Assembly: GCF_030219325.1 (NCBI RefSeq)
Contig: NZ_CP126625.1
Coordinates: 3,088,857-3,152,856, forward strand
From: Geothrix sp.
Lineage (GTDB): Bacteria > Acidobacteriota > Holophagae > Holophagales > Holophagaceae
Direction of reading: 5' to 3'
Length of the DNA: 64,000 nucleotides
The notes under the pieces are model-generated. The model had not been told where the DNA came from and made no database searches. It was given only the letters and a program-made list of their open reading frames with translations. This document shows positions 1-64,000 of this stretch, in pieces. Each line of letters starts with the position of its first letter. Positions within the stretch are counted from its first letter, which is position 1. Position numbers and translations under genes: made by a program.

Positions 1-168
<168 letters not shown>

Positions 169-184
169 GTTTCCGGGCCCCGCC

Positions 185-877
185 ATGCGTCGCGCCGATC
201 GGCTCTTCCAGATCGTGCAGCTGCTGCGGCGGGATCGCGTGAGCACGGCCGCCCGCCTGGCCCGCGAACTGGGCATCAGCGAGCGCACCCTGTACCGGGA
301 CGTCGCGGACCTCATGGCCTCCGGCGTTCCCATCGAGAGCGAGGCGGGCGTGGGCTACCGCCTGCCCCGGCATTTCGATCTCCCGCCCTTCATGTTCAAC
401 GCGGAGGAAGGCGAGGCGCTGCTCCTGGGTGCGCGCATCGTGGCGGCCTGGGGGGATCCCTCGCTCCGGGAGGCCGCAGAGAGCCTCCTCCGGAAGGTGG
501 AGGCGGTCCTACCGGCGGGACGCCGGAAGTCCCTGTCGGACCTCCCGTTCCTGGTTCCGGATTTCCATGTGCCGCCGGAGACCGCGCGCTTCCTCGGCGT
601 GCTCCGCCAGGGACTGCGGGAGCAACGCCGCGTGCGGATCGCCTACGCCCGGGCGGATGGGACCAGCTCGGACCGGGTGGTGCAGCCGCTGGGTCTGATC
701 TTCTGGGGCTACCGCTGGCACCTCGCGGCCTGGTGCGAGCTGCGCGAAGCCCTGCGCACCTTCCGCGTGGACCGGATCCAGGCTGGCGAGCTCATGGACG
801 CCTTCCAGCCCACGCGCGGCCAGGATCTGGAGAGCTACCTCGGGCGCATGCGGGCCGAGAATCCGGCTGGGGCCTGA
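185..877 (+). CDS. YafY-type HTH/WYL transcriptional regulator
   Basis: A 230-residue DNA-binding regulator. Residues about 5-58 form an HTH_11-type winged helix (ARELGISERTLYRDV is the recognition helix region). Residues about 125-215 form a WYL domain, where the name motif appears as WHLAAW and the terminal ligand-binding Arg segment as FRVDRI. WYL domains are thought to sense small ligands or nucleic acid. ATG 185 is chosen because the longer frame starts inside murA and the HTH begins right after this Met. The next gene encodes a DinB protein 65 bases downstream; YafY regulators are often found beside DinB or SRPBCC genes, so it probably controls that gene. Ligand unknown. Confidence 0.88.
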   Translation: MRRADRLFQIVQLLRRDRVSTAARLARELGISERTLYRDVADLMASGVPIESEAGVGYRLPRHFDLPPFMFNAEEGEALLLGARIVAAWGDPSLREAAESLLRKVEAVLPAGRRKSLSDLPFLVPDFHVPPETARFLGVLRQGLREQRRVRIAYARADGTSSDRVVQPLGLIFWGYRWHLAAWCELREALRTFRVDRIQAGELMDAFQPTRGQDLESYLGRMRAENPAGA

Positions 878-942
878 TCTCTCCTGCCACCAGGCTGTCA
901 GGAGCCCTGCGCCATGCTCAGGCCTCAACCCAAGGAGCCCCC

Positions 943-1446
943 ATGTCCATCTCCCAATCCCTTCTTCCCGAGTTCGGGCACGAAATGGCCGGCCTCCGCC
1001 GGGTGATCGAGCGCATCCCCGCGGACCGCATGGACTTCCGTCCCCACCCCAAGTCCTTCAGCCTCCACGATCTGGCCAACCACCTGGTCACGGTGCCGGG
1101 CTGGGCCCACACCACGATGACGGAGACGGAGCTGGATTTCGGACTCCCCGAGACCCGGGCCAGGCAGCCCAAGCCCAGCGATACGGTGGAAGGCCTGCTC
1201 CGAACCCTCGATGCGGGTGTGGAAAAAGCGCTGGAGGCGCTCTCCAGTGCAAGTGATGAGGACTTTCAGGTGATCTGGACCCTGAAGAATGAAGGCCAGG
1301 TGATCCTCGCCATGCCGCGCATCGCCGTCTACCGCGGCTTCGTCATGAACCATCTCGTCCACCACCGGGCCCAGCTCAGCGTCTACCTGCGCCTGCTGGA
1401 CGTGCCGGTGCCGTCCCTGTACGGACCCAGCGCCGACGAGGGTTGA
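943..1446 (+). CDS. DinB family putative metal-dependent hydrolase
   Basis: A 167-residue DinB/YfiT-like four-helix protein. The family's three metal-binding His positions can be placed: one in SLHDLANHLV (about residue 47) and two in MNHLVHHRAQLSVYLR near residues 136-140. Members are cytoplasmic, many act as thiol-dependent S-transferases or hydrolases, and most have unknown substrates. ATG 943 is preceded by AAGGAG at about seven bases, which decides the start over an in-frame extension into the regulator gene. It follows the WYL regulator in the same direction. A small hairpin follows the stop, with stems at 1447-1452 and 1461-1466 but no U tract. Confidence 0.85.
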   Translation: MSISQSLLPEFGHEMAGLRRVIERIPADRMDFRPHPKSFSLHDLANHLVTVPGWAHTTMTETELDFGLPETRARQPKPSDTVEGLLRTLDAGVEKALEALSSASDEDFQVIWTLKNEGQVILAMPRIAVYRGFVMNHLVHHRAQLSVYLRLLDVPVPSLYGPSADEG

Positions 1447-1545
1447 GGGGAGAGGGGCAACTCCCCACCTCCGGCCGATTCCCCATTCCCTGTGACGACT
1501 GCCACCCGGTCGCTGGGTTACACTGAATTTACGATCGGGGGATCC

Positions 1546-2493
1546 ATGTTCGGCGAGATGAAGGTCTTTTCCGGGAGCAGCCACCCGGAGCTGGCGAGGG
1601 GCATCGCGACCCACATGGGCATGCCCCTGGGCCGCCTCAAGGTGACCCGGTTCTCGAACGAGAACATCAAGGTGAAGATCGAGGAGAACGTCCGCGAGGC
1701 GGATGTCTTCGTGATCCAGTCCTCCTGCCCCCCCGTCAGCGACAACCTGATGGAGATGCTGATCCTCATCGACGCGCTGAAGTTCGCGTCCGCCGCCCGC
1801 ATCACCGCCGTCCTGCCCTACTTCCCCTACGCCCGCAGCGACAAGAAGGACGAGGCGCGCATTTCCATCACGGCCCGCCTGGTGGCCGACCTGCTGGAAA
1901 CCGCCGGCGCGGACCGGGTGCTCACCATGACCCTGCATGCCCCCCAAATCCTCGGTTTCTTCCGCAAGCCCGCCGACCAGCTGCTGGCCACGCCCATCCT
2001 CACCAACTACTTCCTGACCAAGGACCTCGGCAACACCACGGTGGTGGCCACGGATGCCGGCGCCGCCAAGTTCGCCGGCCACTTCGCCAAGCGCCTGTCG
2101 GTGCCCATGGCCATCATCGACAAGCGCCGCTTCGATGACTCCGAGAAGGCCCAGAGCGTGGCCCTCATCGGCGACGTGAAGGGGCGCGACGCCATCATCT
2201 ACGATGACGAGATCGCCACCGGCGGCTCCATCAAGGAGGCCGCCCGCATCCTCCGCGAGCTGGGCGCCAAGTCCGTGCGCGTGGGCGTCACCCATCCCGT
2301 GTTCTCGGGCAACGCGCTGGAGACGCTCAACTCCGCGAACCTGGACGAGCTGGTGGTCACGGACAGCATCCCGGTGTCCCCCGAGCGCGCCAAGGCCATG
2401 CCCTACCTCAAGGTGCTCTCCACCGCGGCGCTCTTCGGCGACGCGATCCTGCGCATCCACGGAGGACGGAGCATCAGCGAGATGATGGACTGA
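1546..2493 (+). CDS. prs: Ribose-phosphate pyrophosphokinase
   Basis: A 315-residue PRPP synthetase that transfers pyrophosphate from ATP to ribose 5-phosphate for purine, pyrimidine, His, Trp and NAD synthesis. Visible motifs are the N-terminal FSGSSHPELA, the metal/ATP region YFPYARSDKKDEARISITARL, the segment TLHAPQILGFF where most bacterial enzymes have DLHAGQ, and the PRPP loop DDEIATGGSI. The DLHAGQ change places it in a divergent subgroup. ATG 1546 follows a GGGGG ribosome-binding site; ATG 1558 (MKVFSG) is an alternative. The stop overlaps the next start as TGATG, so translation of the methyltransferase is probably coupled. Confidence 0.93.
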   Translation: MFGEMKVFSGSSHPELARGIATHMGMPLGRLKVTRFSNENIKVKIEENVREADVFVIQSSCPPVSDNLMEMLILIDALKFASAARITAVLPYFPYARSDKKDEARISITARLVADLLETAGADRVLTMTLHAPQILGFFRKPADQLLATPILTNYFLTKDLGNTTVVATDAGAAKFAGHFAKRLSVPMAIIDKRRFDDSEKAQSVALIGDVKGRDAIIYDDEIATGGSIKEAARILRELGAKSVRVGVTHPVFSGNALETLNSANLDELVVTDSIPVSPERAKAMPYLKVLSTAALFGDAILRIHGGRSISEMMD

Positions 2494-3656
2494 TGGACTC
2501 ACTCCTCGGCCCCATCGAGGCTGTCCCCAGCCTCGAGCTGCTGGGGCCTCAGGGGTCCGAGATCATCCGGCTCTTCACCCGGCCCTTCCTGCTGATGCAC
2601 CGGGCCTCGGAGCTGTACACCGCCCGGATCTGCCTGCTGCTGCTCCTGGATCTGGGTTGGGAGGACCGGCTCCGGGCCGGAACCACGCTTGATCAGCTCT
2701 GCCTTGGGCTGTCTGACCAGGTCCGGAAACCCCTGGCCTGGATGCTGCCCTTCCTCACCTATGAGGGCCTGCTCACCCGGATGGGCGAGGTCTACACCTT
2801 GAGCGGCAACCCGCCCCTGGACCTGGCCGGGATCCGCGCCCTCATGGAGGCCGAGGCCCCGGACCACGGCGTCAATTTCGATCTGCTCGACGGCGTGCGC
2901 GAGCGGATCCGCCCCTACTTCACCGAAGGGAAGGCCGGCGAGGGCCTGCTCTTCGACCTGACGCTCTTCCCCCTCTGGCTCTCCTACTTCCGCAACGAGA
3001 ACCTGTGCTACTACCCCAACAACCTGCTCGCCCTGCTGGCCCTGCGCGAGCAGCTGCCAGAAGGGGCCCGGGTGATGGAGCTGGGTGCCGGTGCCGGCTC
3101 CTTCGCCCAGCTGGTGGCGTGGAAGGGCGCGGAGGAGGGCTGGCTCGCCCGCATCGCTGAGTACCGCTTCACGGATGTGGCCCCGACCTTCCTGCGCCGC
3201 GCCCAGCGCGAGTTGAAGGCCGCCGCCCCGGGCCTTCCCCTCAGCTTCCAGGCGCTGGACCTGAACCGCCCGCTCGAAGACCAGGGCATCGGGCCCGCCA
3301 GCCTGGATGCCATCGTGGGCATCAACGTGCTGCACGTGGCCCAGGACCTCGAAGCCACCCTGGGCGACCTGCGGAGCCGGCTGAAACCATCCGGCCGCCT
3401 GGTGATCGGGGAGTGCCTGAAGCCCACCCTGGACCAGCCCCTCTACCTGGAGTTCTTCTTCAACTTCATCAAGAGCTTCACCGAGGTCACCCTGGATCCC
3501 CGCTGGCGTCCCCGCCATGGCTTCCTCACGCCGGAGGCCTGGGACGAGGCCCTGCGCCACGCCGGGTTCGCCCAGATCGCGCATACCCCGCCGCCCCGCC
3601 CCCTCATGGACCGGCACCCGAACTTCACCGTGGGGGCCCTTACGGCCCGGGCTTAG
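2493..3656 (+). CDS. Class I SAM-dependent methyltransferase
   Basis: A 387-residue protein with a helical N-terminal half, as in O-methyltransferases that carry a winged-helix dimerisation domain, and a C-terminal Rossmann methyltransferase. SAM motif I is VMELGAGAGSF near residue 190. The motif II/III region reads DAIVGINVLHVAQD, and LKPSGRLVIGE is the strand after it. The domain resembles Methyltransf_12 proteins found alone or inside polyketide synthases. The substrate is unknown. It overlaps prs by one base (TGATG) and its stop overlaps the convergent apbE stop. The link to prs looks like an operon arrangement rather than a pathway. Confidence 0.8.
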   Translation: MDSLLGPIEAVPSLELLGPQGSEIIRLFTRPFLLMHRASELYTARICLLLLLDLGWEDRLRAGTTLDQLCLGLSDQVRKPLAWMLPFLTYEGLLTRMGEVYTLSGNPPLDLAGIRALMEAEAPDHGVNFDLLDGVRERIRPYFTEGKAGEGLLFDLTLFPLWLSYFRNENLCYYPNNLLALLALREQLPEGARVMELGAGAGSFAQLVAWKGAEEGWLARIAEYRFTDVAPTFLRRAQRELKAAAPGLPLSFQALDLNRPLEDQGIGPASLDAIVGINVLHVAQDLEATLGDLRSRLKPSGRLVIGECLKPTLDQPLYLEFFFNFIKSFTEVTLDPRWRPRHGFLTPEAWDEALRHAGFAQIAHTPPPRPLMDRHPNFTVGALTARA

Positions 3657-4606
3657 GCAAAGGTGGCGATCCTCGCGAGACCCGTAGTCGTCAGCAGCTC
3701 GCCGGCCTCGGTGATGAGAGCGCCCTCCACCGAGGTCGAGGATTCGAGCAGGTGCAGCCCGCGCTGCGGCCCCAGCAGGAAGGTGGCCGTGGACAACCGC
3801 CCCGCCTCGAAGGCCGTGGGCGCCACCACCGTGACTGAGGCGAGGCCCCGGGCGGGGTGCCCCGTGGTGGCATCCAGGAGGTGGTGGTAGCGGATGCCCT
3901 CCACCTCGAAGCCGCGTTCATAGTCGCCCGAGGTCGCGATGCCGCAGTCCCCCTTCGCCCGGATGGCGAGCCGGAAGCGGTCGCGGTCGCGGGGGTCCTG
4001 CACGCCGATGACCCAGGGCTTCCGATCGCCACGCGACCCCACGGTGCGCACATCCCCCAGCAGGTTCACCAGGGCCGATTCCGCGCCTCCCGCCCGGAGC
4101 AGTTCCGCCACCCGGTCCGCCGCATACTCCTTGCCCACGCCGCCGAGATCCAGTTCCATGCCCCGCCGCGCCAGCCGGACCGTGCCGCAGCGCAGCTCCA
4201 CGGCGCCGGCATCCACGCAGGGCAGCAGGGCCTGGATGGCCTTCTCGGCGGGCACCACGCCCTTCCGGAAATCCCAGACCCGCCGGAGCACGCCCACCGT
4301 GGGGTCGAACCGGCCCTCCGTGAGCACGGCCAGGTCCAGCGCGGCCCTCACGAGGCCCTCGGTCTCGTCATCGATGATCACCGGCGCACCGCCTGCTTCG
4401 GTGTTGATCTCCGAAATCACGCTGGTCGGACGGTAGCGGGAAAACTTGGCTTCGATCCGCCGGGCTTCGGCCACGGCCGCCTGCATGAGGGTCGTCGCCG
4501 CGTCCTGGCCACGGACATCCACGAACTTCACCTCCGCCTCGCCGCCCATGAGGGGGAAGCGGGCCTGGTAGAGCGTCCGTGACTCCGGCGCCGTCAGTAC
4601 TGCCAC
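3653..4606 (-). CDS. apbE: ApbE family FAD:protein FMN transferase
   Basis: An ApbE-like flavin transferase of about 317 residues, a family that attaches FMN to Thr/Ser of extracytoplasmic redox proteins. Family signatures are present in order: RFPLMGGEAEV at the N-terminus, RYRPTSVISEIN, LDLGGVGKEYAADR, and GIATSGDYERGF followed by RYHHLLDATTGHPA, the metal/FAD site (usually HIIDPRTG). The start is uncertain. GTG 4606 overlaps the DUF3570 stop; ATG 4549 would remove the first conserved strand. No signal peptide or lipobox is visible with either start, which is odd for a periplasmic enzyme. No flavinylation-motif substrate was recognised in this window. It is the last gene of a three-gene minus operon. 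Confidence 0.88.
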   Translation of the reverse strand: MAVLTAPESRTLYQARFPLMGGEAEVKFVDVRGQDAATTLMQAAVAEARRIEAKFSRYRPTSVISEINTEAGGAPVIIDDETEGLVRAALDLAVLTEGRFDPTVGVLRRVWDFRKGVVPAEKAIQALLPCVDAGAVELRCGTVRLARRGMELDLGGVGKEYAADRVAELLRAGGAESALVNLLGDVRTVGSRGDRKPWVIGVQDPRDRDRFRLAIRAKGDCGIATSGDYERGFEVEGIRYHHLLDATTGHPARGLASVTVVAPTAFEAGRLSTATFLLGPQRGLHLLESSTSVEGALITEAGELLTTTGLARIATFA

Positions 4607-5760
4607 TTCAGGCTCAGGGTGGCGGTGGTGGTGTTGACGTCTGCCGCGGAGGTCGTGGGGCCTGCGTAGACAGCGGGAGAGCTCCCGGTGGCGGCGGTCT
4701 GCAGCGGCGTCACCGGGTTCTTGCCCTGCTGGATCTGGTAGGTGGCCCCGAGGCTTAGCGTCAGTCCCTCCGAGAGTTCGGTGGAGATGGCGCAACCGAG
4801 CAGGACGCTGCTGAAGGCCGAGAGCCGGTAGTCCGAGGACATGTAGGTCTGGGGGGCGGCGAACCTGGCGTCGTAGAAGGTGGCGGCGTTCTGGCTGTAG
4901 AGGCGCACCCGGGGCGTGAGGATCCAGCCCTCGTCGAGGTGCTGGTCGTAGGTGAAGTCCAGGGTGTGGGCCTTGAGGCCCCAGTCGTCGCGGTAGAAGC
5001 GGTACGTGGTCTTGAGGGCGCCGTCCCACTCGAAGTAGTGTGCCTGCTTGACGAAGTAGGCATCCCGCGCGCGGGTGTCCGGGCGGCGCTCGGGCGCCGT
5101 GGTGATGCCGACCGGCACGATGAGATAGGGCTCGTTGAGATCGCCCTTGAGGTTCATGCGGGAGAGGCCCACATCCAGCAGGTCGTCCTCGCCCAGCACC
5201 CAGGTCCATCCCAGCGAGTAGCCGTGGGTCTTCTTCGGCTGGCGGAGGGTGCTGGTCACCGGCGCCACGGTGTCGTCGGACAGGGAGATGCCGTAGTGGA
5301 GGGTGCCGCGGCCCTCGAACAGGGTCCAGGCATCGGAGAGGCCGTAGCCCCGGGCGATGTAGTCCTTCTCCACCGAGTGGGAGAGGTCCACCGTGGGCAG
5401 GTGGGCGCCGAAGCGGCGGCTGTAGGTGATCCCTTCGGATTTCCGCTCGTCGGTGTACTGCGCCATCGGGATCTTGCCGGCCGCGTTCGTGCTGGTCTGG
5501 CCCGAGGCCGAGGTGCTGGTGGTCACGCTGAGGGTCGGATAGGCGCCCGTGGGCGAGGCGCCGGAGATGCTGTCGTGGGAGAGCAGCAGGTCGATCTGGC
5601 CGAGGGCCTCGCTGAACTCGTGGTGGAGCAGGAGGGTGGGGTTCTGGACCCGCGTCCGGCCATCGGACTCGCTGTAGAACAGATAGCGCAGCTCCACGAA
5701 GGACTGGGCCCGGGCGACCCGACCGCCCAGCATGCCGAGGCCCGCGACCATCCATGGCAT
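4594..5760 (-). CDS. DUF3570 outer-membrane protein
   Basis: A DUF3570 protein of about 388 residues. A short hydrophobic leader (MPWMVAGLGMLGGRVARAQ) is followed by repeated amphipathic strands with aromatic belts (HYFEWDGALKTTYRFYRDDWG, DYRLSAFSSVLLG) and the chain ends in LKWQY, an outer-membrane-barrel-like terminus. Family function is unknown; from memory, DUF3570 genes often sit beside DUF4266, TlpA and ApbE genes, as here. An in-frame ATG at 5844, with AAGGAAGGGG upstream, would give a longer N-terminus overlapping the upstream gene; ATG 5760 was preferred because it leaves a normal-length leader. It overlaps the apbE GTG start. Confidence 0.78.
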   Translation of the reverse strand: MPWMVAGLGMLGGRVARAQSFVELRYLFYSESDGRTRVQNPTLLLHHEFSEALGQIDLLLSHDSISGASPTGAYPTLSVTTSTSASGQTSTNAAGKIPMAQYTDERKSEGITYSRRFGAHLPTVDLSHSVEKDYIARGYGLSDAWTLFEGRGTLHYGISLSDDTVAPVTSTLRQPKKTHGYSLGWTWVLGEDDLLDVGLSRMNLKGDLNEPYLIVPVGITTAPERRPDTRARDAYFVKQAHYFEWDGALKTTYRFYRDDWGLKAHTLDFTYDQHLDEGWILTPRVRLYSQNAATFYDARFAAPQTYMSSDYRLSAFSSVLLGCAISTELSEGLTLSLGATYQIQQGKNPVTPLQTAATGSSPAVYAGPTTSAADVNTTTATLSLKWQY

Positions 5761-5806
5761 GCCCCGCAGGACCAGGCGGCTCCTGCGCCGGAGGATGAAG
5801 GCGCGT

Positions 5807-6505
5807 TCAGTTGCAGCCACAGCCACCTCCCGCCGCGCCGCCATTGCCCGCGGCCCCTTCCTTGCTGGCATGGACGTGTTCCCGCAGGAGGGCCGTGAGC
5901 CGGTCGCCATCGAGGGCCATGATGGGATCCGCCAGGTGGCCGCGCCGCCAGGCCTTGAGGGCGCCCGTGGCCTGCAGCCCAGCCGCGACGCGGACTTCAC
6001 CCGCCGCGGCGCCTCCCGCCAGCAAGGCGGCCACGATGGCGGCCTCCTCCTGGGCGTGCGAGCCCCCCTCGAAGCGGGCGGCGATGCGGCCTTCCCGGTC
6101 AAGGATGAAGGTCGTGGGCATGGCCACCACCGAGAAGGCCTCGCCGGTCTGGCCCGCCGGATCGTGGAGGATCGTGAACCGCACGGGCACCTTCTCCAGG
6201 AAGGTCGCCACGGCGCTGGCATCCGCGTCCAGGGAGATGCCCACCACGCGCACCCCCTGGCCTGCGAACCGCGCCTGGAGGGCATCCAGTTCCGGCAGGC
6301 TCTTGCGGCAGGGGCCGCACCAGGAAGCCCAGAAATCCACCACCACCACCTGCCCCCTGAGGGCTTCCAGGGAGAAGGCCTTCCCCCCCTGGTCTTTCAG
6401 CTGGATGGCCGGAGCGGGACCACCCGGTCCGGCGGCATGGAGCAGGGCGCCCATCATCAGCAGGAGGGCGGCCAGGGGCCGGTGGAGCGGAAACCGTGGG
6501 TGCAT
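5807..6505 (-). CDS. TlpA-like thioredoxin fused to a C-terminal DUF4266 domain
   Basis: A 232-residue exported protein with two parts. After a signal peptide (about 1-25, ending LLHAAG), residues about 30-165 form a TlpA/AhpC-TSA thioredoxin fold with active site WCGPC (Cys63, Cys66) and cis-Pro in VVAMPTTFI. After an Ala/Gly-rich linker, residues about 183-232 match DUF4266: WRRGHLADPIM, an HVHASKEGAAG segment and the terminal GGGCGCN. DUF4266 is usually a separate small lipoprotein. The start MHPRF at 6505 is preceded by GGAG and opens the leader; a longer frame to 6544 adds no domain. It leads a minus operon with DUF3570 and apbE. Role inferred: thiol-redox or metal handling at the envelope. 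Confidence 0.82.
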   Translation of the reverse strand: MHPRFPLHRPLAALLLMMGALLHAAGPGGPAPAIQLKDQGGKAFSLEALRGQVVVVDFWASWCGPCRKSLPELDALQARFAGQGVRVVGISLDADASAVATFLEKVPVRFTILHDPAGQTGEAFSVVAMPTTFILDREGRIAARFEGGSHAQEEAAIVAALLAGGAAAGEVRVAAGLQATGALKAWRRGHLADPIMALDGDRLTALLREHVHASKEGAAGNGGAAGGGCGCN

Positions 6506-6627
6506 GGATCTCCAGATGCAGAAAGATCCGGTGGAGGGAACCATCGGATCCGGGGGTGGGGGAAGGCCTGTGACTCATTGTGTGCGGGATCTCTCGCAAA
6601 GGATCCCTGAGAATGTGTTTCAACACA

Positions 6628-6655
6628 CATGCGGCACCCCGGGGGGTGCCGCATG
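6628..6655 (-). terminator. Strong palindromic hairpin, probable terminator
   Basis: A perfect 13-base inverted repeat around two bases: CATGCGGCACCCC pairs with GGGGTGCCGCATG. It lies 20 bases after the stop of the minus-strand DUF4382 gene. A second short inverted repeat (TGTGT/ACACA, 6614-6629) adjoins it on the downstream side. No clean U tract follows. Confidence 0.6.
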
Positions 6656-6675
6656 CAGTCGGGAAGGGTCGACGA

Positions 6676-8331
6676 TCAGAATCCGGAGAACACGACCACG
6701 GAGTAGGCCGCGTAGGTGCCATCGGGCTTGGGCACCACGGCCACCCGGGTCACGGCGGGGGCGACGAGCTTGGTGGCCCAGGCGCTCTCGGGAATGGCCG
6801 TCACGGTGATGACGCCGGACTGGTTCGCCACTTCGAGGACGGCGGGCTGCATGCCCACGGTGGTGTTCAGGCTGACCGTGATGTTCTGCGTGGCCGCGGC
6901 GGAGTTGGTGAAGGTGAAGCCGAGCTGCCCGCCATTGTACGAGGTGCTGATGGTGCCCTTGGGCAGCGCCACGGGCAGGAAGATCGCGTTGTTGGCATCC
7001 CAGGCGCTGGTGCCGCTGTTCCAGACCAGGTCGCTCACGCCACGGACCCTGACGTCACCCGAGCCGGCGCAGGCAGCCGCGAAGGCGCCGCTGCTCGTGG
7101 AGGTCACGCCGGGGAAGCCGAGATACCACCAGGTGAAGGGATTGGCGTAGGCGTGGACCCGGTCGCCGGCCACAGGGTGGGTGTAGGTGAACTGGGTGGC
7201 GTCCGCCACCTTGATGGCACCGCCATCCACGGCCCGCTGGATGTTCACGGACTTGGCGTGCATCGGCACCTGCAGCGGATCTTTCACGTCCACCTGGACC
7301 TTGAAGCCCACCCACACATCGGCCAGGGTGGCCGTTCCAGTCCCGAGGGTCTGGTCCGTGCGGAAGGTGAAGGTGGTGTCGGCATCGATGGCGATGGCGC
7401 GGGGCACGCTGGCATTGGTGCTGACCAGCAGCTTGTTGTTCACGCGGTCCACCCCGACGACGTGACCCTCGGGGGTCCAGCCCGGCAGGGCGTTGACGCC
7501 GTACCACACCCGCACCGCCCAGAGGCTGCCGTCGCTCTGCATGCGCAGAGACACCAGCGCGTTCTTGCCCGCCGCCAGGCCTGCGAAGCTGCCCACGGTC
7601 TTGGTGTCCGCATCGAAGAACCAGGCGCCGGCGCCCACGTTCACGGTGAGGTCGTTCCCGCTGTCCGTGTGCAGCACGAAGCTGGAGGCGCCGACGGAGG
7701 CGATGGTGCCGCGGCGGTGCCGGAACATCATCTGGCCCATGCCCATCATGCCGTTCGGGTTGGGACGATGCTTGACCTGCAGGTTCAGGACCCAGTCGCC
7801 GTTGGGCAGCTGGACCAGGAAGAGGGGATGGCCCAGGTCGAAGTCGATCTGCACGGCATTGCTGCCGGTGGTGGTCACCACCAGGTCCGTCTCGAGAGCG
7901 ACGAGCACGCTGGCGCCGTTCACGTGCACCTGGCCGGCGGGCACGGTGGTGCCATCGGCCTTCACCAGGTTCACGCTCGCGGGATCGATGGTGACGCGCA
8001 GCGCGTCATAGGTGCCCACGGGAAGCTGGGCGGTGGCGAGCAGCTCGCCCACGCTGTCGAGGTCCACCAGGTTGATCTTGGCGGTGGCGCCCTCGAAGGC
8101 CACGACTTCCTTGGCATGGTCGGCCTTGCTCCGCAGGGTGATCTTGGTGACCACCACCTCGACGGCCGACCACTGGTCCGAGGGGGCGTCGGTCAGGATG
8201 ATCGAGGCCGAGCCGGTGGCCACGGGGGCCGGGGACGAGGAGCCGCTGCTGCCACCGCAGGCCACGGTCAGGGCCAGGGTGGTGAGGGCGGGCACCGCCA
8301 GCAGGGAGAAGGTCTTGAGCGAAGGGCGCAT
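6676..8331 (-). CDS. DUF4382 domain lipoprotein
   Basis: A 551-residue lipoprotein. The leader ends in LALTVACGG, a lipobox with modified Cys near residue 25, followed by a Ser/Gly-rich tether. Residues about 35-185 match DUF4382: the opening SIILTDAPSDQWSAVEVVVTKI, later LPVGTYDALRVTI, and a strand near DFDLGHPLFLV. The remainder is beta-rich with repeated strand patterns and no recognised catalytic motif. DUF4382 proteins are cell-surface or periplasmic and of unknown function. ATG 8331 follows a GGAGATCCCC ribosome-binding site; the reading frame extends upstream but is not leader-like. The gene diverges from the next one at 8472. Confidence 0.83.
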   Translation of the reverse strand: MRPSLKTFSLLAVPALTTLALTVACGGSSGSSSPAPVATGSASIILTDAPSDQWSAVEVVVTKITLRSKADHAKEVVAFEGATAKINLVDLDSVGELLATAQLPVGTYDALRVTIDPASVNLVKADGTTVPAGQVHVNGASVLVALETDLVVTTTGSNAVQIDFDLGHPLFLVQLPNGDWVLNLQVKHRPNPNGMMGMGQMMFRHRRGTIASVGASSFVLHTDSGNDLTVNVGAGAWFFDADTKTVGSFAGLAAGKNALVSLRMQSDGSLWAVRVWYGVNALPGWTPEGHVVGVDRVNNKLLVSTNASVPRAIAIDADTTFTFRTDQTLGTGTATLADVWVGFKVQVDVKDPLQVPMHAKSVNIQRAVDGGAIKVADATQFTYTHPVAGDRVHAYANPFTWWYLGFPGVTSTSSGAFAAACAGSGDVRVRGVSDLVWNSGTSAWDANNAIFLPVALPKGTISTSYNGGQLGFTFTNSAAATQNITVSLNTTVGMQPAVLEVANQSGVITVTAIPESAWATKLVAPAVTRVAVVPKPDGTYAAYSVVVFSGF

Positions 8332-8471
8332 GGGGATCTCCAGAGGTCGGAGCCGGGGCTCCAGATGAGAGGGTGAGGAATCGGACAACTCCACTGACCC
8401 GGGCCGGCGGAAAAGGGTTGATGGAAGAAAGTTGGGATGGCCCTGGTCCTTGTCTTGCAATACTTCCAGCC
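8332..8471. promoter_or_regulatory. Divergent intergenic region
   Basis: A 140-base gap between the start of the minus DUF4382 gene and the start of the plus AMP-ligase-like gene. It must hold promoters for both directions. No clear sigma-70 boxes, operator palindrome or riboswitch fold were recognised by eye. Confidence 0.4.
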
Positions 8472-9041
8472 ATGGCCACCACCCTGCGGGACCTGCTCAT
8501 CCAGCGCGCCGCCCGGCTCCAGGACCGTCCCGCCCTGACCGCCCCGGATTGGGGCACCTTGAGTTACGCCCAGCTCCGCAACCGGGCCGAGGGGGTGGCC
8601 CTGGGGCTCCTGGCCATGGATCCGCCGGCGGCCGCATTCAGTGCCACGGGCACCCCCTGGGATTGGGTCGCCGAGTTGGCGGCGGCCGCCTCGGGCCTGG
8701 CCTGGGACCCCGCCGGGCAGGCCGTGCCTCCCGAAGTGCTGGGAGGACCGCGGTTCAACGACGAAAGCGGCCGGGGCCCCTACCATGCCCGGGATCAGAT
8801 GGTGGGAGCCGCCACGCCCTTCACTTCCGGGCTGGACCATGCCGGCCTGATGGCCCGGCTCCGCCGCCTCAATGTCCGCCTGGGCTGGGACCACGACACC
8901 CGCGTGCCGCTGCCGCTGGCGAGGTGGGGCGAGCCGGCGCTGCGGGCCGCCCTCTGGAGCGCCCTCTACGCGGGAGCCCATGCGGTGCTCGAGACTTCCC
9001 GATGGGATGCGGGTCCCTTCGAAGGGTTCTGGCAGATCTAG
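8472..9041 (+). CDS. Truncated AMP-binding (acyl-CoA ligase-like) N-terminal domain protein
   Basis: A 189-residue protein. Its opening LIQRAARLQDRPALTAP and GTLSYAQLRNRAEGVALGLL match the first strands and helices of acyl/aryl-CoA ligases and adenylation domains (typically PALxxxxxxLTYxELxxRA). The signature P-loop (SSGTTGxPK), the A8 motif and the C-terminal lid are absent, so it cannot be a normal ligase. GC and codon use match the neighbours and no frameshift remnant is evident between its stop and the next gene at 9101. It could be a decayed gene or a small repurposed scaffold. ATG 8472 starts the similarity. Confidence 0.55.
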   Translation: MATTLRDLLIQRAARLQDRPALTAPDWGTLSYAQLRNRAEGVALGLLAMDPPAAAFSATGTPWDWVAELAAAASGLAWDPAGQAVPPEVLGGPRFNDESGRGPYHARDQMVGAATPFTSGLDHAGLMARLRRLNVRLGWDHDTRVPLPLARWGEPALRAALWSALYAGAHAVLETSRWDAGPFEGFWQI

Positions 9042-9100
9042 GGCCCCGATAGTCCTTGCCCTTGGACAATCACTGGCCAATCCTGGATGCGGAGGTCGCC

Positions 9101-10159
9101 ATGGCCCGTGCCGCGTCCCGCAAGGTGCTTGAATCCCCCCGCCCCGACGGCGGCCACCTGGTGAAGCCCGAGCGGCTGCAGATCGTGCTGGAGGCCATTC
9201 GCGACGCCGGGGAGCACGGCATCACCAAGGAGGGCCTCATGCGCAAGCTGGGGGGCGTCGCCTCGCGCACCGTGGACCGGGCGGTGCAGCTGCTGGAGGA
9301 GCAGGGCGCGCGCTTCGGCAAGGCCCGGCAGGGCCTCCCGGCCGTCATCCACTTCACGCTGGAGAAGGCCCCGGACTGGGACAGCCGGATCACGCCCCAC
9401 GCCCGCATGGCGCTGGAGGTGGCCCTCATGGCCCTGGAGGGCACGGCCACGGAGCTCTGGTTCGACCAGCTGGAGGGGTTGCGCACCTTGGCGGACAGCC
9501 ACCTGAGCAGCCGCGACCGTGACCTGTTCCGGGCCCTGCAGGAGCACGTCTGCGTCCGGGGCGGCGCCGACGACCAGCAGGCGCTCGACACGAAGATGCT
9601 CACCCAGGTCCTGCTGGCGCTCGGGCACCCCGACGGCCCGCGGGAGCTCGACCTCACCTACAAGGCCGCCTCCACGGGCCGCACCAGCGCCCGCACCGTG
9701 GTGCCCTACACCCTCACCCACGACGTCTTCTCCGGCGGCGCCTTCCTGCTGGCCTGGGATCAGGCCAAGCAGGAGCCCCGGCACTTCCGGCTGGCCCGCA
9801 TCGAGGAGGCGAAGGCCCTGGCCCGGCGAGGCCTCATCCCGGACAAGCGGCCCCTGGAACAGGCCCGAGACCTGCAGATCGGCGGCTGGTACAGCCTGGC
9901 TGCGCCCTTCCGGATCCAGGTCCGCGTCTCCGGCACCAACTGGCCCCAGGCCCTGCTGGACGCCCCGCCCGCCCTGCCCGGCGTAGAGGTCCGCAAGGAG
10001 AAGGGCGGCACCGTGCTGCTGGCCTTCCAGGCCACCGAGCCCTCAGGCCCCACCCGCTTCATCCTCCAGTTCGGGCCCGATGCCGAGGTGCTGGAGCCCA
10101 GGTCCCTCCGGGAGCACCTGGTCTCGACGCTGAAGGCCATGGCGGCGAAGTACAGATAA
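9101..10159 (+). CDS. HTH/WYL domain transcriptional regulator
   Basis: A 352-residue regulator. Residues about 15-85 carry a helix-turn-helix (ITKEGLMRKLGGVASRTVDRAVQLLEEQG). Residues about 175-265 form a WYL domain (ELDLTYKAASTGRTSARTVVPYTL, then GGAFLLAWDQAKQEPRHFRLARIEEA). The C-terminal 90 residues match the extension often following WYL (FRIQVRVSG). ATG 9101 is preceded by GGAGG at about five bases; a TTG 15 codons earlier is less likely. It is longer than the YafY type at 185 and belongs to the general WYL group. No obvious target is adjacent apart from the preceding AMP-ligase-like gene, 59 bases upstream. Confidence 0.82.
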   Translation: MARAASRKVLESPRPDGGHLVKPERLQIVLEAIRDAGEHGITKEGLMRKLGGVASRTVDRAVQLLEEQGARFGKARQGLPAVIHFTLEKAPDWDSRITPHARMALEVALMALEGTATELWFDQLEGLRTLADSHLSSRDRDLFRALQEHVCVRGGADDQQALDTKMLTQVLLALGHPDGPRELDLTYKAASTGRTSARTVVPYTLTHDVFSGGAFLLAWDQAKQEPRHFRLARIEEAKALARRGLIPDKRPLEQARDLQIGGWYSLAAPFRIQVRVSGTNWPQALLDAPPALPGVEVRKEKGGTVLLAFQATEPSGPTRFILQFGPDAEVLEPRSLREHLVSTLKAMAAKYR

Positions 10160-10285
10160 CCTCTCCCCGCCTCGCCGAACCCGCAGTGGATGGCATCAAT
10201 TCCAGATACCATCATCACCTAAGCTCTTGATCGATTGTTGGAGCCGGAGTCCAGCCTCCATGGGACCGCCTCCGTTGGAGGGTAG

Positions 10286-13200
10286 ATGCTGCACATGCAC
10301 CTGGGACCGCACCGAACCAGACCCGCAGTCTCCCTCCTGCTCGGGCTGGTGCTGGCCGGCAGTTCGGCAGGGCCGGGCCTCCAGGCCGCCCAACAGAAAA
10401 GGATCGTCTCCGTCCGGCGGGACGCCGACGAATCCACTCACGCGAGGTTCATCCAGACCGTCCATGGCGTCCGCGTCTGGGGTGGGGATGGCATCACCCA
10501 CGCCCGCAAGGATGGGCGTGAATTCCTGCTGACCCAATCCGTGGTGGGGGAGATCGCCGTCCATACCAGCCCGACCCTGACCTCCTCGGAAGTGCTCTGG
10601 ATCGTGTCGGAGAACCTGAAGCTGCGCGGCCCCTTTGCGGTCACGCCGAAGGTCGAGCTGGTCATCCTCCCGGAGGTGGAGCGGGTCCACCGGGACACCG
10701 GGACGCCCGTCCAGCCCAGTCAGGACCTGAATGCCATCGAGGTGGTGGAGAAGACGGTCGGCTTCCGCCTGGCCTACCACGTGCAGGCCGCCCATGGCAG
10801 CGAGACCGGCGGGGCCGCCCTGACCGGATTCCTGGTGGATGCCCACGGTGGCACCATCCTCCGGAAGTGGTCCGCCCTGGAGACGACGGGAACCGGTCTC
10901 TCCCAGTACAGCGGCACCGTCGTCCTCTCGACCGCACCCGGTGGCCTGGGCCATGAACTGCGGGACGTGGGGCGGGGCGGCAACGTCACCCTCGACATGA
11001 ACCACAGCTGGGACATGGCCCTGAACGGCGACCTCTACGAGGATGCGGATGATGTCTGGGGGGATGGCCAGCAGTACCTCCTGGGAGGGTCCACCACGGC
11101 CCCCAACGGCCAGACAGCCGCAGTGGATGCCCATTTCGGCACCCAGGTGACCTGGGATTTCTACGGCCAGGTGCTGGGCCGGAACGGGATCGACGGAGCG
11201 GGCACCCCCACCCGGGCGCGGGTCCACTTCGGCGACAACTATGACAACGCCTTCTGGTGGGACGAGTGCTTCTGCCTGACCTTCGGGGATGGCAGCAAGT
11301 TCAAGACACTGACCTCGCTGGACGTGGTCGGACACGAGTTCAGCCACGGCGTCACCTTCGCCACGGCTGGCCTGATCTACAGCGGAGAATCCGGATCCCT
11401 CAACGAGGCCACCTCGGACATCCTCGGCACCATGGTCGAGTTCTACGCCAGAGGCGCCAGCGGCAAGGGAGCCGTGGTGCCCGACACCGGCGGGAACTGG
11501 ACCATCGGCGAGCAGCTGAGCACTCCGGCCTTCAACCATCCGCTCCGCTACATGTACAAGCCGAGCCTGGACGGATCGAGCCCCGACGCCTGGTCCGCCA
11601 GCCTGGTCAACCTCGACGTCCACTACGGAAGCGGCCCCATGAACCGCTGCTTCTACTTCCTGGCCCAGGGGGCCTCCGCGAACGCCGCCTCGGTGTATGC
11701 CTCGCCCTACCTGCCCGGGGGCATGAGCGGCCTCGGCAACGACAAGGCCACCCGGATCTGGTACCGCGCTCTGACCACCTACCTCACCTCGGCCAGCACC
11801 TACCTCCATGCGCGCATGGCCGCCCTGCGGGCCGCCATCGATCTCTACGGCCCGGGCTCGGCCGAATTCCAGGCTGTCCGGAACGCCTTCGCGGCCATCA
11901 ACGTGGGCTATGCCTCCGGAGACGGGGACGACCTGGAACCCCCCACCGTGTCCGCCTCCGTGGACGGCAGCACCGGCACCATCCAGTTCACCGCCCACGC
12001 GCAGGACAACAAGGGCGTGGCGTTGCTGGTCTACTTCGTGGATCAACGCCGAGTGGCGACCCGCACGCTGGGCGGGCAGGCCAGCATCATCGACGGGCTG
12101 GCCTTCGACTCGCGCAGCATCCCCAAGGGACCGCACACCCTCACCCTCGCCGCGACCGATACGGTGGGCAACGTCACCTACTCCGCGCCGGTCCCCTTCC
12201 AGCTGTCGAACCCGTTCTATGAGCTGCTTCTGCAGGGCGACTTCGAATTCGGCAGCCTCTACGACGGCGGCATCGACAAACGGCACTCGGCCTGGGTCGA
12301 TCCCATCGGCGTCATCTCTCAGGCCTGGCCCTACTTGGGCTGGTGGTGCGGCGATTTCTGCGGCGTCGGCGACACCAACACGCAGTCGATCCACCAGACC
12401 GTGACGATCCCCGCCGAGGCCCAGAGTGCAGTCCTGAGCTTCTGGCTCGAGGTCTTCTCCCAGGAACCCGACGACCGGGCCCGGGATACCTTCCAGGTCC
12501 AGGTCCGGGCCACCACCGGGGAAGTTCTCGAGACCCTGGCGACCTATTCCAACCTGGATCGCAGCCGGATCGCGATCCCCATTCCGGCCAAGAAGGACTA
12601 CCGCCAGCATCTTCTCGATCTGTCCGCCTACCGTGGGAAGACCGTGCAGCTCTGGTTCGAAGGACGGGAGGACGCGGCACATCCGGTCCCTGCCATCGCC
12701 CCAGTAGCGGTGCGCCCTGCGGTTCCCATGGTGGTACCCTCGCCCGGCCAGGACCGGCAGATCGCCAAATCAGACACGATCTCCGGCGTCACGTTCTACC
12801 CCAGTGGCGTCGGCCTCTCCGAATTCCTCCTCGACAACGTGTCCCTCAGGATCGGGGAGGCCCCGGATACGGAAGCACCCGTGGTCTGGAGCAGGGGCAT
12901 CCGTGGAACCAGCGGAGTGATCGAGCTCAGCGCCGACGGCCAGGACAACCTGGCCATCACCCGCATCGACTTCCTGGTGGATGGCGTCCTGGTGGGCACC
13001 ACGACCTCGGGCCCCCACAGGCTGTCCTTCGATTCGCGGGGCCTCGCCGATGGCAACCACCAGCTCGTGCTGAATGCCTTCGATGCCGCCGGGAACAAGG
13101 GGGCCTCGTCGCCCCTGGGCTTCACCACGGACAACACCTCTGCCCAGATCCTGAAGAACCCGGGGTTCGAGGCCGGACTCGCCGACTGGACCTTCACCAA

Positions 13201-14047
13201 CTGGAGCGTCGCCTGGAGCAGCTCCATCTACGACACCGAAGTGGAGACCCTCGCCGGCAATGCCGGCGTCATGGGGCCCGCCCTCCCGGCCATCCTCTCC
13301 CAGCCCGTGTCGATTCCGGCGAATGCCGCCTCGGCCACCCTGACGTTCCCCTACGGCATGCTGTCCTTCTCCAATCCCCCGGATGACAGCCTCAAGGTGC
13401 AGGTCCGGGACCCGAGCGGCGCGGTCCGGGCGACCCTCGCGACCATCGCACCCCCCAACACGGATGCGTACTACGGCCAGGCGGAAGTCAGCCTCCTGGA
13501 TTTCCGTGGCCAGGACATCGTGCTGGCCCTCGTCCTGAACACAGTCTCCCTTCCCCCGGGCGGAGGCGCGATGAAGGGCCTGGCGGTCAACCTGACCCAG
13601 GTCGACCTGGTGGTGCAGACTTCCCAGTTTCCTTCCATCTTCACCCAGCCCGTCAGCTGCTCCGTGTCCGCAGGCACCCAGGTCACCTTCTCCGTGGTCG
13701 CCGGAGGCACGGGGCCCCTCTCCTACCAGTGGCGGAAGGACGGCGTTGACATTCCCGGTGCCCGGGCCAGCAGCCTGACCATCCCCGGGGCCGCAGCAAG
13801 AGATGAGGGCAGCTACCAGGTCCTGGTCACCAACGGCCAGGGCAGTGTCCTGAGCGCGGCGGCGACCTTGAAGGTGCTGACCATCGTCTTCGACCTCAAC
13901 GCCGATGGGTCCGTCAACGTGCTCGACCTGGCATGGTTCCTGAAGCACTACGCCCCGGGCGTCCCCGTGGCCAACTCCCCCGCAGACCTGAATGCGGACG
14001 GCTTCGTCGATGACGCCGACCTGGCTCTGCTGCTGGCCCGGCTATGA
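10286..14047 (+). CDS. Secreted M4 (thermolysin-family) metalloprotease with Ig-like and dockerin domains
   Basis: A 1253-residue exported protease. Order: signal peptide (about 1-35), FTP/PepSY-type propeptide (about 40-200), M4 catalytic domain (about 215-560) with zinc site HEFSH (His350, Glu351, His354) and Glu374 in NEATSD at the thermolysin spacing, then an Ig-like bacterial domain, a jelly-roll-like region, a second Ig-like/jelly-roll pair, an I-set Ig-like domain (about 1115-1195) and a type I dockerin (about 1197-1253). The dockerin has two calcium-loop repeats, DLNADGSVNVLDL and DLNADGFVDDADL. ATG 10286 has GGAGGG close upstream; ATG 10295 is an alternative. The stop overlaps the next start as ATGA. 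A paralogue lies at 49543. Confidence 0.9.
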   Translation: MLHMHLGPHRTRPAVSLLLGLVLAGSSAGPGLQAAQQKRIVSVRRDADESTHARFIQTVHGVRVWGGDGITHARKDGREFLLTQSVVGEIAVHTSPTLTSSEVLWIVSENLKLRGPFAVTPKVELVILPEVERVHRDTGTPVQPSQDLNAIEVVEKTVGFRLAYHVQAAHGSETGGAALTGFLVDAHGGTILRKWSALETTGTGLSQYSGTVVLSTAPGGLGHELRDVGRGGNVTLDMNHSWDMALNGDLYEDADDVWGDGQQYLLGGSTTAPNGQTAAVDAHFGTQVTWDFYGQVLGRNGIDGAGTPTRARVHFGDNYDNAFWWDECFCLTFGDGSKFKTLTSLDVVGHEFSHGVTFATAGLIYSGESGSLNEATSDILGTMVEFYARGASGKGAVVPDTGGNWTIGEQLSTPAFNHPLRYMYKPSLDGSSPDAWSASLVNLDVHYGSGPMNRCFYFLAQGASANAASVYASPYLPGGMSGLGNDKATRIWYRALTTYLTSASTYLHARMAALRAAIDLYGPGSAEFQAVRNAFAAINVGYASGDGDDLEPPTVSASVDGSTGTIQFTAHAQDNKGVALLVYFVDQRRVATRTLGGQASIIDGLAFDSRSIPKGPHTLTLAATDTVGNVTYSAPVPFQLSNPFYELLLQGDFEFGSLYDGGIDKRHSAWVDPIGVISQAWPYLGWWCGDFCGVGDTNTQSIHQTVTIPAEAQSAVLSFWLEVFSQEPDDRARDTFQVQVRATTGEVLETLATYSNLDRSRIAIPIPAKKDYRQHLLDLSAYRGKTVQLWFEGREDAAHPVPAIAPVAVRPAVPMVVPSPGQDRQIAKSDTISGVTFYPSGVGLSEFLLDNVSLRIGEAPDTEAPVVWSRGIRGTSGVIELSADGQDNLAITRIDFLVDGVLVGTTTSGPHRLSFDSRGLADGNHQLVLNAFDAAGNKGASSPLGFTTDNTSAQILKNPGFEAGLADWTFTNWSVAWSSSIYDTEVETLAGNAGVMGPALPAILSQPVSIPANAASATLTFPYGMLSFSNPPDDSLKVQVRDPSGAVRATLATIAPPNTDAYYGQAEVSLLDFRGQDIVLALVLNTVSLPPGGGAMKGLAVNLTQVDLVVQTSQFPSIFTQPVSCSVSAGTQVTFSVVAGGTGPLSYQWRKDGVDIPGARASSLTIPGAAARDEGSYQVLVTNGQGSVLSAAATLKVLTIVFDLNADGSVNVLDLAWFLKHYAPGVPVANSPADLNADGFVDDADLALLLARL

Positions 14048-14616
14048 GAAAGGCCCTCATGCTCCGAGTCAAATCCACCCTGGGATGCGCTGTCCTGGCG
14101 CTCGCGGTCGCCTGCGGCGGCGGCGGCAACCCGCCCCCGCCCCCGCCCGCCATGGCGACAGCACTGGCCTATACGGACCCCGTCAGTGCCGACTACCGCC
14201 TCCTGGGGAATGCCGCCCTCTCCACACCCTCCCGGCTCGTGCTGGACCTCGTGGGGCCGTCCAGCCAGAACGGCCAGGGCCTGGCGTTCATCCTCACGGC
14301 CGATCCCGCCAAGGTCTCCTGGGTCCAGCCACCGAACACCACCGGGCTGGTCCAGAACCTGGCCTTCGATCCCGGCGGCGCCGTGGTCCTGACAGGCACG
14401 GACAAGGGCGGCGGCGCGCTGCATGGGGCGGTCTTCCGGAAGGCGGGGGCCGTTCCGCTCGGCCAGCCCCTCGCCCGCATCTGCCTCGTTCTCAAGGCCA
14501 ATGCCGTCCCGGTCAACACCACCATCGGGTTCACCCTCACGGCGGGGAACACCCTCTCCGACACCGGCACGGTTCTTCCCCTCACCCTTGCCACAGGCAC
14601 CCTGGTCGCGAAGTAG
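14044..14616 (+). CDS. Lipoprotein with possible cohesin-like domain, coupled to dockerin protease
   Basis: A 190-residue lipoprotein. The leader ends LALAVACGGGG (lipobox LAVAC, Cys24), followed by a Pro tether. The single beta-rich domain (about 40-190) has a cohesin-like pattern: RLVLDLVGPSSQNGQGLAFI, then DPAKVSW where cohesins have DPxVLxV, and near the end LARICLVLKANAVPVNTTIGF, like the closing strands of cohesins. It is weakly diagnostic. The ATG overlaps the protease stop by four bases (ATGA), a strong sign of translational coupling. An outer-membrane anchor that binds the protease dockerin would explain the pair; this is inference. Alternatively it is an uncharacterised surface lipoprotein. 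Confidence 0.55.
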   Translation: MRKALMLRVKSTLGCAVLALAVACGGGGNPPPPPPAMATALAYTDPVSADYRLLGNAALSTPSRLVLDLVGPSSQNGQGLAFILTADPAKVSWVQPPNTTGLVQNLAFDPGGAVVLTGTDKGGGALHGAVFRKAGAVPLGQPLARICLVLKANAVPVNTTIGFTLTAGNTLSDTGTVLPLTLATGTLVAK

Positions 14617-14661
14617 CGATCGTGCGCCTGTGGCGAGGGCCGGGCTTTCCTGGCGGTCCGC

Positions 14662-15474
14662 TCAGTCCAGCGTGATGGCGCCGTTCACGGTCTCGATGTC
14701 GATGCCCTGGTCGCCGCCGGGGAAGACGGCGGTGACGCGGTGCTTCTTCACGTCGACCTGCTCGGCGCCCTTGGCGTTGAAGGAGATCCCGCCGTTGACC
14801 GTGCTGGCCTTCAGGCGGCCCTTCAGGCCGCCCAGCTGGAGCTGGATGGAGCCGTTCACGGTCTCCGCCTTGATGCCCCTGCCCTGACCGTCCAGGCCCG
14901 AGCCCTTGATGGCGCCGTTGACGGTCTGCAGGTTCAGGCTGCCCTTCACCTGGTCAAGGTTGATGCTGCCATTCACGGTCTCGGCCTTCAGCTGCTCCTG
15001 CAGGTTGGAGGCGCGAATACCGCCGTTCACGGTGCTGAGGACGGCCTTGCCCTGGGTGCCATTGACGCTGACCTCCCCATTCACGGTCTCGATCGTGGGC
15101 GCGATGCGGCGAGGCACCTTGAGGGTCATCTGGCACTGGGGCCCCTGGTACGAACCCCAGCCGGTGTGCTTGGGGTACTCGCCCCGGATCTCCAGGGCGC
15201 CATTGCCGGCCTCGACCACCACCTTCACCTGCTCGTCCCTGCTGCTGGGCTTGAACTCGCCCGTGAACTGGACCTCCTCGCGATCCCAGGCCTCCACATG
15301 GATGAAGCCGTTGACGTTCTTCACCTTCAGAGTGGAACCCGAGGCCAGCGGCAGGGTGCGCGTCTCGGTGGTCTTCTCCGCCTTGGCGGGCTGGATCACC
15401 TGGGACTGGGCCGCCAGTGAGGCGCAGAGGATGACGGCGGCAACGGCCGCGGCGAGGGGTCGGGCGAGGGCCAT
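14662..15474 (-). CDS. DUF4097 secreted beta-repeat protein with TVNG turns
   Basis: A 270-residue exported protein. A signal peptide ending SLAAQ precedes a DUF4097-type repeat domain. Seven turns carry the T-V-N-G motif (for example ETVNGSINL, QTVNGAIKG, STVNGGISF) spaced about 19-21 residues, suggesting a stacked beta-helix or roll. Family members are called adhesin-like but have no proven role. ATG 15474 has AGGAGG upstream at an ideal distance. It lies just downstream of, and in the same direction as, the TonB receptor gene. A paralogue at 29684 has the same architecture with TTNG turns. Confidence 0.8.
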   Translation of the reverse strand: MALARPLAAAVAAVILCASLAAQSQVIQPAKAEKTTETRTLPLASGSTLKVKNVNGFIHVEAWDREEVQFTGEFKPSSRDEQVKVVVEAGNGALEIRGEYPKHTGWGSYQGPQCQMTLKVPRRIAPTIETVNGEVSVNGTQGKAVLSTVNGGIRASNLQEQLKAETVNGSINLDQVKGSLNLQTVNGAIKGSGLDGQGRGIKAETVNGSIQLQLGGLKGRLKASTVNGGISFNAKGAEQVDVKKHRVTAVFPGGDQGIDIETVNGAITLD

Positions 15475-15539
15475 GGGAGCCTCCTGGATGTCAGAGATCG
15501 TGCGTGGGCTACGAGACATGTCGGAGGGCGTTTAGGGGA

Positions 15540-18419
15540 CTAGAACTTCAACCCCGTGCTGAGGTACATCCGCCTGGCCCGCCCGTAGTTGGTGGGACCG
15601 GCCGCCCCAAAGCCCGAATTGGGGGCGAAGGGCGTGGAGATCGGATCGCCGGAGGCCAGGGCCGCATAGCCGGTGCCAAAGGTGACCTGCTGCTGGTGGT
15701 TGAAGACATTCTCCACCACCGCCTTCACGTAGGCACTGGCCTTGCGACCATTTCCGAATGTCAGGAGCCGGAAGTCCTGCTGCACGCTGAGGTCCAGGTA
15801 GTACTGGGAGTGGTAGGTCCCGTCGCCCCGCATGTTGTTGCGGTACTGGTAGAGGCGCAGCCCGGCAGCCTGGGGATCGATGGCGGGGTTGAGGCTGCTG
15901 GGATCGGTGATGACCCGGATGTGGCTGTAGGTCTGAGGGCCGTCATAGCTGAACAGCAGGCCGGTCGTGAGCTCGCCCAGGGGGTTGGCCCAGCGGGCGA
16001 TGGTGTTGATCCGGGAGCGCAGGGGCACGTGGCCCAGCAGGTAGCCATAGGGGTTCGTCACGGCGGGATCGTACATCGAGACGCCGTTCTGCACCGTGAA
16101 CCAGTCGTAGCCCGCGCCGGACCCGGGTGCGCCCTTCACCTCGCCTTCGTAGTTGCCCTTCAGGCGGCTCAGCACGAGGTTGCCGTTCACCGTGTAGCGA
16201 CCCTTCGCGAGGGCGCCTTCCAGTTCCACGCTCCGGTAGTCGCGCTTGGCGCCGGGCTCGTTGTGCCAGTAGGTGATGTAGAGGGGACTGCCGCCGCCCG
16301 GGTTGGCCACGGTGCCATCGTTGCCGGCCCGGAGGTCGATGAGGTGGTTCCAGGTCTTGCTGATGAAGGTGGCCTTCAGGTAGCCCTCGCCCAGGGTCTT
16401 GTGCTTGAAGTTGTGCAGGGCGCTCAGCTGCACCTCGTCCACCGTCTGGGCCTGCAGGTTGGGATCCACCTTGATGTTGACGGCGGCATCCGTATAGGAC
16501 AGCGGAATGGGATTGTAGTTCGCCGGATTGGCCAGGGCCGAGAAGGGCTGCACGCCCGCGGGCCCGTTGTAGCCGAAGGTGGCGGCGATGGGGTTGTTCA
16601 CGTAGGTGGCCACGCTCAGCTGGATCTCCAGCGGCTTGCCGTTGTAGCGGCTGTAGGCCGCGCCCAGGATCCAGGCGCTGTCGCCCAGGATGTCGAAGTT
16701 CACGCCCAGCCGGGGCGAGAGGGCGTTGTTCGAGGCCGTGGTCCGCTTCAGGGCCCGGTCCTCGGCGGTGTACTTGTCCCAGCGCAGGCCCAGGTTGGCG
16801 TTCCAGTGCTTGTTCAGGGACCACTTGTCGTTGACGTAGAGCGCGTGCTGCTCGGTGCCCGCCTCTCCGGGCTGGGTGAGGTAGCTGAAGGTGGTGGCGC
16901 CATCGGTGTTCACGGTGCCATTGGTCAGGTCGAGGCCGCCGGCGGCGACATAGGAATTCCAGGCCTTTCCGCCGATGAGGAGGTCATAGGGCGTCTGCGC
17001 CCCGGAGGCCCTGGTGGTCCCCCGGTAGTAATCCCAGCCCAGGTCGAGCTGGTGGCTGCTGTCGGCGCTGGAGGCGAAGTAGGAGAACTTCAGGTTGGCG
17101 GTCTGGTTGTTCCGGATGTCCCCGGGATCCCGGGGATCGAAGTAGCCGGCCCGGTAGAAGTAGCCGTCGTCGTTGTTGAAGATGGGCAGGGCCACGTTGT
17201 TGGAGCCCACCGCGATCTTCTGGTCCTTCTTGCCGATCTTGAAGGACATGGTGAGGACATCGGTGAGGAGGCTGCGGAGTTGCAGGCCGTAGATCTCCTG
17301 GGTGAAGCGCCGCGTGCTGAAGAAGCCATCGCCGCTGCCCACGTAGTCGATGTTCGCGAAGGTCTCGCTGTAGCCGTGGTAGGTGCCCACCAGCGTGTGC
17401 CGGTCCGTGATGGCCCAGGTGAGCTTCAGCTGCCGCCGGATGTCCTTGATGTTCTGGGTGTAAGGGGCGCCCACCGGCGCCCCGATGGCCGCCTGGTCCG
17501 TGGGTAGGCTCTGGGCCGTGTCCTGGGCGGTGCTGAAGTAGCTGGTGTAGAACCAGAGCTTGGATTTCACGATGGGGCCGCCCACCTGGAACATGCGCTC
17601 CTGGTTGATCTTGTCGGAGAACGCACTGGCGTCCTCCCCGTGCCGGGCCGCCTTCCAGCGGTCGCTGCTGAGGTCCCAGCGCAGCTGGGCGGTGAACTCG
17701 TCGCCGCCGGACTTGGTGATGGTGTTCACCACGCCGCCCTCCACGTCGCCGAACTCGGCGGGGATGGCGCCCGTGATCACCTGCGTCTCTTCGATGGCGT
17801 CCGTGACGAACTTGGCGCGGGGTCCGTTGTAGACATTGTCCGCGTAGTTCTGGCCGTCCAGGAGCCACAGATTGCCCGTGCCCTGGCTGCCGCGGATCTG
17901 CATGCCGCCGCGGTCCTGGTTCAGGTTCTCCACCACGCCCGGCGCCATGAGGGCCACGTTCAGGGGGTTGCGGTCCACCGGCAGGGCGTCGATGGACTCC
18001 TTCGAGAAGTTGGTGGAGGTCTTGAACTCCGTCTTGTCCTGTCGGACCGAGGAGGCCACCACCTCGACGGTGGTTCCCGCCTCCTTGGAGAGCGTGAAGC
18101 GGCTGTTGAGGTTCTGCTCAAGGCCCAGCCGCTCCTCGCGGGTGACGGTGGTGAAACCGGCCTTGGACAGGCTGATGCGGTAGAGACCGGGGGGCAGCAG
18201 CCGCGCGGCGAAGCGGCCCCCCGCATCGGTGACCACCACGCGGACGCCCTGCAGCGAGGGGCTGCTGAGGCGGATCTCCACGCCCGCCATGGGGGCCTCT
18301 GCCGCGTCCACCACCTGACCCACGAGGCTGGCCGTCTGGGTGCCCTGGGCCAGGCCCTGGATCTGCCCGGCGGCGAGAAGGGCCGCCATGCGGCCGAAGC
18401 TGAGCAGGGTTTGTCTCAT
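15540..18419 (-). CDS. TonB-dependent receptor with carboxypeptidase-like regulatory domain (Oar-like)
   Basis: A 959-residue outer-membrane receptor. Signal peptide (about 1-25), CarboxypepD_reg domain (about 28-110, GQVVDAAEAPMAGVEIRL), plug domain (about 125-240, with MQIRGSQGTGNLWLLDG and VTDAIEETQVITGAIPAEFGDVEGGVVNTITKSG), then a long beta-barrel ending in a terminal Phe (STGLKF). This is the Oar/OmpA-related TonB group common in Acidobacteriota; substrates are often peptides or glycans. ATG 18419 follows GGGAGG. The DUF4097 gene lies 65 bases downstream and could be cotranscribed. Confidence 0.9.
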   Translation of the reverse strand: MRQTLLSFGRMAALLAAGQIQGLAQGTQTASLVGQVVDAAEAPMAGVEIRLSSPSLQGVRVVVTDAGGRFAARLLPPGLYRISLSKAGFTTVTREERLGLEQNLNSRFTLSKEAGTTVEVVASSVRQDKTEFKTSTNFSKESIDALPVDRNPLNVALMAPGVVENLNQDRGGMQIRGSQGTGNLWLLDGQNYADNVYNGPRAKFVTDAIEETQVITGAIPAEFGDVEGGVVNTITKSGGDEFTAQLRWDLSSDRWKAARHGEDASAFSDKINQERMFQVGGPIVKSKLWFYTSYFSTAQDTAQSLPTDQAAIGAPVGAPYTQNIKDIRRQLKLTWAITDRHTLVGTYHGYSETFANIDYVGSGDGFFSTRRFTQEIYGLQLRSLLTDVLTMSFKIGKKDQKIAVGSNNVALPIFNNDDGYFYRAGYFDPRDPGDIRNNQTANLKFSYFASSADSSHQLDLGWDYYRGTTRASGAQTPYDLLIGGKAWNSYVAAGGLDLTNGTVNTDGATTFSYLTQPGEAGTEQHALYVNDKWSLNKHWNANLGLRWDKYTAEDRALKRTTASNNALSPRLGVNFDILGDSAWILGAAYSRYNGKPLEIQLSVATYVNNPIAATFGYNGPAGVQPFSALANPANYNPIPLSYTDAAVNIKVDPNLQAQTVDEVQLSALHNFKHKTLGEGYLKATFISKTWNHLIDLRAGNDGTVANPGGGSPLYITYWHNEPGAKRDYRSVELEGALAKGRYTVNGNLVLSRLKGNYEGEVKGAPGSGAGYDWFTVQNGVSMYDPAVTNPYGYLLGHVPLRSRINTIARWANPLGELTTGLLFSYDGPQTYSHIRVITDPSSLNPAIDPQAAGLRLYQYRNNMRGDGTYHSQYYLDLSVQQDFRLLTFGNGRKASAYVKAVVENVFNHQQQVTFGTGYAALASGDPISTPFAPNSGFGAAGPTNYGRARRMYLSTGLKF

Positions 18420-18595
18420 GGTGGACCTCCCAAAGGTGGTTGAGACAGGAAACCTGCGATCCAACCCTTCCCTCTGGAAGGCTTTAGGGGCGAGGCCCAC
18501 CAGTGCGGGACGAGCCGTGGCCCGGCAGGGGGGAACCGCCGGAACCTCCGCCGACGGGGACCCGGGCCGCTATACTCAGCCCTTCCGGAGCGTCC

Positions 18596-18856
18596 ATGTC
18601 CCAGTCCATCGACCGTCCCGAACTCAGCGCCGCCGAATGGAAGCTCATCCAGGACCTGCGCGCCCTGCCCGACGAGCCCCTGCGCAGCCGCGTCCACGCG
18701 TCCCTGGGCGAGCTCCTCTACTTCTTCCAGAACCCCAAGTGCCAGGGCGTCGGCGTCGATGGTTTCCCCTGCGGCACGCCCCGGTCCTCCTGCGAGGACT
18801 GCCACCAGATCTGGGAGGCGCTGGACAAGGTGGCCGAGCGGACGAAGAAGGGGTGA
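18596..18856 (+). CDS. Small Cys-rich hypothetical protein
   Basis: An 86-residue protein with a helical N-terminal half and a Cys cluster C49-X9-C59-X6-C66-X2-C69-H70, which could bind a metal such as zinc. No family was recognised. ATG 18596 is preceded by CCGGAG at about six bases. It diverges from the TonB receptor and converges on the transporter gene. No signal peptide is visible, so a cytoplasmic location is likely. Confidence 0.6.
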   Translation: MSQSIDRPELSAAEWKLIQDLRALPDEPLRSRVHASLGELLYFFQNPKCQGVGVDGFPCGTPRSSCEDCHQIWEALDKVAERTKKG

Positions 18857-18863
18857 GCTGCCG

Positions 18864-19331
18864 CTAGGCCTTCGCCAGCCACCGGTCCCCGAAGTTCACC
18901 AGCACGGCGCCGAGCAGGAGCAGGGTCGCCCCGGCCACCCGGATCCAGGAGATGTCGCGCACGGGGAGGCCCAGGAGCCCGAAACGGTCGAAGAGCAGGG
19001 ACGAGACCACCTGCCCTGCCACGATGAGCGAGATCATGGCCGCCATGCCGATGCGTGGGGCCAGCAGGGTCGAGCCGAACACGAAGAAGGCACCCAGCAC
19101 GCCGCCCAGCCACTCCCACCAGGCGATGCGCGGCAGGCCCGCCAGGGTGTGGAAGGGCTGGCCGGTGGCCACGCAGGTGAGGGCCAGGGCCGCGGTCCCC
19201 ACCGCGAAGGAGACCAGGGCCGCCAGCAGGGAGCCGCTGCCCAGCGCCTGCCGCAGCGAGTTGTTCACGGCGGACTGGAGGGGGATCACCAAGCCGATGA
19301 CGAAGGCCATGAGCAGCAGGAGCAGGACCAT
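18864..19331 (-). CDS. YdcZ/DUF606-type DMT family membrane protein
   Basis: A 155-residue protein with about five transmembrane segments, matching the DUF606 (YdcZ) branch of the drug/metabolite transporter superfamily. Typical features are the N-terminal VIPLQSAVNNSLRQALGS, FAVGTAALALTCVATGQ, WEWLGGVLGAFFVFGSTLLAPRIG and LIVAGQVVSSLLFDRFGLLG. The transported substrate is unknown. ATG 19331 is the first Met before the first membrane helix; the reading frame continues upstream with charged, non-leader sequence. It lies 43 bases after the kinase gene in the same direction and may be read through from it. Confidence 0.85.
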   Translation of the reverse strand: MVLLLLLMAFVIGLVIPLQSAVNNSLRQALGSGSLLAALVSFAVGTAALALTCVATGQPFHTLAGLPRIAWWEWLGGVLGAFFVFGSTLLAPRIGMAAMISLIVAGQVVSSLLFDRFGLLGLPVRDISWIRVAGATLLLLGAVLVNFGDRWLAKA

Positions 19332-19374
19332 CCAGGCACCTCGTCGGGAAGCGCCGATGGTACCCCAAGGTTGC

Positions 19375-20793
19375 TCAGAGTGTCTCCCAGGTGGCCCGGG
19401 CCTGACCCGCCGCATCGGCCGTGGCCGCCTTCAGGCGGGATCGCAGGTCGTCGGGCAGGAGGCGGCCCGCCTCCAGGGCCTGGAGCCGGGAGGGCGGGGT
19501 GAGGCCCGGCCATCCGGTCAGCATGGCCTTCACCCAGGCCTCGTCGCCCAGGGTCGCCCGGGCGGGCCAGCGCCAGGCATGCCCCAGGCCGGGCTCCCGC
19601 AGGGCCCTGAGCGCAACCTCCACCTGCCCCGTGCGGCTGGCCACGGCCGCAACGGCCTCGGCGGCCTCCCGCTGGGCGAAGGGATCCGCCAGCAGGGCCA
19701 GCAGGGGTTGCAGCGCCTCGGTGCCGCCCACCTTGCCCAGGGCCCGGGCCAGGGCGAAGCGGGCGCCTTCGGGCGAGCGGGCCAGGGCGGCGATGAGCCA
19801 TCCGCCGTCGGAGCCGCGGACGGCCGCCACCAGGCCATCGGCGGCGGCCCGCCGGGCACCCACGGGGCCCGTGGCCAGGGCATCCAGGTAGGGCGCCAAC
19901 CGGACCTCGGGCCCCTCGTCTCGGCGCGGTCCCGCCACGGTGGCCAGCTCCCGGTCCCGGGCCGAGAAGCCCGGCAGGGGTTCCTCGCCCCAGCCCACCG
20001 CCTCGGCGCTCTCCAGCCAGTCGGCCAGCTCCCGGCCGAAGGCTGCCATGTCGGGCAGGCGCTTTGCGGGATCCGGCTGCAGGGCCCGCATCACGAGCCC
20101 CGCCATCCGGGGCGGGAAGCCAGGCCGCACGGCCGCCGGGGGCAGCTGCACCTGGGCGTAGGCCTGGCCCGTCGTGAACTCGAAGAGGATGGCGCCCAGG
20201 GCGTAGACATCGCAGCGGCCATCCACCCGGCGGGGATCGCCGTGCTGCTCGGGGGCCATGTAGCCCAGCGTGCCCACCACCATCTGGCTGCGGGTGGCGC
20301 GGGTGCGGCCCTCCTCGCCCTCCCAGTAGCACACGCCGAAGTCGGTGACCTTGAGCTGCCCGTCCGCCGCGAAGAGCAGGTTCGACGGCTTGAGGTCGCG
20401 GTGCACCACGCCCGCCGCGTGGGCCACGCCCAGGGCGCCGCAGACCGGGATCAGCCGCCGGACGAGCGCGGCCGGGGCCTCGCCGCGACAGGCCTTGAGG
20501 CTGCCGCCGGGCAGGAGTTCCATGATCAGGTAGGGCCAGGCGCCGCTGGTGCCGAAGGCGAAGATCTCGACCAGGCTGGGGTGCGAGAGGCGCGTGAGCA
20601 CTTCGCCCTCCCGCAGGAAGCGGCGGACCAGATCCTGGTCGCGATGGACCTCCGGGCGCAGCAGCTTCACCGCGCAGGAGGCGGCAGGGCGGAAGCGGTC
20701 TTCGCCCCGGAACACCAGGGCCATGCCGCCTTCGCCCAGGGGCTCCAGGAGGCGCACGCTGCCGATCTGCGCGGGGGGCCGCAGGCCGCTCAT
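19375..20793 (-). CDS. Hanks-type Ser/Thr protein kinase with C-terminal HEAT repeats
   Basis: A 472-residue kinase. The catalytic domain (about 10-275) has the glycine loop LGEGGMALVFRGED, catalytic Lys43 in CAVKLL, the HRDLKPSN catalytic loop and TDFG. The rest (about 300-470) consists of Ala/Leu-rich HEAT/PBS-like helical repeats (ALARSPEGARFALARALGKVGG). There is no membrane helix, unlike PknB types, so it is cytoplasmic and may dock partners through the repeats. The ATG overlaps the stop of the upstream GGDEF gene by four bases, so it is translationally coupled to two FHA-GGDEF proteins. FHA domains bind phospho-Thr, which makes those proteins likely substrates. Confidence 0.9.
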   Translation of the reverse strand: MSGLRPPAQIGSVRLLEPLGEGGMALVFRGEDRFRPAASCAVKLLRPEVHRDQDLVRRFLREGEVLTRLSHPSLVEIFAFGTSGAWPYLIMELLPGGSLKACRGEAPAALVRRLIPVCGALGVAHAAGVVHRDLKPSNLLFAADGQLKVTDFGVCYWEGEEGRTRATRSQMVVGTLGYMAPEQHGDPRRVDGRCDVYALGAILFEFTTGQAYAQVQLPPAAVRPGFPPRMAGLVMRALQPDPAKRLPDMAAFGRELADWLESAEAVGWGEEPLPGFSARDRELATVAGPRRDEGPEVRLAPYLDALATGPVGARRAAADGLVAAVRGSDGGWLIAALARSPEGARFALARALGKVGGTEALQPLLALLADPFAQREAAEAVAAVASRTGQVEVALRALREPGLGHAWRWPARATLGDEAWVKAMLTGWPGLTPPSRLQALEAGRLLPDDLRSRLKAATADAAGQARATWETL

Positions 20794-21722
20794 GGGGCCG
20801 GGTACGCCCGGTCGCGTCCTCCGGCCTTGGCGCCGTAGAGGGCCGCATCGGCCCGGGCCAGCAGGGCACCGCCGTCCGAATCCCCATCCTTGAGCTCGGC
20901 CACGCCCAGGCTGCAGGTGAGCCGCAGATCCAGGCCGCCCTCCAACTCCAGGGGATGCTCCGCCAGGGCCCGACGCAACCCCTCCGCGGCATTGAGGGCC
21001 ATCATCACGGAGGTCTCGGGCAGCACGATGAGGAACTCATCTCCGCCCAACCGGCCCACGGGATCCGAGCCCCGGAGACGGAGGTGGAGGAGGGCTCCGA
21101 ACGATTCCAGGGCACGGTCGCCCGCCCGGTGCCCATGCGTGTCGTTGACCTGCTTGAACCAGTCCAGGTCCGCCAGGATCACGGCCAGGGGCCGGCGGTG
21201 GCGGCGGGCCAGGTCGAAGTGCGACTCCAGCTGGTGCAGGACCGTGGCCCGGTTGCCCACGCCCGTCAGCGGATCCAGCGTGGTGCGGGCCACCATGGCC
21301 TGGTGGTAGCGGCGCTCGAGGGCATCCATGTGCTTGAGCTTGAAGGCATGCCCTCCGACGCGCACCACGTCCTCGGCCCTCAGCTTCAGGGGACCGGGAT
21401 TCGCGTAGACCCGCTTGCCGTTGATGAAGACGCCATTGGTGGAGCCCAGGTCGCGCAGCTCCACAGTCTCCAGATCCGCCGCGATGTTCAGCCGGGCATG
21501 GCGGCGGCTCACCTCGGGTTCCGGCAGGCAGAGCCCATTCTCCGGCGCCCGGCCGATGCTCAGGCCCTCCAGCGGCAGGGGGATGAATTCGCCCATGGGC
21601 TGGCCCACATAGCGGATCAGCACCCACTCGCGGGTATCGAGCTCGCCCAGGAGTTCCGCGTCCTCCCGCACGGAGGCTGGATCCCAGGGGGGAAGATCGG
21701 GGGGCGTGTGTTCGAGGGGCAT
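20790..21722 (-). CDS. FHA-GGDEF diguanylate cyclase
   Basis: A 310-residue protein. An FHA domain (about 45-115) shows SIGRAPENGL, SRRHA and LGSTNGVFING, the canonical phospho-Thr-binding residues. A GGDEF domain (about 140-305) has DPLTGVGNR, the intact active site GGDEF in GRLGGDEFLIVLPE, and an RGSD motif five residues before it, matching the RxxD inhibitory site for c-di-GMP. It should make c-di-GMP from two GTP with product inhibition. ATG 21722 begins MPLEHTPP. The stop overlaps the kinase start. It is paralogous to the next gene at 21753, 30 bases upstream in the operon. Confidence 0.9.
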   Translation of the reverse strand: MPLEHTPPDLPPWDPASVREDAELLGELDTREWVLIRYVGQPMGEFIPLPLEGLSIGRAPENGLCLPEPEVSRRHARLNIAADLETVELRDLGSTNGVFINGKRVYANPGPLKLRAEDVVRVGGHAFKLKHMDALERRYHQAMVARTTLDPLTGVGNRATVLHQLESHFDLARRHRRPLAVILADLDWFKQVNDTHGHRAGDRALESFGALLHLRLRGSDPVGRLGGDEFLIVLPETSVMMALNAAEGLRRALAEHPLELEGGLDLRLTCSLGVAELKDGDSDGGALLARADAALYGAKAGGRDRAYPAP

Positions 21723-21752
21723 CTGGGAAAGTCTAACGGAGATCGGCGAGGG

Positions 21753-22691
21753 CTAGCCTTCGCAGACCTGGTTGCGCCCCCCGCCCTTGGCCCGGTAGAG
21801 GGCCGCATCCGCCCGGGCCAGCAGCTGGCCGGCGTTGAGATCATCCCCGGTCCGCTCGGCGATGCCCAGGCTGCAGGTGACGCTGAGTCCGCCAGAAGCC
21901 AGGGGGATCGGGGTCGCGGCGATGGCCTTCCGCAGCCGCTCAGCGAAGGGCCGGGCCCCCGCCAGATCCGTCTCCGGCAGCACCATGAGGAACTCCTCAC
22001 CACCGATGCGGCCGGCCAGATCGGCCTCGCGCAGGGTCGCGATGAGGCGCTCGCCGAAGGTGTGCAGCACGAAGTCGCCCGCCCCGTGGCCGTAGGTGTC
22101 GTTCACCTGCTTGAAGTGGTCCAGGTCGCAGACCACCACCGAGAGGGGTCGGCCGTAGCGCTGGCTCAGCCCGAAGCGGTTCTGCAGCTCCGCCAGGGCG
22201 CTGCCCCGGTTGGCCAGTCCCGTGAGCGGATCCTTGGTGCTGAGGTCGAGGAGCGTCTCGTGGAAGGCCCGCTCCAGCGGATCGAGGAACACCAGCTTGA
22301 GTACATGGCCACCGATGGCGATGCGGTCGCCCGGGCGCAGCTCCGCGAGCCCCCGTACCGGGTCCCCATTCACCCGCGTGCCGTTGGTGGACTCCAGATC
22401 CTCGACCAGGACCCGGCCCTCTTCGACCCGGAAGCGCGCATGCTGGCGGCTGACCTCGCCATCGAGCAGGGGCACGCCCGAATCCGGCGCCCGGCCCACG
22501 ATCACCTGCCCGGCCGCCAGCGGGAACACTCGGCCCAGGGCCGCACCCGCATAGGCCACCAGGGCCCACTCGGCAGGGGCCGCCAGGGCATCCACGTCGC
22601 TCTTGGTGCGCACCACCGTCGGGATCTCGGGCAGCCCGGGAAGCGTCTTGGCGCTCAGGGGCGGCTTCTTCGACGAGGCCTTGCGCGTCAC
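21753..22691 (-). CDS. FHA-GGDEF diguanylate cyclase (second copy)
   Basis: A 312-residue paralogue of the preceding entry. FHA domain (about 60-130): IVGRAPDSGVPLLDG, SRQHA, ESTNGTRVNG. GGDEF domain (about 155-310): DPLTGLANR, active site GGEEF in GRIGGEEFLMVLPE, and READ five residues earlier as the RxxD inhibitory site. The start is GTG 22691, preceded by GGAGG and overlapping the upstream stop as GTGA; no ATG fits as well. The Lys/Ser-rich N-terminal 20 residues may be flexible. Two tandem FHA-cyclases with a downstream kinase suggest a phospho-Thr-gated c-di-GMP switch. Confidence 0.9.
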   Translation of the reverse strand: MTRKASSKKPPLSAKTLPGLPEIPTVVRTKSDVDALAAPAEWALVAYAGAALGRVFPLAAGQVIVGRAPDSGVPLLDGEVSRQHARFRVEEGRVLVEDLESTNGTRVNGDPVRGLAELRPGDRIAIGGHVLKLVFLDPLERAFHETLLDLSTKDPLTGLANRGSALAELQNRFGLSQRYGRPLSVVVCDLDHFKQVNDTYGHGAGDFVLHTFGERLIATLREADLAGRIGGEEFLMVLPETDLAGARPFAERLRKAIAATPIPLASGGLSVTCSLGIAERTGDDLNAGQLLARADAALYRAKGGGRNQVCEG

Positions 22692-23473
22692 GGATCCTCC
22701 ACGAAGCAACTCACCAGGCTTCCATCGTCCTTTCGCCGGGCCAGGATGAATGGTGCACGGGGCGCCCGGACCGCCGAGGCCTCCAGGCGGACGAGGATCC
22801 GGCCCTGCCCCGGATCGTGGCGCAGGTCCGCCACGCCCTTGCTGGGGAGGCGGAACAGGCCGAGGACCTCGAGGTTCCGGACGTTCTCCCCGGTGCCCCG
22901 CACCAGCTGCAGGCTGTAGCGCATCCACAGGCCCTTGGGCAGCAGGTGGATGGCCTCGGCCCGGATGGGCACCGCCAGCGACAGCATGAGCTCCAGGCCG
23001 GCTTCGGCTGTCCCTCCCTCCAGCGTGGGGTCCAGGCGCCGGGCGCCGGGCGGGGGCAGCTGTGCCGACAGGCGGCGCGGGGCGGGGCGGACGAGCGGTT
23101 CCAGCCGACCCAGGGTCTGCGCCTTGCGCGGCAGCGGGGGCACGGCCACCCGCGCGGCCTGCCCGCCCGCCAGCGGCGTCATGCGGATGACCTCGGCCTC
23201 GGCACCCCACCGGGCCCAGCCAGACTCAGCGCAGAGCCTGGCCTGAAAGGGCTCCAGGGCCTTCGCCTCGGTGGCCCCGCTGAGCCGCTGCATCTCGCGG
23301 CAGGCCGTGACGGGGGGCTCCAGGCCGGCCCGGACCTCGGCCCCCAGGGGCGCGGAGCCACGGGCCTGCGGCAGGAAGGGCTCGGCGGCCACCTCCACCA
23401 CCCGGAGTCCGGCGAAGGCCTGCCGCAGCGTTTCAGCCGCGTCCGCCATCGCATCCTTCACCCGGCCGAACAT
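22688..23473 (-). CDS. Conserved-operon hypothetical protein
   Basis: A 261-residue protein of no recognised family. The N-terminus (MFGRVKDAMADAAETLRQAF) is an amphipathic helix; the centre is Pro/Arg-rich (about 105-145), and the C-terminal 110 residues alternate strands (LELMLSLAVPIRAEAIHLLPKGLWMRYSLQLV, ILVRLEASAV). No signal peptide, membrane span or catalytic motif is visible. Its start overlaps the stop of the gene at 23473 (TGATG) and its stop overlaps the FHA-GGDEF start, so all are translationally coupled. A role in the same signalling module is likely but unproven. Confidence 0.62.
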   Translation of the reverse strand: MFGRVKDAMADAAETLRQAFAGLRVVEVAAEPFLPQARGSAPLGAEVRAGLEPPVTACREMQRLSGATEAKALEPFQARLCAESGWARWGAEAEVIRMTPLAGGQAARVAVPPLPRKAQTLGRLEPLVRPAPRRLSAQLPPPGARRLDPTLEGGTAEAGLELMLSLAVPIRAEAIHLLPKGLWMRYSLQLVRGTGENVRNLEVLGLFRLPSKGVADLRHDPGQGRILVRLEASAVRAPRAPFILARRKDDGSLVSCFVEDP

Positions 23474-24021
23474 CAGGACTCCTTGACGACCAGGCTCTGA
23501 AGGGCCGCCGTGACGCGCTCCAGGGGCTCGGCCAGATCCATGTGGTAGCCCGCCTCCAGCAGCTTCCCCACGGCCTGCTCCTGAGCCGCCGGTTCCACCG
23601 CGGCGGCGAACATCACCCGCAGCGGGGCGGCGCCTTCGGCCAGCTGGATGAGCAACTCCCGCGGCCCGGCCCGGAAGGTGTCCCCCACCTTGGAGAGGGG
23701 GGACTCCTGGCTCTTCTGCACCGCCAGGACCGGGTACTTCACGTCGCCGGACCAGCCGCCCGCCAGTTCCGTGGCGCTGAGGATGAACAGGTCGGGCGGC
23801 GCCTTGAGCTCCTTCAGCAGCGTCTTCTGGATGACCTCCTCCTTGAGGTGCGGCTCCAGCGACTTGCCGTAGAGGATGCTCTGCAGGCGCGTGGGCGTGA
23901 TGGGCTCGGTGTAGCGGAAGTCCAGCGGGATCCCGGAGGTGTCCGTGACCAGGAGGCCGCCGAGGTAGCTGGCGCCCTCCTTGACGGCCATGAAGTACGC
24001 GAGCTTGATGGGATCTGCCAT
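23473..24021 (-). CDS. Conserved-operon hypothetical protein, first gene of the signalling operon
   Basis: A 182-residue soluble protein with no family recognised. It starts MADPIKLAYFMAVKEGASYLGGLLVTD and reads as a mixed alpha/beta fold; the opening strand-turn-strand loosely recalls roadblock-type regulatory modules, without support from a motif. ATG 24021 is chosen because the open frame upstream runs antisense through tRNA-Gln. It leads a five-gene minus operon with overlapping or very close junctions: unknown, unknown, FHA-GGDEF, FHA-GGDEF, kinase. Confidence 0.6.
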   Translation of the reverse strand: MADPIKLAYFMAVKEGASYLGGLLVTDTSGIPLDFRYTEPITPTRLQSILYGKSLEPHLKEEVIQKTLLKELKAPPDLFILSATELAGGWSGDVKYPVLAVQKSQESPLSKVGDTFRAGPRELLIQLAEGAAPLRVMFAAAVEPAAQEQAVGKLLEAGYHMDLAEPLERVTAALQSLVVKES

Positions 24022-24113
24022 GAAGACACCTCTGCCGGGAAGGCTACATCCCCATCGGCGGAACCTGCTCTTGCCTTTTGTCCCGCTCCTGGTACATTGG
24101 TTATTCCACTCGT

Positions 24114-24188
24114 TGGGGAGTGGTCTAATGGTAGGACAACGGTTTCTGGTACCGTCAGGTGAGGGTTCAAATCCTTCCTCCCCAACCA
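24114..24188 (+). tRNA. tRNA-Gln (anticodon CTG)
   Basis: A 75-base cloverleaf including an encoded CCA. The acceptor stem TGGGGAG pairs with CTCCCCA, the anticodon stem ACGGT/ACCGT holds loop TTCTGGT with anticodon CTG, and the T-arm contains GGTTCAAATCC. It lies 17 bases before tRNA-Glu and is probably cotranscribed. Confidence 0.95.
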
Positions 24189-24205
24189 TTCACAACTTGT
24201 TCAGT

Positions 24206-24280
24206 GGTCCCATCGTATAGCGGTTAGTACACCGCCCTCTCACGGCGGGAACAGGGGTTCGATTCCCCTTGGGACTACCA
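24206..24280 (+). tRNA. tRNA-Glu (anticodon CTC)
   Basis: A 75-base cloverleaf including an encoded CCA. The acceptor stem GGTCCCA pairs with TGGGACT (one G-T), the anticodon stem CCGCC/GGCGG holds loop CTCTCAC with anticodon CTC, and the T-arm is GGGGTTCGATTCCCC. A terminator and tRNA-derived repeats follow directly. Confidence 0.95.
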
Positions 24281-24320
24281 ACAACGGCCCGGCGCAAGCC
24301 GGGCCTTCTTCATGTCCCAA
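24261..24320 (+). repeat. Direct repeat, copy 1: tRNA-Glu 3' end plus terminator
   Basis: Sixty bases running from the T-arm of tRNA-Glu through its CCA and the terminator to TCCCAA. They recur at 24477-24536 with one mismatch by eye (24281 A versus 24497 G). Inside this copy the T-arm segment 24258-24275 is repeated as a perfect 18-base inverted repeat at 24314-24331, enclosing the terminator. Confidence 0.85.
24286..24310 (+). terminator. Rho-independent terminator after tRNA-Glu
   Basis: An eight-base stem GGCCCGGC / GCCGGGCC with loop GCAA, followed by TTCTTC, starting six bases after the tRNA CCA end. An exact second copy of the hairpin occurs within the repeat at 24477-24536. Confidence 0.8.
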
Positions 24321-24331
24321 GGGGAATCGAA

Positions 24332-24476
24332 ATCCCAGCCAGCGCGCAGGTAGGGCCAGGCTCGGACAGCCTGGGGGGCTGTTCGAGCCGGTCCGCCGCA
24401 GGCGGAGGCCCGTGCGCATGCTGGCGTGCGGCCGGAGCGTCACCTCGGAGGCGCAGCCGCAGAGGTGACGAGGAGG
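24332..24476. other. Non-coding hairpin-rich spacer between tRNA-tail repeats
   Basis: No gene is supported here; open frames across it read antisense through the tRNA. It holds hairpins: TCCGCC/GGCGGA around GCA (24392-24406) and GTCACCTC/GAGGTGAC (24439-24469). A T-arm-like GTTCGAGCC occurs at 24381-24389. From 24537 to 24601 nothing further was recognised. Confidence 0.6.
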
Positions 24477-24536
24477 GATTCCCCTTGGGACTACCAGCAA
24501 CGGCCCGGCGCAAGCCGGGCCTTCTTCATGTCCCAA
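24477..24536 (+). repeat. Direct repeat, copy 2: duplicated tRNA-Glu tail
   Basis: The second copy of the 60-base unit, 216 bases downstream of copy 1. It contains the last T-arm half, acceptor strand, CCA and terminator of tRNA-Glu without the rest of a tRNA. A degenerate inverted T-arm (about 14 of 18 positions) follows at 24530-24547, so the whole tail architecture was duplicated. Confidence 0.85.
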
Positions 24537-24601
24537 TGAGAGTCGAAGTCAGCAGTGGCCGGCCTTCTCACCGGTGCCGTTCCCGCCGTGAGCGCGCCGG
24601 A

Positions 24602-24856
24602 TCAGGAGGCCAGCGCCACCAGCGCCCGCACCGCTTCCCACCCCTTCGGCGTGAGCACGTAGGAGTGGCTGAGGTCCAGGCTCAGCAGCCCGCCCTCCTC
24701 CAGCTTCGGCAGCGATTCCCCGGCGGGCACGGCCTGGGTCTCGCCCTTGCCCAGCAGCGTGACCACGCCTTCTTCATCGAGGTAGAAGCCGAGGCGCCCT
24801 TCGGCATCCCGGGATGCCAGGTGGAGCACGCAACGGTCGTGGGACGTCAACTGCAT
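24602..24856 (-). CDS. Small hypothetical protein
   Basis: An 84-residue protein (MQLTSHDRCVLHLASRD...) with a short beta-sheet-like N-terminus and a C-terminal segment SYVLTPKGWEAVRALVA that resembles the wing and last helix of winged-helix proteins. No family assigned and no membrane or export signal. ATG 24856 has GAGG upstream; an ATG six codons earlier is possible. It is isolated between the tRNA-repeat region and a divergent gene. Confidence 0.55.
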   Translation of the reverse strand: MQLTSHDRCVLHLASRDAEGRLGFYLDEEGVVTLLGKGETQAVPAGESLPKLEEGGLLSLDLSHSYVLTPKGWEAVRALVALAS

Positions 24857-25007
24857 GGAAACCTCTGGATCCATCTAGTCAGTCGACTGATCGGTTCACA
24901 AGTTAATTGATGTTAAGAAGCGGCTTGAGAAGGCCACGAGTGGGTCTTTTCTGCCCTCCCGCATCCGTCCTGTTCGCTTCCGGGCCCGGCCTGTGTTTGG
25001 ATGGGGC

Positions 25008-26078
25008 ATGCGCACGCGTTGGCTCTGGCTCTTTCCCCTGGCAGTGGCCGCAACCATCGTCTGGCTGAGCGCCCAGTCCCATTATCCGGGCGGCATCCAG
25101 CTGCCGCCGCCTCTGGACAAGGTCGCCCACGCCTGCGTGTTCGGGGGCCTCGCCTGGGCCCTGGACTTGGCGATCCGGCGCAGTCGGCCGGACTTGCCCA
25201 TGTACCGGAGGCATCTGCTGGTCTTCGGGATGGTGGCCGTGTTCGGCGCCACGGACGAGTGGCACCAGAGCTTCGTGCCCGGTCGGTCCTGCGAGTTCGG
25301 CGACTGGGTCGCCGATGCCTTCGGGGGGGGATTGGGGCTTCTGGCCGGGAACCTCCACCTCCTGTTCACTCGCCACTTGGCGGCGCTGTCCTGGTGGCGC
25401 GGCACGACCCGGCGTTCCGATCCGGGCCGGGACCTGATCCTGGTGGCCGACCCCCACTGGGCGGCGGAGCTCACGGGTCTCGAGGAAGGCACCGCGCGCT
25501 TCCCGGAAGCCGACTGGCTCTTCCTCGGCGATGTGTTCGACGTGTGGGTCGGGATGCCCGGCATGGAGACCGAAGCCCAGCGGGCCTTCCTTGAGTGGGT
25601 TCGCGTCCGCAGGACCGCAGGCCGCTGGGTGGGGCTGTGGCTGGGCAACCGCGAGTATTTCCTCGAGCGGCATGCCGCCGGCTTCGACCTCATGGGCGAA
25701 GGCATCGGCGGCAGGCTCGAAGGCGAGCCCCTGACTTGGGAGCACGGCGACCTCGTCAACACCGCCGACCGGCAGTACCGGCTGTGGAACCTGGTCTCGC
25801 GCTCCGGCCTCCTCTGGCTGCTGTTCCGCCTGATGCCCAGCGGCACCGCCCGCCGGGTATCCGCCTGGATGGAACGGAAGCTCCGCACCACCAACAGCAC
25901 CTACAAGCTGGCCTTCCCGAGGCGGGCCTTCCGCGCCGCCGCCGAGTCCCACCCGGGCACGACCTTCCTCACCGGCCACTTCCATACCCACGAGGTCGAG
26001 GCCAACGGCATCGCCCTGCCCTGGGCCCACGAGGGGCGGTTCATGGTGTGGCGCGGCGGGAAGGTGGAGGCGCTCTAA
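25008..26078 (+). CDS. Fusion of a VanZ-like membrane domain and an LpxH-like metallophosphatase
   Basis: A 356-residue two-domain protein. Residues 1-125 are VanZ-like: three or four membrane spans with DKVAHACVFGGLAW and DEWHQSFVPGR...DWVADAFGG. Residues about 138-356 are a calcineurin-like phosphoesterase of the UDP-2,3-diacylglucosamine hydrolase type, with all metal ligands visible: ADPHW, GDVFD, GNRE, EHGD and GHFHTHE. LpxH cleaves UDP-diacylglucosamine to lipid X in lipid A synthesis. If this is the organism's LpxH it is tethered by its own membrane domain. No frame break exists between the domains. ATG 25008 (MRTRWLW) fits the first helix; the stop overlaps the convergent engB stop by four bases. 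Confidence 0.82.
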   Translation: MRTRWLWLFPLAVAATIVWLSAQSHYPGGIQLPPPLDKVAHACVFGGLAWALDLAIRRSRPDLPMYRRHLLVFGMVAVFGATDEWHQSFVPGRSCEFGDWVADAFGGGLGLLAGNLHLLFTRHLAALSWWRGTTRRSDPGRDLILVADPHWAAELTGLEEGTARFPEADWLFLGDVFDVWVGMPGMETEAQRAFLEWVRVRRTAGRWVGLWLGNREYFLERHAAGFDLMGEGIGGRLEGEPLTWEHGDLVNTADRQYRLWNLVSRSGLLWLLFRLMPSGTARRVSAWMERKLRTTNSTYKLAFPRRAFRAAAESHPGTTFLTGHFHTHEVEANGIALPWAHEGRFMVWRGGKVEAL

Positions 26079-26662
26079 AGGTCCAGCAGGTCCGCCACCT
26101 CGCGGCGCAGCTCGGGAATGCCGAGGCCCTTCGCGGCGCTCACCCAAGCGATGTCCGGTGCCTGCAAATGCAAGTCGGCGGCCACGTCCTTGCGCTGTTT
26201 CAGCGCCTTGCTGGGTTTCACCTGGTCGCTCTTGGTGGCCACGATGCGGTGGGGCAGGCCCTCGACGCGCAGCCACTCGATCATCTGGTGATCCAGCTTG
26301 GTGGGGCCCACTTCCGCGTCCACCAGCACGAAGACCATGCGCAGCGTGGGCCGGCTCGTGAGGTAGCCCTCCACCATGGCCTGCCAGGTGGCCCGCTCAG
26401 CGGCGGGACCCGTGGCGAAGCCGTAGCCCGGCAGGTCCACGATCCAGCGATCCGGCCCCGTGAGGAACACATTGATGAGCCGCGTGCGGCCGGGCGTCTT
26501 GGACACGCGGGCCAGCTGCTTCTGGTTGGCGAGGGCGTTCAACAGCGAGGACTTCCCCACGTTGCTGCGGCCCACGAAGGCCACTTCCGCGTGGCAGATC
26601 CCCAGCTTCCGGGCGTCGGCGGCGGAGGTGACGAAGCGGGCATCGGTGAGGGGCTGGGCCAT
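26075..26662 (-). CDS. engB: Ribosome biogenesis GTPase YihA/YsxC
   Basis: A 195-residue EngB-family GTPase, of usual length, that helps assemble the large ribosomal subunit. G1 is GRSNVGKSS, G3 is DLPGYGFA and G4 is TKSD in VATKSDQVKPSK. The C-terminal AKGLGIPELRREV helix is typical. ATG 26662 begins MAQPLTDARF. It lies 42 bases downstream of ftsE on the same strand and its stop overlaps the VanZ/LpxH-like stop. Confidence 0.94.
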   Translation of the reverse strand: MAQPLTDARFVTSAADARKLGICHAEVAFVGRSNVGKSSLLNALANQKQLARVSKTPGRTRLINVFLTGPDRWIVDLPGYGFATGPAAERATWQAMVEGYLTSRPTLRMVFVLVDAEVGPTKLDHQMIEWLRVEGLPHRIVATKSDQVKPSKALKQRKDVAADLHLQAPDIAWVSAAKGLGIPELRREVADLLDL

Positions 26663-26704
26663 GGGGATCCAATCTGCTGACTTCAGGCTACAGCCAACGG
26701 CTCC

Positions 26705-27391
<687 letters not shown>

Positions 27392-27404
27392 GGCTAGGAG
27401 TATT

Positions 27405-27436
27405 AAACCGCAGATGGCGCAGATGGCCGCAGATTG
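27405..27436. repeat. Short CGCAGAT-type iterated sequence
   Basis: In the ftsE-purU divergent gap, CCGCAGATGGCGCAGATGGCCGCAGAT holds three GCAGAT units at 9-10 base spacing. It resembles dispersed intergenic repeats seen in many Gram-negative genomes. Function unknown; it could also be part of the promoter of either gene. Confidence 0.45.
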
Positions 27437-27533
27437 GATGGGAACCCGCTCCACCGGCGTCCTCGGGGACCCCCTGCAACGCCTTGCCAGCCCCATGGAT
27501 TGTGGTTCAGGGCGGCCCAGGGTGAAATGGATC

Positions 27534-28388
27534 ATGTCCAACCCGACGGCCATCTTCCTCATCTCCTGCCCGGACCAGAAGGGCATCGTGGCCCGCCTGA
27601 CCGGCTTCATGTACCAGCACGGCGGCAACATCGTCGACTCGGACCACCACTCGGATCTGCAGGCCGGGCGCTTCCTGGGCCGCATCGAGGTGGAGGTCGC
27701 GGGCCTGGACCTGGACCGCGCGGGACTCCGGGCGGGCCTGGCGGCCATCGCCGACCCCATGGGTGGCCACTGGGAGCTGCACTTCTCGGACGTGGTCCCC
27801 AGGATCGCCCTCTGGTGCAGCAAACAGGAGCACTGCCTCCTGGACCTGCTGTGGCGGCACCAGGCCGGTGAGCTGGGGGCCGAGATCGCCTTCGTGCTCA
27901 GCAACCACCCCACCCTGGGCCGCCATGTCGAACCCCTGGGCATCCCCTTCCACGTGGTGCCCATCACCCGGGACACCAAGGCCGGGGCCGAGGCGCAGGA
28001 GCTGGCCCTGCTTCGTTCCGAGCGGGTGGACCTGGTCATCCTCGCGAAGTACATGCAGGTGCTCAGCCCGGATTTTCTGGGGGCCTTCCCCTCGGTCATC
28101 AACATCCACCACAGCTTCCTGCCCGCCTTCGCCGGGGCCCAGCCCTACCACCAGGCCCACGCCCGGGGCGTGAAGCTCATCGGCGCCACGGCCCACTACG
28201 TCACGCCGGATCTCGATTCCGGGCCGATCATCGACCAGGACGTGGTCCGCGTGAGCCACCGCGACACCGTGGAGGATCTGGTGCGCAAGGGCAAGGACAT
28301 GGAGCGCCTCGCCCTCTCCCGCGCCGTGCGGCTGCACCTCCAGCACCGGGTGCTCACCTACGGGAACAAGACCGTGGTGTTCGAGTAG
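27534..28388 (+). CDS. purU: Formyltetrahydrofolate deformylase
   Basis: A 284-residue enzyme that hydrolyses 10-formyl-THF to formate and THF, supplying formate for PurT and balancing one-carbon pools. Residues 1-80 form an ACT-like domain (ISCPDQKGIVARLTGFMYQHGGNI). Residues about 90-284 form the formyl transferase fold, with NIHHSFLPAF, GATAHYV and DLDSGPIIDQD holding the catalytic Asn/His/Asp set. ATG 27534 (MSNPTAIF) starts the ACT strand; no strong ribosome-binding site is visible, only GGTGAAATGG. The gene diverges from ftsE. Confidence 0.94.
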   Translation: MSNPTAIFLISCPDQKGIVARLTGFMYQHGGNIVDSDHHSDLQAGRFLGRIEVEVAGLDLDRAGLRAGLAAIADPMGGHWELHFSDVVPRIALWCSKQEHCLLDLLWRHQAGELGAEIAFVLSNHPTLGRHVEPLGIPFHVVPITRDTKAGAEAQELALLRSERVDLVILAKYMQVLSPDFLGAFPSVINIHHSFLPAFAGAQPYHQAHARGVKLIGATAHYVTPDLDSGPIIDQDVVRVSHRDTVEDLVRKGKDMERLALSRAVRLHLQHRVLTYGNKTVVFE

Positions 28389-28401
28389 GACGATCCCAGC
28401 C

Positions 28402-29574
28402 CTAGAGCCGCTCCACCAGCATGGCCACGCCCTGGCCGCCGCCCACGCAGAGGGCCGCGAGCCCGAGTTTCTTGTTCTCGTCCTGAAGCAGATGCAGGAG
28501 CGTCACCAGGATGCGGGTGCCGCTGGCGCCGATGGGGTGGCCGATGGCGATGGCGCCGCCGCGCAGGTTGACCTTGGCGGGGTCGAGGTCGGACAGCTCC
28601 GCCAGCACGCCCAGACTCTGGGCGGCGAAGGCCTCGTTCAGTTCGAAGAGGTCGATGTCCTGGAGCTTCACGCCGGTCTTGGCCAGCAGCTTCTGGATGG
28701 CGGGCACGGGACCCAGCCCCATGGTGGCCGGGTCCACGCCGGCCTGGGCGAAGCCGAGGATGCGGGCGATGGGCTTGCGGGCCTGGGCGGCGGCCTCGGA
28801 GGCCAGCACCAGGGCCGCGGCGCCATCGTTGATGCCGCTGGCGTTGCCCGCGGTCACGGTGCCGTCCTTCTTGAAGGCCGGGCGCAGCTTGGCCAGCCCC
28901 TCGGCGGTGGCGTCGGTCTTGATGTACTCGTCCCGGTTGAAGAGCGTGTCGCCCTTCTTCCCGACCAGCGTCACGGCGAAGACTTCGCGGTCGAAGGCGC
29001 CGGCGATCTGTGCCGCCGCGGCCTTCGACTGGCTGGCGAGGGCGAAGGCATCCTGGGCCTCGCGGGTGATCCCGTGCCTGGCGGCGACGTTCTCGGCGGT
29101 GATGCCCATGTGGGTGTCGCCGTGGCCGCACCAGAGGCCGTCCTGGATCATGCTGTCGATGAGCTTGGCGTCGCCCATGCGGGCACCCCAGCGGGCGGCG
29201 GGCAGCAGGTAGGGGGCGTTGGACATGCTCTCGGTGCCCCCGGCCACCACCAGGTCGGCGTCGCCCATGGCGATGGACTGGGCGCCCAGCGAGACGGCCT
29301 TGAGGCCCGAGCCGCAAACCTGGTTGGGCGTGTGGGCGGGGGTGGCATAGGACAGGCCGGCCTTCAGGGCCGCCAGGCGCGCGACGTTCTGGCCGCTGCC
29401 GGCCTGCAGCACATTGCCCAGCACCACGTCGCCCACCTGCTCGGCGGCAACCTCTGCCCGGGCCAGGGCCTCGGTGATGGCCAGGGCGCCCAGCTGCACC
29501 GCATTCAGCGGCTTGAGGGCGCCACCGAAGGTTCCGACGGCCGTGCGGGTGGCGGAGAGGATGTACACGGACAT
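28402..29574 (-). CDS. Acetyl-CoA acetyltransferase (thiolase)
   Basis: A 390-residue type II thiolase that joins two acetyl-CoA to acetoacetyl-CoA or does the reverse. The nucleophile Cys lies in [10 protein letters not shown] (about residue 88), followed by [13 protein letters not shown]. The second site residues are [15 protein letters not shown] (His) and CVGGGQGVA (Cys). Length and motifs match acetoacetyl-CoA thiolases of fatty-acid breakdown or ketone and PHB metabolism. ATG 29574 ([14 protein letters not shown]). It is a single-gene unit converging on purU. Confidence 0.93.
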
Positions 29575-29683
29575 GGGGCACTCCTAGGAAGTTCCAGGGT
29601 ATCGTGACTAAACCTTCCCACCCCGGGTTCGTGAACTGCACACCAGGCCCGCCCTGGATCTTTCTTCTCCCACGGGAGCCACC

Positions 29684-30589
29684 ATGATCGCCCTTCGCCG
29701 CTGGATCCCCCTGTTCCTGGTCGGGAGCGCCCTGCTGGCCCAGGCGCCCCCACCGCCGCCCCCACCGCCGGCTCCGCCCGAACCACCGGCGCCCATGATC
29801 GGCGTGGACATCCCCTCGGGCTCCCGTACCGAGCAGCGGACTGAGAAACTGGCCATGGGCTCCAAGCTCTGGGTGAAGAACCGCAATGGCGGCATCCGGG
29901 TCACCGGCTGGGACAAGGACGAGGTCGCCCTCACGGCCCAGATCCGGGACAGCGCCAAGCGGAAGGTGGACCTGGTGCTCCAGCGGAAGGGTTCCGACCT
30001 CGACATCGAAGCCGTCTTCCAGCAGCCCTCCTGGAGCTTCGGCGTCTACATCAGCCCCCGCTGCGAGATGACCCTCATGGTGCCCCGCAAGCTGCAGGGC
30101 CACTTCCGGACCACCAACGGCACGGTATCGGCCGAGAACCTGGATGGCTACGCCCGCTGCGAGGCCACCAACGGCAGCATCGTCGTCTCGCACATCCGGG
30201 GCGAGGTCCACGTGGACACCACCAACGGCCCCATCGAGGCCCGGGGCCTGGCCGCGCGCCTCAAGGGCAGCACCACCAACGGACGGATCATCCTCGAGGA
30301 CGTGGACGGCGGCATCCGCCTGGAGACCACCAACGGCAGCATCCGCGCCCGCAACCTCGACGGCTGGGGCGAGGGCATCCACCTGGAATCCACCAACGGC
30401 AGCATCGAGGTGGAACTGGGCAAGGCCGCGGGGGACCTGCACGCCGAGAACAGCAACGGTTCACTGGAGGTCAAGGTCAGCGGCGCCCAGGTGATCGAAC
30501 AGACCAAGCACAGCGCCCACGTGAAGGTGCCCGGCCGCACCCAGACGATCCGCCTCGAAACCACCAACGGCAGCATCCGGGTCAAGTAG
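29684..30589 (+). CDS. DUF4097 secreted beta-repeat protein with TTNG turns
   Basis: A 301-residue exported protein. The leader (about 1-22) is followed by a Pro tract of some ten residues (wall or membrane spacer) and a DUF4097 repeat domain. Eight turns carry T/S-N-G (TTNGTVS, ATNGSIV, TTNGPIE, TTNGRII, TTNGSIR, STNGSIE, NSNGSLE, TTNGSIR) at about 18-21 residues, suggesting a beta-helix. It parallels the gene at 14662, with Val replaced by Thr or another residue before the NG turn. ATG 29684 follows GGAGCC. The M16-like pair lies 26 bases downstream on the same strand. Confidence 0.8.
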   Translation: MIALRRWIPLFLVGSALLAQAPPPPPPPPAPPEPPAPMIGVDIPSGSRTEQRTEKLAMGSKLWVKNRNGGIRVTGWDKDEVALTAQIRDSAKRKVDLVLQRKGSDLDIEAVFQQPSWSFGVYISPRCEMTLMVPRKLQGHFRTTNGTVSAENLDGYARCEATNGSIVVSHIRGEVHVDTTNGPIEARGLAARLKGSTTNGRIILEDVDGGIRLETTNGSIRARNLDGWGEGIHLESTNGSIEVELGKAAGDLHAENSNGSLEVKVSGAQVIEQTKHSAHVKVPGRTQTIRLETTNGSIRVK

Positions 30590-30615
30590 GACTGTGAGGT
30601 AGTACTCTGGGAACC

Positions 30616-32283
30616 ATGCGCCTGCTGGTTTCCGTCCTCATCTCGTTCCTCACCCTTCACGCCCAGACGCCCCGCCTGGCCGACGTGCAGGAGCGGCGGC
30701 TGGCCAATGGGGTCCGCCTGCTGCTGGTGGAACGGCGCGGTCTGGCCGCCTTCCACGCCACCCTGGTCTTCCGGGGGGGCTGGGCCGAGGAGCCCGCCCC
30801 GGCCGCCGGCGGCATGGATCTGCTGGCCCGGGCCCTCTACGGGACCACCTGGCCCGAGGACGTGGACCCCGCGAAGACCCAGCCCGGCCTGGAAGCCCTG
30901 CTCAAACAGGAGGAGGGTCTGCTGGAGGCCCTCCGCCTCGAACGCCTCCGCCAGCGCCAGCGCCAGGATCCAGCCAACGCGTCAGCCCTGCCCGCCCTGG
31001 AGAGCCACCTGGAGTCGGTCCAGGGCCGCCTGAGGGCGCTGTTCTCGCTTTCCCCCCTGGCCGACCTGTACACCGCGCGGGGTGGACGCCAGACGGCCGA
31101 GGCCACGGCCGATGCCCTCCAGGCCCACACGGAATTGCCCCAGGAGGCCTTCGAGTTCTGGTGCCGCACCGAGGCCCAGCGCCTCCGGTCGATCCAGCTC
31201 AGCCGGTTCTCGCAGGCCCGCACGGCCCTCGTCACCGAGCTCCGCGCCCAGGGAGCCCAGGGCGTGGCCCTGCTGCGCGGCGCGGCCCTGCCCGGCCATC
31301 CCTACGGCCGCGATCTGGCGGACCACCTGCCCTCGCTGGAGGCCCTCCGCTGGTCGGATCTGCGGGCCCTGGCCCGGCGCACCCTGCGGCCGGACCATCT
31401 GATGGTCATCATCATCGGCGGCCTGAGCCTGGACAGCGCCCTGCCCACCCTGGAACGCCACCTGGGCAGCCTGCCCGCGCCCCCCGAGGGCGAGGACGCG
31501 CTGCTGCCGGAGATTCCCGCCGATCTCGGGGACCGGCGCGTGCAGGCCACCCTGGGTGGGTCGCCCAGCCTGCTGTGCGGCTGGCGCCTCCCCGCCCGCC
31601 GGCATCCGGACCACCTGCCCTTGCGTCTGGCGGCACAGCTGCTTGGAGGCGGGCGCACCGCCCGCCTCGAAAGCCGCCTGGTGCGCCAGAAGGCCATGGC
31701 CCAGCAGGTGGACCTGCGCATGGATCTGCCCGGCGGCCGGCTTCCGGGTCTGCTGATGATCGGCTTGAAGCCCGCCGATGGCCACAGCCTGGCAGAAGTG
31801 GAGGGCGCCCTGCATAGCGAGATCCTCCGCCTCCACCAGGATCCGATCCCCCAGGACGAGTGGCTGCGGGCCATCGCCCAGTTGGAGGCGGACCATGTCC
31901 GGATGTTGGACGAACCGGCCGCCCTGGCACGCGCCCTCGGCCAGGCCTGGGCAGAAGGGGGAGACTGGCGGCTGCTGGAATCGGACGCCCAGCGCCTCCG
32001 CACCCTGACCCCGGAGTCCGTCCAGGCCGCCGTCCGCGATTGGCTGAAGCCGACCCACCGGACCACCGTGATGCTGGAACCCACGCCCGACGGCCCCCTG
32101 AATCCGCTCGAGACAGAGATGAGCCGGGTGCTCAACGCCCTGGCGGCCCACCGCATCCAGGACCCGGCCCAGCGGGAGCGGCTCGTGTCCGAAGGCCTCC
32201 GGCAGCTGCGGATGTTGAACCCCGAGGAGCGCCAGCGCACCCTGAAGCTGCTCGAAGCCCAGCTCACCCCGGAGAGACGATGA
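30616..32283 (+). CDS. M16-like (insulinase-fold) protein lacking the zinc motif, first of pair
   Basis: A 555-residue exported protein with a signal peptide (MRLLVSVLISFLTLHAQ). Its first domain starts LANGVRLLLVERRGLAAFHATLVFRGGWAEE, the M16 opening, but where active M16 proteases have HFLEH it reads GGMDLLARALYG, so the HxxEH zinc site is absent. An extra insert (about 85-150) is charged and helical. The second M16 half (LGGGRTARLESRLVRQ, LMIGLKPADG) is clear. It is probably a non-catalytic partner or chaperone. Its stop overlaps the next start (ATGA). Confidence 0.8.
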   Translation: MRLLVSVLISFLTLHAQTPRLADVQERRLANGVRLLLVERRGLAAFHATLVFRGGWAEEPAPAAGGMDLLARALYGTTWPEDVDPAKTQPGLEALLKQEEGLLEALRLERLRQRQRQDPANASALPALESHLESVQGRLRALFSLSPLADLYTARGGRQTAEATADALQAHTELPQEAFEFWCRTEAQRLRSIQLSRFSQARTALVTELRAQGAQGVALLRGAALPGHPYGRDLADHLPSLEALRWSDLRALARRTLRPDHLMVIIIGGLSLDSALPTLERHLGSLPAPPEGEDALLPEIPADLGDRRVQATLGGSPSLLCGWRLPARRHPDHLPLRLAAQLLGGGRTARLESRLVRQKAMAQQVDLRMDLPGGRLPGLLMIGLKPADGHSLAEVEGALHSEILRLHQDPIPQDEWLRAIAQLEADHVRMLDEPAALARALGQAWAEGGDWRLLESDAQRLRTLTPESVQAAVRDWLKPTHRTTVMLEPTPDGPLNPLETEMSRVLNALAAHRIQDPAQRERLVSEGLRQLRMLNPEERQRTLKLLEAQLTPERR

Positions 32284-33539
32284 GGCGGGTCCTGCTGGCC
32301 AGCCTGGCGACTGCGCTCGCCCTCCAGGCCCAACCCAGCCCTCAGCGTTTCACCCTGCCCAACGGGCTACGGGTGATCCACCTGGAGGACCATGAGCATC
32401 CCGTGGTCCGGGTGCGGCTCCACCTCGGCCTCGAACCTGGCGACACACCCCCGGGCCGCCAGGGGCTGCCCCTGCTGGCGATGCGGATGTTCCTCCACTC
32501 CGATGCCGCCGATCTGAAGGCGGAGGCGTTCGACCGTCTGCTGGAGGACTCCGGCATCCAGCTCCGTTCCAGCACAGAGCCCGGGGCCCTAGAGTGGCGG
32601 CTGGCAGCCCGCAGCCGGGACCAGGACCGGGCCCTGAGTCTGCTGGCAGATCGGCTGCTCCGGACGGTCTTCGATCCCATGGTCCTGGAGACCCAGCGGC
32701 TGGCCTGCTGGCGCCAGGTGGAACAACTGGACGCGACCCCCTTCCAGCGGCTCGAGGCCGCCCTGCTCCAGGCCCCCGACGCGCGCCCCACCCCCATCAG
32801 CCTGGGCGCCATCACCCTGGAGGACCTCCTGGCCTTCCGGGCGAAGGTGTTCCGGCCGGACCGGGCCCTGCTCCTGATCCATGGCGATGTGGGCTTGGAG
32901 CAGGCCAAGCGGCTGGTGCTGCTGAGCCTGGGTTCATGGACCGCCGGGGACCCACCCCAGCCGCTGGAGCCCTCCGTCCCGGCGCCCCCAGGCAGGGCCC
33001 TGGGCCCGGTGGCCAACCCGCTGCGCATTCCCGCACCCGGAGCGGGGTTGCGGGTGCAGGCTGTCCTGCCCCGACCCGCGGGCCTCGCGGCAGAGCCGAC
33101 CACCCTGATCGCCCTGCTGATCACGGGGGAGCCCACCCTCTTCCCCGTCTCGATCGTCTGCCGCCAGGACTGCCTGGTCGCCACCCTCGATGCCGGGCCG
33201 GAGGCCACCCCCGCACAGGCCTGGGCCCTGCTCCAGGGCCGCCTGGACGCCCTTCGCCTCCGGGGGTTCAGCGCCTCCGATCTGGAGAAGGCCCGGTCCG
33301 CCTGGGCGGCAGCCCGCAGCCTGGATTCCCTGGACGCGGAGGCCCAGCTGGACGCAGCCGCGGCCCAGGTCTTGGGCCGGGGTGCGACCCGCGACCGCAT
33401 GAAGGCCCTGGAACTGGACCAGCTGAACGCCGCGCTCCGGACCTGGCTCGGGTCCGGCGAGACCCGCCGCGGCATCAGCGGAGTCCCGGCGGGACCGGGT
33501 GATCTCGCGACTGCCGGATCCCAGCGCAGGCTCCGCTAG
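32280..33539 (+). CDS. M16-like protein lacking the zinc motif, second of pair
   Basis: A 419-residue exported protein (leader MRRVLLASLATALALQAQ) with the M16 opening RFTLPNGLRVIHLEDHEHPVVRVRLHL. The inverted zinc motif position reads GRQGLPLLAMRMFLHSD, so no HxxEH is present; a second domain follows (LLLIHGDVGLEQAKRL). Usual M16 gene pairs have one catalytic and one degenerate member; here neither keeps the motif. The ATG overlaps the upstream stop. It ends ten bases before the convergent purC. Confidence 0.78.
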   Translation: MRRVLLASLATALALQAQPSPQRFTLPNGLRVIHLEDHEHPVVRVRLHLGLEPGDTPPGRQGLPLLAMRMFLHSDAADLKAEAFDRLLEDSGIQLRSSTEPGALEWRLAARSRDQDRALSLLADRLLRTVFDPMVLETQRLACWRQVEQLDATPFQRLEAALLQAPDARPTPISLGAITLEDLLAFRAKVFRPDRALLLIHGDVGLEQAKRLVLLSLGSWTAGDPPQPLEPSVPAPPGRALGPVANPLRIPAPGAGLRVQAVLPRPAGLAAEPTTLIALLITGEPTLFPVSIVCRQDCLVATLDAGPEATPAQAWALLQGRLDALRLRGFSASDLEKARSAWAAARSLDSLDAEAQLDAAAAQVLGRGATRDRMKALELDQLNAALRTWLGSGETRRGISGVPAGPGDLATAGSQRRLR

Positions 33540-33548
33540 GGAAGGGCG

Positions 33549-34427
33549 CTATACCTCCACGCCAAACCGCGAAGCCAGATCGAGGTACCGGGCTCTGATG
33601 CCATCCACGACGGGAGCAGGCAGGTGCGGCGCCGGCGGTTGCTTGTTCCAGCCCTCCAGGGTCTCCAGGTAGTCCCGCAGGAACTGCTTGTCCAGGCTCG
33701 GCGGATTCCCGCCGGGCGCCCAGCTGTCCGCCAGCCAGTAGCGGCTGCTGTCCGGCGTGAGGGCCTCGTCGATCAGGATCACCTCGTCCGTGTCGCTCAA
33801 GCCGAATTCGAACTTGGTGTCGGCCAGCAGAATGCCGCGCTGGCCGGCCAGCTCCGCGCCGCGGCGGTAGAGGGCTAGGCTCAGGTCCCGCAGCTTCTCC
33901 GCCAGGCCCCGGCCCACGATGTCGGCCATGCGCTCGAAGGAGATGTTCTCGTCATGGCCCTCCTCGGCCTTGGTGGCGGGCGTGAAGATGGGCTCGGGCA
34001 GCCGATCCGCGAGCCTCAGGCCCGCGGGAAGGGGCACGCCGCAGACCATCCCGTTGGCCTGGTACTCCTTCCAGCCGCTGCCCGCCAGGTAGCCGCGCAC
34101 CACGCACTCGATGGGCAGGGGGCGCGTCTTCTCCACGACGACCGCCCGGCCGGCCAGGGACTCGCGGTAGGGGGCCACCGCCTCGGGCCAGGCCTGGTTG
34201 CCGCGGAAGTGGTTGGGCACCAGGTCCTCGGTGGCCGCCATCCAGTAGGAGGCCACCGCAGTGAGGATCCGCCCCTTGTCCGGGATGCCCTCGGGCATCA
34301 CGCAGTCGAAGGCGCTGATGCGATCGGAGGCCACGATGAGCAGCTGCTTGCCCAGGTCGTAGACATCCCGCACCTTGCCCCGGCGGAAGACCGGAAACGG
34401 GAGATCGGTGCTGAGCAGGACGGACAT
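33549..34427 (-). CDS. purC: Phosphoribosylaminoimidazole-succinocarboxamide synthase
   Basis: A 292-residue SAICAR synthetase joining CAIR and aspartate with ATP in purine synthesis. The nucleotide loop is GKVRDVYDLG, followed by SDRISAFDCVMPEGIPDKGRIL, then ECVVRGYLAGSGWKEYQ and the Asp-binding region TPATKAEEGHDENISF and DTKFEFGL. The length is of the long (yeast-like) type rather than the 240-residue enterobacterial type. ATG 34427 (MSVLLSTDLPF) follows GGGGGC. It stands apart from other purine genes in the window (prs at 1546, purU at 27534). Confidence 0.95.
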   Translation of the reverse strand: MSVLLSTDLPFPVFRRGKVRDVYDLGKQLLIVASDRISAFDCVMPEGIPDKGRILTAVASYWMAATEDLVPNHFRGNQAWPEAVAPYRESLAGRAVVVEKTRPLPIECVVRGYLAGSGWKEYQANGMVCGVPLPAGLRLADRLPEPIFTPATKAEEGHDENISFERMADIVGRGLAEKLRDLSLALYRRGAELAGQRGILLADTKFEFGLSDTDEVILIDEALTPDSSRYWLADSWAPGGNPPSLDKQFLRDYLETLEGWNKQPPAPHLPAPVVDGIRARYLDLASRFGVEV

Positions 34428-34475
34428 GGGGCCCCCAAAATGGAAAAGGACCATCATCGCAGATCCGCCCGCAGC

Positions 34476-35519
34476 CTAGCCTAGTTCTGGAAGCCGCCTG
34501 GGCGTGGGCGCCGACCAGTTCAGCCCGCCGGGCAGCAGCGCGTACCGGTTCATCACGCCCACCCAGCGGGCCAGCTCGGACTCGCGCACGGAACCATCGG
34601 CGCTGGCCAGGGGCAGGCCGAGGAACTGGAGGTAGTCCTGCACCTCGGCGCCCGAGACGCCCAGGAGCGCCGGGAGCCCCTCCAGGTCATAGGTGCGGTC
34701 CCCCGCCGGCGCGGCCAGGAGCCGATAGTCGAAGGTCTCCCGGAGCACGGAGGCGGTGGCCCCGGGGTCCAGCTCCTGGGCGGCATCCAGGTGGGGGAAG
34801 GGGTTACCGCCCAGAAGGGCCAGCGCCTGGGCCATGCCGAGGTGCGCCAGCAGGTGGACGGGATGGACCTTCAGCACGGCCTCGAAGGCGGCCCTGGCCT
34901 CCTGGACCCGGCCCAGGCGCACGAGGGCCTCGCCATGGCGCAGCTTCGCCTCCACCCGCCCCGGTTCCGCCTTCAGCCAGCGCTCGGCCACCGCCGCCAT
35001 CTCCTCGGCCATGCCCTGGGACCGGAAGAACCCCGTCAGATAGGCGAGGGCGGTGACGTCTCGGGGTGCCAGGAGGAGCAGGCGGTCCAGGATCTCCGCG
35101 GCCCTCAGGGCCTGTCCCTCCTGGTCCAAGCGGTGGGACCAGTCCCGCAGGATCTCCACCTGGCGGGGCACGGGGTGGTTCGGGGTGGACCGTGCCGATT
35201 CTGCAGGGTGCAACAGTTGGGTGCGGACCCACAGGTAGCGCAGGGCGTTGCGCCCGTCCGGGCCCCCCAGTTCCTCCTCGATGGCATGGATGATGGTCTT
35301 CAGGCCGTGCTCCCAGAGGGGCGGCAGGGGCATCTGGACGTGGGTGCGCAGTTCCCGCGTGAGGGGATCGAGAGGGTTCCCCGCCCGTCCCAGGTGCAGC
35401 CGCAGCCTGAGCAGCTCCAGTCCAGGTTCCGGTCCCGGCTGGAAGGCCACCCGCAGGGCGAGCTCCCCCGTGTCGGGGTCGAAGTCGTCCAGGATCAGGA
35501 AACGCAGGTGGGCCCGCAT
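34476..35519 (-). CDS. TPR repeat hypothetical protein
   Basis: A 347-residue soluble protein. The N-terminal 125 residues are mixed (MRAHLRFLILDDFDPDTGELALRV). Residues about 130-250 hold TPR-like helix pairs (ILDRLLLLAPRDVTALAYLTGFF, AKLRHGEALVRLGRVQEARAAFEAVLKVHPVHLLAHLGMAQALALLGG). The C-terminus has a short winged-helix-like stretch (DLEGLPALLGVSGAEVQDYLQFLG). No export signal. ATG 35519 is the first Met; it lies 48 bases upstream of the purC start. The function is not recognisable. Confidence 0.6.
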   Translation of the reverse strand: MRAHLRFLILDDFDPDTGELALRVAFQPGPEPGLELLRLRLHLGRAGNPLDPLTRELRTHVQMPLPPLWEHGLKTIIHAIEEELGGPDGRNALRYLWVRTQLLHPAESARSTPNHPVPRQVEILRDWSHRLDQEGQALRAAEILDRLLLLAPRDVTALAYLTGFFRSQGMAEEMAAVAERWLKAEPGRVEAKLRHGEALVRLGRVQEARAAFEAVLKVHPVHLLAHLGMAQALALLGGNPFPHLDAAQELDPGATASVLRETFDYRLLAAPAGDRTYDLEGLPALLGVSGAEVQDYLQFLGLPLASADGSVRESELARWVGVMNRYALLPGGLNWSAPTPRRLPELG

Positions 35520-35612
35520 AAAACTGAGATTAGCAAGTTTCTAGATCCAAAGGAGGTTGACCGGCACAGGACCAGGGCTGATCATGCAGTATCCAGATGA
35601 TCGGGGGTTACC

Positions 35613-36200
35613 ATGCGCAGGGGGTTGTTGCTCGTGTCTTTGCTGGCCGTCCTGCCGGCTTCGGCCGGGGAGGTGGGCCTGCTGGTCGATAAGCAGGCCG
35701 GGAAGGCTCAGGTGGCCACTTTCGGCTCCAGCCAGAAGTACGACGCCGTGAGTCCCACGGGATTTGGCATCAGGGGCGGCTTTGACGTCCTGGACCTGAA
35801 GATCGCCGCCCTGCAGCTGAACGCCACCTGGCACAACAAGACCAAGGGTGATCTGACGTATGGCGGAACCAACTTCGGCGAGTTGGAGAACCAGTACTGG
35901 GCCGCGGGTGCCATGGTGAACTGGAAGCTCCTGGTCAACGTGGGCGCCGGCGTGGAGTACCGCTCGGAGAAGCTGACCTTTCGGCCCCTCACGGGCGCCA
36001 GCACCGACAGCACCCTCGGTCGTCCCTGGGCCCGGGTCAACGTGGGCTTCAGCATTCCCACCCCTGTCGTGAGCCCGTTCTTCCTCCTCGAAGTGGCCGC
36101 GCCTCTCTCCAAGAAGGACTCCACCAGCACGGCCAAGGACCTCACTGACGCCATGGCGCCCCAGGTGCAGGTCGGCATCTATGGCGGCATCCGGTTCTAA
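35613..36200 (+). CDS. Small outer-membrane beta-barrel protein
   Basis: A 195-residue exported protein. The signal peptide MRRGLLLVSLLAVLPASAG is followed by alternating strands with aromatic girdles (LKIAALQLNATWHNKTKG, QYWAAGAMVNWKLLVNVGAGVEYRSEKLTF, PWARVNVGFSIP) and a terminal Phe (YGGIRF), as expected for an eight- to ten-strand barrel inserted by BAM. No family was recognised; it may be OmpW/OmpA-barrel-like. ATG 35613 has only weak ribosome-binding sequence (GGGGG). A terminator follows 18 bases after the stop. Confidence 0.7.
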   Translation: MRRGLLLVSLLAVLPASAGEVGLLVDKQAGKAQVATFGSSQKYDAVSPTGFGIRGGFDVLDLKIAALQLNATWHNKTKGDLTYGGTNFGELENQYWAAGAMVNWKLLVNVGAGVEYRSEKLTFRPLTGASTDSTLGRPWARVNVGFSIPTPVVSPFFLLEVAAPLSKKDSTSTAKDLTDAMAPQVQVGIYGGIRF

Positions 36201-36218
36201 AGCTGGCCGATCCAATTG

Positions 36219-36246
36219 AAAGGGGCGCCCCAAGGCGCCCCTTTTC
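36219..36246 (+). terminator. Rho-independent terminator
   Basis: Stem GGGGCGCC / GGCGCCCC with loop CCAA and a TTTT tail; flanking AAA/TTT extend the stem. It lies 18 bases after the beta-barrel stop and 31 bases before the next start. Confidence 0.85.
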
Positions 36247-36277
36247 CGTATCATAAGGGCACTTTCACCGAGGGACG

Positions 36278-37039
36278 ATGGAACTCCGGATCCTGGGCTG
36301 CAGTGGCGGGGAGGCTGATGGCGAGCGCCTGACGGGGCTGCTCGTGAACGGCTGCGTGGCCATCGACGCCGGCTCCATCACCGCGGCCCTGACCGTGGAG
36401 GAGCAGGTCGGGATCCAGCACGTGTTCCTCAGCCACTCGCACCTGGACCACATCTGCACCCTGCCCTTCTTCACCAAGAACATCTTCGGCCGCACCCACG
36501 AGGCCGTGGAGATCCACGCCCTGCCCGAGACCCTGGACGTGCTGAGGCGCCACCTCTTCAACGACGAGCTCTGGCCCGACTTCAGCGTGATTCCGAGCCC
36601 GAACGATCCCACCATCCGCTACCTGGAGCTCGAGCCGGAGCACACCTACGACGTCTGCGGCCTGCACATCACGCCGATCCGCGTGAACCACCTGGTGCCC
36701 TGCGTGGGGTACAAGGTCGATGACGGGAAGGATGCCTTCCTCTTCACCAGCGACACCGCGGAGACCGATCGCATCTGGGAGTTCGCCAACGCCACGCCGA
36801 ACCTGCGGCTCGTCATCACGGAAGCCAGCTTCCCCAATGAACAGGCCCGCCTGGCGGAAGCCTCCAAGCACCTCACGCCCTCGAAGCTGGGCGCCGAGCT
36901 GAAGAAGCTGCATCGCGACGTGCCGGTGAGGATCTATCACCTGACTCCCGGGGACAAGGCGACCATGCTGCCGCAGCTCCAGGCCCTCGGGGACCCCAGG
37001 GTGAGCCTGCTCGGCCAGGACGAGCGCATCACCTGGTAG
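36278..37039 (+). CDS. Metallo-beta-lactamase-fold hydrolase, possibly class II cyclic-nucleotide phosphodiesterase
   Basis: A 253-residue MBL-fold enzyme with zinc motif HSHLDH (about residue 51), later His in NHLVPCVGYKV, Asp in FLFTSDTAETDRIWE and a C-terminal His in YHLTPGDK. The arrangement, with TLPFFTKNIFG and the SDTAETDRIWE segment, resembles class II cAMP phosphodiesterases (PDE1/CpdP type). The substrate cannot be fixed from sequence. ATG 36278 follows GAGG at about six bases and a terminator for the previous gene, so it has its own promoter. It converges on the HPt gene three bases away. Confidence 0.75.
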   Translation: MELRILGCSGGEADGERLTGLLVNGCVAIDAGSITAALTVEEQVGIQHVFLSHSHLDHICTLPFFTKNIFGRTHEAVEIHALPETLDVLRRHLFNDELWPDFSVIPSPNDPTIRYLELEPEHTYDVCGLHITPIRVNHLVPCVGYKVDDGKDAFLFTSDTAETDRIWEFANATPNLRLVITEASFPNEQARLAEASKHLTPSKLGAELKKLHRDVPVRIYHLTPGDKATMLPQLQALGDPRVSLLGQDERITW

Positions 37040-37042
37040 GGA

Positions 37043-37399
37043 TCAGCCCTCGGGAAACGCCGAATGCAGGGCCGCCAGGGCCTCCGCGTAGGCGCCTGGC
37101 AGGGTATCCGCCAGGACGGGCAGGTCATCCAGATGACCCTGCCGCGCCTGCGCCTCGATGCAGGAGGCCAGCTCCGCGAACCGCACCAGGCCCAGGTTGC
37201 TCAGGGCCCCCTTCAGCTGGTGCGCTTCCATCATGGTCTGCTGGGCATCCCGGGCGCACAGCGCGCTCTGCAGCAGGGCCAGCCGCGCCGGCACATCCTC
37301 CTGGAAGAGCGTGATCAGCTCGTGAACCAGCGCCGGTGACGCCCCCAGATCAAGGAGATCGCGCAAGGGCTGGAGATCGAGGACCGGCAGGTCGTTCAA
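37043..37399 (-). CDS. Histidine phosphotransfer (HPt) domain protein
   Basis: A 118-residue protein that is a single HPt four-helix domain. The phosphorylatable His60 lies in EAHQLKGALSNLG, the standard HxLKG motif, preceded by the helix LFQEDVPARLALLQSAL. HPt proteins relay phosphate between hybrid kinases and receivers. No kinase is nearby; the single-domain receiver at 61921 is a possible partner but far away. ATG 37399 (MNDLPVLD). It lies 77 bases downstream of atpC on the same strand. Confidence 0.85.
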   Translation of the reverse strand: MNDLPVLDLQPLRDLLDLGASPALVHELITLFQEDVPARLALLQSALCARDAQQTMMEAHQLKGALSNLGLVRFAELASCIEAQARQGHLDDLPVLADTLPGAYAEALAALHSAFPEG

Positions 37400-37476
37400 C
37401 GCGCGCTCCGGATGGGTAAGCGGCTTCGAGGATGGTTCCCGCCCACAGGCGGGCCGGAGGGCGCGATGAGTCCGGA

Positions 37477-37899
37477 TCAGAATCCGTGGCCGGCGGGATG
37501 TCCTGCGGCCTGGAGCCGGATCAGGCTGGCGTTGAGCTTGGCCTGGGCCGCAGCCAGGTCGTGTTCGGTCTGGGCATCCTTGAGGAGCTTGAGGGCCCGC
37601 TGCCGGGAGGCCTCGGCCCGCTCCAGGTCGAGCATGTCCATGGTCTCGCTCTCCCGGGCCAGGATGGTCACGTGGTCCGGTCCGATCTCCGCGAAACCAC
37701 CGAACACCGTGATCCAGTGCTTCTGGCCCTCCTGGATGTAGTAGAGCAGGCCGTCGCCCACCTCGGTCATGACGGGCGTGTGGCCCGGCAGGATGCCGTA
37801 GTAGCCGCGGGAGGCCGTGGGGAACTGCACCTCGGCCACCTCGGCGGAAAAGACCGGCCGCTCCGGGGTGACGACTTCCAGCTTGATGGTTTGGGACAT
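37477..37899 (-). CDS. atpC: ATP synthase epsilon subunit
   Basis: A 140-residue epsilon subunit, which links the F1 rotor to the c-ring and inhibits ATP hydrolysis. The N-terminal beta-barrel opens KLEVVTPERPVFSAEVAEVQFPTASRGYYGILPGHTPVMTEV, a hallmark, and the C-terminal helical hairpin (ERAEASRQRALKLLKDA) is complete. ATG 37899 (MSQTIK) follows GAGAGAT. It is the last atp gene; a hairpin separates it from atpD. Confidence 0.94.
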   Translation of the reverse strand: MSQTIKLEVVTPERPVFSAEVAEVQFPTASRGYYGILPGHTPVMTEVGDGLLYYIQEGQKHWITVFGGFAEIGPDHVTILARESETMDMLDLERAEASRQRALKLLKDAQTEHDLAAAQAKLNASLIRLQAAGHPAGHGF

Positions 37900-37917
37900 G
37901 ACAATCTCTCTGGAATA

Positions 37918-37944
37918 CTCGGAATCCGCTTCGCGGATTCCGAG
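37918..37944 (-). other. Hairpin between atpD and atpC
   Basis: A perfect 12-base stem (CTCGGAATCCGC / GCGGATTCCGAG) with loop TTC fills most of the atpD-atpC gap and ends 19 bases before the atpC start. It has no U tract; a role in mRNA processing or in setting epsilon levels relative to beta is inferred. Confidence 0.65.
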
Positions 37945-37960
37945 CCGGGGAACTGCAAAC

Positions 37961-39501
<1,541 letters not shown>

Positions 39502-40383
39502 TCAAGCATTTGCGCCGCTGACGATCTCGATGATCTGGTTGGTGATGCTGGCCTGGCGGATCTTGTTCATGGTGAGCGTCAGCTTGGCAATCATCTCGCC
39601 CGCGTTGTTGCTCGCCTTGTCCATGGCCGCCATGCGGGCGCCGTGCTCGGAGGCGCTGCTCTCTAGGAGGTTGCGCAGCAGCTCCGTCTCCACGAACCGG
39701 GGCAGCAGGGTCTCCAGCACCGCGTTGGGATCGGGCTCGAGCAGGTGGGAGACCTCGACGGCGTCCCGCCCTTCGGCGCGGCGATCCAGTTCCATCGGGA
39801 AGACCCGGAACACCGTGGGCGTCTGGGCCACGGCGCTGTTGAAGTAGTTGTAGATCACGTAGAGGGCGTCGATCTCGCCGGCGTGGTACTGCTCCGAGGC
39901 GCTCTTCGAGATCTCCGTCACGACCTGCTGGAGGCCCGTCAGGGGCACGTTGAGGTACTCCCCGGCCGGAGCCAGCTTGCGCTTCTTCGCCCACTCGGCG
40001 GCCCGCTTGCCGACCACGTCCACATGGACGATCTCGGCCTGGCACTCGGAGACGAAGACCGTGGCGGCCTTGAGCACGTTGGCGTTGAAGCCGCCGCAGA
40101 GCCCCTTGTCCGAGGCCACGAGGACCACGCGGATGCGCTTCTCCTCGCGGGGGGACAGGAAGGCCTGGGCGGCGGGTCCCGGCTGGATCTCGGAATCACC
40201 CTTGATGCGGCCCACGACCCGGCGGACGACTTCCATCATCTTGGTGGCGTAGGGGCGCAGGGCCACCAGGCGTTCCTGAGACTTCCGCAGCTTGACCGCG
40301 GAGATCATCTTCATGGCCTTGGTGACCTGCTGGGTGTTCTTCACCGACCGGATGCGGCGGCGAATGTCCTGGAGACCGGCCAT
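39502..40383 (-). CDS. atpG: ATP synthase gamma subunit
   Basis: A 293-residue rotor shaft subunit. The N-terminal helix RRRIRSVKNTQQVTKAMKMISAVKLRKSQ, the central SDKGLCGGFNANV and the C-terminal ASEHGARMAAMDKASNNAGEM...TLTMNKIRQASITNQIIEIV are highly conserved in gamma. ATG 40383 (MAGLQDIR) lies four bases after the atpA stop. Confidence 0.96.
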   Translation of the reverse strand: MAGLQDIRRRIRSVKNTQQVTKAMKMISAVKLRKSQERLVALRPYATKMMEVVRRVVGRIKGDSEIQPGPAAQAFLSPREEKRIRVVLVASDKGLCGGFNANVLKAATVFVSECQAEIVHVDVVGKRAAEWAKKRKLAPAGEYLNVPLTGLQQVVTEISKSASEQYHAGEIDALYVIYNYFNSAVAQTPTVFRVFPMELDRRAEGRDAVEVSHLLEPDPNAVLETLLPRFVETELLRNLLESSASEHGARMAAMDKASNNAGEMIAKLTLTMNKIRQASITNQIIEIVSGANA

Positions 40384-40387
40384 CGGA

Positions 40388-41992
<1,605 letters not shown>

Positions 41993-42535
41993 TTAGGCGG
42001 TGAGAAGCTGCGTCTTGAGCTGGCGGAGCTGGCCCTGGAGCGAGGCATCCAGGACCGTGGAGCCCACCTGGACCTTCACGCCGCCCAGGAGGGTGGCGTC
42101 CTGGTGCCAGCTGAGGCGGATGGTCTTGCCGGTGCGGGTGCCGAGGGAGGCGATGAGGGCCTTGGCCTGGGCGTCCGAGAGGGGCTGGGCGCTGGTCACC
42201 TTGGCCTCCACGATGCCGGCCCGCTCATCCACCTGGTCGGCGAAGGTGCGGCGGATGTCGGGCAGCAGGTTCAGACGGCCCGCTTCGGCCACCACCTTGA
42301 AGAAGTGCCGCATGGACTCGCTCACCTTGGCGGCCGCGAGGATGGTCTCGAAGACCTGGGCCTTCTTGGTGGGCAGCACCAGGGGCGAGGCCACCAGGCG
42401 GGAGAGGTCGGCATTGGCGGCCACGGTGGCGGCCACGGTTTCCAGTTCCTGCTGAAGCTGGGGCACGTTCCCCTGCTTGTCGGCGATCTGGAGGAGGGCC
42501 TTGGCGTAGCGCCGGGCGGTCAGGCGGCTGCTCAC
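41993..42535 (-). CDS. atpH: ATP synthase delta subunit
   Basis: A 180-residue delta subunit that clamps the b-dimer stator to the top of F1. It opens TARRYAKALLQIADKQG, the usual delta helix, and has the C-terminal VKVQVGSTVLDASLQGQLRQLKTQLL signature. The ATG overlaps the atpF stop by four bases (42532-42535), indicating coupling; 36 bases separate it from atpA. Confidence 0.95.
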   Translation of the reverse strand: MSSRLTARRYAKALLQIADKQGNVPQLQQELETVAATVAANADLSRLVASPLVLPTKKAQVFETILAAAKVSESMRHFFKVVAEAGRLNLLPDIRRTFADQVDERAGIVEAKVTSAQPLSDAQAKALIASLGTRTGKTIRLSWHQDATLLGGVKVQVGSTVLDASLQGQLRQLKTQLLTA

Positions 42536-43269
42536 TGGGCGCCTCCGATCTGCTGAATGGCACGGTCCACGGCCTTGGCGGCCTCGGGCCCCTGCAGCTT
42601 GGCTTCCAGGCGCTTGGCGGCGCCTTCCACCGCCAGTTCGGCGACCAGGGCCCGCAGTTCCTGCTCGGCCTGGCGCTTCTGGTAGCCGATCTCGGCCTGG
42701 GCCTGGGCGAGGATCACGGCGGCTTCGGCCTTGGCGGCCTCCAGCACGCGCTGCTTCTCGGCTTCGGCATCGGTCTCGGCCTTGGCCAGGATGCCCGCCA
42801 GCTCACCTTCGAGCCCGGCCATCTTGGCTTCCATGTCCTTCATCTGGGCTTCGCCCTCGGCCTTGTCACGCTCCGCCTGGGCGAGCATGGTCTCCAGCTC
42901 TTCCTTGCGGGACTTGAACATGGCGGACAGGGCACCCTTCAGGATGAAGAAGAGACCCGCGCCGTAGATGGCGAAGTTCAGCAGCTGGACGAGGAAGGCA
43001 CCGCCGTTGCCGTACTCCTTGCCGAAGAGCTTCATGGCCGGGCCGTGGTGGGCGCCGCCATGGGCTTCGGTGCCGTGGGCTTCACCGGGAGCGGCGTGGG
43101 CCTCGCCCGCTTGGGCCTCGTGGCCTGCGGGTTGGGCCTCATGGCCGGCCGCGGGGGCTTCGTGCTTCTCGGCAGCCGGGGCCGGATGGGCATCATGGGC
43201 CTGCGCCACCAGCGCCACAGGGCTGAGGGACAGCAGGACTGCCAGGGAGAGTCGGGTCAGCTTGTGCAT
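42532..43269 (-). CDS. atpF: ATP synthase b subunit with signal peptide and His-rich N-terminal region
   Basis: A 245-residue stator subunit, longer than the usual 160-170. Residues 1-24 read as a signal peptide (LSLAVLLSLSPVALVAQA). Residues about 25-80 are low-complexity His/Glu/Ala/Pro with at least ten His (HPAPAAEKHEAP, GHEAQ repeats, HGGAHHGP). A membrane helix (FLVQLLNFAIYGAGLFFILKG) and a long charged coiled coil follow, with the delta-contact end. ATG 43269 is two bases before the stop of the second b gene. The extension would face the periplasm and could bind metal; this is inference. Confidence 0.92.
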   Translation of the reverse strand: MHKLTRLSLAVLLSLSPVALVAQAHDAHPAPAAEKHEAPAAGHEAQPAGHEAQAGEAHAAPGEAHGTEAHGGAHHGPAMKLFGKEYGNGGAFLVQLLNFAIYGAGLFFILKGALSAMFKSRKEELETMLAQAERDKAEGEAQMKDMEAKMAGLEGELAGILAKAETDAEAEKQRVLEAAKAEAAVILAQAQAEIGYQKRQAEQELRALVAELAVEGAAKRLEAKLQGPEAAKAVDRAIQQIGGAQ

Positions 43270-43271
43270 GC

Positions 43272-43784
43272 TCAGGCCTGCTTCAGAAGGGTCTGGGCCA
43301 TGGACTCGGCCAGGGCGTCCACCTGGGCCAGGAGGTTCTGCCTGGCCGTGGCCTGCTGGGCCTTGAGGGACTCCACCGCCGCCTGCCGCTCGGCCTGGGC
43401 CTTGGTACGGGCCTCGTCCAGGAGGCGCTGCTTCTCCTTGCCGGCCGCGTCTGACAGCGCCTTGCGCCGCTCGAACGCCTTGGCCCGGAGTTCCTTCAGG
43501 CGGGACTGGTAGTCCTTCTGGCGAGCCTCCAGAGCGGCGGCAGCCTGGGCCTTGGCGTCGCCGCCGGCATTCAGATCCCGGTCGCGGTCCTCCATCACCT
43601 TCGTGATGGGCTGGAAGAACACCACGCGGAGGTAGAAGTAGAGCACCACGAGCAGGACGATCACGAAGAGCAGGGCCGGCAGGTCCGGGCGCATGGGATC
43701 CGGCATCTGGGCCAGGATGCGCGCGACCGGGCCACCCCCTTGCGGTGATCGGAGCGTCAGATTCGCCAGTTCCAGCAGCGCCAC
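43272..43784 (-). CDS. atpF': ATP synthase b' subunit
   Basis: A 170-residue second stator subunit. A short N-terminal leader of about 35 residues precedes one membrane span (LPALLFVIVLLVVLYFYLRVVFF) and a coiled coil (KAQAAAALEARQKDYQSRLKELRAKAFERRKAL). Two different b-type genes point to a b/b' heterodimer, as in photosynthetic bacteria and several Gram-negatives. The start is GTG 43784, six bases after GGAGGG; ATG 43706 or 43694 would leave the span close to the start. It is the first gene of the atp operon here; atpB and atpE are not in the window. Confidence 0.9.
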   Translation of the reverse strand: MALLELANLTLRSPQGGGPVARILAQMPDPMRPDLPALLFVIVLLVVLYFYLRVVFFQPITKVMEDRDRDLNAGGDAKAQAAAALEARQKDYQSRLKELRAKAFERRKALSDAAGKEKQRLLDEARTKAQAERQAAVESLKAQQATARQNLLAQVDALAESMAQTLLKQA

Positions 43785-43978
43785 AGGCCACCCTCCAGAA
43801 ACATCCCAAGGCCACGGCCGACAGTTCAGCCAGGGTCACACCGACACCAGCTGATGGTCCGCGGGAACCTCTGGCACGGGAGTCCTAAAACCCTACCAGA
43901 TTGGTCTCATTCCCTCAATCCGGAGCTTTGTCCTTGACCCTTCCGGGCCCCTGTGGGAGGATTTCGGTTCGGCGATTC

Positions 43979-44054
43979 GGGCGATTAGCTCAGTCGGTAG
44001 AGCAGCTGCCTTACACGCAGCATGTCGGCGGTTCGAGCCCGTCATCGCCCACCA
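43979..44054 (+). tRNA. tRNA-Val (anticodon TAC)
   Basis: A 76-base cloverleaf with encoded CCA. The acceptor GGGCGAT pairs with ATCGCCC, the anticodon stem GCTGC/GCAGC holds loop CTTACAC with anticodon TAC, and the T-arm is GGCGGTTCGAGCCCGTC. It is 28 bases from tRNA-Asp. Confidence 0.95.
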
Positions 44055-44082
44055 GACACCTGGTGAAAAGCAGTAAACGCAA

Positions 44083-44159
44083 GGGGTTGTAGCTCAGTCG
44101 GTTAGAGTGCCAGCCTGTCACGCTGGAAGTCGCGGGTTCGAGCCCCGTCAGCCCCGCCA
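44083..44159 (+). tRNA. tRNA-Asp (anticodon GTC)
   Basis: A 77-base cloverleaf with encoded CCA. The acceptor GGGGTTG pairs with CAGCCCC (one G-T), the anticodon stem CCAGC/GCTGG holds loop CTGTCAC with anticodon GTC, and the T-arm is CGGGTTCGAGCCCCG. Confidence 0.95.
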
Positions 44160-44195
44160 ACAAAAAGGCCCCCACCCGGGGGCCTTTTTGTTGGC
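44158..44195 (+). terminator. Terminator after tRNA-Asp
   Basis: A long symmetric hairpin AACAAAAAGGCCCCC / GGGGGCCTTTTTGTT with loop ACCC begins at the tRNA CCA end. The TTTTT tail makes it a strong rho-independent terminator, and it should act in both directions. Confidence 0.9.
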
Positions 44196-44207
44196 GGAAT
44201 AAAAGCA

Positions 44208-44222
44208 GGGCTCGAACCCGCG
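44208..44222 (-). repeat. Inverted copy of the tRNA-Asp T-arm
   Basis: GGGCTCGAACCCGCG is the exact reverse complement of 44131-44145 in the T-arm of tRNA-Asp (15 of 15). The two arms enclose the 3' end of the tRNA and its terminator, matching the arrangement found after tRNA-Glu (24258-24275 and 24314-24331). Confidence 0.85.
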
Positions 44223-44262
44223 AGTGGGCTCGCCGAGGCGCCACTAAATGTGGCGCCGAACG

Positions 44263-44370
44263 AGACCGGGGGATGCAAGCCCGAAGGGCGCAGCAGACCC
44301 GTTCGAGCCCTCGATGGTATGGGTCGGCACGAGTGGCGGGGAACGGCGGGGCTGCAGGGGCTCGAACCCG
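44263..44370 (+). repeat. Tandem repeat core, copy 1
   Basis: A 108-base non-coding core beginning AGACCGGGGGATGCAAGCCC and ending CTCGAACCCG. It recurs at 44466-44573, offset 203 bases, with about five mismatches by eye. It contains both a direct (GTTCGAGCCC) and an inverted (GGGCTCGAACCCG) T-arm-like box. A 24-base perfect palindrome follows at 44372-44395. Confidence 0.85.
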
Positions 44371-44371
44371 C

Positions 44372-44395
44372 CCCGGCGACGCATGCGTCGCCGGG
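44372..44395. repeat. 24-base perfect palindrome
   Basis: CCCGGCGACGCA / TGCGTCGCCGGG, exact over 24 bases, directly after repeat core copy 1. The matching position after copy 2 (44575-44598) is a degraded version (CCCAGCCACGCAATGCTTGGCCGGG), so this module varies between copies. Confidence 0.8.
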
Positions 44396-44431
44396 ATCTA
44401 TGGTCGAGTGGGCTGGTCACACCGTCGTGGA

Positions 44432-44450
44432 GGCCCTCCGGTGGAGGGCC
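44432..44450. repeat. Variable hairpin between repeat cores
   Basis: GGCCCTCC / GGAGGGCC with loop GGT, nested in an outer pairing of 44415-44423 with 44456-44464 (one G-T). Other spacers in the array carry unrelated sequence with the same kind of fold, for example 44645-44665. Confidence 0.7.
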
Positions 44451-44465
44451 GGAACAGGTGTGGCC

Positions 44466-44573
44466 AGACCGGGGGATGCAAGCCCGAAGGGCGCGGCAGA
44501 CCCGTTCGAGCCCTCGATGGTATGGGTCGACACGAGTGGCGGAGAACGGCGGGGCTGCCGGGGCGCGAACCCG
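44466..44573 (+). repeat. Tandem repeat core, copy 2
   Basis: The second copy of the 108-base core, about 103 of 108 identical to 44263-44370 by eye. Its last T-arm-like box has one change (GGGCGCGAACCCG). It is followed by CGAGTGGGCTCGCCGAGGCGCCACT, which also precedes copy 1. Confidence 0.85.
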
Positions 44574-44644
44574 TCCCAGCCACGCAATGCTTGGCCGGGA
44601 TCCAGCGTCGAGTGGGCTCGCCGAGGCGCCACTCTCCATCTGAC

Positions 44645-44665
44645 GCGCCCTCCCCCGGAGGGCGC
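44645..44665. repeat. Hairpin in third spacer of the array
   Basis: GCGCCCTCC / GGAGGGCGC with loop CCC, inside a larger GC-rich spacer bounded by GGCGCCAC and GTGGCGCC. Confidence 0.7.
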
Positions 44666-44698
44666 TCCCGCTCGCTAGCTCGCGGAGCCGGAGCCTCT

Positions 44699-44740
44699 GT
44701 GGCGCCGAACGAGACCGGGGATGCAAGCCCGAAGGGCGAC
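44699..44740 (+). repeat. Tandem repeat core, truncated copy 3
   Basis: GTGGCGCCGAACGAGACCGGGG-ATGCAAGCCCGAAGGGCG repeats the start of the core with one G missing, then diverges. A degenerate fragment of the core end (ACGGGGCTGCCGGGGCTGAAC) appears near 44869-44889. Between 44741 and 44970 no gene is supported. Confidence 0.7.
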
Positions 44741-44979
44741 GGAGCCGCGCTGACTCGGGCTCCGCCCTCGCCCTCCGGGCGGCCATGACCTGCAGTCATG
44801 CCGTCCTATTCTCCTTTCGCTTCGCTGCAGTCGAATGGTCGAGCCCCCCGGCCCCTTGGCGCGTGGAGACGGGGCTGCCGGGGCTGAACATCGTCAACAG
44901 GTCGGCCGCTCTCTCCTTCGGAGACCCGGGCGGAGCATCCTCCATCCAGCCCGGCCCCAGAAGGGGCCTGAAAAATTAT

Positions 44980-44995
44980 GCAACCCATGGGTTGC
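44980..44995. promoter_or_regulatory. Probable ArsR operator, upstream copy
   Basis: A perfect 16-base palindrome GCAACCCATGGGTTGC, 42 bases before the SRPBCC start and directly after AAAAATTAT, a plausible -10 region. ArsR-family dimers bind such inverted repeats; the regulator gene is the second gene of this operon. Confidence 0.65.
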
Positions 44996-45019
44996 GCGAT
45001 TCCAAAGACGCCCCAACCT

Positions 45020-45035
45020 GTAACCCGGAGGTTGC
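45020..45035. promoter_or_regulatory. Probable ArsR operator, downstream copy overlapping the ribosome-binding site
   Basis: GTAACCCGGAGGTTGC has the same half-sites as 44980-44995 (GCAACC/GGTTGC) with one arm base and the spacer changed, centred 40 bases downstream. It covers the GGAGG ribosome-binding site of the SRPBCC gene, so binding could block both transcription and translation initiation. Confidence 0.5.
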
Positions 45036-45037
45036 CC

Positions 45038-45496
45038 ATGAGCACACTGACCACCGACCGCATTGAGAAGCAGATCCTGCTCCGCGCCCCGCAGTCCCGG
45101 GTCTGGCGGGCGCTCACCGACGCCGGGGAATTCGGCACCTGGTTCCGCGTGAAGCTCGATGGCCCCTTCGTCCCCGGCCAGTGGAACCGAGGGAAGATCA
45201 CCTGGCCCGGCTACGAGCACATCACCATGGAAGTCCTGGTGGAACGCATGGAGGCGGAGACCCTGTTCTCCTTCCGCTGGCACCCCTACGCCATCGATCC
45301 GAAGGTGGACTATTCGGGCGAGCCCAGCACCCTCGTCGAATTCCGCCTGGAACCCTCCGGTGGGGACACCCTGCTCCGGGTGGTCGAATCCGGCTTCGAC
45401 CTGCTGCCCGCGGGCCGTCGCGAGGAGGCCTTCCGCATGAACGATGGCGGCTGGGCCCAGCAGCTGGTCAACATCGAACGCCATGTCGCGGGCTGA
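45038..45496 (+). CDS. SRPBCC (AHSA1-like) domain protein
   Basis: A 152-residue START/AHSA1-type protein with a hydrophobic cavity fold. Typical segments are IEKQILLRAPQSRVWRALTDAGEFGTWF at the N-terminus, ETLFSFRWHPYAIDP in the middle and the terminal helix NDGGWAQQLVNIERHV. The ligand is unknown. ATG 45038 follows GGAGG. The ArsR regulator gene overlaps its end by 14 bases, a very common pairing in which the regulator controls the SRPBCC gene. Confidence 0.87.
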   Translation: MSTLTTDRIEKQILLRAPQSRVWRALTDAGEFGTWFRVKLDGPFVPGQWNRGKITWPGYEHITMEVLVERMEAETLFSFRWHPYAIDPKVDYSGEPSTLVEFRLEPSGGDTLLRVVESGFDLLPAGRREEAFRMNDGGWAQQLVNIERHVAG

Positions 45497-45830
45497 GGCC
45501 CTCTCGCCTGCCCGGGTGAAGGACGCCGCACCCCTCTTCGCGGCCCTGGGAGACGCGACGCGGCTGGGCCTCCTGGTCACCCTCTGCTCCAGCGGCCCCC
45601 TCTCGGTCACCCGTCTCGGCAGCCGGTTCGCCGTGTCCCGGCAGGCCCTCACCAAGCACCTGGATGTGCTGGCTGCCTCTGGTCTGGTCCGGAGCAGCCG
45701 GCAGGGCCGGGAGCGCATCTGGGAACTCGAGCCCAGGCGCCTGGGCGACGCCCATGCCTACCTGGAGCGCCTGTCCCGGCAGTGGGACGACGCGCTGGGT
45801 CGGCTCAAGGCCTTCGTCGAGCGCGGCTAG
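45483..45830 (+). CDS. ArsR family transcriptional regulator
   Basis: A 115-residue winged-helix repressor: PLFAALGDATRLGLLVTLCSSGPLSVTRLGSRFAVSRQALTKHLDVLAASGLVRSSRQGRERIWEL is the full ArsR/HTH_5 domain. The metal-binding ELCVCD motif of arsenic sensors is absent, as in the SRPBCC-linked subgroup. ATG 45483 lies within the SRPBCC gene end. Probably autoregulates through the palindromes at 44980 and 45020. The stop lies inside a long palindrome shared with the next gene. Confidence 0.88.
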   Translation: MSRAEALSPARVKDAAPLFAALGDATRLGLLVTLCSSGPLSVTRLGSRFAVSRQALTKHLDVLAASGLVRSSRQGRERIWELEPRRLGDAHAYLERLSRQWDDALGRLKAFVERG

Positions 45831-45855
45831 GGTCTGTTTTGAAAACAGACCCTAG
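45827..45855. terminator. Bidirectional terminator holding both stop codons
   Basis: CTAGGGTCTGTTTT, one base, AAAACAGACCCTAG: a perfect 14-base stem. The TAG of the plus ArsR gene (45828-45830) and the TAG of the minus NTF2-like gene (45852-45854) occupy mirror positions in the two arms. TTTT and AAAA lie at the loop end of the stem. Confidence 0.6.
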
Positions 45856-46256
45856 TCCCGCAGCCCCCACATCTTCACGATCTTCCCCGCCTTCACCTGG
45901 TAGATCACCAGGGCTTCCAGGGGGTCACTCTTCCCCGCCCGCCCCTTGATGACCTCCTTCTGGATCACGAAGGTGCCGGAGAGCATCTGGGCCTTGGCCG
46001 AGGCGTGCAGGTCCGGGTTCGCCCTGAACCGCTCGGCATAGAGTTCCCGCAATCGGGCTTTTCCCGTGGGCGCGGAGGTGCCGGGGATCTCGGAGACTTC
46101 GACGTCGTCCGCGAAGAGGGCCAGGAAACCCTCCAGGTCGTGGGCGTTGAACAGCTCGATCTGCCGCTCCACCGTGCCCGCCGGGCTGAGGTTCTTGGGG
46201 GTGGGCGCAGCCAGCAGCAGCGCGGGCATCAGCAGGCAGGACAGCGGTCGGATCAT
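45852..46256 (-). CDS. Secreted NTF2-like/SnoaL-type protein
   Basis: A 134-residue protein with a short signal peptide (MIRPLSCLLMPALLLAAP) and an NTF2-like cone: VERQIELFNAHDLEGFLALFADDVEV is the first helix and strand, followed by GKARLRELYAERFRANPDL and the terminal strands ALVIYQVKAGKIVKMWGL. Members bind small ligands or catalyse isomerisation; the substrate is unknown. ATG 46256 follows GGAG at five bases; GTG 46262 is an alternative. Confidence 0.8.
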   Translation of the reverse strand: MIRPLSCLLMPALLLAAPTPKNLSPAGTVERQIELFNAHDLEGFLALFADDVEVSEIPGTSAPTGKARLRELYAERFRANPDLHASAKAQMLSGTFVIQKEVIKGRAGKSDPLEALVIYQVKAGKIVKMWGLRD

Positions 46257-46357
46257 GGACACTCCGTTGGAACGAGAGCCTCACTCTAGCCGCCCCATGG
46301 AAATCCGTCCGTGCCCTTTCGACCTATGCCCGATAGACTGAAAGGCTTGGAACTCAT

Positions 46358-47938
46358 ATGAAACTGCCCCTCGTCGCCCTCTGCGGACGCCCCAATGTGG
46401 GCAAGTCCACCCTCTTCAACCGGCTCACCCGCAGCCGGGCGGCCCTGGTCCACGACCTGCCGGGCATGACCCGGGACCGCAGCTACGGCCGCGTCACCTG
46501 CCTGAGTGAGGAGGGCGAGGCCGAGGAGGTCTTCGAGCTGGTGGACACGGGCGGCCTCGACTTCGAGGGCGACGACGTCATCACCCAGGGCATCACCCGC
46601 ATGGCCCAGGCCGCCCTCGAGGAGGCCCACGTGGCCATCCTGCTGGTGGACGGCCACGACGGCCTCACCGCCGGCGACGAGGAGATCGCCACTCGCCTCC
46701 GCCGCCAGGGCAAACCCCTGCTGCTGGTCATCAACAAGCTCGACGGCATGAAGGGTGGCGCGCCGGACGGCGGCTTCTACGGCCTGGGTTTCGACCAGGT
46801 CCTGGCCATCTCGGCGGCCCACGGGGCCGGCGTGCCCGAGCTGATCGAGGCGATCCGCTCCCGCCTCCCCTTCCACCGCACTCCCGAAGAGGCCGAGATC
46901 CACTCCCTGTCGGACGAGCTGCGCTTCGCCCTCATCGGCCGGCCCAATGTGGGCAAGTCCTCGCTGACGAACCGCCTGCTGGGCTACGAGCGCAGTCTGG
47001 TGAGCGAGGTCGCCGGTACCACCCGGGACACGGTGGACACGGTCTTCACCGTGAAGGACAAGGTCTACCGGATGATCGACACGGCCGGCATCCGCAAGAA
47101 GGGCAAGACCCACGAGGGCGCCGAGAAGCTCAGCATCCTGAAGGCCAAGCAGGCCATGGCCCGGGCCGATGTGAGCCTCCTGCTGCTGGATGCCGTCGAA
47201 GGCGCCACCCACCAGGACGCCGTCATCGCCGGCTACGCCCAGGAAGCCGGCGCCGCCGTCATCCTCGTGGTGAACAAGTGGGATCTCGTCGAGAAGGACA
47301 CGCACACCATCTACGGCGCCGAGGAGGACCTGCGCCGCAGCCTGGGCTTCCTGCACCACGCGCCCATGATCTTCCTGTCGGCCCTGACCGGACAGCGGGT
47401 CTCCAAGCTGTTCGGCATGATCGACGAGCTGGCCGCGGCTCACGGGCACCGGATCCCCACCAGCGAGCTGAACCGTTTCCTGCGCGAATCGGTCTCCGCC
47501 ATGAGCCCTCACGCCATCGATGGCAAGCTGCCCAAGCTCTACTTCATGACGCAAGTGGGCGTGCGCCCCCCGAGCTTCGTCATCAAGACCAACACCGACC
47601 GTGGCCTGCACTTCAGCTACGTGCGCTATCTGGAGAACCGCCTGCGGGAGCAGTTCGGGCTGGCGGGCGTGCCCCTGCGGCTCAGCATCCAGAAGAAGCA
47701 GAAGGGCGAGGACGAGCCGGTGGAGACCGCCGTGGTGCGCCGCATCCTGGACCCCGGCGAAGGCCTCAAACCCTCCCGTAGCAACGAAGCGCTCCAGGCC
47801 CAGAAGGCCGACAAGATCAAGCCCCGCCCCCGGCCCAAGAAGAAGGAGGGCCCGAAGCCCGCCGCCAAGCAGGCGCCGCGGAAGGGTCCCGGCGCCCCGC
47901 CCAAGCGGGTCCGGCAGAAATCCACCAAGCGGTCCTAG
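46358..47938 (+). CDS. der: Ribosome biogenesis double GTPase Der (EngA)
   Basis: A 526-residue protein with two G domains. The first has GRPNVGKST, DLPGMTRD, DTGGLD and NKLD; the second (about 185-360) has GRPNVGKSS, AGTTRD, DTAGIRKKG and NKWD. A KH-like domain (about 365-450, MTQVGVRPPSFVIKTN) follows, and then a basic tail of about 70 residues rich in Lys, Pro and Arg, longer than usual. It acts in 50S assembly. ATG 46358 (MKLPLVALCGRP). Confidence 0.95.
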   Translation: MKLPLVALCGRPNVGKSTLFNRLTRSRAALVHDLPGMTRDRSYGRVTCLSEEGEAEEVFELVDTGGLDFEGDDVITQGITRMAQAALEEAHVAILLVDGHDGLTAGDEEIATRLRRQGKPLLLVINKLDGMKGGAPDGGFYGLGFDQVLAISAAHGAGVPELIEAIRSRLPFHRTPEEAEIHSLSDELRFALIGRPNVGKSSLTNRLLGYERSLVSEVAGTTRDTVDTVFTVKDKVYRMIDTAGIRKKGKTHEGAEKLSILKAKQAMARADVSLLLLDAVEGATHQDAVIAGYAQEAGAAVILVVNKWDLVEKDTHTIYGAEEDLRRSLGFLHHAPMIFLSALTGQRVSKLFGMIDELAAAHGHRIPTSELNRFLRESVSAMSPHAIDGKLPKLYFMTQVGVRPPSFVIKTNTDRGLHFSYVRYLENRLREQFGLAGVPLRLSIQKKQKGEDEPVETAVVRRILDPGEGLKPSRSNEALQAQKADKIKPRPRPKKKEGPKPAAKQAPRKGPGAPPKRVRQKSTKRS

Positions 47939-48009
47939 AGGCCCTCGGGGAAGTTGCCTGAAAAGGGTGGCTGGCTTGGGCTAACCTGGGCCCTTCCCCG
48001 GGAGTTCCC

Positions 48010-49266
48010 ATGCCCCTGCGTTGCCTCTTCGCCTGCCTCCTGGCCATGAGCCTATCCGCACAGGAGCGTCCCCTGATCCTCAAGGCGGCCCGGCTGCTGA
48101 ACGTCCGCACCGGGAAGCTGGAGACCCCGGGGCAGCTCTGGGTCAAGGCCGGCCGGATCCAGGCCGGACCACCACCCGCCGGGGTCGAAATCATTGATCT
48201 CGGCAACCGGACCCTGCTGCCGGGCCTCATCGACTGCCACACCCACCTGTTGTTCCCTGCCGGCCTGGGAGAGCTGGGCTACCTCAAGCGCAGCCAGGCG
48301 GCCATGGTGCTGGACGGCGTGGTGAATGCCTGCAAGGTGCTCGAGGCCGGCTTCACCACCGTGCGGGACGTGGGCGCCTCCGCCGGCTTCGGCGACGTGG
48401 CCCTGCGCGATGCGATCGCCCGGGGCGACATCCCCGGCCCCCGCATGCTGGTGGCCGGGCCGGCGCTGTCCATCACGGGCGGGCACGGCGACCTCAACGG
48501 GTTCCCGCCCCATGTGCACGTCGGGGAAGACCACATCGTGGACAGCCCCGACGCGGGACGGCACGCCGTGCGCGAGTGGCACAAGCGCGGCGTGGACCTC
48601 ATCAAGCTCCACGCGACCGGCGGGGTGCTCTCCAATCACGACGACCCCGGCGCGCCCAGCTTCAGTCCGCCCGAGTTCAAGGCCATCGTGGAGGAGGCCC
48701 GGCGCCGGGGCCTGGACGTGTGCGCCCATGCCCACGGCGACGCGGGCATCCTGGAAGCGACCCAGGCCGGGGTGCGCTCCATCGAGCACGGCAGCCTGCT
48801 GAGCCCGGCCACGGCCAAGGAGATGAAGGCCCGCGGAACCTTCCTCGTCCCGACCCTCTACGCGCTGGAGTCCATCCTGCTCCCCGGCAATCCCTACAAG
48901 GTCCCCGAAGGCTCCCTGGCGAAGGCCCGGGCCATCCTGCCCCTCCGGAAAGCGGGCTTCAGGGTCGCGCTGGATGCCGGCATTCCCATCGCCTACGGCA
49001 CGGACATCGGCGTCTTCGAACACGGCCAGGTGGCCGCGGACTTCCGCTACCTGGTGAGCTATGGCATGACTCCGCTCCAGGCCCTTCAGAGCGCCACCCT
49101 CGTTGCGGCCGAACTGCTGCGCATGGGCGGCGAGATCGGCTCCCTGGAGCCCGGCCACATCGCCGACGTGATCGCCGTGGATGGAGACCCGCTGACCGAC
49201 ATCAGCACCCTTGAACGGGTCCGGTTCGTCATGAAGGACGGCAAGATGGTCTTGCGAATTCCTTGA
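48010..49266 (+). CDS. Secreted amidohydrolase (imidazolonepropionase/Xaa-Pro dipeptidase-like)
   Basis: A 418-residue exported metal-dependent hydrolase. After a signal peptide (MPLRCLFACLLAMSLSAQ), the amidohydrolase barrel shows metal motif GLIDCHTHL, catalytic Lys in LIKLHATGG, His in CAHAHGD and SIEHGSL, and Asp in AYGTDIGVFEHGQ. The C-terminal EIGSLEPGHIADVIAVDGDPL is typical. The group includes periplasmic Xaa-Pro or Xaa-Arg dipeptidases; the exact substrate is unknown. ATG 48010 follows GGGAG. The AT-rich island begins at its stop. Confidence 0.88.
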   Translation: MPLRCLFACLLAMSLSAQERPLILKAARLLNVRTGKLETPGQLWVKAGRIQAGPPPAGVEIIDLGNRTLLPGLIDCHTHLLFPAGLGELGYLKRSQAAMVLDGVVNACKVLEAGFTTVRDVGASAGFGDVALRDAIARGDIPGPRMLVAGPALSITGGHGDLNGFPPHVHVGEDHIVDSPDAGRHAVREWHKRGVDLIKLHATGGVLSNHDDPGAPSFSPPEFKAIVEEARRRGLDVCAHAHGDAGILEATQAGVRSIEHGSLLSPATAKEMKARGTFLVPTLYALESILLPGNPYKVPEGSLAKARAILPLRKAGFRVALDAGIPIAYGTDIGVFEHGQVAADFRYLVSYGMTPLQALQSATLVAAELLRMGGEIGSLEPGHIADVIAVDGDPLTDISTLERVRFVMKDGKMVLRIP

Positions 49267-49380
49267 TCATTTCCTGCAAAGTGGATCTTAGAATTGATTA
49301 TTAAGTATTAATATACATATATTTATTCGTAAAAATATTAAATAGAATTGATTCTCAAGAAAATTAACAAGCCTTAACTT
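49267..49380. promoter_or_regulatory. AT-rich island upstream of M4 protease
   Basis: About 114 bases, mostly A and T in an otherwise GC-rich window, with runs such as ATTAATATACATATATTTATT and AAAAATATTAAAT. The ten-mer AGAATTGATT occurs twice (49290 and 49344). It holds no gene. It may contain the promoter or UP elements of the protease, or be foreign sequence. Confidence 0.6.
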
Positions 49381-49476
49381 GAGACGACTGTGGGTCTGCC
49401 CGGAAGCTGACTCCCACGCTCCCGTTCTTTCCACACGTCACCCCAGGCCGCCACGGATCAAACCGCAGCTGCCAGG

Positions 49477-49507
49477 AGCCACCCAGGCCGGAAGAACCTG
49501 GGTGGCT
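49477..49507 (+). other. Leader hairpin of M4 protease mRNA
   Basis: A perfect 11-base stem AGCCACCCAGG / CCTGGGTGGCT with a nine-base loop, 36 bases before the protease start. A run of nine C and the GAGGAG ribosome-binding site follow. It could stabilise or regulate the mRNA; no U tract is present. Confidence 0.55.
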
Positions 49508-49542
49508 GTGAACCCCCCCCCTTCCCCCGTGAGGAGTTGCCC

Positions 49543-51882
49543 ATGGCGACTACCAAAGGCCGCTTGGCCCTGTCCTTCGTCACCGCAGCCCTGGCTGCCG
49601 GTTCCCTTTTCGCCAGCTCACCGCAGGAGACCCTGCGCGTGAACAGTGCCGCTGAACGCCTCCACGCGAGCCGGGCCCAGCTGGGCCTGGATGCCGACCA
49701 CGCGTTCAGCCTGCGCACCTCGCACTCGGATGACCTCGGCCAGACCCATGGCCACTTCACCCAGCTCTACAAGGGCGTGCGGGTCTGGGGCGGCGACGCC
49801 ATCACCCACACTGACCGCAACGGCGCCGACCTGCCGCTGACCAACGCCCTGCACAAGAACATCCTCCTGAACGTGACGCCCTCCCTGGCCTCGGGCGAGG
49901 CCCTGGCCGTGGTCCAGTCGGACCTGTCCCCCAAGGGCGCCTTCTCCTACGTCCCCACCACGGAACTCGTGGTCTTCCCCCAGGAAGTCGACGTCCCCGT
50001 CCGCCGGGCCGGCCGCCTTTCGCTGGACCAGGAACTCAGTGCCACCGAGGTCACCCGGCAGGTGGTCCGCTTCGTCCTGGCCTACCACGTCCACACCGAA
50101 CTCGAGAATGACCTCGACGGCATCAAGCACACGGACTACATGGTGGACGCCCACACCGGCGCCATCCTGAAGCAGTGGAACACCCTGCACACCTCCGCCG
50201 CCGTCGGCACGGGCAACAGCCAGTACAACGGCGTGGTGTCCCTCAACACCAACAGCACCACGTCGGGCTTCGAGATGCGCGACATGACCCGCGGCTCGGG
50301 CGGCACCTTCGGCAACAACGTGGTGACGAACTCCAACCACGCCTCCACCACCTCCACGGCCACCGGCTCCATCTACACCAACACCACGAACACCTGGGGT
50401 GACGGCGCCAACTACGTGGAAGGCAGCTCGACCACCGCCGCCAATGGCCAGACCGCCGCCGTGGACGCCATGTTCGGCATGGCGAAGTCCTGGGACTTCT
50501 ATCTGAACGTGTTCGGCCGCAACGGCATCGACGGTTCCGGCACCGCCACCTACAGCCGGGTCCACGTCAGCAACAGCTACGACAACGCCTTCTGGTCCGA
50601 CACCTGCTTCTGCATGACCTACGGCGACGGCAGCAGCTTCACCACCCTGACCGCGATCGACGTGGCCGGCCACGAGATGAGCCACGGGGTCTGCGCCCGC
50701 ACGGCCAACCTCACCTACTCCGGCGAGTCGGGCGGCCTGAACGAGTCCAACTCCGACATCTTCGGCACCATGATCGAGTTCTATTCCCGCGGAGGCTCCG
50801 GCTCCACCATCGGCAGCACCGGCGGCAACTGGACCATCGGCGAGCAGCTCGCCTCCACCCCCCTGCGCTACATGTACAAGCCCAGCCTGGACGGCGCCTC
50901 TCCGGATGCCTGGTCATCCTCCGTCGGCAGCCTCGACGTGCACTACTCCAGCGGCCCCATGAACCGCTGCTTCTACTTCCTGAGCCAGGGCGCCACCACC
51001 ACCGGCAACACCAGCACCACCTACCTGCCCTCCGGCATGACCGGCGTCGGCAATGACGCCGCCGCGAGGATCTGGTTCCGAGCCCTCTCGACCTACCTGA
51101 CGGCCAGCTCGAACTACGCCGCGGCCCGCACCGCCTCCATCAGCGCCGCCAAGGATCTCTACGGCGCCGGCAGCGCGCAGGAACAGGCCGTGTGGAACGC
51201 CTTCCACGGCATCAACGTGGGCGCCGCCTGGACATCCACCGGCGGCGACACCACCGCCCCCACCTCCACGGCCTCCGAGTCCGGCACCACGGGCACCATC
51301 ACCCTCTCTGCCACCGCCACCGACAACGTCGGCGTCACCAAGGTCGAGTTCTACATCGACGGCGCCCTCGTCGGCACCAGCACCACCTCGCCCTACAGCG
51401 TCACCTACAACTCCGCCAACCTGGCCAACGGCACCCACAGCCTCGTCGCCAAGGCCTATGACGCCGCCGGCAACGTCGGTTCCTCCTCCGCCGTCAGCTT
51501 CAGCACCAGCAACACCACCACCGGCACCACCTTCAACGAGGTGGAGAGCAACAACACCCGAGCCACTGCCAACGTGGTCGGCGATACCGTCAACAAGATC
51601 GTCGGCTACATGAGCTCCACCACCGACATCGACTACTTCAAGGTCAACGTCCAGCCCGGCAAGAGCATCACCGTCAACATGACCGGCCCCTCCGGCGTCG
51701 ACTACGACCTCTACTTCCTCAACAGCAGCGGCACCACGCTGAAGAGCAGCCTGGGCAGCACCGCCACCGAGAGCATCACCTACAGCAACACCTCGGCCAC
51801 GGCCACCGTGTTCTACATCAAGGTGATCGCCTACGCCGGCTCCAGCACCACCACCCCCTACAACCTCGCCCTCACCCGCTGA
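49543..51882 (+). CDS. Secreted M4 (thermolysin-family) metalloprotease with Ig-like and PPC domains
   Basis: A 779-residue exported protease. Signal peptide (about 1-25), FTP-type propeptide (about 35-215), M4 domain (about 225-560) with zinc site GHEMSHG and downstream Glu in NESNSD, an Ig-like domain (TATDNVGVTKVEFYIDGALVG), and a C-terminal PPC domain (EVESNNTRATAN, DIDYFKVNVQPGKSITVNMTG). It is similar in sequence to the protease at 10286 up to the first Ig domain but ends in PPC instead of a dockerin. ATG 49543 follows GAGGAG. A terminator follows the stop. Confidence 0.93.
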   Translation: MATTKGRLALSFVTAALAAGSLFASSPQETLRVNSAAERLHASRAQLGLDADHAFSLRTSHSDDLGQTHGHFTQLYKGVRVWGGDAITHTDRNGADLPLTNALHKNILLNVTPSLASGEALAVVQSDLSPKGAFSYVPTTELVVFPQEVDVPVRRAGRLSLDQELSATEVTRQVVRFVLAYHVHTELENDLDGIKHTDYMVDAHTGAILKQWNTLHTSAAVGTGNSQYNGVVSLNTNSTTSGFEMRDMTRGSGGTFGNNVVTNSNHASTTSTATGSIYTNTTNTWGDGANYVEGSSTTAANGQTAAVDAMFGMAKSWDFYLNVFGRNGIDGSGTATYSRVHVSNSYDNAFWSDTCFCMTYGDGSSFTTLTAIDVAGHEMSHGVCARTANLTYSGESGGLNESNSDIFGTMIEFYSRGGSGSTIGSTGGNWTIGEQLASTPLRYMYKPSLDGASPDAWSSSVGSLDVHYSSGPMNRCFYFLSQGATTTGNTSTTYLPSGMTGVGNDAAARIWFRALSTYLTASSNYAAARTASISAAKDLYGAGSAQEQAVWNAFHGINVGAAWTSTGGDTTAPTSTASESGTTGTITLSATATDNVGVTKVEFYIDGALVGTSTTSPYSVTYNSANLANGTHSLVAKAYDAAGNVGSSSAVSFSTSNTTTGTTFNEVESNNTRATANVVGDTVNKIVGYMSSTTDIDYFKVNVQPGKSITVNMTGPSGVDYDLYFLNSSGTTLKSSLGSTATESITYSNTSATATVFYIKVIAYAGSSTTTPYNLALTR

Positions 51883-51898
51883 GGCACCACCTCCCCAG

Positions 51899-51926
51899 AC
51901 AGGGCCGCGCGAGCGGCCCTGTTTTT
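51899..51926 (+). terminator. Rho-independent terminator
   Basis: Stem ACAGGGCCGC / GCGGCCCTGT with loop GCGA and tail TTTTT, 17 bases after the protease stop. It isolates the protease from the following response regulator gene. Confidence 0.88.
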
Positions 51927-51941
51927 CGTTAGACTGCCCCC

Positions 51942-52622
51942 ATGGCGGTCCTGATCGCAGAACCAGACGAAGTCGAGGCCCGGCGCATGATCGAGGGCCT
52001 GGCCTCGGAGGGCTTCCTCTGGGAGTGGGTGAAAACCGGGCACGACGCCCTGGCCCGGGCCTCCGCCTGCGAGGCCCTGGTTGCGGAGATCGCCCTGCCG
52101 GGCATCTCGGGCATGGATCTCGTCGGGCGTTTGAGGGAATCCGGGATCACCACCCCCCTGATCTTCGTGACGACGCTCTGCACCCCGGAACACCGCGTGC
52201 GTGGGCTCGAAGCCGGCGCCGATGACTACCTCTGCAAGCCCTTCACCATGCCGGAGCTGGCGGCCAGGCTGCGGGCCCTCATCCGGCGGAGCCGGATGCC
52301 CTCCCGGCTCCGCCGGGTGGGCGTGGCCGACCTGATCTGGGAGCCGGATCTGCGTCGGGTGCACCGGGGGGAGCGTCGCCTCGACCTCACGCCGAAGGAG
52401 TACACCCTGCTGGCCCTCCTGCTGGAGCGGCCCGGCCAGGTGGTCAGCCGGGACGAGATGGCCCTGGCCCTCTGGGGCGGCGAGAATCACCGGCCTGACC
52501 TGCGGAGCCCCAATGCCCTGGATGCCCAGATCCGGCGCCTCCGGGCGAAGGTGGACGGCCCTTTCGATCGCCCCCTGCTGCACACCCAGCGGGGACGCGG
52601 CCTGGTCATCGAGGCACGGTAG
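51942..52622 (+). CDS. OmpR-type response regulator lacking the phospho-acceptor Asp
   Basis: A 226-residue receiver plus winged-helix protein. The receiver keeps the Lys (YLCKPF) and Thr (FVTT), but the third strand reads VAEIALPGISG, with Glu where the phosphorylated Asp should be. The DNA-binding domain (about 125-225) is a normal trans_reg_C (RRLDLTPKEYTLLALLLERPGQVVSRDEM, LHTQRGRGLVIE). Glu can mimic phospho-Asp, so it may be constitutively active or act through non-phosphorylated control. No histidine kinase is adjacent. ATG 51942 lies 20 bases after the protease terminator. Confidence 0.85.
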   Translation: MAVLIAEPDEVEARRMIEGLASEGFLWEWVKTGHDALARASACEALVAEIALPGISGMDLVGRLRESGITTPLIFVTTLCTPEHRVRGLEAGADDYLCKPFTMPELAARLRALIRRSRMPSRLRRVGVADLIWEPDLRRVHRGERRLDLTPKEYTLLALLLERPGQVVSRDEMALALWGGENHRPDLRSPNALDAQIRRLRAKVDGPFDRPLLHTQRGRGLVIEAR

Positions 52623-52628
52623 GGCCGG

Positions 52629-54311
52629 TCAGCGCTCCAGCAGCACCTTGGCGTGCTCGATGGCCTCCGCGCGATCGGGCTGGCCCGACAGAAGCCGCGC
52701 CAGCTCCCGGGTGCGGGCTACCCCCGCGACCCAGCTGAGGGCGCTGCGCGTGCGGCCGCCTTCAGTCTCCTTGTGCAGGCATCCGTGCCGGTCCGCCCGG
52801 GCCGCCACCTGGGCCAGGTGGGTCACCGCCAGGACCTGGTGGGCCCGACCCAGCTCGGCCACCGCCTGTCCCACGGCCAGGGCCGTCTCGCCCCCAAGCC
52901 CCGCGTCCACTTCATCCAGCACCAGGGTGAGGCCCTCGCGGACGCCCGCGCCCAGGGCCAGTCCCGCACCCACCAGGGCCAGCATGAGACGGCTCAGTTC
53001 GCCGCCGGAGGCGATCTTGGCCAGGGGGCGGAAGCCCTCGCCGGGATTGGGTTCGATCCAGATGGCCAGGGCCGAGAAGCCCGTGGCGGCCACGCGCACG
53101 GACCGGCCGCTCTGTTCGACTGGACTGCCAGGGTCTTCCGCCAGGGCCAGGCGCAGCTGGATCCGCGCCCCCTTCATCCCCAGGTGGCCCAGACGCTTCT
53201 GAACCTCGGACTCCAGCTTGGGCAGGGTCGCCGTGCGCTTGCCATGCAGGGCCTCAGCCCCACGACGGTAGGTCTCCACGGCACGGGCCAGGGCCGCTTC
53301 CAGTTCCTTGATGGGTGCGTCTCCTGCCAGGAGGGAGCGCTGTTCGGCCTTCAGGGTCAGCAGGCGGTCCGGGAGTTCCTCTGGCTCGCAGCGGTGGCGG
53401 CGGGCCAAACGCTCGTACAACGCCAGGCGCGCCTCCATGGCCTCGATGCGATTGGCGCCGGCGCCGGCCCAGCGAAGGGCCTGATCCTGTGCCAGGGCGA
53501 GCAGATCCTCCAGCTCCAGGACCGCGGAGCGGAGCCGGTCCTGCTCGGCCACGGCATCCGGCCAGTGGGCCACGGCCCGCATCAGCGCCTTGTGGGCCAG
53601 CTCGACCTTGGGCAGCCCCTCGTTCAGGGCCTCGGCAGCCTCCCGGAAGGCTGCTTCCAGGTGCACAGCGTGGCGGAGAGGCTCCCGGTCGGCCTTGAGC
53701 TGGGCCCACTCCCCCGGCTTCGGCGCCAGCTTGTCGAGGTCCGCGAGGGCCTCGGCCAGCTGCTCCAGGCGCTGCTCCCGGTCCGCCTGGCTCCGGCGCC
53801 GGGCCTTGAGGGCGCCTTCGGCCTCCCGCACGGCCGCGGCTTCGGCTTCCAGGCAGGGATCGAGACCCAGCACCTCGTCGATGAGCGCCAGATGGCGGTC
53901 CTCGCCCAGCAGCGACTGGTGGTCGTGCTGGCTGGTGAGCCGCATCCAGAGGCGGCCGGCCTCGCGGAAATCGGCCAGGGCACAGCTGGCCCCGTTGATC
54001 CAGGCACGGCTGCGGCCCGACCCGATCTCGCGGCGCAGCACCACAGGCTGTTCCTCGGGCAGGCCCCGCTCGGCGAGGAAGGCCCGCCAGGCTTCGAAGC
54101 GGCCCTCCACCACGGCCTCCACCGTGGCCCGCTCGGCCCCGTGGCGGATCAGCTCGGCATCGCCGCGGGCACCCACCAGCAGCGAGAGCGCATCCACCAG
54201 CAGGGACTTGCCCGCGCCCGTCTCGCCCGTGAGCACCGTGAAGCCCGGCCCCCAGTCCAGGGACAGGTCTTCCACAAGGGCCAGGTTCTGAATGCGGAGC
54301 GACACGAGCAT
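52629..54311 (-). CDS. recN: DNA repair protein RecN
   Basis: A 560-residue SMC-like ATPase of double-strand-break repair. Walker A is LTGETGAGKS, the opening is MLVSLRIQNLALVEDLSLDW, the middle is coiled coil (about 160-360), and the C-terminal half has the ABC signature IASGGELSRLMLAL, Walker B VLDEVDAGLGG and the H-loop VTHLAQVAARADRH. Length and motifs are standard. ATG 54311. It diverges from the cysteine-synthase-like gene by 60 bases. Confidence 0.95.
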   Translation of the reverse strand: MLVSLRIQNLALVEDLSLDWGPGFTVLTGETGAGKSLLVDALSLLVGARGDAELIRHGAERATVEAVVEGRFEAWRAFLAERGLPEEQPVVLRREIGSGRSRAWINGASCALADFREAGRLWMRLTSQHDHQSLLGEDRHLALIDEVLGLDPCLEAEAAAVREAEGALKARRRSQADREQRLEQLAEALADLDKLAPKPGEWAQLKADREPLRHAVHLEAAFREAAEALNEGLPKVELAHKALMRAVAHWPDAVAEQDRLRSAVLELEDLLALAQDQALRWAGAGANRIEAMEARLALYERLARRHRCEPEELPDRLLTLKAEQRSLLAGDAPIKELEAALARAVETYRRGAEALHGKRTATLPKLESEVQKRLGHLGMKGARIQLRLALAEDPGSPVEQSGRSVRVAATGFSALAIWIEPNPGEGFRPLAKIASGGELSRLMLALVGAGLALGAGVREGLTLVLDEVDAGLGGETALAVGQAVAELGRAHQVLAVTHLAQVAARADRHGCLHKETEGGRTRSALSWVAGVARTRELARLLSGQPDRAEAIEHAKVLLER

Positions 54312-54371
54312 GGCTTCAGGGTAACGGAAGGCGGCCCCGCCCCGGGCATACTGGCTGATGGAGGAAATGCC

Positions 54372-55370
54372 ATGTCGTACCGGAAGCCCTGCGGCAGCGT
54401 CCTGGAGGCCATCGGCAACACGCCCCTGGTCCGGCTGCGCCGCGTCGTCGCGGACCTGCCGGTGGAGGCCTTCGCCAAGCTCGAGTTCCTGAACCCCATG
54501 GGCAGCAGCAAGGACCGCATCTCGAAGTACATGATCGAAGCCGCCGAGCGGGACGGCCGCCTGAAGCCCGGCGACACCATCATCGAGAACTCCTCGGGCA
54601 ACACGGCCATGGGCCTGGCCCTCATGGCCATCCAGAAGGGCTACCGCCTCAAGGTCGTGGTGCGCGACACCATCTCCCAGGAGAAGCTCAATCAGCTGCT
54701 GGCCCTGGGCGCCCTGGTCCACAAGGTGGACACCAGCCTGCCCCCGGAGCACCCCGACAGCTACAACAACATCACGCCCCGCCTGGCCCGGGAGACGCCC
54801 AACTGCTACTTCCCCGACCAGCATGGCAACCGGGAGAACAACGCCGCGCACTACGCGGGCACGGGTCCCGAGATCTGGGAGCAGATGGAGGGCCGCATCG
54901 ACTACCTCATCGCCGGCGCGGGCACCGGCGGCACCGTGAGCGGCGTGGGCCGCTACCTGAAGGAGAGGGACCCGAACATCAAGGTCATCGCCGTGGATCC
55001 TGTGGGGTCCGTATTCTCGCCGCACTTCCATGGCGAGAAGGAACCCAAGGCCGGTCCCTACAAGCTCGAGGGTCTGGGCGACGAGTTCCTCATCCACACC
55101 ATGGAGTTCGACCAGCTCGACGACATGCTCCAGGTCACCGACCGCCAGGCCTTCCATCAGGCGCGGCGCCTCGTGAAGGAGGAGGGCATCCTGGGCGGCG
55201 GCTCCAGCGGCGCGGCGCTCTGGGCCGTTCTGCAGGTGGCGAAGAACCTTCCCCCCATGGACCGTCCGGCTCGCATCGTGACCGTCTTCCCCGATGGCGC
55301 CGGCCGCTACCTCAGCAGCATCTTCAACGACGCCTGGCTGGCGGAACGCGGACTGCTGGAGAAGGAATGA
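54372..55370 (+). CDS. Cysteine synthase/cystathionine beta-synthase-like PLP enzyme
   Basis: A 332-residue fold-type II PLP enzyme. It opens IGNTPLVRL, with PLP Lys in PMGSSKDRISKYMI, ENSSGNTAMGLAL, the phosphate loop GAGTGGTVSG and GGGSSGAALW. The HGNRENNAAHYAGTGPEIWEQ segment resembles cystathionine beta-synthase cores more than CysK. No C-terminal CBS domains. It could make cysteine or cystathionine. ATG 54372 follows GAGGAAATG. The stop overlaps the next start by four bases (ATGA). Confidence 0.87.
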   Translation: MSYRKPCGSVLEAIGNTPLVRLRRVVADLPVEAFAKLEFLNPMGSSKDRISKYMIEAAERDGRLKPGDTIIENSSGNTAMGLALMAIQKGYRLKVVVRDTISQEKLNQLLALGALVHKVDTSLPPEHPDSYNNITPRLARETPNCYFPDQHGNRENNAAHYAGTGPEIWEQMEGRIDYLIAGAGTGGTVSGVGRYLKERDPNIKVIAVDPVGSVFSPHFHGEKEPKAGPYKLEGLGDEFLIHTMEFDQLDDMLQVTDRQAFHQARRLVKEEGILGGGSSGAALWAVLQVAKNLPPMDRPARIVTVFPDGAGRYLSSIFNDAWLAERGLLEKE

Positions 55371-56329
55371 CCGCCTTTTCCGGCACCTACGTCGAGGCCA
55401 TCCGCCAGGCCCTTCATGACGCCATGGAGGCCGATCCCCGCGTCTGCTGCCTGGGCGAAGACATCGGCGCCTACGGAGGTGCCTTCCGGGCCACGGAGGG
55501 CCTGCTGGCGCGCTTCGGCCCGGAGCGGGTGATCGACACGCCCATCGCCGAACAGGCCATCGCCGGTTCGGCCATCGGTCTCGCCCTCATGGGCCAGCGG
55601 CCCGTGGCGGAGTTCCAGTTCATGGACTTCGCGCTGCTGGCCGCGGATCTCATGGTGAACTTCGCGGCCAAGGCCCACTGGCGCTGGGGCCCCACGGTGC
55701 CCGCGGTCTTCCGGGGGCCCTCCGGCGGCGGCAATGGTGGCGGGCCCTTCCACAGCCAGAACCCCGAGGGGCATTTCCTGGGCAGCCCAGGCCTGAAGGT
55801 CATCGCGCCGGGCACGGTGCGCGATGCCTACGCCCTGCTGCGGGCGGCCATCGAGGACCCGGACCCGGTGATGGTCTTCGAGCACAAGCACCTCTATCGC
55901 CGGCTGAGGGACCAGTGGGACGAGCCCCCCACGGCCCGGCTCGGCGAGGCGGCCCTGCGCAAGGACGGCGCTGCGGCCTGCATCATCACCTACGGCGCGG
56001 CCCAGCAGGTGGCCCTGGCGGCCGTGGCCGATCTCGACGTGGCCGTGCTGGACCTGCGCACCCTCTGGCCCCTGGATGACGAGACCATCACGGCCCTGGC
56101 CAGGCGCACCCACCGCGTGCTGGTGCTCACGGAGGCCAGCCGCACCTACGGCCCCGGCGCGGAGCTGGCGGCCCGCATCGGCGAGACCTGCTTCCCCTGG
56201 CTCGATGCGCCGGTGCTGCGGGTGGGCGCCGCGGACACGCCCACACCGGCCAGCCCCCCGCTGGAAGCTGCGGCCCTGCCCAGCGTCGAGCGCGTGCGCT
56301 CGGAACTGGACCGCCTGCTGGCCTGGTGA
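55367..56329 (+). CDS. Alpha-ketoacid dehydrogenase E1 beta subunit
   Basis: A 320-residue transketolase-type protein matching the beta subunit of pyruvate or branched-chain 2-oxoacid dehydrogenase E1: CCLGEDIGAYGGAF, RVIDTPIAEQAIAGSAIGLALMGQRPVAEFQFMDFALLA, then a C-terminal domain (DLRTLWPLDDETI, LTEASRTYGPGAELAARIGE). E1 alpha, E2 and E3 genes are absent nearby, so the partner must be elsewhere. The ATG overlaps the upstream stop and the next gene begins three bases after its stop. Confidence 0.88.
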   Translation: MTAFSGTYVEAIRQALHDAMEADPRVCCLGEDIGAYGGAFRATEGLLARFGPERVIDTPIAEQAIAGSAIGLALMGQRPVAEFQFMDFALLAADLMVNFAAKAHWRWGPTVPAVFRGPSGGGNGGGPFHSQNPEGHFLGSPGLKVIAPGTVRDAYALLRAAIEDPDPVMVFEHKHLYRRLRDQWDEPPTARLGEAALRKDGAAACIITYGAAQQVALAAVADLDVAVLDLRTLWPLDDETITALARRTHRVLVLTEASRTYGPGAELAARIGETCFPWLDAPVLRVGAADTPTPASPPLEAAALPSVERVRSELDRLLAW

Positions 56330-56332
56330 GGG

Positions 56333-57274
56333 ATGCGTTTGCGCGCCCTGTTCCTGCTCCTGGCCTGCGCCGTCCTTCCGGCGGCTCCGAAGGCCATCTG
56401 GGTGTGGGAGACCGAGACCCTGCGCCTCCTGGATGACCGGGCCTACGAAACCCGCGTGGCGGGCCTGCTCCGGACTCACGGCTTCCGCACGCTGTTCCTG
56501 TATGCCGACGACTACCGGGGTCGCAATCCCATCCTCAATGAGCGGGCGGCCTACCGTGGTCTTCTCGCCCGCCTCCATGCGGCGGGCTTCCGGGTCGAGG
56601 CGCTGCTGGGTTCGTACCCCATGAAGACCTGGGAGTACGTGCTGCCCGAGCGCGATCCGGCGGCCCGCGCCATGATGCAGCACATCCTCGACTACAACGC
56701 CACCGCCGGGGCGCAGGAGCGCTTCGACGGCGTCCACCTGGACATCGAGCCCCATGCCCTGGATTCCTGGAATGACGGGACGCGCGTCGCCCTGTCGCGG
56801 ATGTTCCTCGCCCGGTCCCGGGAATGGGTGGCCATGGCCCGCCAGGCAGGGGGGGACTTCCTCGTGGGCGCGGCGATCCCCTTCTGGTACGACGGGTTCA
56901 CCGTGGCGTGGGAGGGCGTGACCAAGCCCCTGAACGCCCACCTGCAGGACCTCTACGACTACGTGGCGGTCATGGATTACCGGAACCGGGCGGAAGGTCC
57001 CGACGGGATCATCGCCCATGCCCGCGAGGAGATCGCCTATGGCACGGCGCTTGGGAAGGTCGTGCTCCTGGGGCTCGAAACCGGCGAGGCCCAGCCCCCG
57101 AAAGTGACCTTCCGGAACCGGGGTGCGGCCGCGCTGACCCGCGAGATGGCCGCCACCGAACAGGCCTTCGCCAAGAAGAGGGCCTTCGGGGGTTTCGCCA
57201 TCCACCACCTGCGGACCTGGCTGGAGCTGATCGAAGCCCCCGCCCCCGCCACCGCCGCCTCCGGGCAGCCCTGA
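56333..57274 (+). CDS. Secreted TIM-barrel protein, glycoside-hydrolase-like
   Basis: A 313-residue exported protein. Signal peptide MRLRALFLLLACAVLPAAP, then a likely barrel: KAIWVWETETLRLL, TLFLYADDY, LHAAGFRVEALLGSYP, and FDGVHLDIEPHALDSW, where strand four carries an Asp/Glu pair (HLDIEP) like GH18-type and related glycosidases. Later DYVAVMDYRNR and LLGLETGE fit strands six and seven. No family was firmly identified. Its place before TPR, YaiO-like and GT2 genes suggests processing of an exported glycan. ATG 56333, three bases after the E1-beta stop. Confidence 0.65.
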   Translation: MRLRALFLLLACAVLPAAPKAIWVWETETLRLLDDRAYETRVAGLLRTHGFRTLFLYADDYRGRNPILNERAAYRGLLARLHAAGFRVEALLGSYPMKTWEYVLPERDPAARAMMQHILDYNATAGAQERFDGVHLDIEPHALDSWNDGTRVALSRMFLARSREWVAMARQAGGDFLVGAAIPFWYDGFTVAWEGVTKPLNAHLQDLYDYVAVMDYRNRAEGPDGIIAHAREEIAYGTALGKVVLLGLETGEAQPPKVTFRNRGAAALTREMAATEQAFAKKRAFGGFAIHHLRTWLELIEAPAPATAASGQP

Positions 57275-57275
57275 C

Positions 57276-58157
57276 ATGCCTCCGCACCTCCGGCGCTTCG
57301 TCGCCGCCCTCCTCGTGCTCGCCATCTGTGGATGGGTGCTGAGCGAGGCCCCCGCGCAGGAGGGCAGCGCCCAGGATGGCGGGCTCCAGGCCTCCCGGGA
57401 CCTCCAGGAGAAGAGCCGGGCCCTGGTGGGGGCCGGTCGCTATGCCGAGGCCCTGCCCCCGACCCGCGAGCTGCACGAGGCCTATCCCACCAACCACGTC
57501 TACCTCAGCCGCCTCGCCGACATCCACGAGCACCTGGGCCAGTGGCCGGAGTGCGCCGCCGCCTGGGAGGCCTACCTGAAGGTCTCGCCCACCCCCTGGG
57601 AGGCCTTCCCCACCCTCGGGGACACCTACCGGAAGCTGGGTCAGCTGAAGGCCTCCACGGACGCCTTCGCCCGGTGGCTGGACCTGCAGCCGGACAATCC
57701 GGACGCGGCCTTCTACCTGGGGCGGGCCTGGGAACGCGACCATCAGTTCCAGAAGGCCCGGGCCGTCTACCAGCAGGGGCTCAAGCAGCATCCCGACAGC
57801 ACCGACCTCCGCGTGGGCCTGGCGCGCATGACCCTCTTCACGGGCAGCGCCGTCGAGGCAAGACGCATGGCCGAGGAGGCCGTGAAGCGGTCTCCGACTT
57901 CGGTGGATGCGCGGCTGATCCTGGGCATGGCCCTGCGCTCCGAGGGCAACCTGGCTGAGGCCCGCCGCCAGCTCGAGGTGGCGCGGACCATGAGCCCCGA
58001 CTACCTGGATGTCCTGCAGGTACTGGGGGGCGTGGCGGAACAGCAGGACGACCTGCCCGCGGCCCGCGCCGCCTACGGCCGCATCCTGCAGCTGGATCCC
58101 GGCCATGCGGCGGCCCGGACGCGGCTGGCGGGATTGCCGAAGGGAGGCCGGCCGTGA
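57276..58157 (+). CDS. TPR repeat protein, probably exported
   Basis: A 293-residue protein. An N-terminal hydrophobic segment (RRFVAALLVLAICGWVLSEAPA) acts as signal peptide or anchor. The rest (about 45-290) is a run of TPR helix pairs (YAEALPPTRELHEAYPTNHVYLSRLADIHEHLG, AFYLGRAWERDHQFQKARAVYQQGLKQHPDS, MSPDYLDVLQVLGGVAEQQDDLPAARAAYGRILQLDPGH). TPR proteins scaffold envelope complexes, for example in alginate and PNAG secretion. Its ATG starts two bases after the upstream stop; its stop overlaps the next GTG start. Confidence 0.75.
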   Translation: MPPHLRRFVAALLVLAICGWVLSEAPAQEGSAQDGGLQASRDLQEKSRALVGAGRYAEALPPTRELHEAYPTNHVYLSRLADIHEHLGQWPECAAAWEAYLKVSPTPWEAFPTLGDTYRKLGQLKASTDAFARWLDLQPDNPDAAFYLGRAWERDHQFQKARAVYQQGLKQHPDSTDLRVGLARMTLFTGSAVEARRMAEEAVKRSPTSVDARLILGMALRSEGNLAEARRQLEVARTMSPDYLDVLQVLGGVAEQQDDLPAARAAYGRILQLDPGHAAARTRLAGLPKGGRP

Positions 58158-60643
58158 CGCCCAGCCTGCGCCCCTGGGCCCGCGGGGCCTTCCTGCTGGT
58201 CATGGTCGCCTCGGCCACCGCCTGCCTGCTGGTGGACATCCCCTTCACCTACCAGGCCGTGATCCGGGCCGGCCTCCTGCCCTGGCTGCCCACCGCCATG
58301 CGGCTCCAACCCTGGGCCCTGCTCCTGGTCGTGGTCGCCAACGCCATGGCGGACCGCCAGCCGCCGGGGTTCAGGCTTGCGCCCTGGCGGGCGTGTTTCC
58401 TGGGTGCCATGGCCCTCGGCGCCCTGGCGCTGATCCCCGTGTCCGGCCTGAGCCACCTGGCGCCCGGGTTCCCCGCCCGCCTGGGCACCCTGGCCTTCCT
58501 GGCGGCCGCCGGGGCGCTGCTGGCCCTGGATCTGGTCGAGGCCCGGGCGGCCTGGCCCCAGCGCGAGGCCGGGTCGGACGATGCCCGCCGCCTCTTCGTG
58601 TCGTCGCTCCTCACGGCCGCGCTGGTCACCCTGACCTTCTTCGCCATCGGCCTGGGCCGCGCCCTGGCCTCGGGTACCTCCGTCCATCCCTGGGAAGCCG
58701 CCACCACGCTGGGATGGAGCTTCCTGGCCCACGGGCTGGTGCTGTCCATGGCGGCGGTGGCGCTCCTGGGGCTGCAGGCCGCGGCGGGCTTCTTCCCGCG
58801 GATCCGCGCGGCGGAGTTCCTCCTCACCCTGCTGGCCCTCACCGCCTCCTTCGCCGGGATCCTCCAACTGGTCGTCTTCCCCGGCATCGCCTTCGCCGGG
58901 CCCTTCGCCTTGGCCGTGGCCCTGCTGCTGGGATTCTGCGTGGTGGCCCTGCTGGCCCAGGTGGGGCTCGGGGAGCGCCCCGTGGGCAGCGCCCTGGAGG
59001 CCTTCCTCCGCCCCCTCCACCCGGTGCGGGTGAACCGCTGGAGCGTGGCGGCGGGCCTGCTCCTGGCCCTCGGTGTGGCCCTACTGTTCGGGCTGAAGGT
59101 CTCGCGCTTCGACTGGAACCAGCTCTTCCAGCAGCTGGGCGCAATCCTGGTGGCGGTCCTGGTCTTCACGCCCATCTACCTGAGCCAGTCCGCCACGCCC
59201 GGACCCCATTCCTGGTCACCCCGGCTCTTCGCGGCGCCGCTGGGCCTGCTGGCCCTGTTCCGGCTCTGGGGCACGCCCCTGCCGCAGCCGTCGAAGGACT
59301 GGCTGCCGCGGCCGGTCGCGCGGGCCGTGGAGGCGCACGCGGGCTTCGATGCCTCCGCCCACCTGGTGGCCAACCTGCTGCGGCCCCCTGCCGGCAGCGG
59401 CGAATCCATCTACCGGATCCTTTTGGCCAACAGCAACATCCCCCACGCGGTGAAGGTCGATGCGAAGGACCTGCGCTTCGTCGATCCCCTGGCCCCCTCG
59501 ACGGTGGATCGGCCCGACATCTACATCTTCGTGGTGGACAGCCTGCGCCAGGACTACCTGGGGGCCTACAACCCGCGGGTGACCTTCACGCCGAACCTCG
59601 ACCGCTTCGCGGCCGAGAGCACCGTGGTTCCCCGGGCCTTCACCCGCTACGGCGCCACCGGCCTCTCCGAGCCCTCCATCTGGGTCGGGGGCATGCTCCT
59701 GCACAAGCAGTACATCGTCCCCTTCCACCCCCTGAACACCCTCCAGAAGCTGGTGGAGGCCGACGGCTACCGGCCGTACCTGTCCATGGACTCCATCCTC
59801 GACGTGGTGGTGAAACCCACGCCGGACCTCGTCCGGCTGGATGCCGGCATCGGCACCGGGGACCTGCGCCTGGGCGCGACCCTGAAGGACCTCCAGGGGA
59901 GGCTCGACCAGGCCCCCGCGAACCGCCCCGTCTTCGTCTACAGCCAGGCCCAGGACCTCCACATCTCCTCCATCAGCCGCGAGGGCAAGGACGTGCCGGG
60001 CGGGGGGGACTATCCCGGCTTCTACGCGCCCTACGCCAGCCGTCTCCGCCGCCTGGATGCCGAGTTCGGGGCCTTCATCCAGTACCTGAAGGGCCGGGGC
60101 CGCTACGACCGCAGCCTCATCATCTTCACGGCGGACCATGGCGACTCCCTCGGGGAGGAGGGGCGCTTCGGCCACGCCTACACCCTGTTCCCCGAGATCA
60201 TGAAGGTGCCCCTCCTCCTCCACGTGCCGGAGAAGCTCCGCGCGGGGCTGGTCATGGATCCCAGCCGGGCGGCCTTCCTCACGGACCTCACGCCGACGCT
60301 CTACTACCTGCTGGGCCACCGCCCCCTGGCCTCGGACCCCGTCCTGGGGCGCCCCCTCTGGACACAGACACAGGCCGAGCAGGACCGCGCCCGCCGGGAC
60401 CACCACCTCATCGCCTCCAGCTACGGCGCGGTCTGGGGCATTCTCAGCGGCGATGGGAAGACCCTCTATGTCTCGGATGGCGTGAACTTCGCCGATCACT
60501 GCTTCGACCTTGGATCCGACCCGAAGGGAACCCGGATCACCGTCACACCTGAGTTGAAGCAGCGCTATGACCGGTTGATCCTCCAGGAGATCGATCACCT
60601 CAACGCCTTCTACGCGTTCACTCCCGGAAAAGGATCCCCATGA
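58154..60643 (+). CDS. Membrane sulfatase/LtaS-like phosphatase-superfamily enzyme
   Basis: An 829-residue protein. The N-terminal 420 residues hold about eleven transmembrane segments. The extracytoplasmic C-terminal domain (about 450-790) is sulfatase-like: IYIFVVDSLRQDYLGAYN with the metal-binding Asp, FTRYGATGLSEPS where the nucleophile Thr/Ser lies, and FTADHGDSLGEEGRFGHAYTLF as the second metal site. No Cys of the CxPxR formylglycine motif is present, so it should be a phospho-transferase or phosphodiesterase type like LtaS, MdoB or EptA. The start is GTG 58154, overlapping the TPR stop (GTGA). Role inferred: adds or removes a phospho-substituent on an exported glycan or lipid. Confidence 0.83.
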   Translation: MTPSLRPWARGAFLLVMVASATACLLVDIPFTYQAVIRAGLLPWLPTAMRLQPWALLLVVVANAMADRQPPGFRLAPWRACFLGAMALGALALIPVSGLSHLAPGFPARLGTLAFLAAAGALLALDLVEARAAWPQREAGSDDARRLFVSSLLTAALVTLTFFAIGLGRALASGTSVHPWEAATTLGWSFLAHGLVLSMAAVALLGLQAAAGFFPRIRAAEFLLTLLALTASFAGILQLVVFPGIAFAGPFALAVALLLGFCVVALLAQVGLGERPVGSALEAFLRPLHPVRVNRWSVAAGLLLALGVALLFGLKVSRFDWNQLFQQLGAILVAVLVFTPIYLSQSATPGPHSWSPRLFAAPLGLLALFRLWGTPLPQPSKDWLPRPVARAVEAHAGFDASAHLVANLLRPPAGSGESIYRILLANSNIPHAVKVDAKDLRFVDPLAPSTVDRPDIYIFVVDSLRQDYLGAYNPRVTFTPNLDRFAAESTVVPRAFTRYGATGLSEPSIWVGGMLLHKQYIVPFHPLNTLQKLVEADGYRPYLSMDSILDVVVKPTPDLVRLDAGIGTGDLRLGATLKDLQGRLDQAPANRPVFVYSQAQDLHISSISREGKDVPGGGDYPGFYAPYASRLRRLDAEFGAFIQYLKGRGRYDRSLIIFTADHGDSLGEEGRFGHAYTLFPEIMKVPLLLHVPEKLRAGLVMDPSRAAFLTDLTPTLYYLLGHRPLASDPVLGRPLWTQTQAEQDRARRDHHLIASSYGAVWGILSGDGKTLYVSDGVNFADHCFDLGSDPKGTRITVTPELKQRYDRLILQEIDHLNAFYAFTPGKGSP

Positions 60644-61863
60644 CGCCCATCGCCAGGATCCATCGACCCGCGCTGCTGCTCACGGCGGGGCTGGCCCTGT
60701 GGGGGCAGGAGGGGGTGGATGAGCTGTTCGCCAGGGCGCGTCGCCTAGCCTTCGACGGCAAGCGGGCCGAGGCCCTCGAGCTCTGTCGCACGGCCCTCCA
60801 GCGCAGCCCCGGCTACCACGACATCCGCATCCTGATGGGACGCATCCACGCCTGGGACGGACACTACGACGAGGGTCGGGCCGAGCTCCAGCAGGTGCTG
60901 CGCGCCGAGCCCGGCCACCTGGACGGGCGCGTGGCCCTGGTGGACCTGGAGCTCTGGTCGGATCATCCGCGCACCGCGCTCACCCTCTGTGACGAGGGCC
61001 TGACCCTGCGGCCGGCCCAGCCCCTCCTGCTGTTCCGCAAGGCCCGGGCCCAGAAGGCCCTGGGCGCCTACCCCGAGGCCCTCGAAACGGCCAGACAGTC
61101 CCTGGCGGCGGATCCGGGGCTGTACGAGGCCCGCCAGCTCATCGAGAACCTCGCCGAGCTCAGCCAGCGCTCGAAGGTGTCCCTGACCCAGACCTACGAT
61201 CGCTTCGACCGCACCTTCGACCCCTGGAAGATGACCTCCCTGGGCATGGCCCACCGCTTCGACGCCGGCTCCCTCATCGGCCGCGTCAACCGCGCCTCCC
61301 GCTTCGGCGACACGGGCAGCCAGCTCGAGGTGGACGCCTACCCGCGCTGGAAGGACGGCACCTACTTCTACCTGAACGCCGGGTTCTCCGAGTCCAGCCT
61401 CTTTCCCCACCGCCGCTATGGCGGGGAGATCTACCAGTCCTTCCCCCGCGGCCTCGAAGGCTCCCTCGGCTTCCGCCACCTGCGGTTCAGCGCCTCGACC
61501 GTCACGATCTACACCGGCTCCCTGGGGAAGTACTGGGGCGACTACCTCTTCAGCCTCCGGGCCAACGCCACGCCCAGTTCCATCGGTTCGTCGGAGTCCG
61601 GCTCCATTGCGGTGCGGCGCTACTTCGGCGACGGCGAGAACCACCTGACCTTCAGCCTCGGTTCCGGCGTCTCGCCGGATCAGCCCAACCCCAATGCCGA
61701 GATCCTCAACCTGCGCTCCCGCAAGGCCAGCCTCGCCGCCCAGGGGTGGATCCACCGGCGGCTCATCCTGTCGGGCAGCCTCGCCTACGAGAAGCAGGAG
61801 CTCGGCCAGGGCGTCGAGCGGGCGCAGACGACCTTCGGCGCCGGACTGGAGTGGCGTTTCTGA
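60640..61863 (+). CDS. TPR plus outer-membrane barrel protein (YaiO-like)
   Basis: A 407-residue exported protein. Signal peptide (about 1-25), TPR repeats (about 28-180, ALELCRTALQRSPGYHDIRILMGRIHAWDGHYDEGRAEL), then a beta-barrel (about 185-407) with SKVSLTQTYDRFD and alternating strands ending in terminal WRF. This is the YaiO layout and, in general form, that of PgaA, which exports PNAG through a TPR-porin. The barrel is smaller than PgaA. ATG 60640 overlaps the upstream stop (ATGA). A 57-base gap follows. Confidence 0.82.
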   Translation: MTPIARIHRPALLLTAGLALWGQEGVDELFARARRLAFDGKRAEALELCRTALQRSPGYHDIRILMGRIHAWDGHYDEGRAELQQVLRAEPGHLDGRVALVDLELWSDHPRTALTLCDEGLTLRPAQPLLLFRKARAQKALGAYPEALETARQSLAADPGLYEARQLIENLAELSQRSKVSLTQTYDRFDRTFDPWKMTSLGMAHRFDAGSLIGRVNRASRFGDTGSQLEVDAYPRWKDGTYFYLNAGFSESSLFPHRRYGGEIYQSFPRGLEGSLGFRHLRFSASTVTIYTGSLGKYWGDYLFSLRANATPSSIGSSESGSIAVRRYFGDGENHLTFSLGSGVSPDQPNPNAEILNLRSRKASLAAQGWIHRRLILSGSLAYEKQELGQGVERAQTTFGAGLEWRF

Positions 61864-61920
61864 TCACATCTGAAGCAGCGGAGAGCGCTGAAACAGCGTC
61901 TTGTTTGCTAATCTCTCCCC

Positions 61921-62325
61921 ATGAGTCGGAAGTGGCCTGACCCCACCCGGGTCCTAGTCGTGGAGGATGACCAGGCAACTGCCCGGCTCATCCAGGCGCG
62001 CCTGGAGATGGAAGGGTTGAAGGTCTTCATGGCTTCCAACGGCGTCGAAGGGCTGGAGATCCTCCAGCGCGAACCCATCGACCTGGTCACCACGGACCTG
62101 ATGATGCCCGCCATGAACGGCTTCCGCCTCGTCCAGGAGATCCGCGATCTGCCGCCGCCCAAGGGGCGCGTGCCCATCCTGCTCATCTCCAGCAACCAGA
62201 ACGAGCAGGACATGATCCGCTGCCTGGCGGCCGGGGCCGACGACTACATGACCAAGCCCATCTCGGCGCAGGTCCTGGTGGAACGCCTCTGGCGGATGCA
62301 TCAGCGCTCTTTCAGCGCGGGCTGA
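61921..62325 (+). CDS. Single-domain response regulator (receiver)
   Basis: A 134-residue CheY-like receiver with intact phosphorylation site: VLVVEDDQATARLIQARLEMEG, acceptor Asp in VTTDLMMPAMNGF, ILLISSN with the conserved Ser/Thr, and Lys in YMTKPIS. No output domain. ATG 61921 begins MSRKWPDP, 57 bases after the YaiO-like gene; the HEAT gene starts eight bases after its stop, so it belongs to the operon and probably regulates the glycan machinery by protein contact. Confidence 0.88.
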   Translation: MSRKWPDPTRVLVVEDDQATARLIQARLEMEGLKVFMASNGVEGLEILQREPIDLVTTDLMMPAMNGFRLVQEIRDLPPPKGRVPILLISSNQNEQDMIRCLAAGADDYMTKPISAQVLVERLWRMHQRSFSAG

Positions 62326-62333
62326 GGCAGGCG

Positions 62334-63413
62334 ATGCACCTGCCTCCGGCGATGGTGCTCCAGGTCCTGATCTGGGGGACGGTGATCCTGGGCAGCCTGG
62401 TCTCCGGCCTGGTCCTCCTGGGCGCGGGCATCCAGTTCCGGCGCGACCGGCAGAACCGGCATCGCATCGCCCGCTACCAGGCCTGGGAGACCGATCTGGC
62501 CGTCTACCTCTTCAGCGGCGACGACACCGCGCCCGCCTTCCCCCGCATCGCGAAGGAGGACCGGCAGCTCTTCCGGAAGTTCCTCACCCGCTACCACGCC
62601 ACCCTGGCCGGCCAGGAGGCGGAGGCCCTGCGGGAGCTCTACCTCGGCCTGGGCGTGCACGAGTCCCTCCCCGGGCGCCTGAAGCACCGCCAGACCACCG
62701 TCCGCGCCCAGGCCGCCCAGGAGGTGGGGATCTTCAAGCTGGGAGAATACCTGGACGCGGTCGTCCCGCTCCTGGATGACCCCGTGCCCTACGTGACCCA
62801 CCTGGCGGCGCAGGCCCTCACCTTGAGCGGCGACCTCCGCTTCGCCCAGCCCGTGGTCGACTGGGTGCTGCGGGAGGAGCGCTACCAGCGGGAGCGGCTG
62901 CTGCGGGTGCTCGAGGGCTTCGGCCCGGACCTCCTCCCATGGCTGGAGTCGCACCTCGAGCCGCCCGGAGGCGCTCCGGAACCCTGGATCCTCTTCGCCC
63001 TCCTGGCGGGTTCGCACCGGCACCGCGAGAGCGAGCCCCGATTGCTGGAGCTCATCGCCAACCCCGACGTGGACATCCAGGCCTCGGCCCTGAAGGCCCT
63101 CGCGGCCCTGGCCGATCCCCTCACCTATGCCAGGGTGGAGCCCCTGGCCCAGCACGAGGCCTGGCCCGTCCGGGCCCAGGCTGCCAAGGCCCTCGGCCTG
63201 ATCGGCGGTCCCGATGCCATCCCCGCCCTCATCGCCCTGACCAGCGATCCGATCTACGAGGTCCGGCGCAACGCCGCCCAGGGCATGGCCGACCTGGGCC
63301 ATGCCGGAACGTCGGCGCTCACCTGGCTGGCGGAGGATCCCACGGCGGACCGCTTCGCCCGCGACATCGCGCGGGAGCGCCTGGAGTGGGCCGACGAGCG
63401 GGGGCACCAGTGA
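62334..63413 (+). CDS. Membrane-anchored HEAT-repeat protein
   Basis: A 359-residue protein with one N-terminal membrane span (VLIWGTVILGSLVSGLVLLGAGIQF), a charged cytoplasmic stretch, and HEAT/PBS-lyase-like helical repeats (about 110-355: VRAQAAQEVGIFKLGEYLDAVVPLLDDPVPYVTHLAAQAL, PVRAQAAKALGLIGGPDAIPALIALTSDPIYEVRRNAAQGMADLG). It is likely a docking scaffold for the synthase encoded next. ATG 62334; the stop overlaps the GT2 GTG start by four bases (GTGA). Confidence 0.82.
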   Translation: MHLPPAMVLQVLIWGTVILGSLVSGLVLLGAGIQFRRDRQNRHRIARYQAWETDLAVYLFSGDDTAPAFPRIAKEDRQLFRKFLTRYHATLAGQEAEALRELYLGLGVHESLPGRLKHRQTTVRAQAAQEVGIFKLGEYLDAVVPLLDDPVPYVTHLAAQALTLSGDLRFAQPVVDWVLREERYQRERLLRVLEGFGPDLLPWLESHLEPPGGAPEPWILFALLAGSHRHRESEPRLLELIANPDVDIQASALKALAALADPLTYARVEPLAQHEAWPVRAQAAKALGLIGGPDAIPALIALTSDPIYEVRRNAAQGMADLGHAGTSALTWLAEDPTADRFARDIARERLEWADERGHQ

Positions 63414-64000
63414 GCTTCCGCGGCTTCGTCACCGTCTTCATCGAGTGGGGCATCCTGGTCTACTTCCTGGCCCTCCACCTCACGCACCTGTCCCTGATCC
63501 TGCGGGCCTTCTTCTCCATCCGGAGCTACCTCGAGGAGGTGGAGACCGATCGGCTCGACACCGCCTTCGAGACCAGCCACTACAAGCCCATGACCCTCAT
63601 CTGCCCCGCCTACAACGAGGAGGCGGGCGTGGTGCCCAGCGTGAACAGCCTCATCAGCCTCCGCTACCCGGAGTTCCAGGTGGTGGTGGTGAACGATGGC
63701 AGCAAGGACGCCACGCTGGAGAAACTCATCGAGGCCTTCCGGCTGAAGCCCAGCCATCGCGTGCTCCGCCAGCTCCTGCCCACCAAGGAGGTCCGCGGCA
63801 TCTACGAGAGCGCCTACGTGCCCAACCTCGTGGTGGTGGACAAGGCCAACGGCGGCAAGGCCGACGCCCTGAACTGCGGCATCAACCTCGCCCGCTACCC
63901 GCTGGTGTGCTGCATGGACGGGGACAGCCTGCTGGAGAACGATTCGCTCCTCCGCATCGCCCGGCCCTTCATGGACCGCCCCAACCTGGTGGCCTCCGGC
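63410..64000 (+). CDS. Family 2 glycosyltransferase, N-terminal part (cut by window end)
   Basis: A GTG at 63410 overlapping the HEAT stop (GTGA) opens a frame that runs to the window end (197 codons). A membrane helix (WGILVYFLALHLTHLSLILRAF) precedes a GT-A domain: LICPAYNEEAGV, VVVVNDGSKDATLEKLIEAF, VVDKANGGKADALNCGI and CMDGDSLLE. This is the layout of processive synthases such as PgaC, BcsA-like and HasA enzymes; the catalytic Q/RxxRW region lies beyond the edge. A GTG start explains why an ATG search misses it. It probably polymerises the glycan handled by this operon. Confidence 0.88.
   Translation, partial: MSFRGFVTVFIEWGILVYFLALHLTHLSLILRAFFSIRSYLEEVETDRLDTAFETSHYKPMTLICPAYNEEAGVVPSVNSLISLRYPEFQVVVVNDGSKDATLEKLIEAFRLKPSHRVLRQLLPTKEVRGIYESAYVPNLVVVDKANGGKADALNCGINLARYPLVCCMDGDSLLENDSLLRIARPFMDRPNLVASG

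Follow-up and report, generated by a model that had tools for sequence, protein, structure and literature searches.

The window, by which we mean the whole 64,000-nucleotide stretch of Geothrix sp. DNA that was analysed, contains a gene in which a TlpA-type thioredoxin runs on into a DUF4266 domain. The question raised by this locus is what the joining of the two says about the function of DUF4266. The families concerned have been connected before: Méheust et al. 2021 (PMC8238504) described a flavinylation system of ApbE, DUF3570, thioredoxin and DUF4266. Among 285 DsbD-type flavinylation clusters they found DUF3570 in 227, a thioredoxin-like protein in 183 and DUF4266 in 221, and they counted a further 316 clusters without DsbD nearby. 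They demonstrated experimentally that Chlorobium luteolum DUF3570 is flavinylated by ApbE (covalent FMN), proposed that the C-terminal CXC of DUF4266 may undergo redox cycling, and put forward, for some bacteria, a thioredoxin-like/flavin hybrid supplied by DsbD. Our literature search found neither DUF3570 nor DUF4266 named outside that paper, and neither biochemistry on DUF4266 nor a function assigned to it; the sole experimentally shown step of this widespread system was the flavinylation of DUF3570. The words 'fused' and 'fusion' are absent from the paper's main text, although the architecture may be recorded elsewhere without comment.

This literature bears on an earlier note on the same DNA, which held that the fusion ties DUF4266 to thiol redox chemistry. 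The fusion does fit a redox role for the CXC motif, but the link had already been drawn on the basis of gene clusters (PMC8238504). The note was also right about the DUF3570 neighbour but missed the flavin side: DUF3570 is a shown ApbE substrate, and ApbE is in the operon. What is new here is the fused architecture, a natural 'Rosetta stone', and not the redox link. The fusion strengthens an existing proposal and by itself reveals no new chemistry.

The fusion gene and its operon

Both domains of the TlpA–DUF4266 fusion placed by the earlier note at 5807–6505 were matched and its coordinates were right, the gene lying on the minus strand (Table 1). Pfam searches (hmmscan) of the 232-aa product returned Redoxin at residues 28–157 (E 1.6e-28) and AhpC-TSA at residues 28–143 (E 9.9e-28). 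DUF4266 (PF14086) matched the tail significantly, with 70.4 bits against a cut-off of 27 (E 2.4e-19, profile positions 2–50 of 50), and a profile search of the 3.73 Mb genome found DUF4266 above the cut-off in this gene only. The TlpA/ResA-like features, namely the Redoxin/AhpC-TSA fold, a CXXC motif and an export leader, are all present, which supports the description of DUF4266 as joined to an exported WCGPC thioredoxin; against the ResA model NF002854 of NCBIfam the fusion scores 92.8 bits, below the cut-off of 170. Trp62, Cys63, Pro65 and Cys66 are invariant among the operon thioredoxins compared. The sequence and the leader score give a hydrophobic export leader and no lipobox, and the product is therefore probably soluble in the periplasm.

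Table 1. Features of the fusion gene and its operon in the window.
Feature	Position	Strand	Basis and remarks
tlpA-DUF4266 fusion gene	5807..6505	minus	232 aa; ORF and translation, Pfam
Signal peptide, residues 1-24	6434..6505	minus	probable cleavage near LLHA/AG by eye; hydrophobic leader score
Redoxin/TlpA (ResA-like) thioredoxin domain, residues 28-157	6035..6424	minus	Pfam, model, fold matches
WCGPC active site, residues 62-66	6308..6322	minus	sequence
Flexible linker, residues 165-183	5957..6013	minus	pLDDT about 50
DUF4266 domain, residues 184-232	5810..5956	minus	PF14086
C-terminal Cys-Gly-Cys, residues 229-231	5813..5821	minus	Gly-rich tail 219-232; protein ends GGGCGCN
DUF3570 gene	4594..5760	minus	PF12094, 8.8e-58; start codon uncertain; predicted outer-membrane barrel
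SGAS, predicted flavinylation motif (mature DUF3570 residues 48-51), in HDSISGASPTGA	5554..5565	minus	kept by most family members; flavinylation of such motifs shown for Chlorobium luteolum DUF3570 (PMC8238504)
TGAY at site of second flavinylation motif	5539..5550	minus	departs from [ST]GA[ST] at last residue
ApbE (FAD:protein FMN transferase)	3653..4606	minus	PF02424, 3.9e-76; start uncertain, may overlap DUF3570 stop

The fusion gene is the first of a compact minus-strand operon with DUF3570 and ApbE. The published logo of DUF3570 has two [ST]GA[ST] acceptor motifs; the window protein has SGAS as the first and TGAY at the second. Two DsbD genes are present in the genome, neither of them in this operon. 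Directly upstream lies a gene for an exported lipoprotein-like protein with DUF4382 (6679–8457, minus; 2.4e-14), and further along the window is one for a large M4 (thermolysin-type) protease that is secreted, carries Ig-like domains and matches dockerin type I at its C-terminus (10286–14047, plus).

No export leader is recognisable in the window ApbE from its N-terminus and hydrophobicity score. By the same score, which is a rough hydrophobicity measure rather than a signal-peptide prediction and is applied to uncertain starts, the operon ApbE is leaderless in 92 of 105 scored loci (L089–L206), all 22 fused ones included; the 13 loci with a leader belong chiefly to one set of the window's phylum (L186–L202). 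Nearly all the thioredoxins, separate DUF4266 proteins and DUF3570 proteins score as having an export leader. Because the operon ApbE is mostly leaderless, these sequences suggest that the flavin is attached in the cytosol before export, or by another route.

Distribution and origin of the fusion

DUF4266 occurs in 15 of the 77 genomes of a family-level sample, and all 15 have TlpA in front of it in one frame, with every fused protein ending in CGCN. Close relatives that have the gene thus retain the tail within the same long frame, and a chance frame or sequencing frameshift is excluded. The other 62 genomes are without DUF4266; the locus is therefore patchy, which may reflect acquisition by transfer or repeated loss. 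At the phylum level, 32 of 396 genomes carry DUF4266, fused in 15; seven of these 15 genomes are also in the family sample, and the eight added bring the total to 23 genomes from seven family-level groups. Such recurrence likewise rules out a frameshift or assembly artefact.

Elsewhere, the survey of fused and separate forms found separate genes only. Among the best 80 matches in named genomes (79–80 loci) there was no fusion and DUF4266 was separate throughout; these loci belong to Gammaproteobacteria, Eisenbacteria, Krumholzibacteriota, Nitrospirota, Latescibacterota and others, with one from Thermoanaerobaculum (Acidobacteriota). DUF4266 was present in 90 of 369 genomes of the gammaproteobacterial class of Shewanella and in 21 of 246 genomes of a Nitrospirota sample, and the fusion-length frames read in these 90 and 21 genomes yielded no TlpA–DUF4266 fusion; most of the long frames, found in Gammaproteobacteria and once in Nitrospirota, were chance upstream frames. 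Viral contigs searched with the fusion protein matched its thioredoxin domain only. The locus search used the DUF4266 alignment A2, a mixed alignment (A1) being too diverse. Restriction of the fusion to one phylum holds for the sets searched; Bacteroidota, where one control genome has DUF4266, lay outside the survey. Over a short piece of RpoB, genome G308 from the window's phylum lies near a named Thermoanaerobaculum, which makes Acidobacteriota the probable phylum. Within what was searched, the fusion is real, conserved and lineage-restricted.

Two side observations were made among the gammaproteobacterial genomes. Some carry three to five DUF4266 copies (G756, G539, G490, G652, G474, G739 and G784). 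At locus L242 (937–1848, minus), a frame combines the front half of DUF4266 with the middle of DUF3570, without the CXC tail or the flavin motif, and looks like an internal deletion or an assembly join.

Both the DUF3570 tree and that of the concatenated operon place the fused loci in two groups: group I comprises the window's family with families f34, f48, f56 and f65, and group II, comprising f26 and f6, stands beside separate proteobacterial operons. The starred branches of these trees force at least two changes, and the thioredoxin tree, built on 100 columns only, likewise sets the two groups apart. AU tests did not reject a single fused group (p 0.556 and 0.334), and for this reason the claim of two independent fusion events was dropped.

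DUF4266 as a separate protein and in predicted structures

The commonest order in separate loci is thioredoxin, DUF4266, DUF3570 and ApbE, with a median of 83 bases from the thioredoxin stop to the DUF4266 domain. The separate thioredoxins tested share the Redoxin/AhpC-TSA type of the fused thioredoxin, and DsbD genes adjoin some of these operons. With a strict pattern, 86 of the 97 separate loci have a lipoprotein-type Cys just ahead of the domain, and in the majority of the 11 that fail it such a Cys can be seen by eye, in agreement with the earlier view of DUF4266 as normally a small separate lipoprotein beside DUF3570. In the 22 fused loci, the 30 residues preceding the domain contain no Cys. 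The linker of the fusion stands where the separate gene has a stop codon and lipoprotein signal, and at the sequence level the fusion has replaced stop codon and lipoprotein leader with this linker.

A TlpA-type thioredoxin lies within 4 kb of DUF4266 in 109 of 119 loci. The ten without one are mostly from Colwelliaceae, some of them at contig ends, so that a TlpA partner at every DUF4266 locus, the possibility raised by the earlier note, is not what the survey found. Because the thioredoxin gene is absent nearby at about 8% of loci, a dedicated thioredoxin is not always needed, and DUF4266 at these loci may be served by another one. DUF3570 is the more constant partner: it is nearby in all 119 loci except L151, which is cut by a contig end, and L191, which looks disrupted. 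Individual operons without a nearby thioredoxin, again mostly from Colwelliaceae, are L090, L118, L121, L122, L125, L133, L158 and L160, the last near a contig end. A metagenome record titled Rickettsia typhi (L145) has DsbD, thioredoxin, DUF4266, DUF3570 and ApbE, and its label is probably wrong.

The CGC motif is invariant in all 119 aligned DUF4266 domains (97 separate and 22 fused loci, the window included). M14 and H28 are kept in 98% and 92% of the separate forms, respectively, and in 100% of the fused ones.

The model of the fusion protein has a mean pLDDT of 81.5, with the thioredoxin part ordered (mostly over 90). For this part the best fold match is the thiol:disulfide interchange protein 3gl3 of Chlorobium tepidum (Z 24.3; 139 residues at 1.1 A); ResA reaches a Z of about 21 (1.6–1.7 A over about 137 residues). 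The DUF4266 part was modelled as two helices (185–191 and 200–218) followed by an unstructured segment (219–232) bearing the CGC, with pLDDT under 50 from residue 224. A new point drawn from this model is that the CGC would sit on a disordered glycine-rich tail.

DUF3570 was modelled with 16 long strands (pLDDT 89.1, pTM 0.86). The model matches outer-membrane barrels, among them PelB, BcsC, CymA and OmpG (Z 17–20) and also MtrB (6r2q, Z 15.6); a sequence search of solved structures with DUF3570 gave no relative, the one match having E 0.99. The long loops come after odd-numbered strands, so the model fits extracellular loops and periplasmic termini. Counting strands and loops places SGAS (48–51) where strand 3 ends on the outer side and a 31-residue loop begins. 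Likewise new is the prediction, from this model, of DUF3570 as an outer-membrane barrel of 16 strands whose flavinylation motif lies where strand 3 ends. Since this is the extracellular end of the strand, the flavin site would be far from a tail in the periplasm, unless an inward fold of the loop or entry of the tail into the barrel brings the two together. The barrel model sharpens what 'extracytosolic electron transfer' might mean here: is this a flavin carrying electrons across the outer membrane without haem?

A candidate electron path and its alternatives

We favour a reading, at a probability of roughly 0.55 and built on sequence and models, in which electrons travel from the thioredoxin to the barrel's flavin by way of the CGC tail. 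A DsbD-type membrane reductase would reduce the WCGPC of the TlpA domain, and thiol-disulfide exchange would carry the electrons from WCGPC to the CGC of the DUF4266 tail. The short helices of DUF4266 would bind the DUF3570 barrel at its periplasmic face; from there the tail, Gly-rich and disordered, would reach the FMN attached to DUF3570 by ApbE. From the DUF3570 flavin the electrons would go on to an acceptor located within the outer membrane or beyond it, ferric iron being one possibility. Where thioredoxin and DUF4266 lipoprotein are separate, as in most other bacteria, the two must find each other, whereas the fusion keeps them tethered. Because the two are joined in one gene, they are suggested to act together, and their fusion favours the step from WCGPC to CGC in particular; the transfers from DsbD to WCGPC and from CGC to flavin are proposed from analogy and gene context. 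We infer the electron path, its direction and its acceptor. With both parts in a single small protein, at fixed stoichiometry, the thioredoxin-to-CXC step can be tested.

A bolder form, which we regard as unlikely, is a thiol-to-flavin conduit across the outer membrane, in which the CGC tail would enter the barrel from the periplasm and reduce a covalent flavin facing the lumen or the outside. If true, such a conduit would do without haem what porin-cytochrome systems do in extracellular electron transfer, and the fusion would be the most compact version of it.

It is possible, though on balance improbable, that the CGC is instead a copper or iron site, the thioredoxin serving only to keep its two cysteines reduced for metal loading, with DUF4266 delivering metal or electrons to the barrel. 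TlpA-like proteins reduce cysteine metal sites during cytochrome oxidase assembly, and the CXC pair is accompanied by the conserved M14 and H28. However, one subgroup (e.g. L039, NIEVYREG) has Asn in place of the conserved His, with the CGC still invariant, which weakens a fixed Cys-Cys-His site while leaving a metal possible. The modelled tail is disordered, and the constant partners of DUF4266 are a flavoprotein barrel and a flavin transferase rather than a metal chaperone; both points argue against a metal site, in whose favour some clusters contain the VIT1 iron transporter (PMC8238504).

Electrons could also run inward, from an outside reductant to the barrel flavin, then to the CGC and on to TlpA, which we consider quite unlikely. 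Known TlpA/ResA and DsbD proteins work reductively, and DsbD beside some of the operons suggests a membrane source of electrons; the sequence itself does not set the direction, and a reversed flow is possible in principle (PMC8238504). Very doubtful, finally, is a role in assembly without steady electron flow, with TlpA and the CGC keeping or isomerising cysteines or acting as a chaperone of DUF3570 and its flavin into the membrane. DUF3570 does accompany DUF4266 at nearly every locus, and with ApbE mostly leaderless, flavin attachment may precede export; however, the window DUF3570, with only one Cys in its mature form, forms no disulfide of its own.

Among known systems the locus is closest to the published 'DsbD system' (PMC8238504), with which it shares an operon of the same four families, the CXC of DUF4266 and one [ST]GA[ST] motif in DUF3570. 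Here TlpA and DUF4266 form one polypeptide, the DUF4266 part has no lipoprotein anchor, and DsbD lies elsewhere in the genome; the thioredoxin-like protein of the published system is PF13899, whereas it is Redoxin/AhpC-TSA here and in the separate operons tested.

With the ResA/TlpA/DsbE proteins, thiol-disulfide oxidoreductases that act on apocytochrome c or in oxidase assembly, the fusion has fold, CXXC and export in common, but it bears a Cys-pair tail of its own and lies in a flavin operon. Mammalian thioredoxin reductase and MerA have C-terminal swinging redox tails, and the fusion resembles them in its flexible C-terminal tail, its two near-terminal redox residues and a possible relay from disulfide centre to partner. 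The likeness is one of analogy only, as the fusion polypeptide has no flavin and the flavin is predicted on a separate barrel. The fold match to the MtrCAB porin-cytochrome conduits is general to outer-membrane barrels and shows no kinship; what the two have in common is a redox cofactor with an outer-membrane barrel, flavin and thiols here and haems there.

Follow-up and report, generated by a model that had tools for sequence, protein, structure and literature searches.

A dockerin-tailed M4 protease and a lipid-anchored protein of predicted cohesin fold as a probable two-gene tethering module in Holophagaceae

It is chiefly from cellulosomes that cohesin-dockerin pairs are known, and cellulosome bacteria also provide examples of single-cohesin anchors. 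The scaffoldins OlpA and OlpC of Clostridium thermocellum and ScaE of Ruminococcus flavefaciens each place one cohesin on a surface-anchored protein that captures a dockerin partner, and are held to their Gram-positive, cellulosome-producing hosts by S-layer-homology or sortase anchoring. Docking outside cellulosomes is represented by Archaeoglobus fulgidus, ANME archaea and the secreted glycosidases of Clostridium perfringens. Cohesins and dockerins that belong to no cellulosome occur in both bacteria and archaea; their function is described as unclear, and the archaea that possess them lack large scaffoldins (PMC9012536; PMC10553843). The gene pair analysed here lies in a 64,000-nucleotide stretch (the window) of a 3.73 Mb Holophagaceae genome, and it resembles a cellulosome in having a dockerin on an enzyme and a predicted cohesin on its putative receptor. 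Like OlpA, OlpC and ScaE, the receptor has one cohesin on an anchored protein, but it differs from them in its lipid anchor, its Gram-negative host, a cohesin that is invisible to Pfam and a gene that stands in tandem with that of its cargo; from the modules of A. fulgidus, ANME archaea and C. perfringens it is set apart by a conserved two-gene organisation, the lipid anchor and a mostly peptidase cargo. We consider it quite probable that the two genes form a tethering module, in which a lipid-anchored single-cohesin receptor captures the co-translated dockerin enzyme and holds it at the cell envelope.

The first gene encodes a protease (Table 1) in which Pfam recognizes an FTP propeptide motif, Peptidase_M4 (E 3e-39), Peptidase_M4_C (E 2e-42), the bacterial Ig domains Big_7 and Ig_3, and Dockerin_1. 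Its zinc site is intact, with HEFSH and the downstream Glu of an NE motif both invariant across four M4 paralogs, such that the protein has the M4 domains, the HExxH motif and the downstream Glu of an M4 metallopeptidase. An earlier note on this DNA, made by reading the sequence, had assigned a two-repeat type I dockerin to the end of the protease, and the profile search bears this out: Dockerin_1 (PF00404) scores 31.2 bits (cut-off 22.9), and the tail consists of two tandem calcium-loop/helix repeats, with the calcium-loop pattern complete in both (DLNADGSVNVLD and DLNADGFVDDAD). A profile of the family's dockerins matches solved dockerins, the best being 2y3n_B (E 1.7e-10). NCBIfam model NF041540 (GC-type dockerin domain-anchored protein), which likewise takes the C-terminal dockerin of proteins from GC-rich bacteria to be an anchor, matches the protease weakly, at 16.5 bits and below the model cut-off of 29.

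Table 1. Features of the protease-lipoprotein locus and its neighbours, in window positions
Feature	Position	Strand	Details and basis
Dockerin-tailed secreted metalloprotease of the M4 (thermolysin) family, with Ig-type domains	10286-14047	+	1253 aa; Pfam and zinc motif
M4 catalytic and alpha-helical domains	10886-11905	+	residues 201-540; Pfam
Type I dockerin, two repeats	13889-14041	+	residues 1202-1252, one residue short of the protein end; PF00404
Lipoprotein with single predicted cohesin-fold domain	14044-14616	+	190 aa; sequence and predicted structure
ATGA shared by the stop of the protease and the start of the lipoprotein	14044-14047	+	read directly
Signal peptide and lipobox LAVA-C (Cys24), Gly at +2	14044-14115	+	sequence pattern
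Predicted cohesin-fold domain	14182-14613	+	residues 24-167 of mature-protein model; AlphaFold2, Foldseek, VIA
GGSSGSSS lipoprotein	6676-8460	-	not evidently tied to the pair
Protein with TVNGSI repeats (DUF4097-like by eye)	14662-15519	-	not evidently tied to the pair
TonB-dependent-receptor-like protein	15540-18500	-	not evidently tied to the pair

The overlap of the two genes and the lipid anchor of the second, both claimed in the same note, were likewise found in place: the TGA stop of the protease (14045-14047) runs into an ATG at 14044-14046, and the encoded protein begins with a signal peptide and a lipobox with its Cys, the pattern of a bacterial lipoprotein, behind which a short proline linker leads to a single domain. 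An alternative start is possible at the ATG at 14059, which stands behind GAGAAAGG and 12 nt past the protease stop, and either ATG leaves the genes coupled, or almost coupled. Across the family, the lipoprotein start falls within 20 nt of the upstream stop in all 60 of 60 pairs, and a possible start overlaps that stop by 4 or 1 nt in 38 of the 60, figures that lean short because the candidate codon closest to the stop was chosen for each pair. The lipobox pattern is present in 60 of 62 family members of the upstream type, 55 of these 60 with Gly at +2. A Gly at this position is compatible with outer-membrane sorting by Lol. A match to the NCBIfam model lipo-invert (17.9 bits, cut-off 37) covers the signal peptide and lipobox, and was dismissed.

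Searches of Pfam, NCBIfam and PDB sequences returned no useful match for the lipoprotein, and no sequence homology to known cohesins was detected by Pfam (PF00963), a PDB-sequence profile or hhalign, nor, in profile-profile comparison, to the Pfam-recognized cohesins of the same genus. One of those same-genus Pfam cohesins, itself used as a query against PDB sequences, also gave no match. A viral structure library yielded no informative match and plasmids none, and the PF00963 match that this genome does contain lies far below the cut-off, in what reads as an IPT/TIG-type repeat protein. The cohesin assignment, therefore, rests on predicted structure. From 12 family rows that included no known cohesin, and without templates, AlphaFold2 produced an all-beta model (pLDDT 86.4, pTM 0.82) with the beta-sandwich of a cohesin. 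When this model was compared with the PDB by Foldseek, all 15 of the 15 matches at E<=0.001 were cohesins. At the head of the list stand 2vo8, the cohesin of C. perfringens GH33, and the sixth ScaB cohesin of Acetivibrio cellulolyticus; the best matches are the C. perfringens cohesins 2vo8 and 2jh2. Re-alignment with VIA placed a type II cohesin first, with Z 12.2 and an rmsd of 2.9 over 135 residues; of its 50 rows, nearly all were cohesins, among them OlpA (3ul4), OlpC (4dh2), ScaE (2zf9) and the A. fulgidus cohesin 2xdh, and the first clear non-cohesin came at Z 8.6. The match extends over model residues 24-167, which is the whole domain.

It is thus strongly supported, on the evidence of the predicted fold, that the lipoprotein domain is a cohesin; as no cohesin sequence match was found, we file it as cohesin-fold and not as a PF00963 member. 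The earlier note had read cohesin-like strands from the sequence, for which Pfam, PDB-sequence and profile-profile searches were all blank, but the predicted fold is strongly supportive of the same conclusion, and a fold unrelated to cohesins, named in that note as grounds for abandoning it, is not what the top structural matches reveal. We regard as very improbable an unrelated beta-sandwich, such as a substrate- or carbohydrate-binding accessory, that resembles a cohesin and lies beside a dockerin for some other cause: the lack of sequence homology would agree with it, as would the carbohydrate-binding beta-sandwich 6qfs, which also scores E 1e-3 in Foldseek, but the unanimity of the Foldseek matches, the near-unanimity of the VIA rows with their clear Z gap, and the fact that the one constant of the neighbouring gene is a dockerin, the known partner of cohesins, all argue against it.

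The note, which described one minimal pair, also underestimated it: dockerin and lipoprotein genes recur together as a family-wide module. This genome alone encodes four such lipoproteins, each adjoining an M4 protease gene, and its only two convincing dockerins are both M4 tails beside such lipoproteins (the second scoring 21.5 bits, just below the cut-off); the other two paired M4 tails bear degenerate dockerin-like repeats. The lipoprotein was detected in 33 of 37 same-genus genomes (the tested genome and 32 of 36 relatives) and, by the same search, in 0 of 23 other genomes of the class or phylum. A deeper profile recovered it from 26 of 27 sampled family genomes and from two genomes outside Holophagaceae, and a separate scan from MAGs labelled Acidobacteria and Myxococcaceae. 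We examined 79 lipoprotein genes, mostly from Holophagaceae (Acidobacteriota), and every one adjoins either a dockerin-tailed gene (67) or an M4 gene with a degenerate dockerin-like tail (12): the dockerin gene lies directly upstream in 62 and downstream in 4, and for one further lipoprotein (L159) a downstream dockerin gene is visible in a longer stretch. The remaining 12 belong to tandem lipoprotein-M4-lipoprotein-M4 clusters (L012, L052, L135, L145, L150 and L019), whose M4 tails resemble decayed or divergent dockerins, with the first loop kept and the second altered. AlphaFold2 models of these tails reach a pLDDT of 45, and as their alignment to the dockerin profile (hhalign, 77%, E 2e-5) is only suggestive, we call them dockerin-like.

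Approached from the other side, an independent family search of 41 same-genus genomes found that 40 of 43 dockerins scoring over the cut-off have a lipoprotein gene on their own strand no more than 2.5 kb away; the three without one are at a contig end (one) or in S8 subtilases with their own Pfam cohesins and dockerins (two). The adjacency is far beyond chance, although most loci come from one genus and the pair counts are therefore not independent events. That dependence is what would be expected if a single ancestral gene pair had simply been kept by descent, with no functional interaction between its products, yet this reading is extremely improbable, given that the cargoes come from at least seven unrelated families, that genomes hold several paralogous pairs each, that both gene orders occur, that the pair is present in other Holophagaceae genera and in two genomes outside the family, and that the lipoprotein is absent beside the dockerin-less M4 genes of this genome.

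Nor is the pair confined to M4 proteases. In a scan that covered part of the cargoes, the dockerin proteins adjoining the lipoprotein included M4, M6, C1, C10 and S8/S53-type peptidases, Sortilin/BNR propellers and an NPCBM/Ig protein, and one and the same dockerin-cohesin cluster goes with M4 cargo (the window pair, L053, L057 and L059) as well as with Sortilin/Ig cargo (L058). Two M4 genes of this genome without a dockerin (window positions 49537-51882 and genome position 111817) have another end domain and no adjoining lipoprotein; the first, which served as a control, ends, by eye, in a PPC-like domain. Apart from the dockerin, the partner proteins are unrelated to one another, so it is the dockerin, not the protease, that the lipoprotein accompanies.

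Dockerin and cohesin distances are correlated (Mantel r 0.79, permutation maximum 0.27) and remain so given cargo (partial correlation 0.69), a relationship that is no proof of binding on its own, as co-inherited neighbours also give it. This co-variation of dockerin and cohesin types bears on whether each lipoprotein is dedicated to its neighbour or acts in trans, as a shared receptor for several dockerin proteins. Dockerins are alike within the genus, and one C1 papain-type protease (L157, G023:C20), with a C-terminal dockerin below the Pfam cut-off and no adjoining lipoprotein, is encoded in a genome with other pairs, whose receptor it may use; however, almost every dockerin gene has a lipoprotein of its own, and together with the co-variation this makes sharing in trans unlikely as the general rule.

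A dedicated tether would operate as follows: The protease and lipoprotein would be translated in tandem and exported, the enzyme possibly through one of the two secretins that the genome encodes, and the lipoprotein would be lipidated, leaving its mature part, one cohesin, held to the membrane. After export, the cohesin would capture the type I dockerin at the C-terminus of the secreted protease, an interaction expected to need calcium, and the protease, which could otherwise diffuse off, would be kept at the cell envelope, its outer surface being the most likely place. In other family members this dockerin-cohesin unit carries different secreted peptidases or proteins of the BNR/sortilin type, and in some lipoproteins the arm is lengthened by repeat or Ig modules that separate the cohesin from the lipid, as would be expected of an arm with outward reach. 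The gene pairing supports dockerin binding by the lipoprotein indirectly, and we infer the binding itself, its calcium dependence, the outward-facing location and the physiological benefit of the module.

The side of the membrane on which capture would occur matters for the role of the lipoprotein, which, if it bound the dockerin in the periplasm, could serve as a retention, folding or export helper, or as an inhibitor holding the enzyme before release. A lipobox indicates membrane attachment and not the face, a periplasmic enzyme could still leave through one of the secretins, and the cargoes are mostly peptidases, which often need helpers. The Sortilin/BNR and NPCBM cargoes, however, have no obvious need of a peptidase helper, and eight lipoproteins (L081, L084, L087, L088, L089, L091, L093 and L096) have stalks of variable length between the lipid-bearing Cys and the cohesin, consisting, by eye, of one to four InlB-B-like repeats or an Ig-like module, which better suit an outward-reaching arm. 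Cohesin-dockerin bonds are typically tight, which would poorly serve a transient helper. We therefore think a periplasmic helper improbable, more so than a receptor shared in trans, and favour tethering at the envelope.

The claim that the pair is single-cohesin and non-cellulosomal withstood the wider survey. Each lipoprotein has one cohesin domain, where a scaffoldin has several cohesins and a cellulose-binding module; neither a multi-cohesin scaffoldin alongside the dockerins of this genome nor a PF00963 scaffoldin anywhere in it was found; and the scanned cargoes, mostly peptidases and BNR/sortilin proteins and not hydrolases of plant polysaccharides, included no cellulase. A literature search that covered few subscription papers turned up no description of this pair in Holophagaceae and, for Geothrix or Holophaga combined with dockerin, only dbCAN module counts. 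The docking principle is known; what is new is a cohesin subfamily that Pfam does not reach, the lipid-anchor format, the mostly peptidase cargo and the fixed gene pair.

Recurring as it does family-wide, in most cases with other protein-cutting enzymes, the pair looks like a general means by which secreted enzymes are tethered to the cell, and it suggests a way in which Holophagaceae may retain their digestive enzymes. More tentatively, and with some doubt on our part, this sequence-undetectable cohesin family might constitute a general plug-in of the Holophagaceae: docking would be specific to each pair, possibly providing orthogonal lipid anchors that display several peptidases side by side, and cargo would be swapped in evolution while the docking unit stays. 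The family also illustrates that cohesins can hide below profile detection, and its approximately 60 natural, partner-labelled dockerin-cohesin pairs are a resource for studies of specificity.

Two further observations concern the margins of this distribution. The short contig JAKEEX010000665.1 (L019), from the MAG labelled Myxococcaceae, contains a tandem lipoprotein-M4 cluster as in Holophagaceae, which reflects either horizontal transfer or wrong binning. Two same-genus genomes encode large S8 subtilase-like proteins (L147:3-5249 in G030:C243 and L148:2-4723 in G031:C403) that, unlike the lipoprotein pairs, combine Pfam-detected cohesins and dockerin repeats in the same chain.
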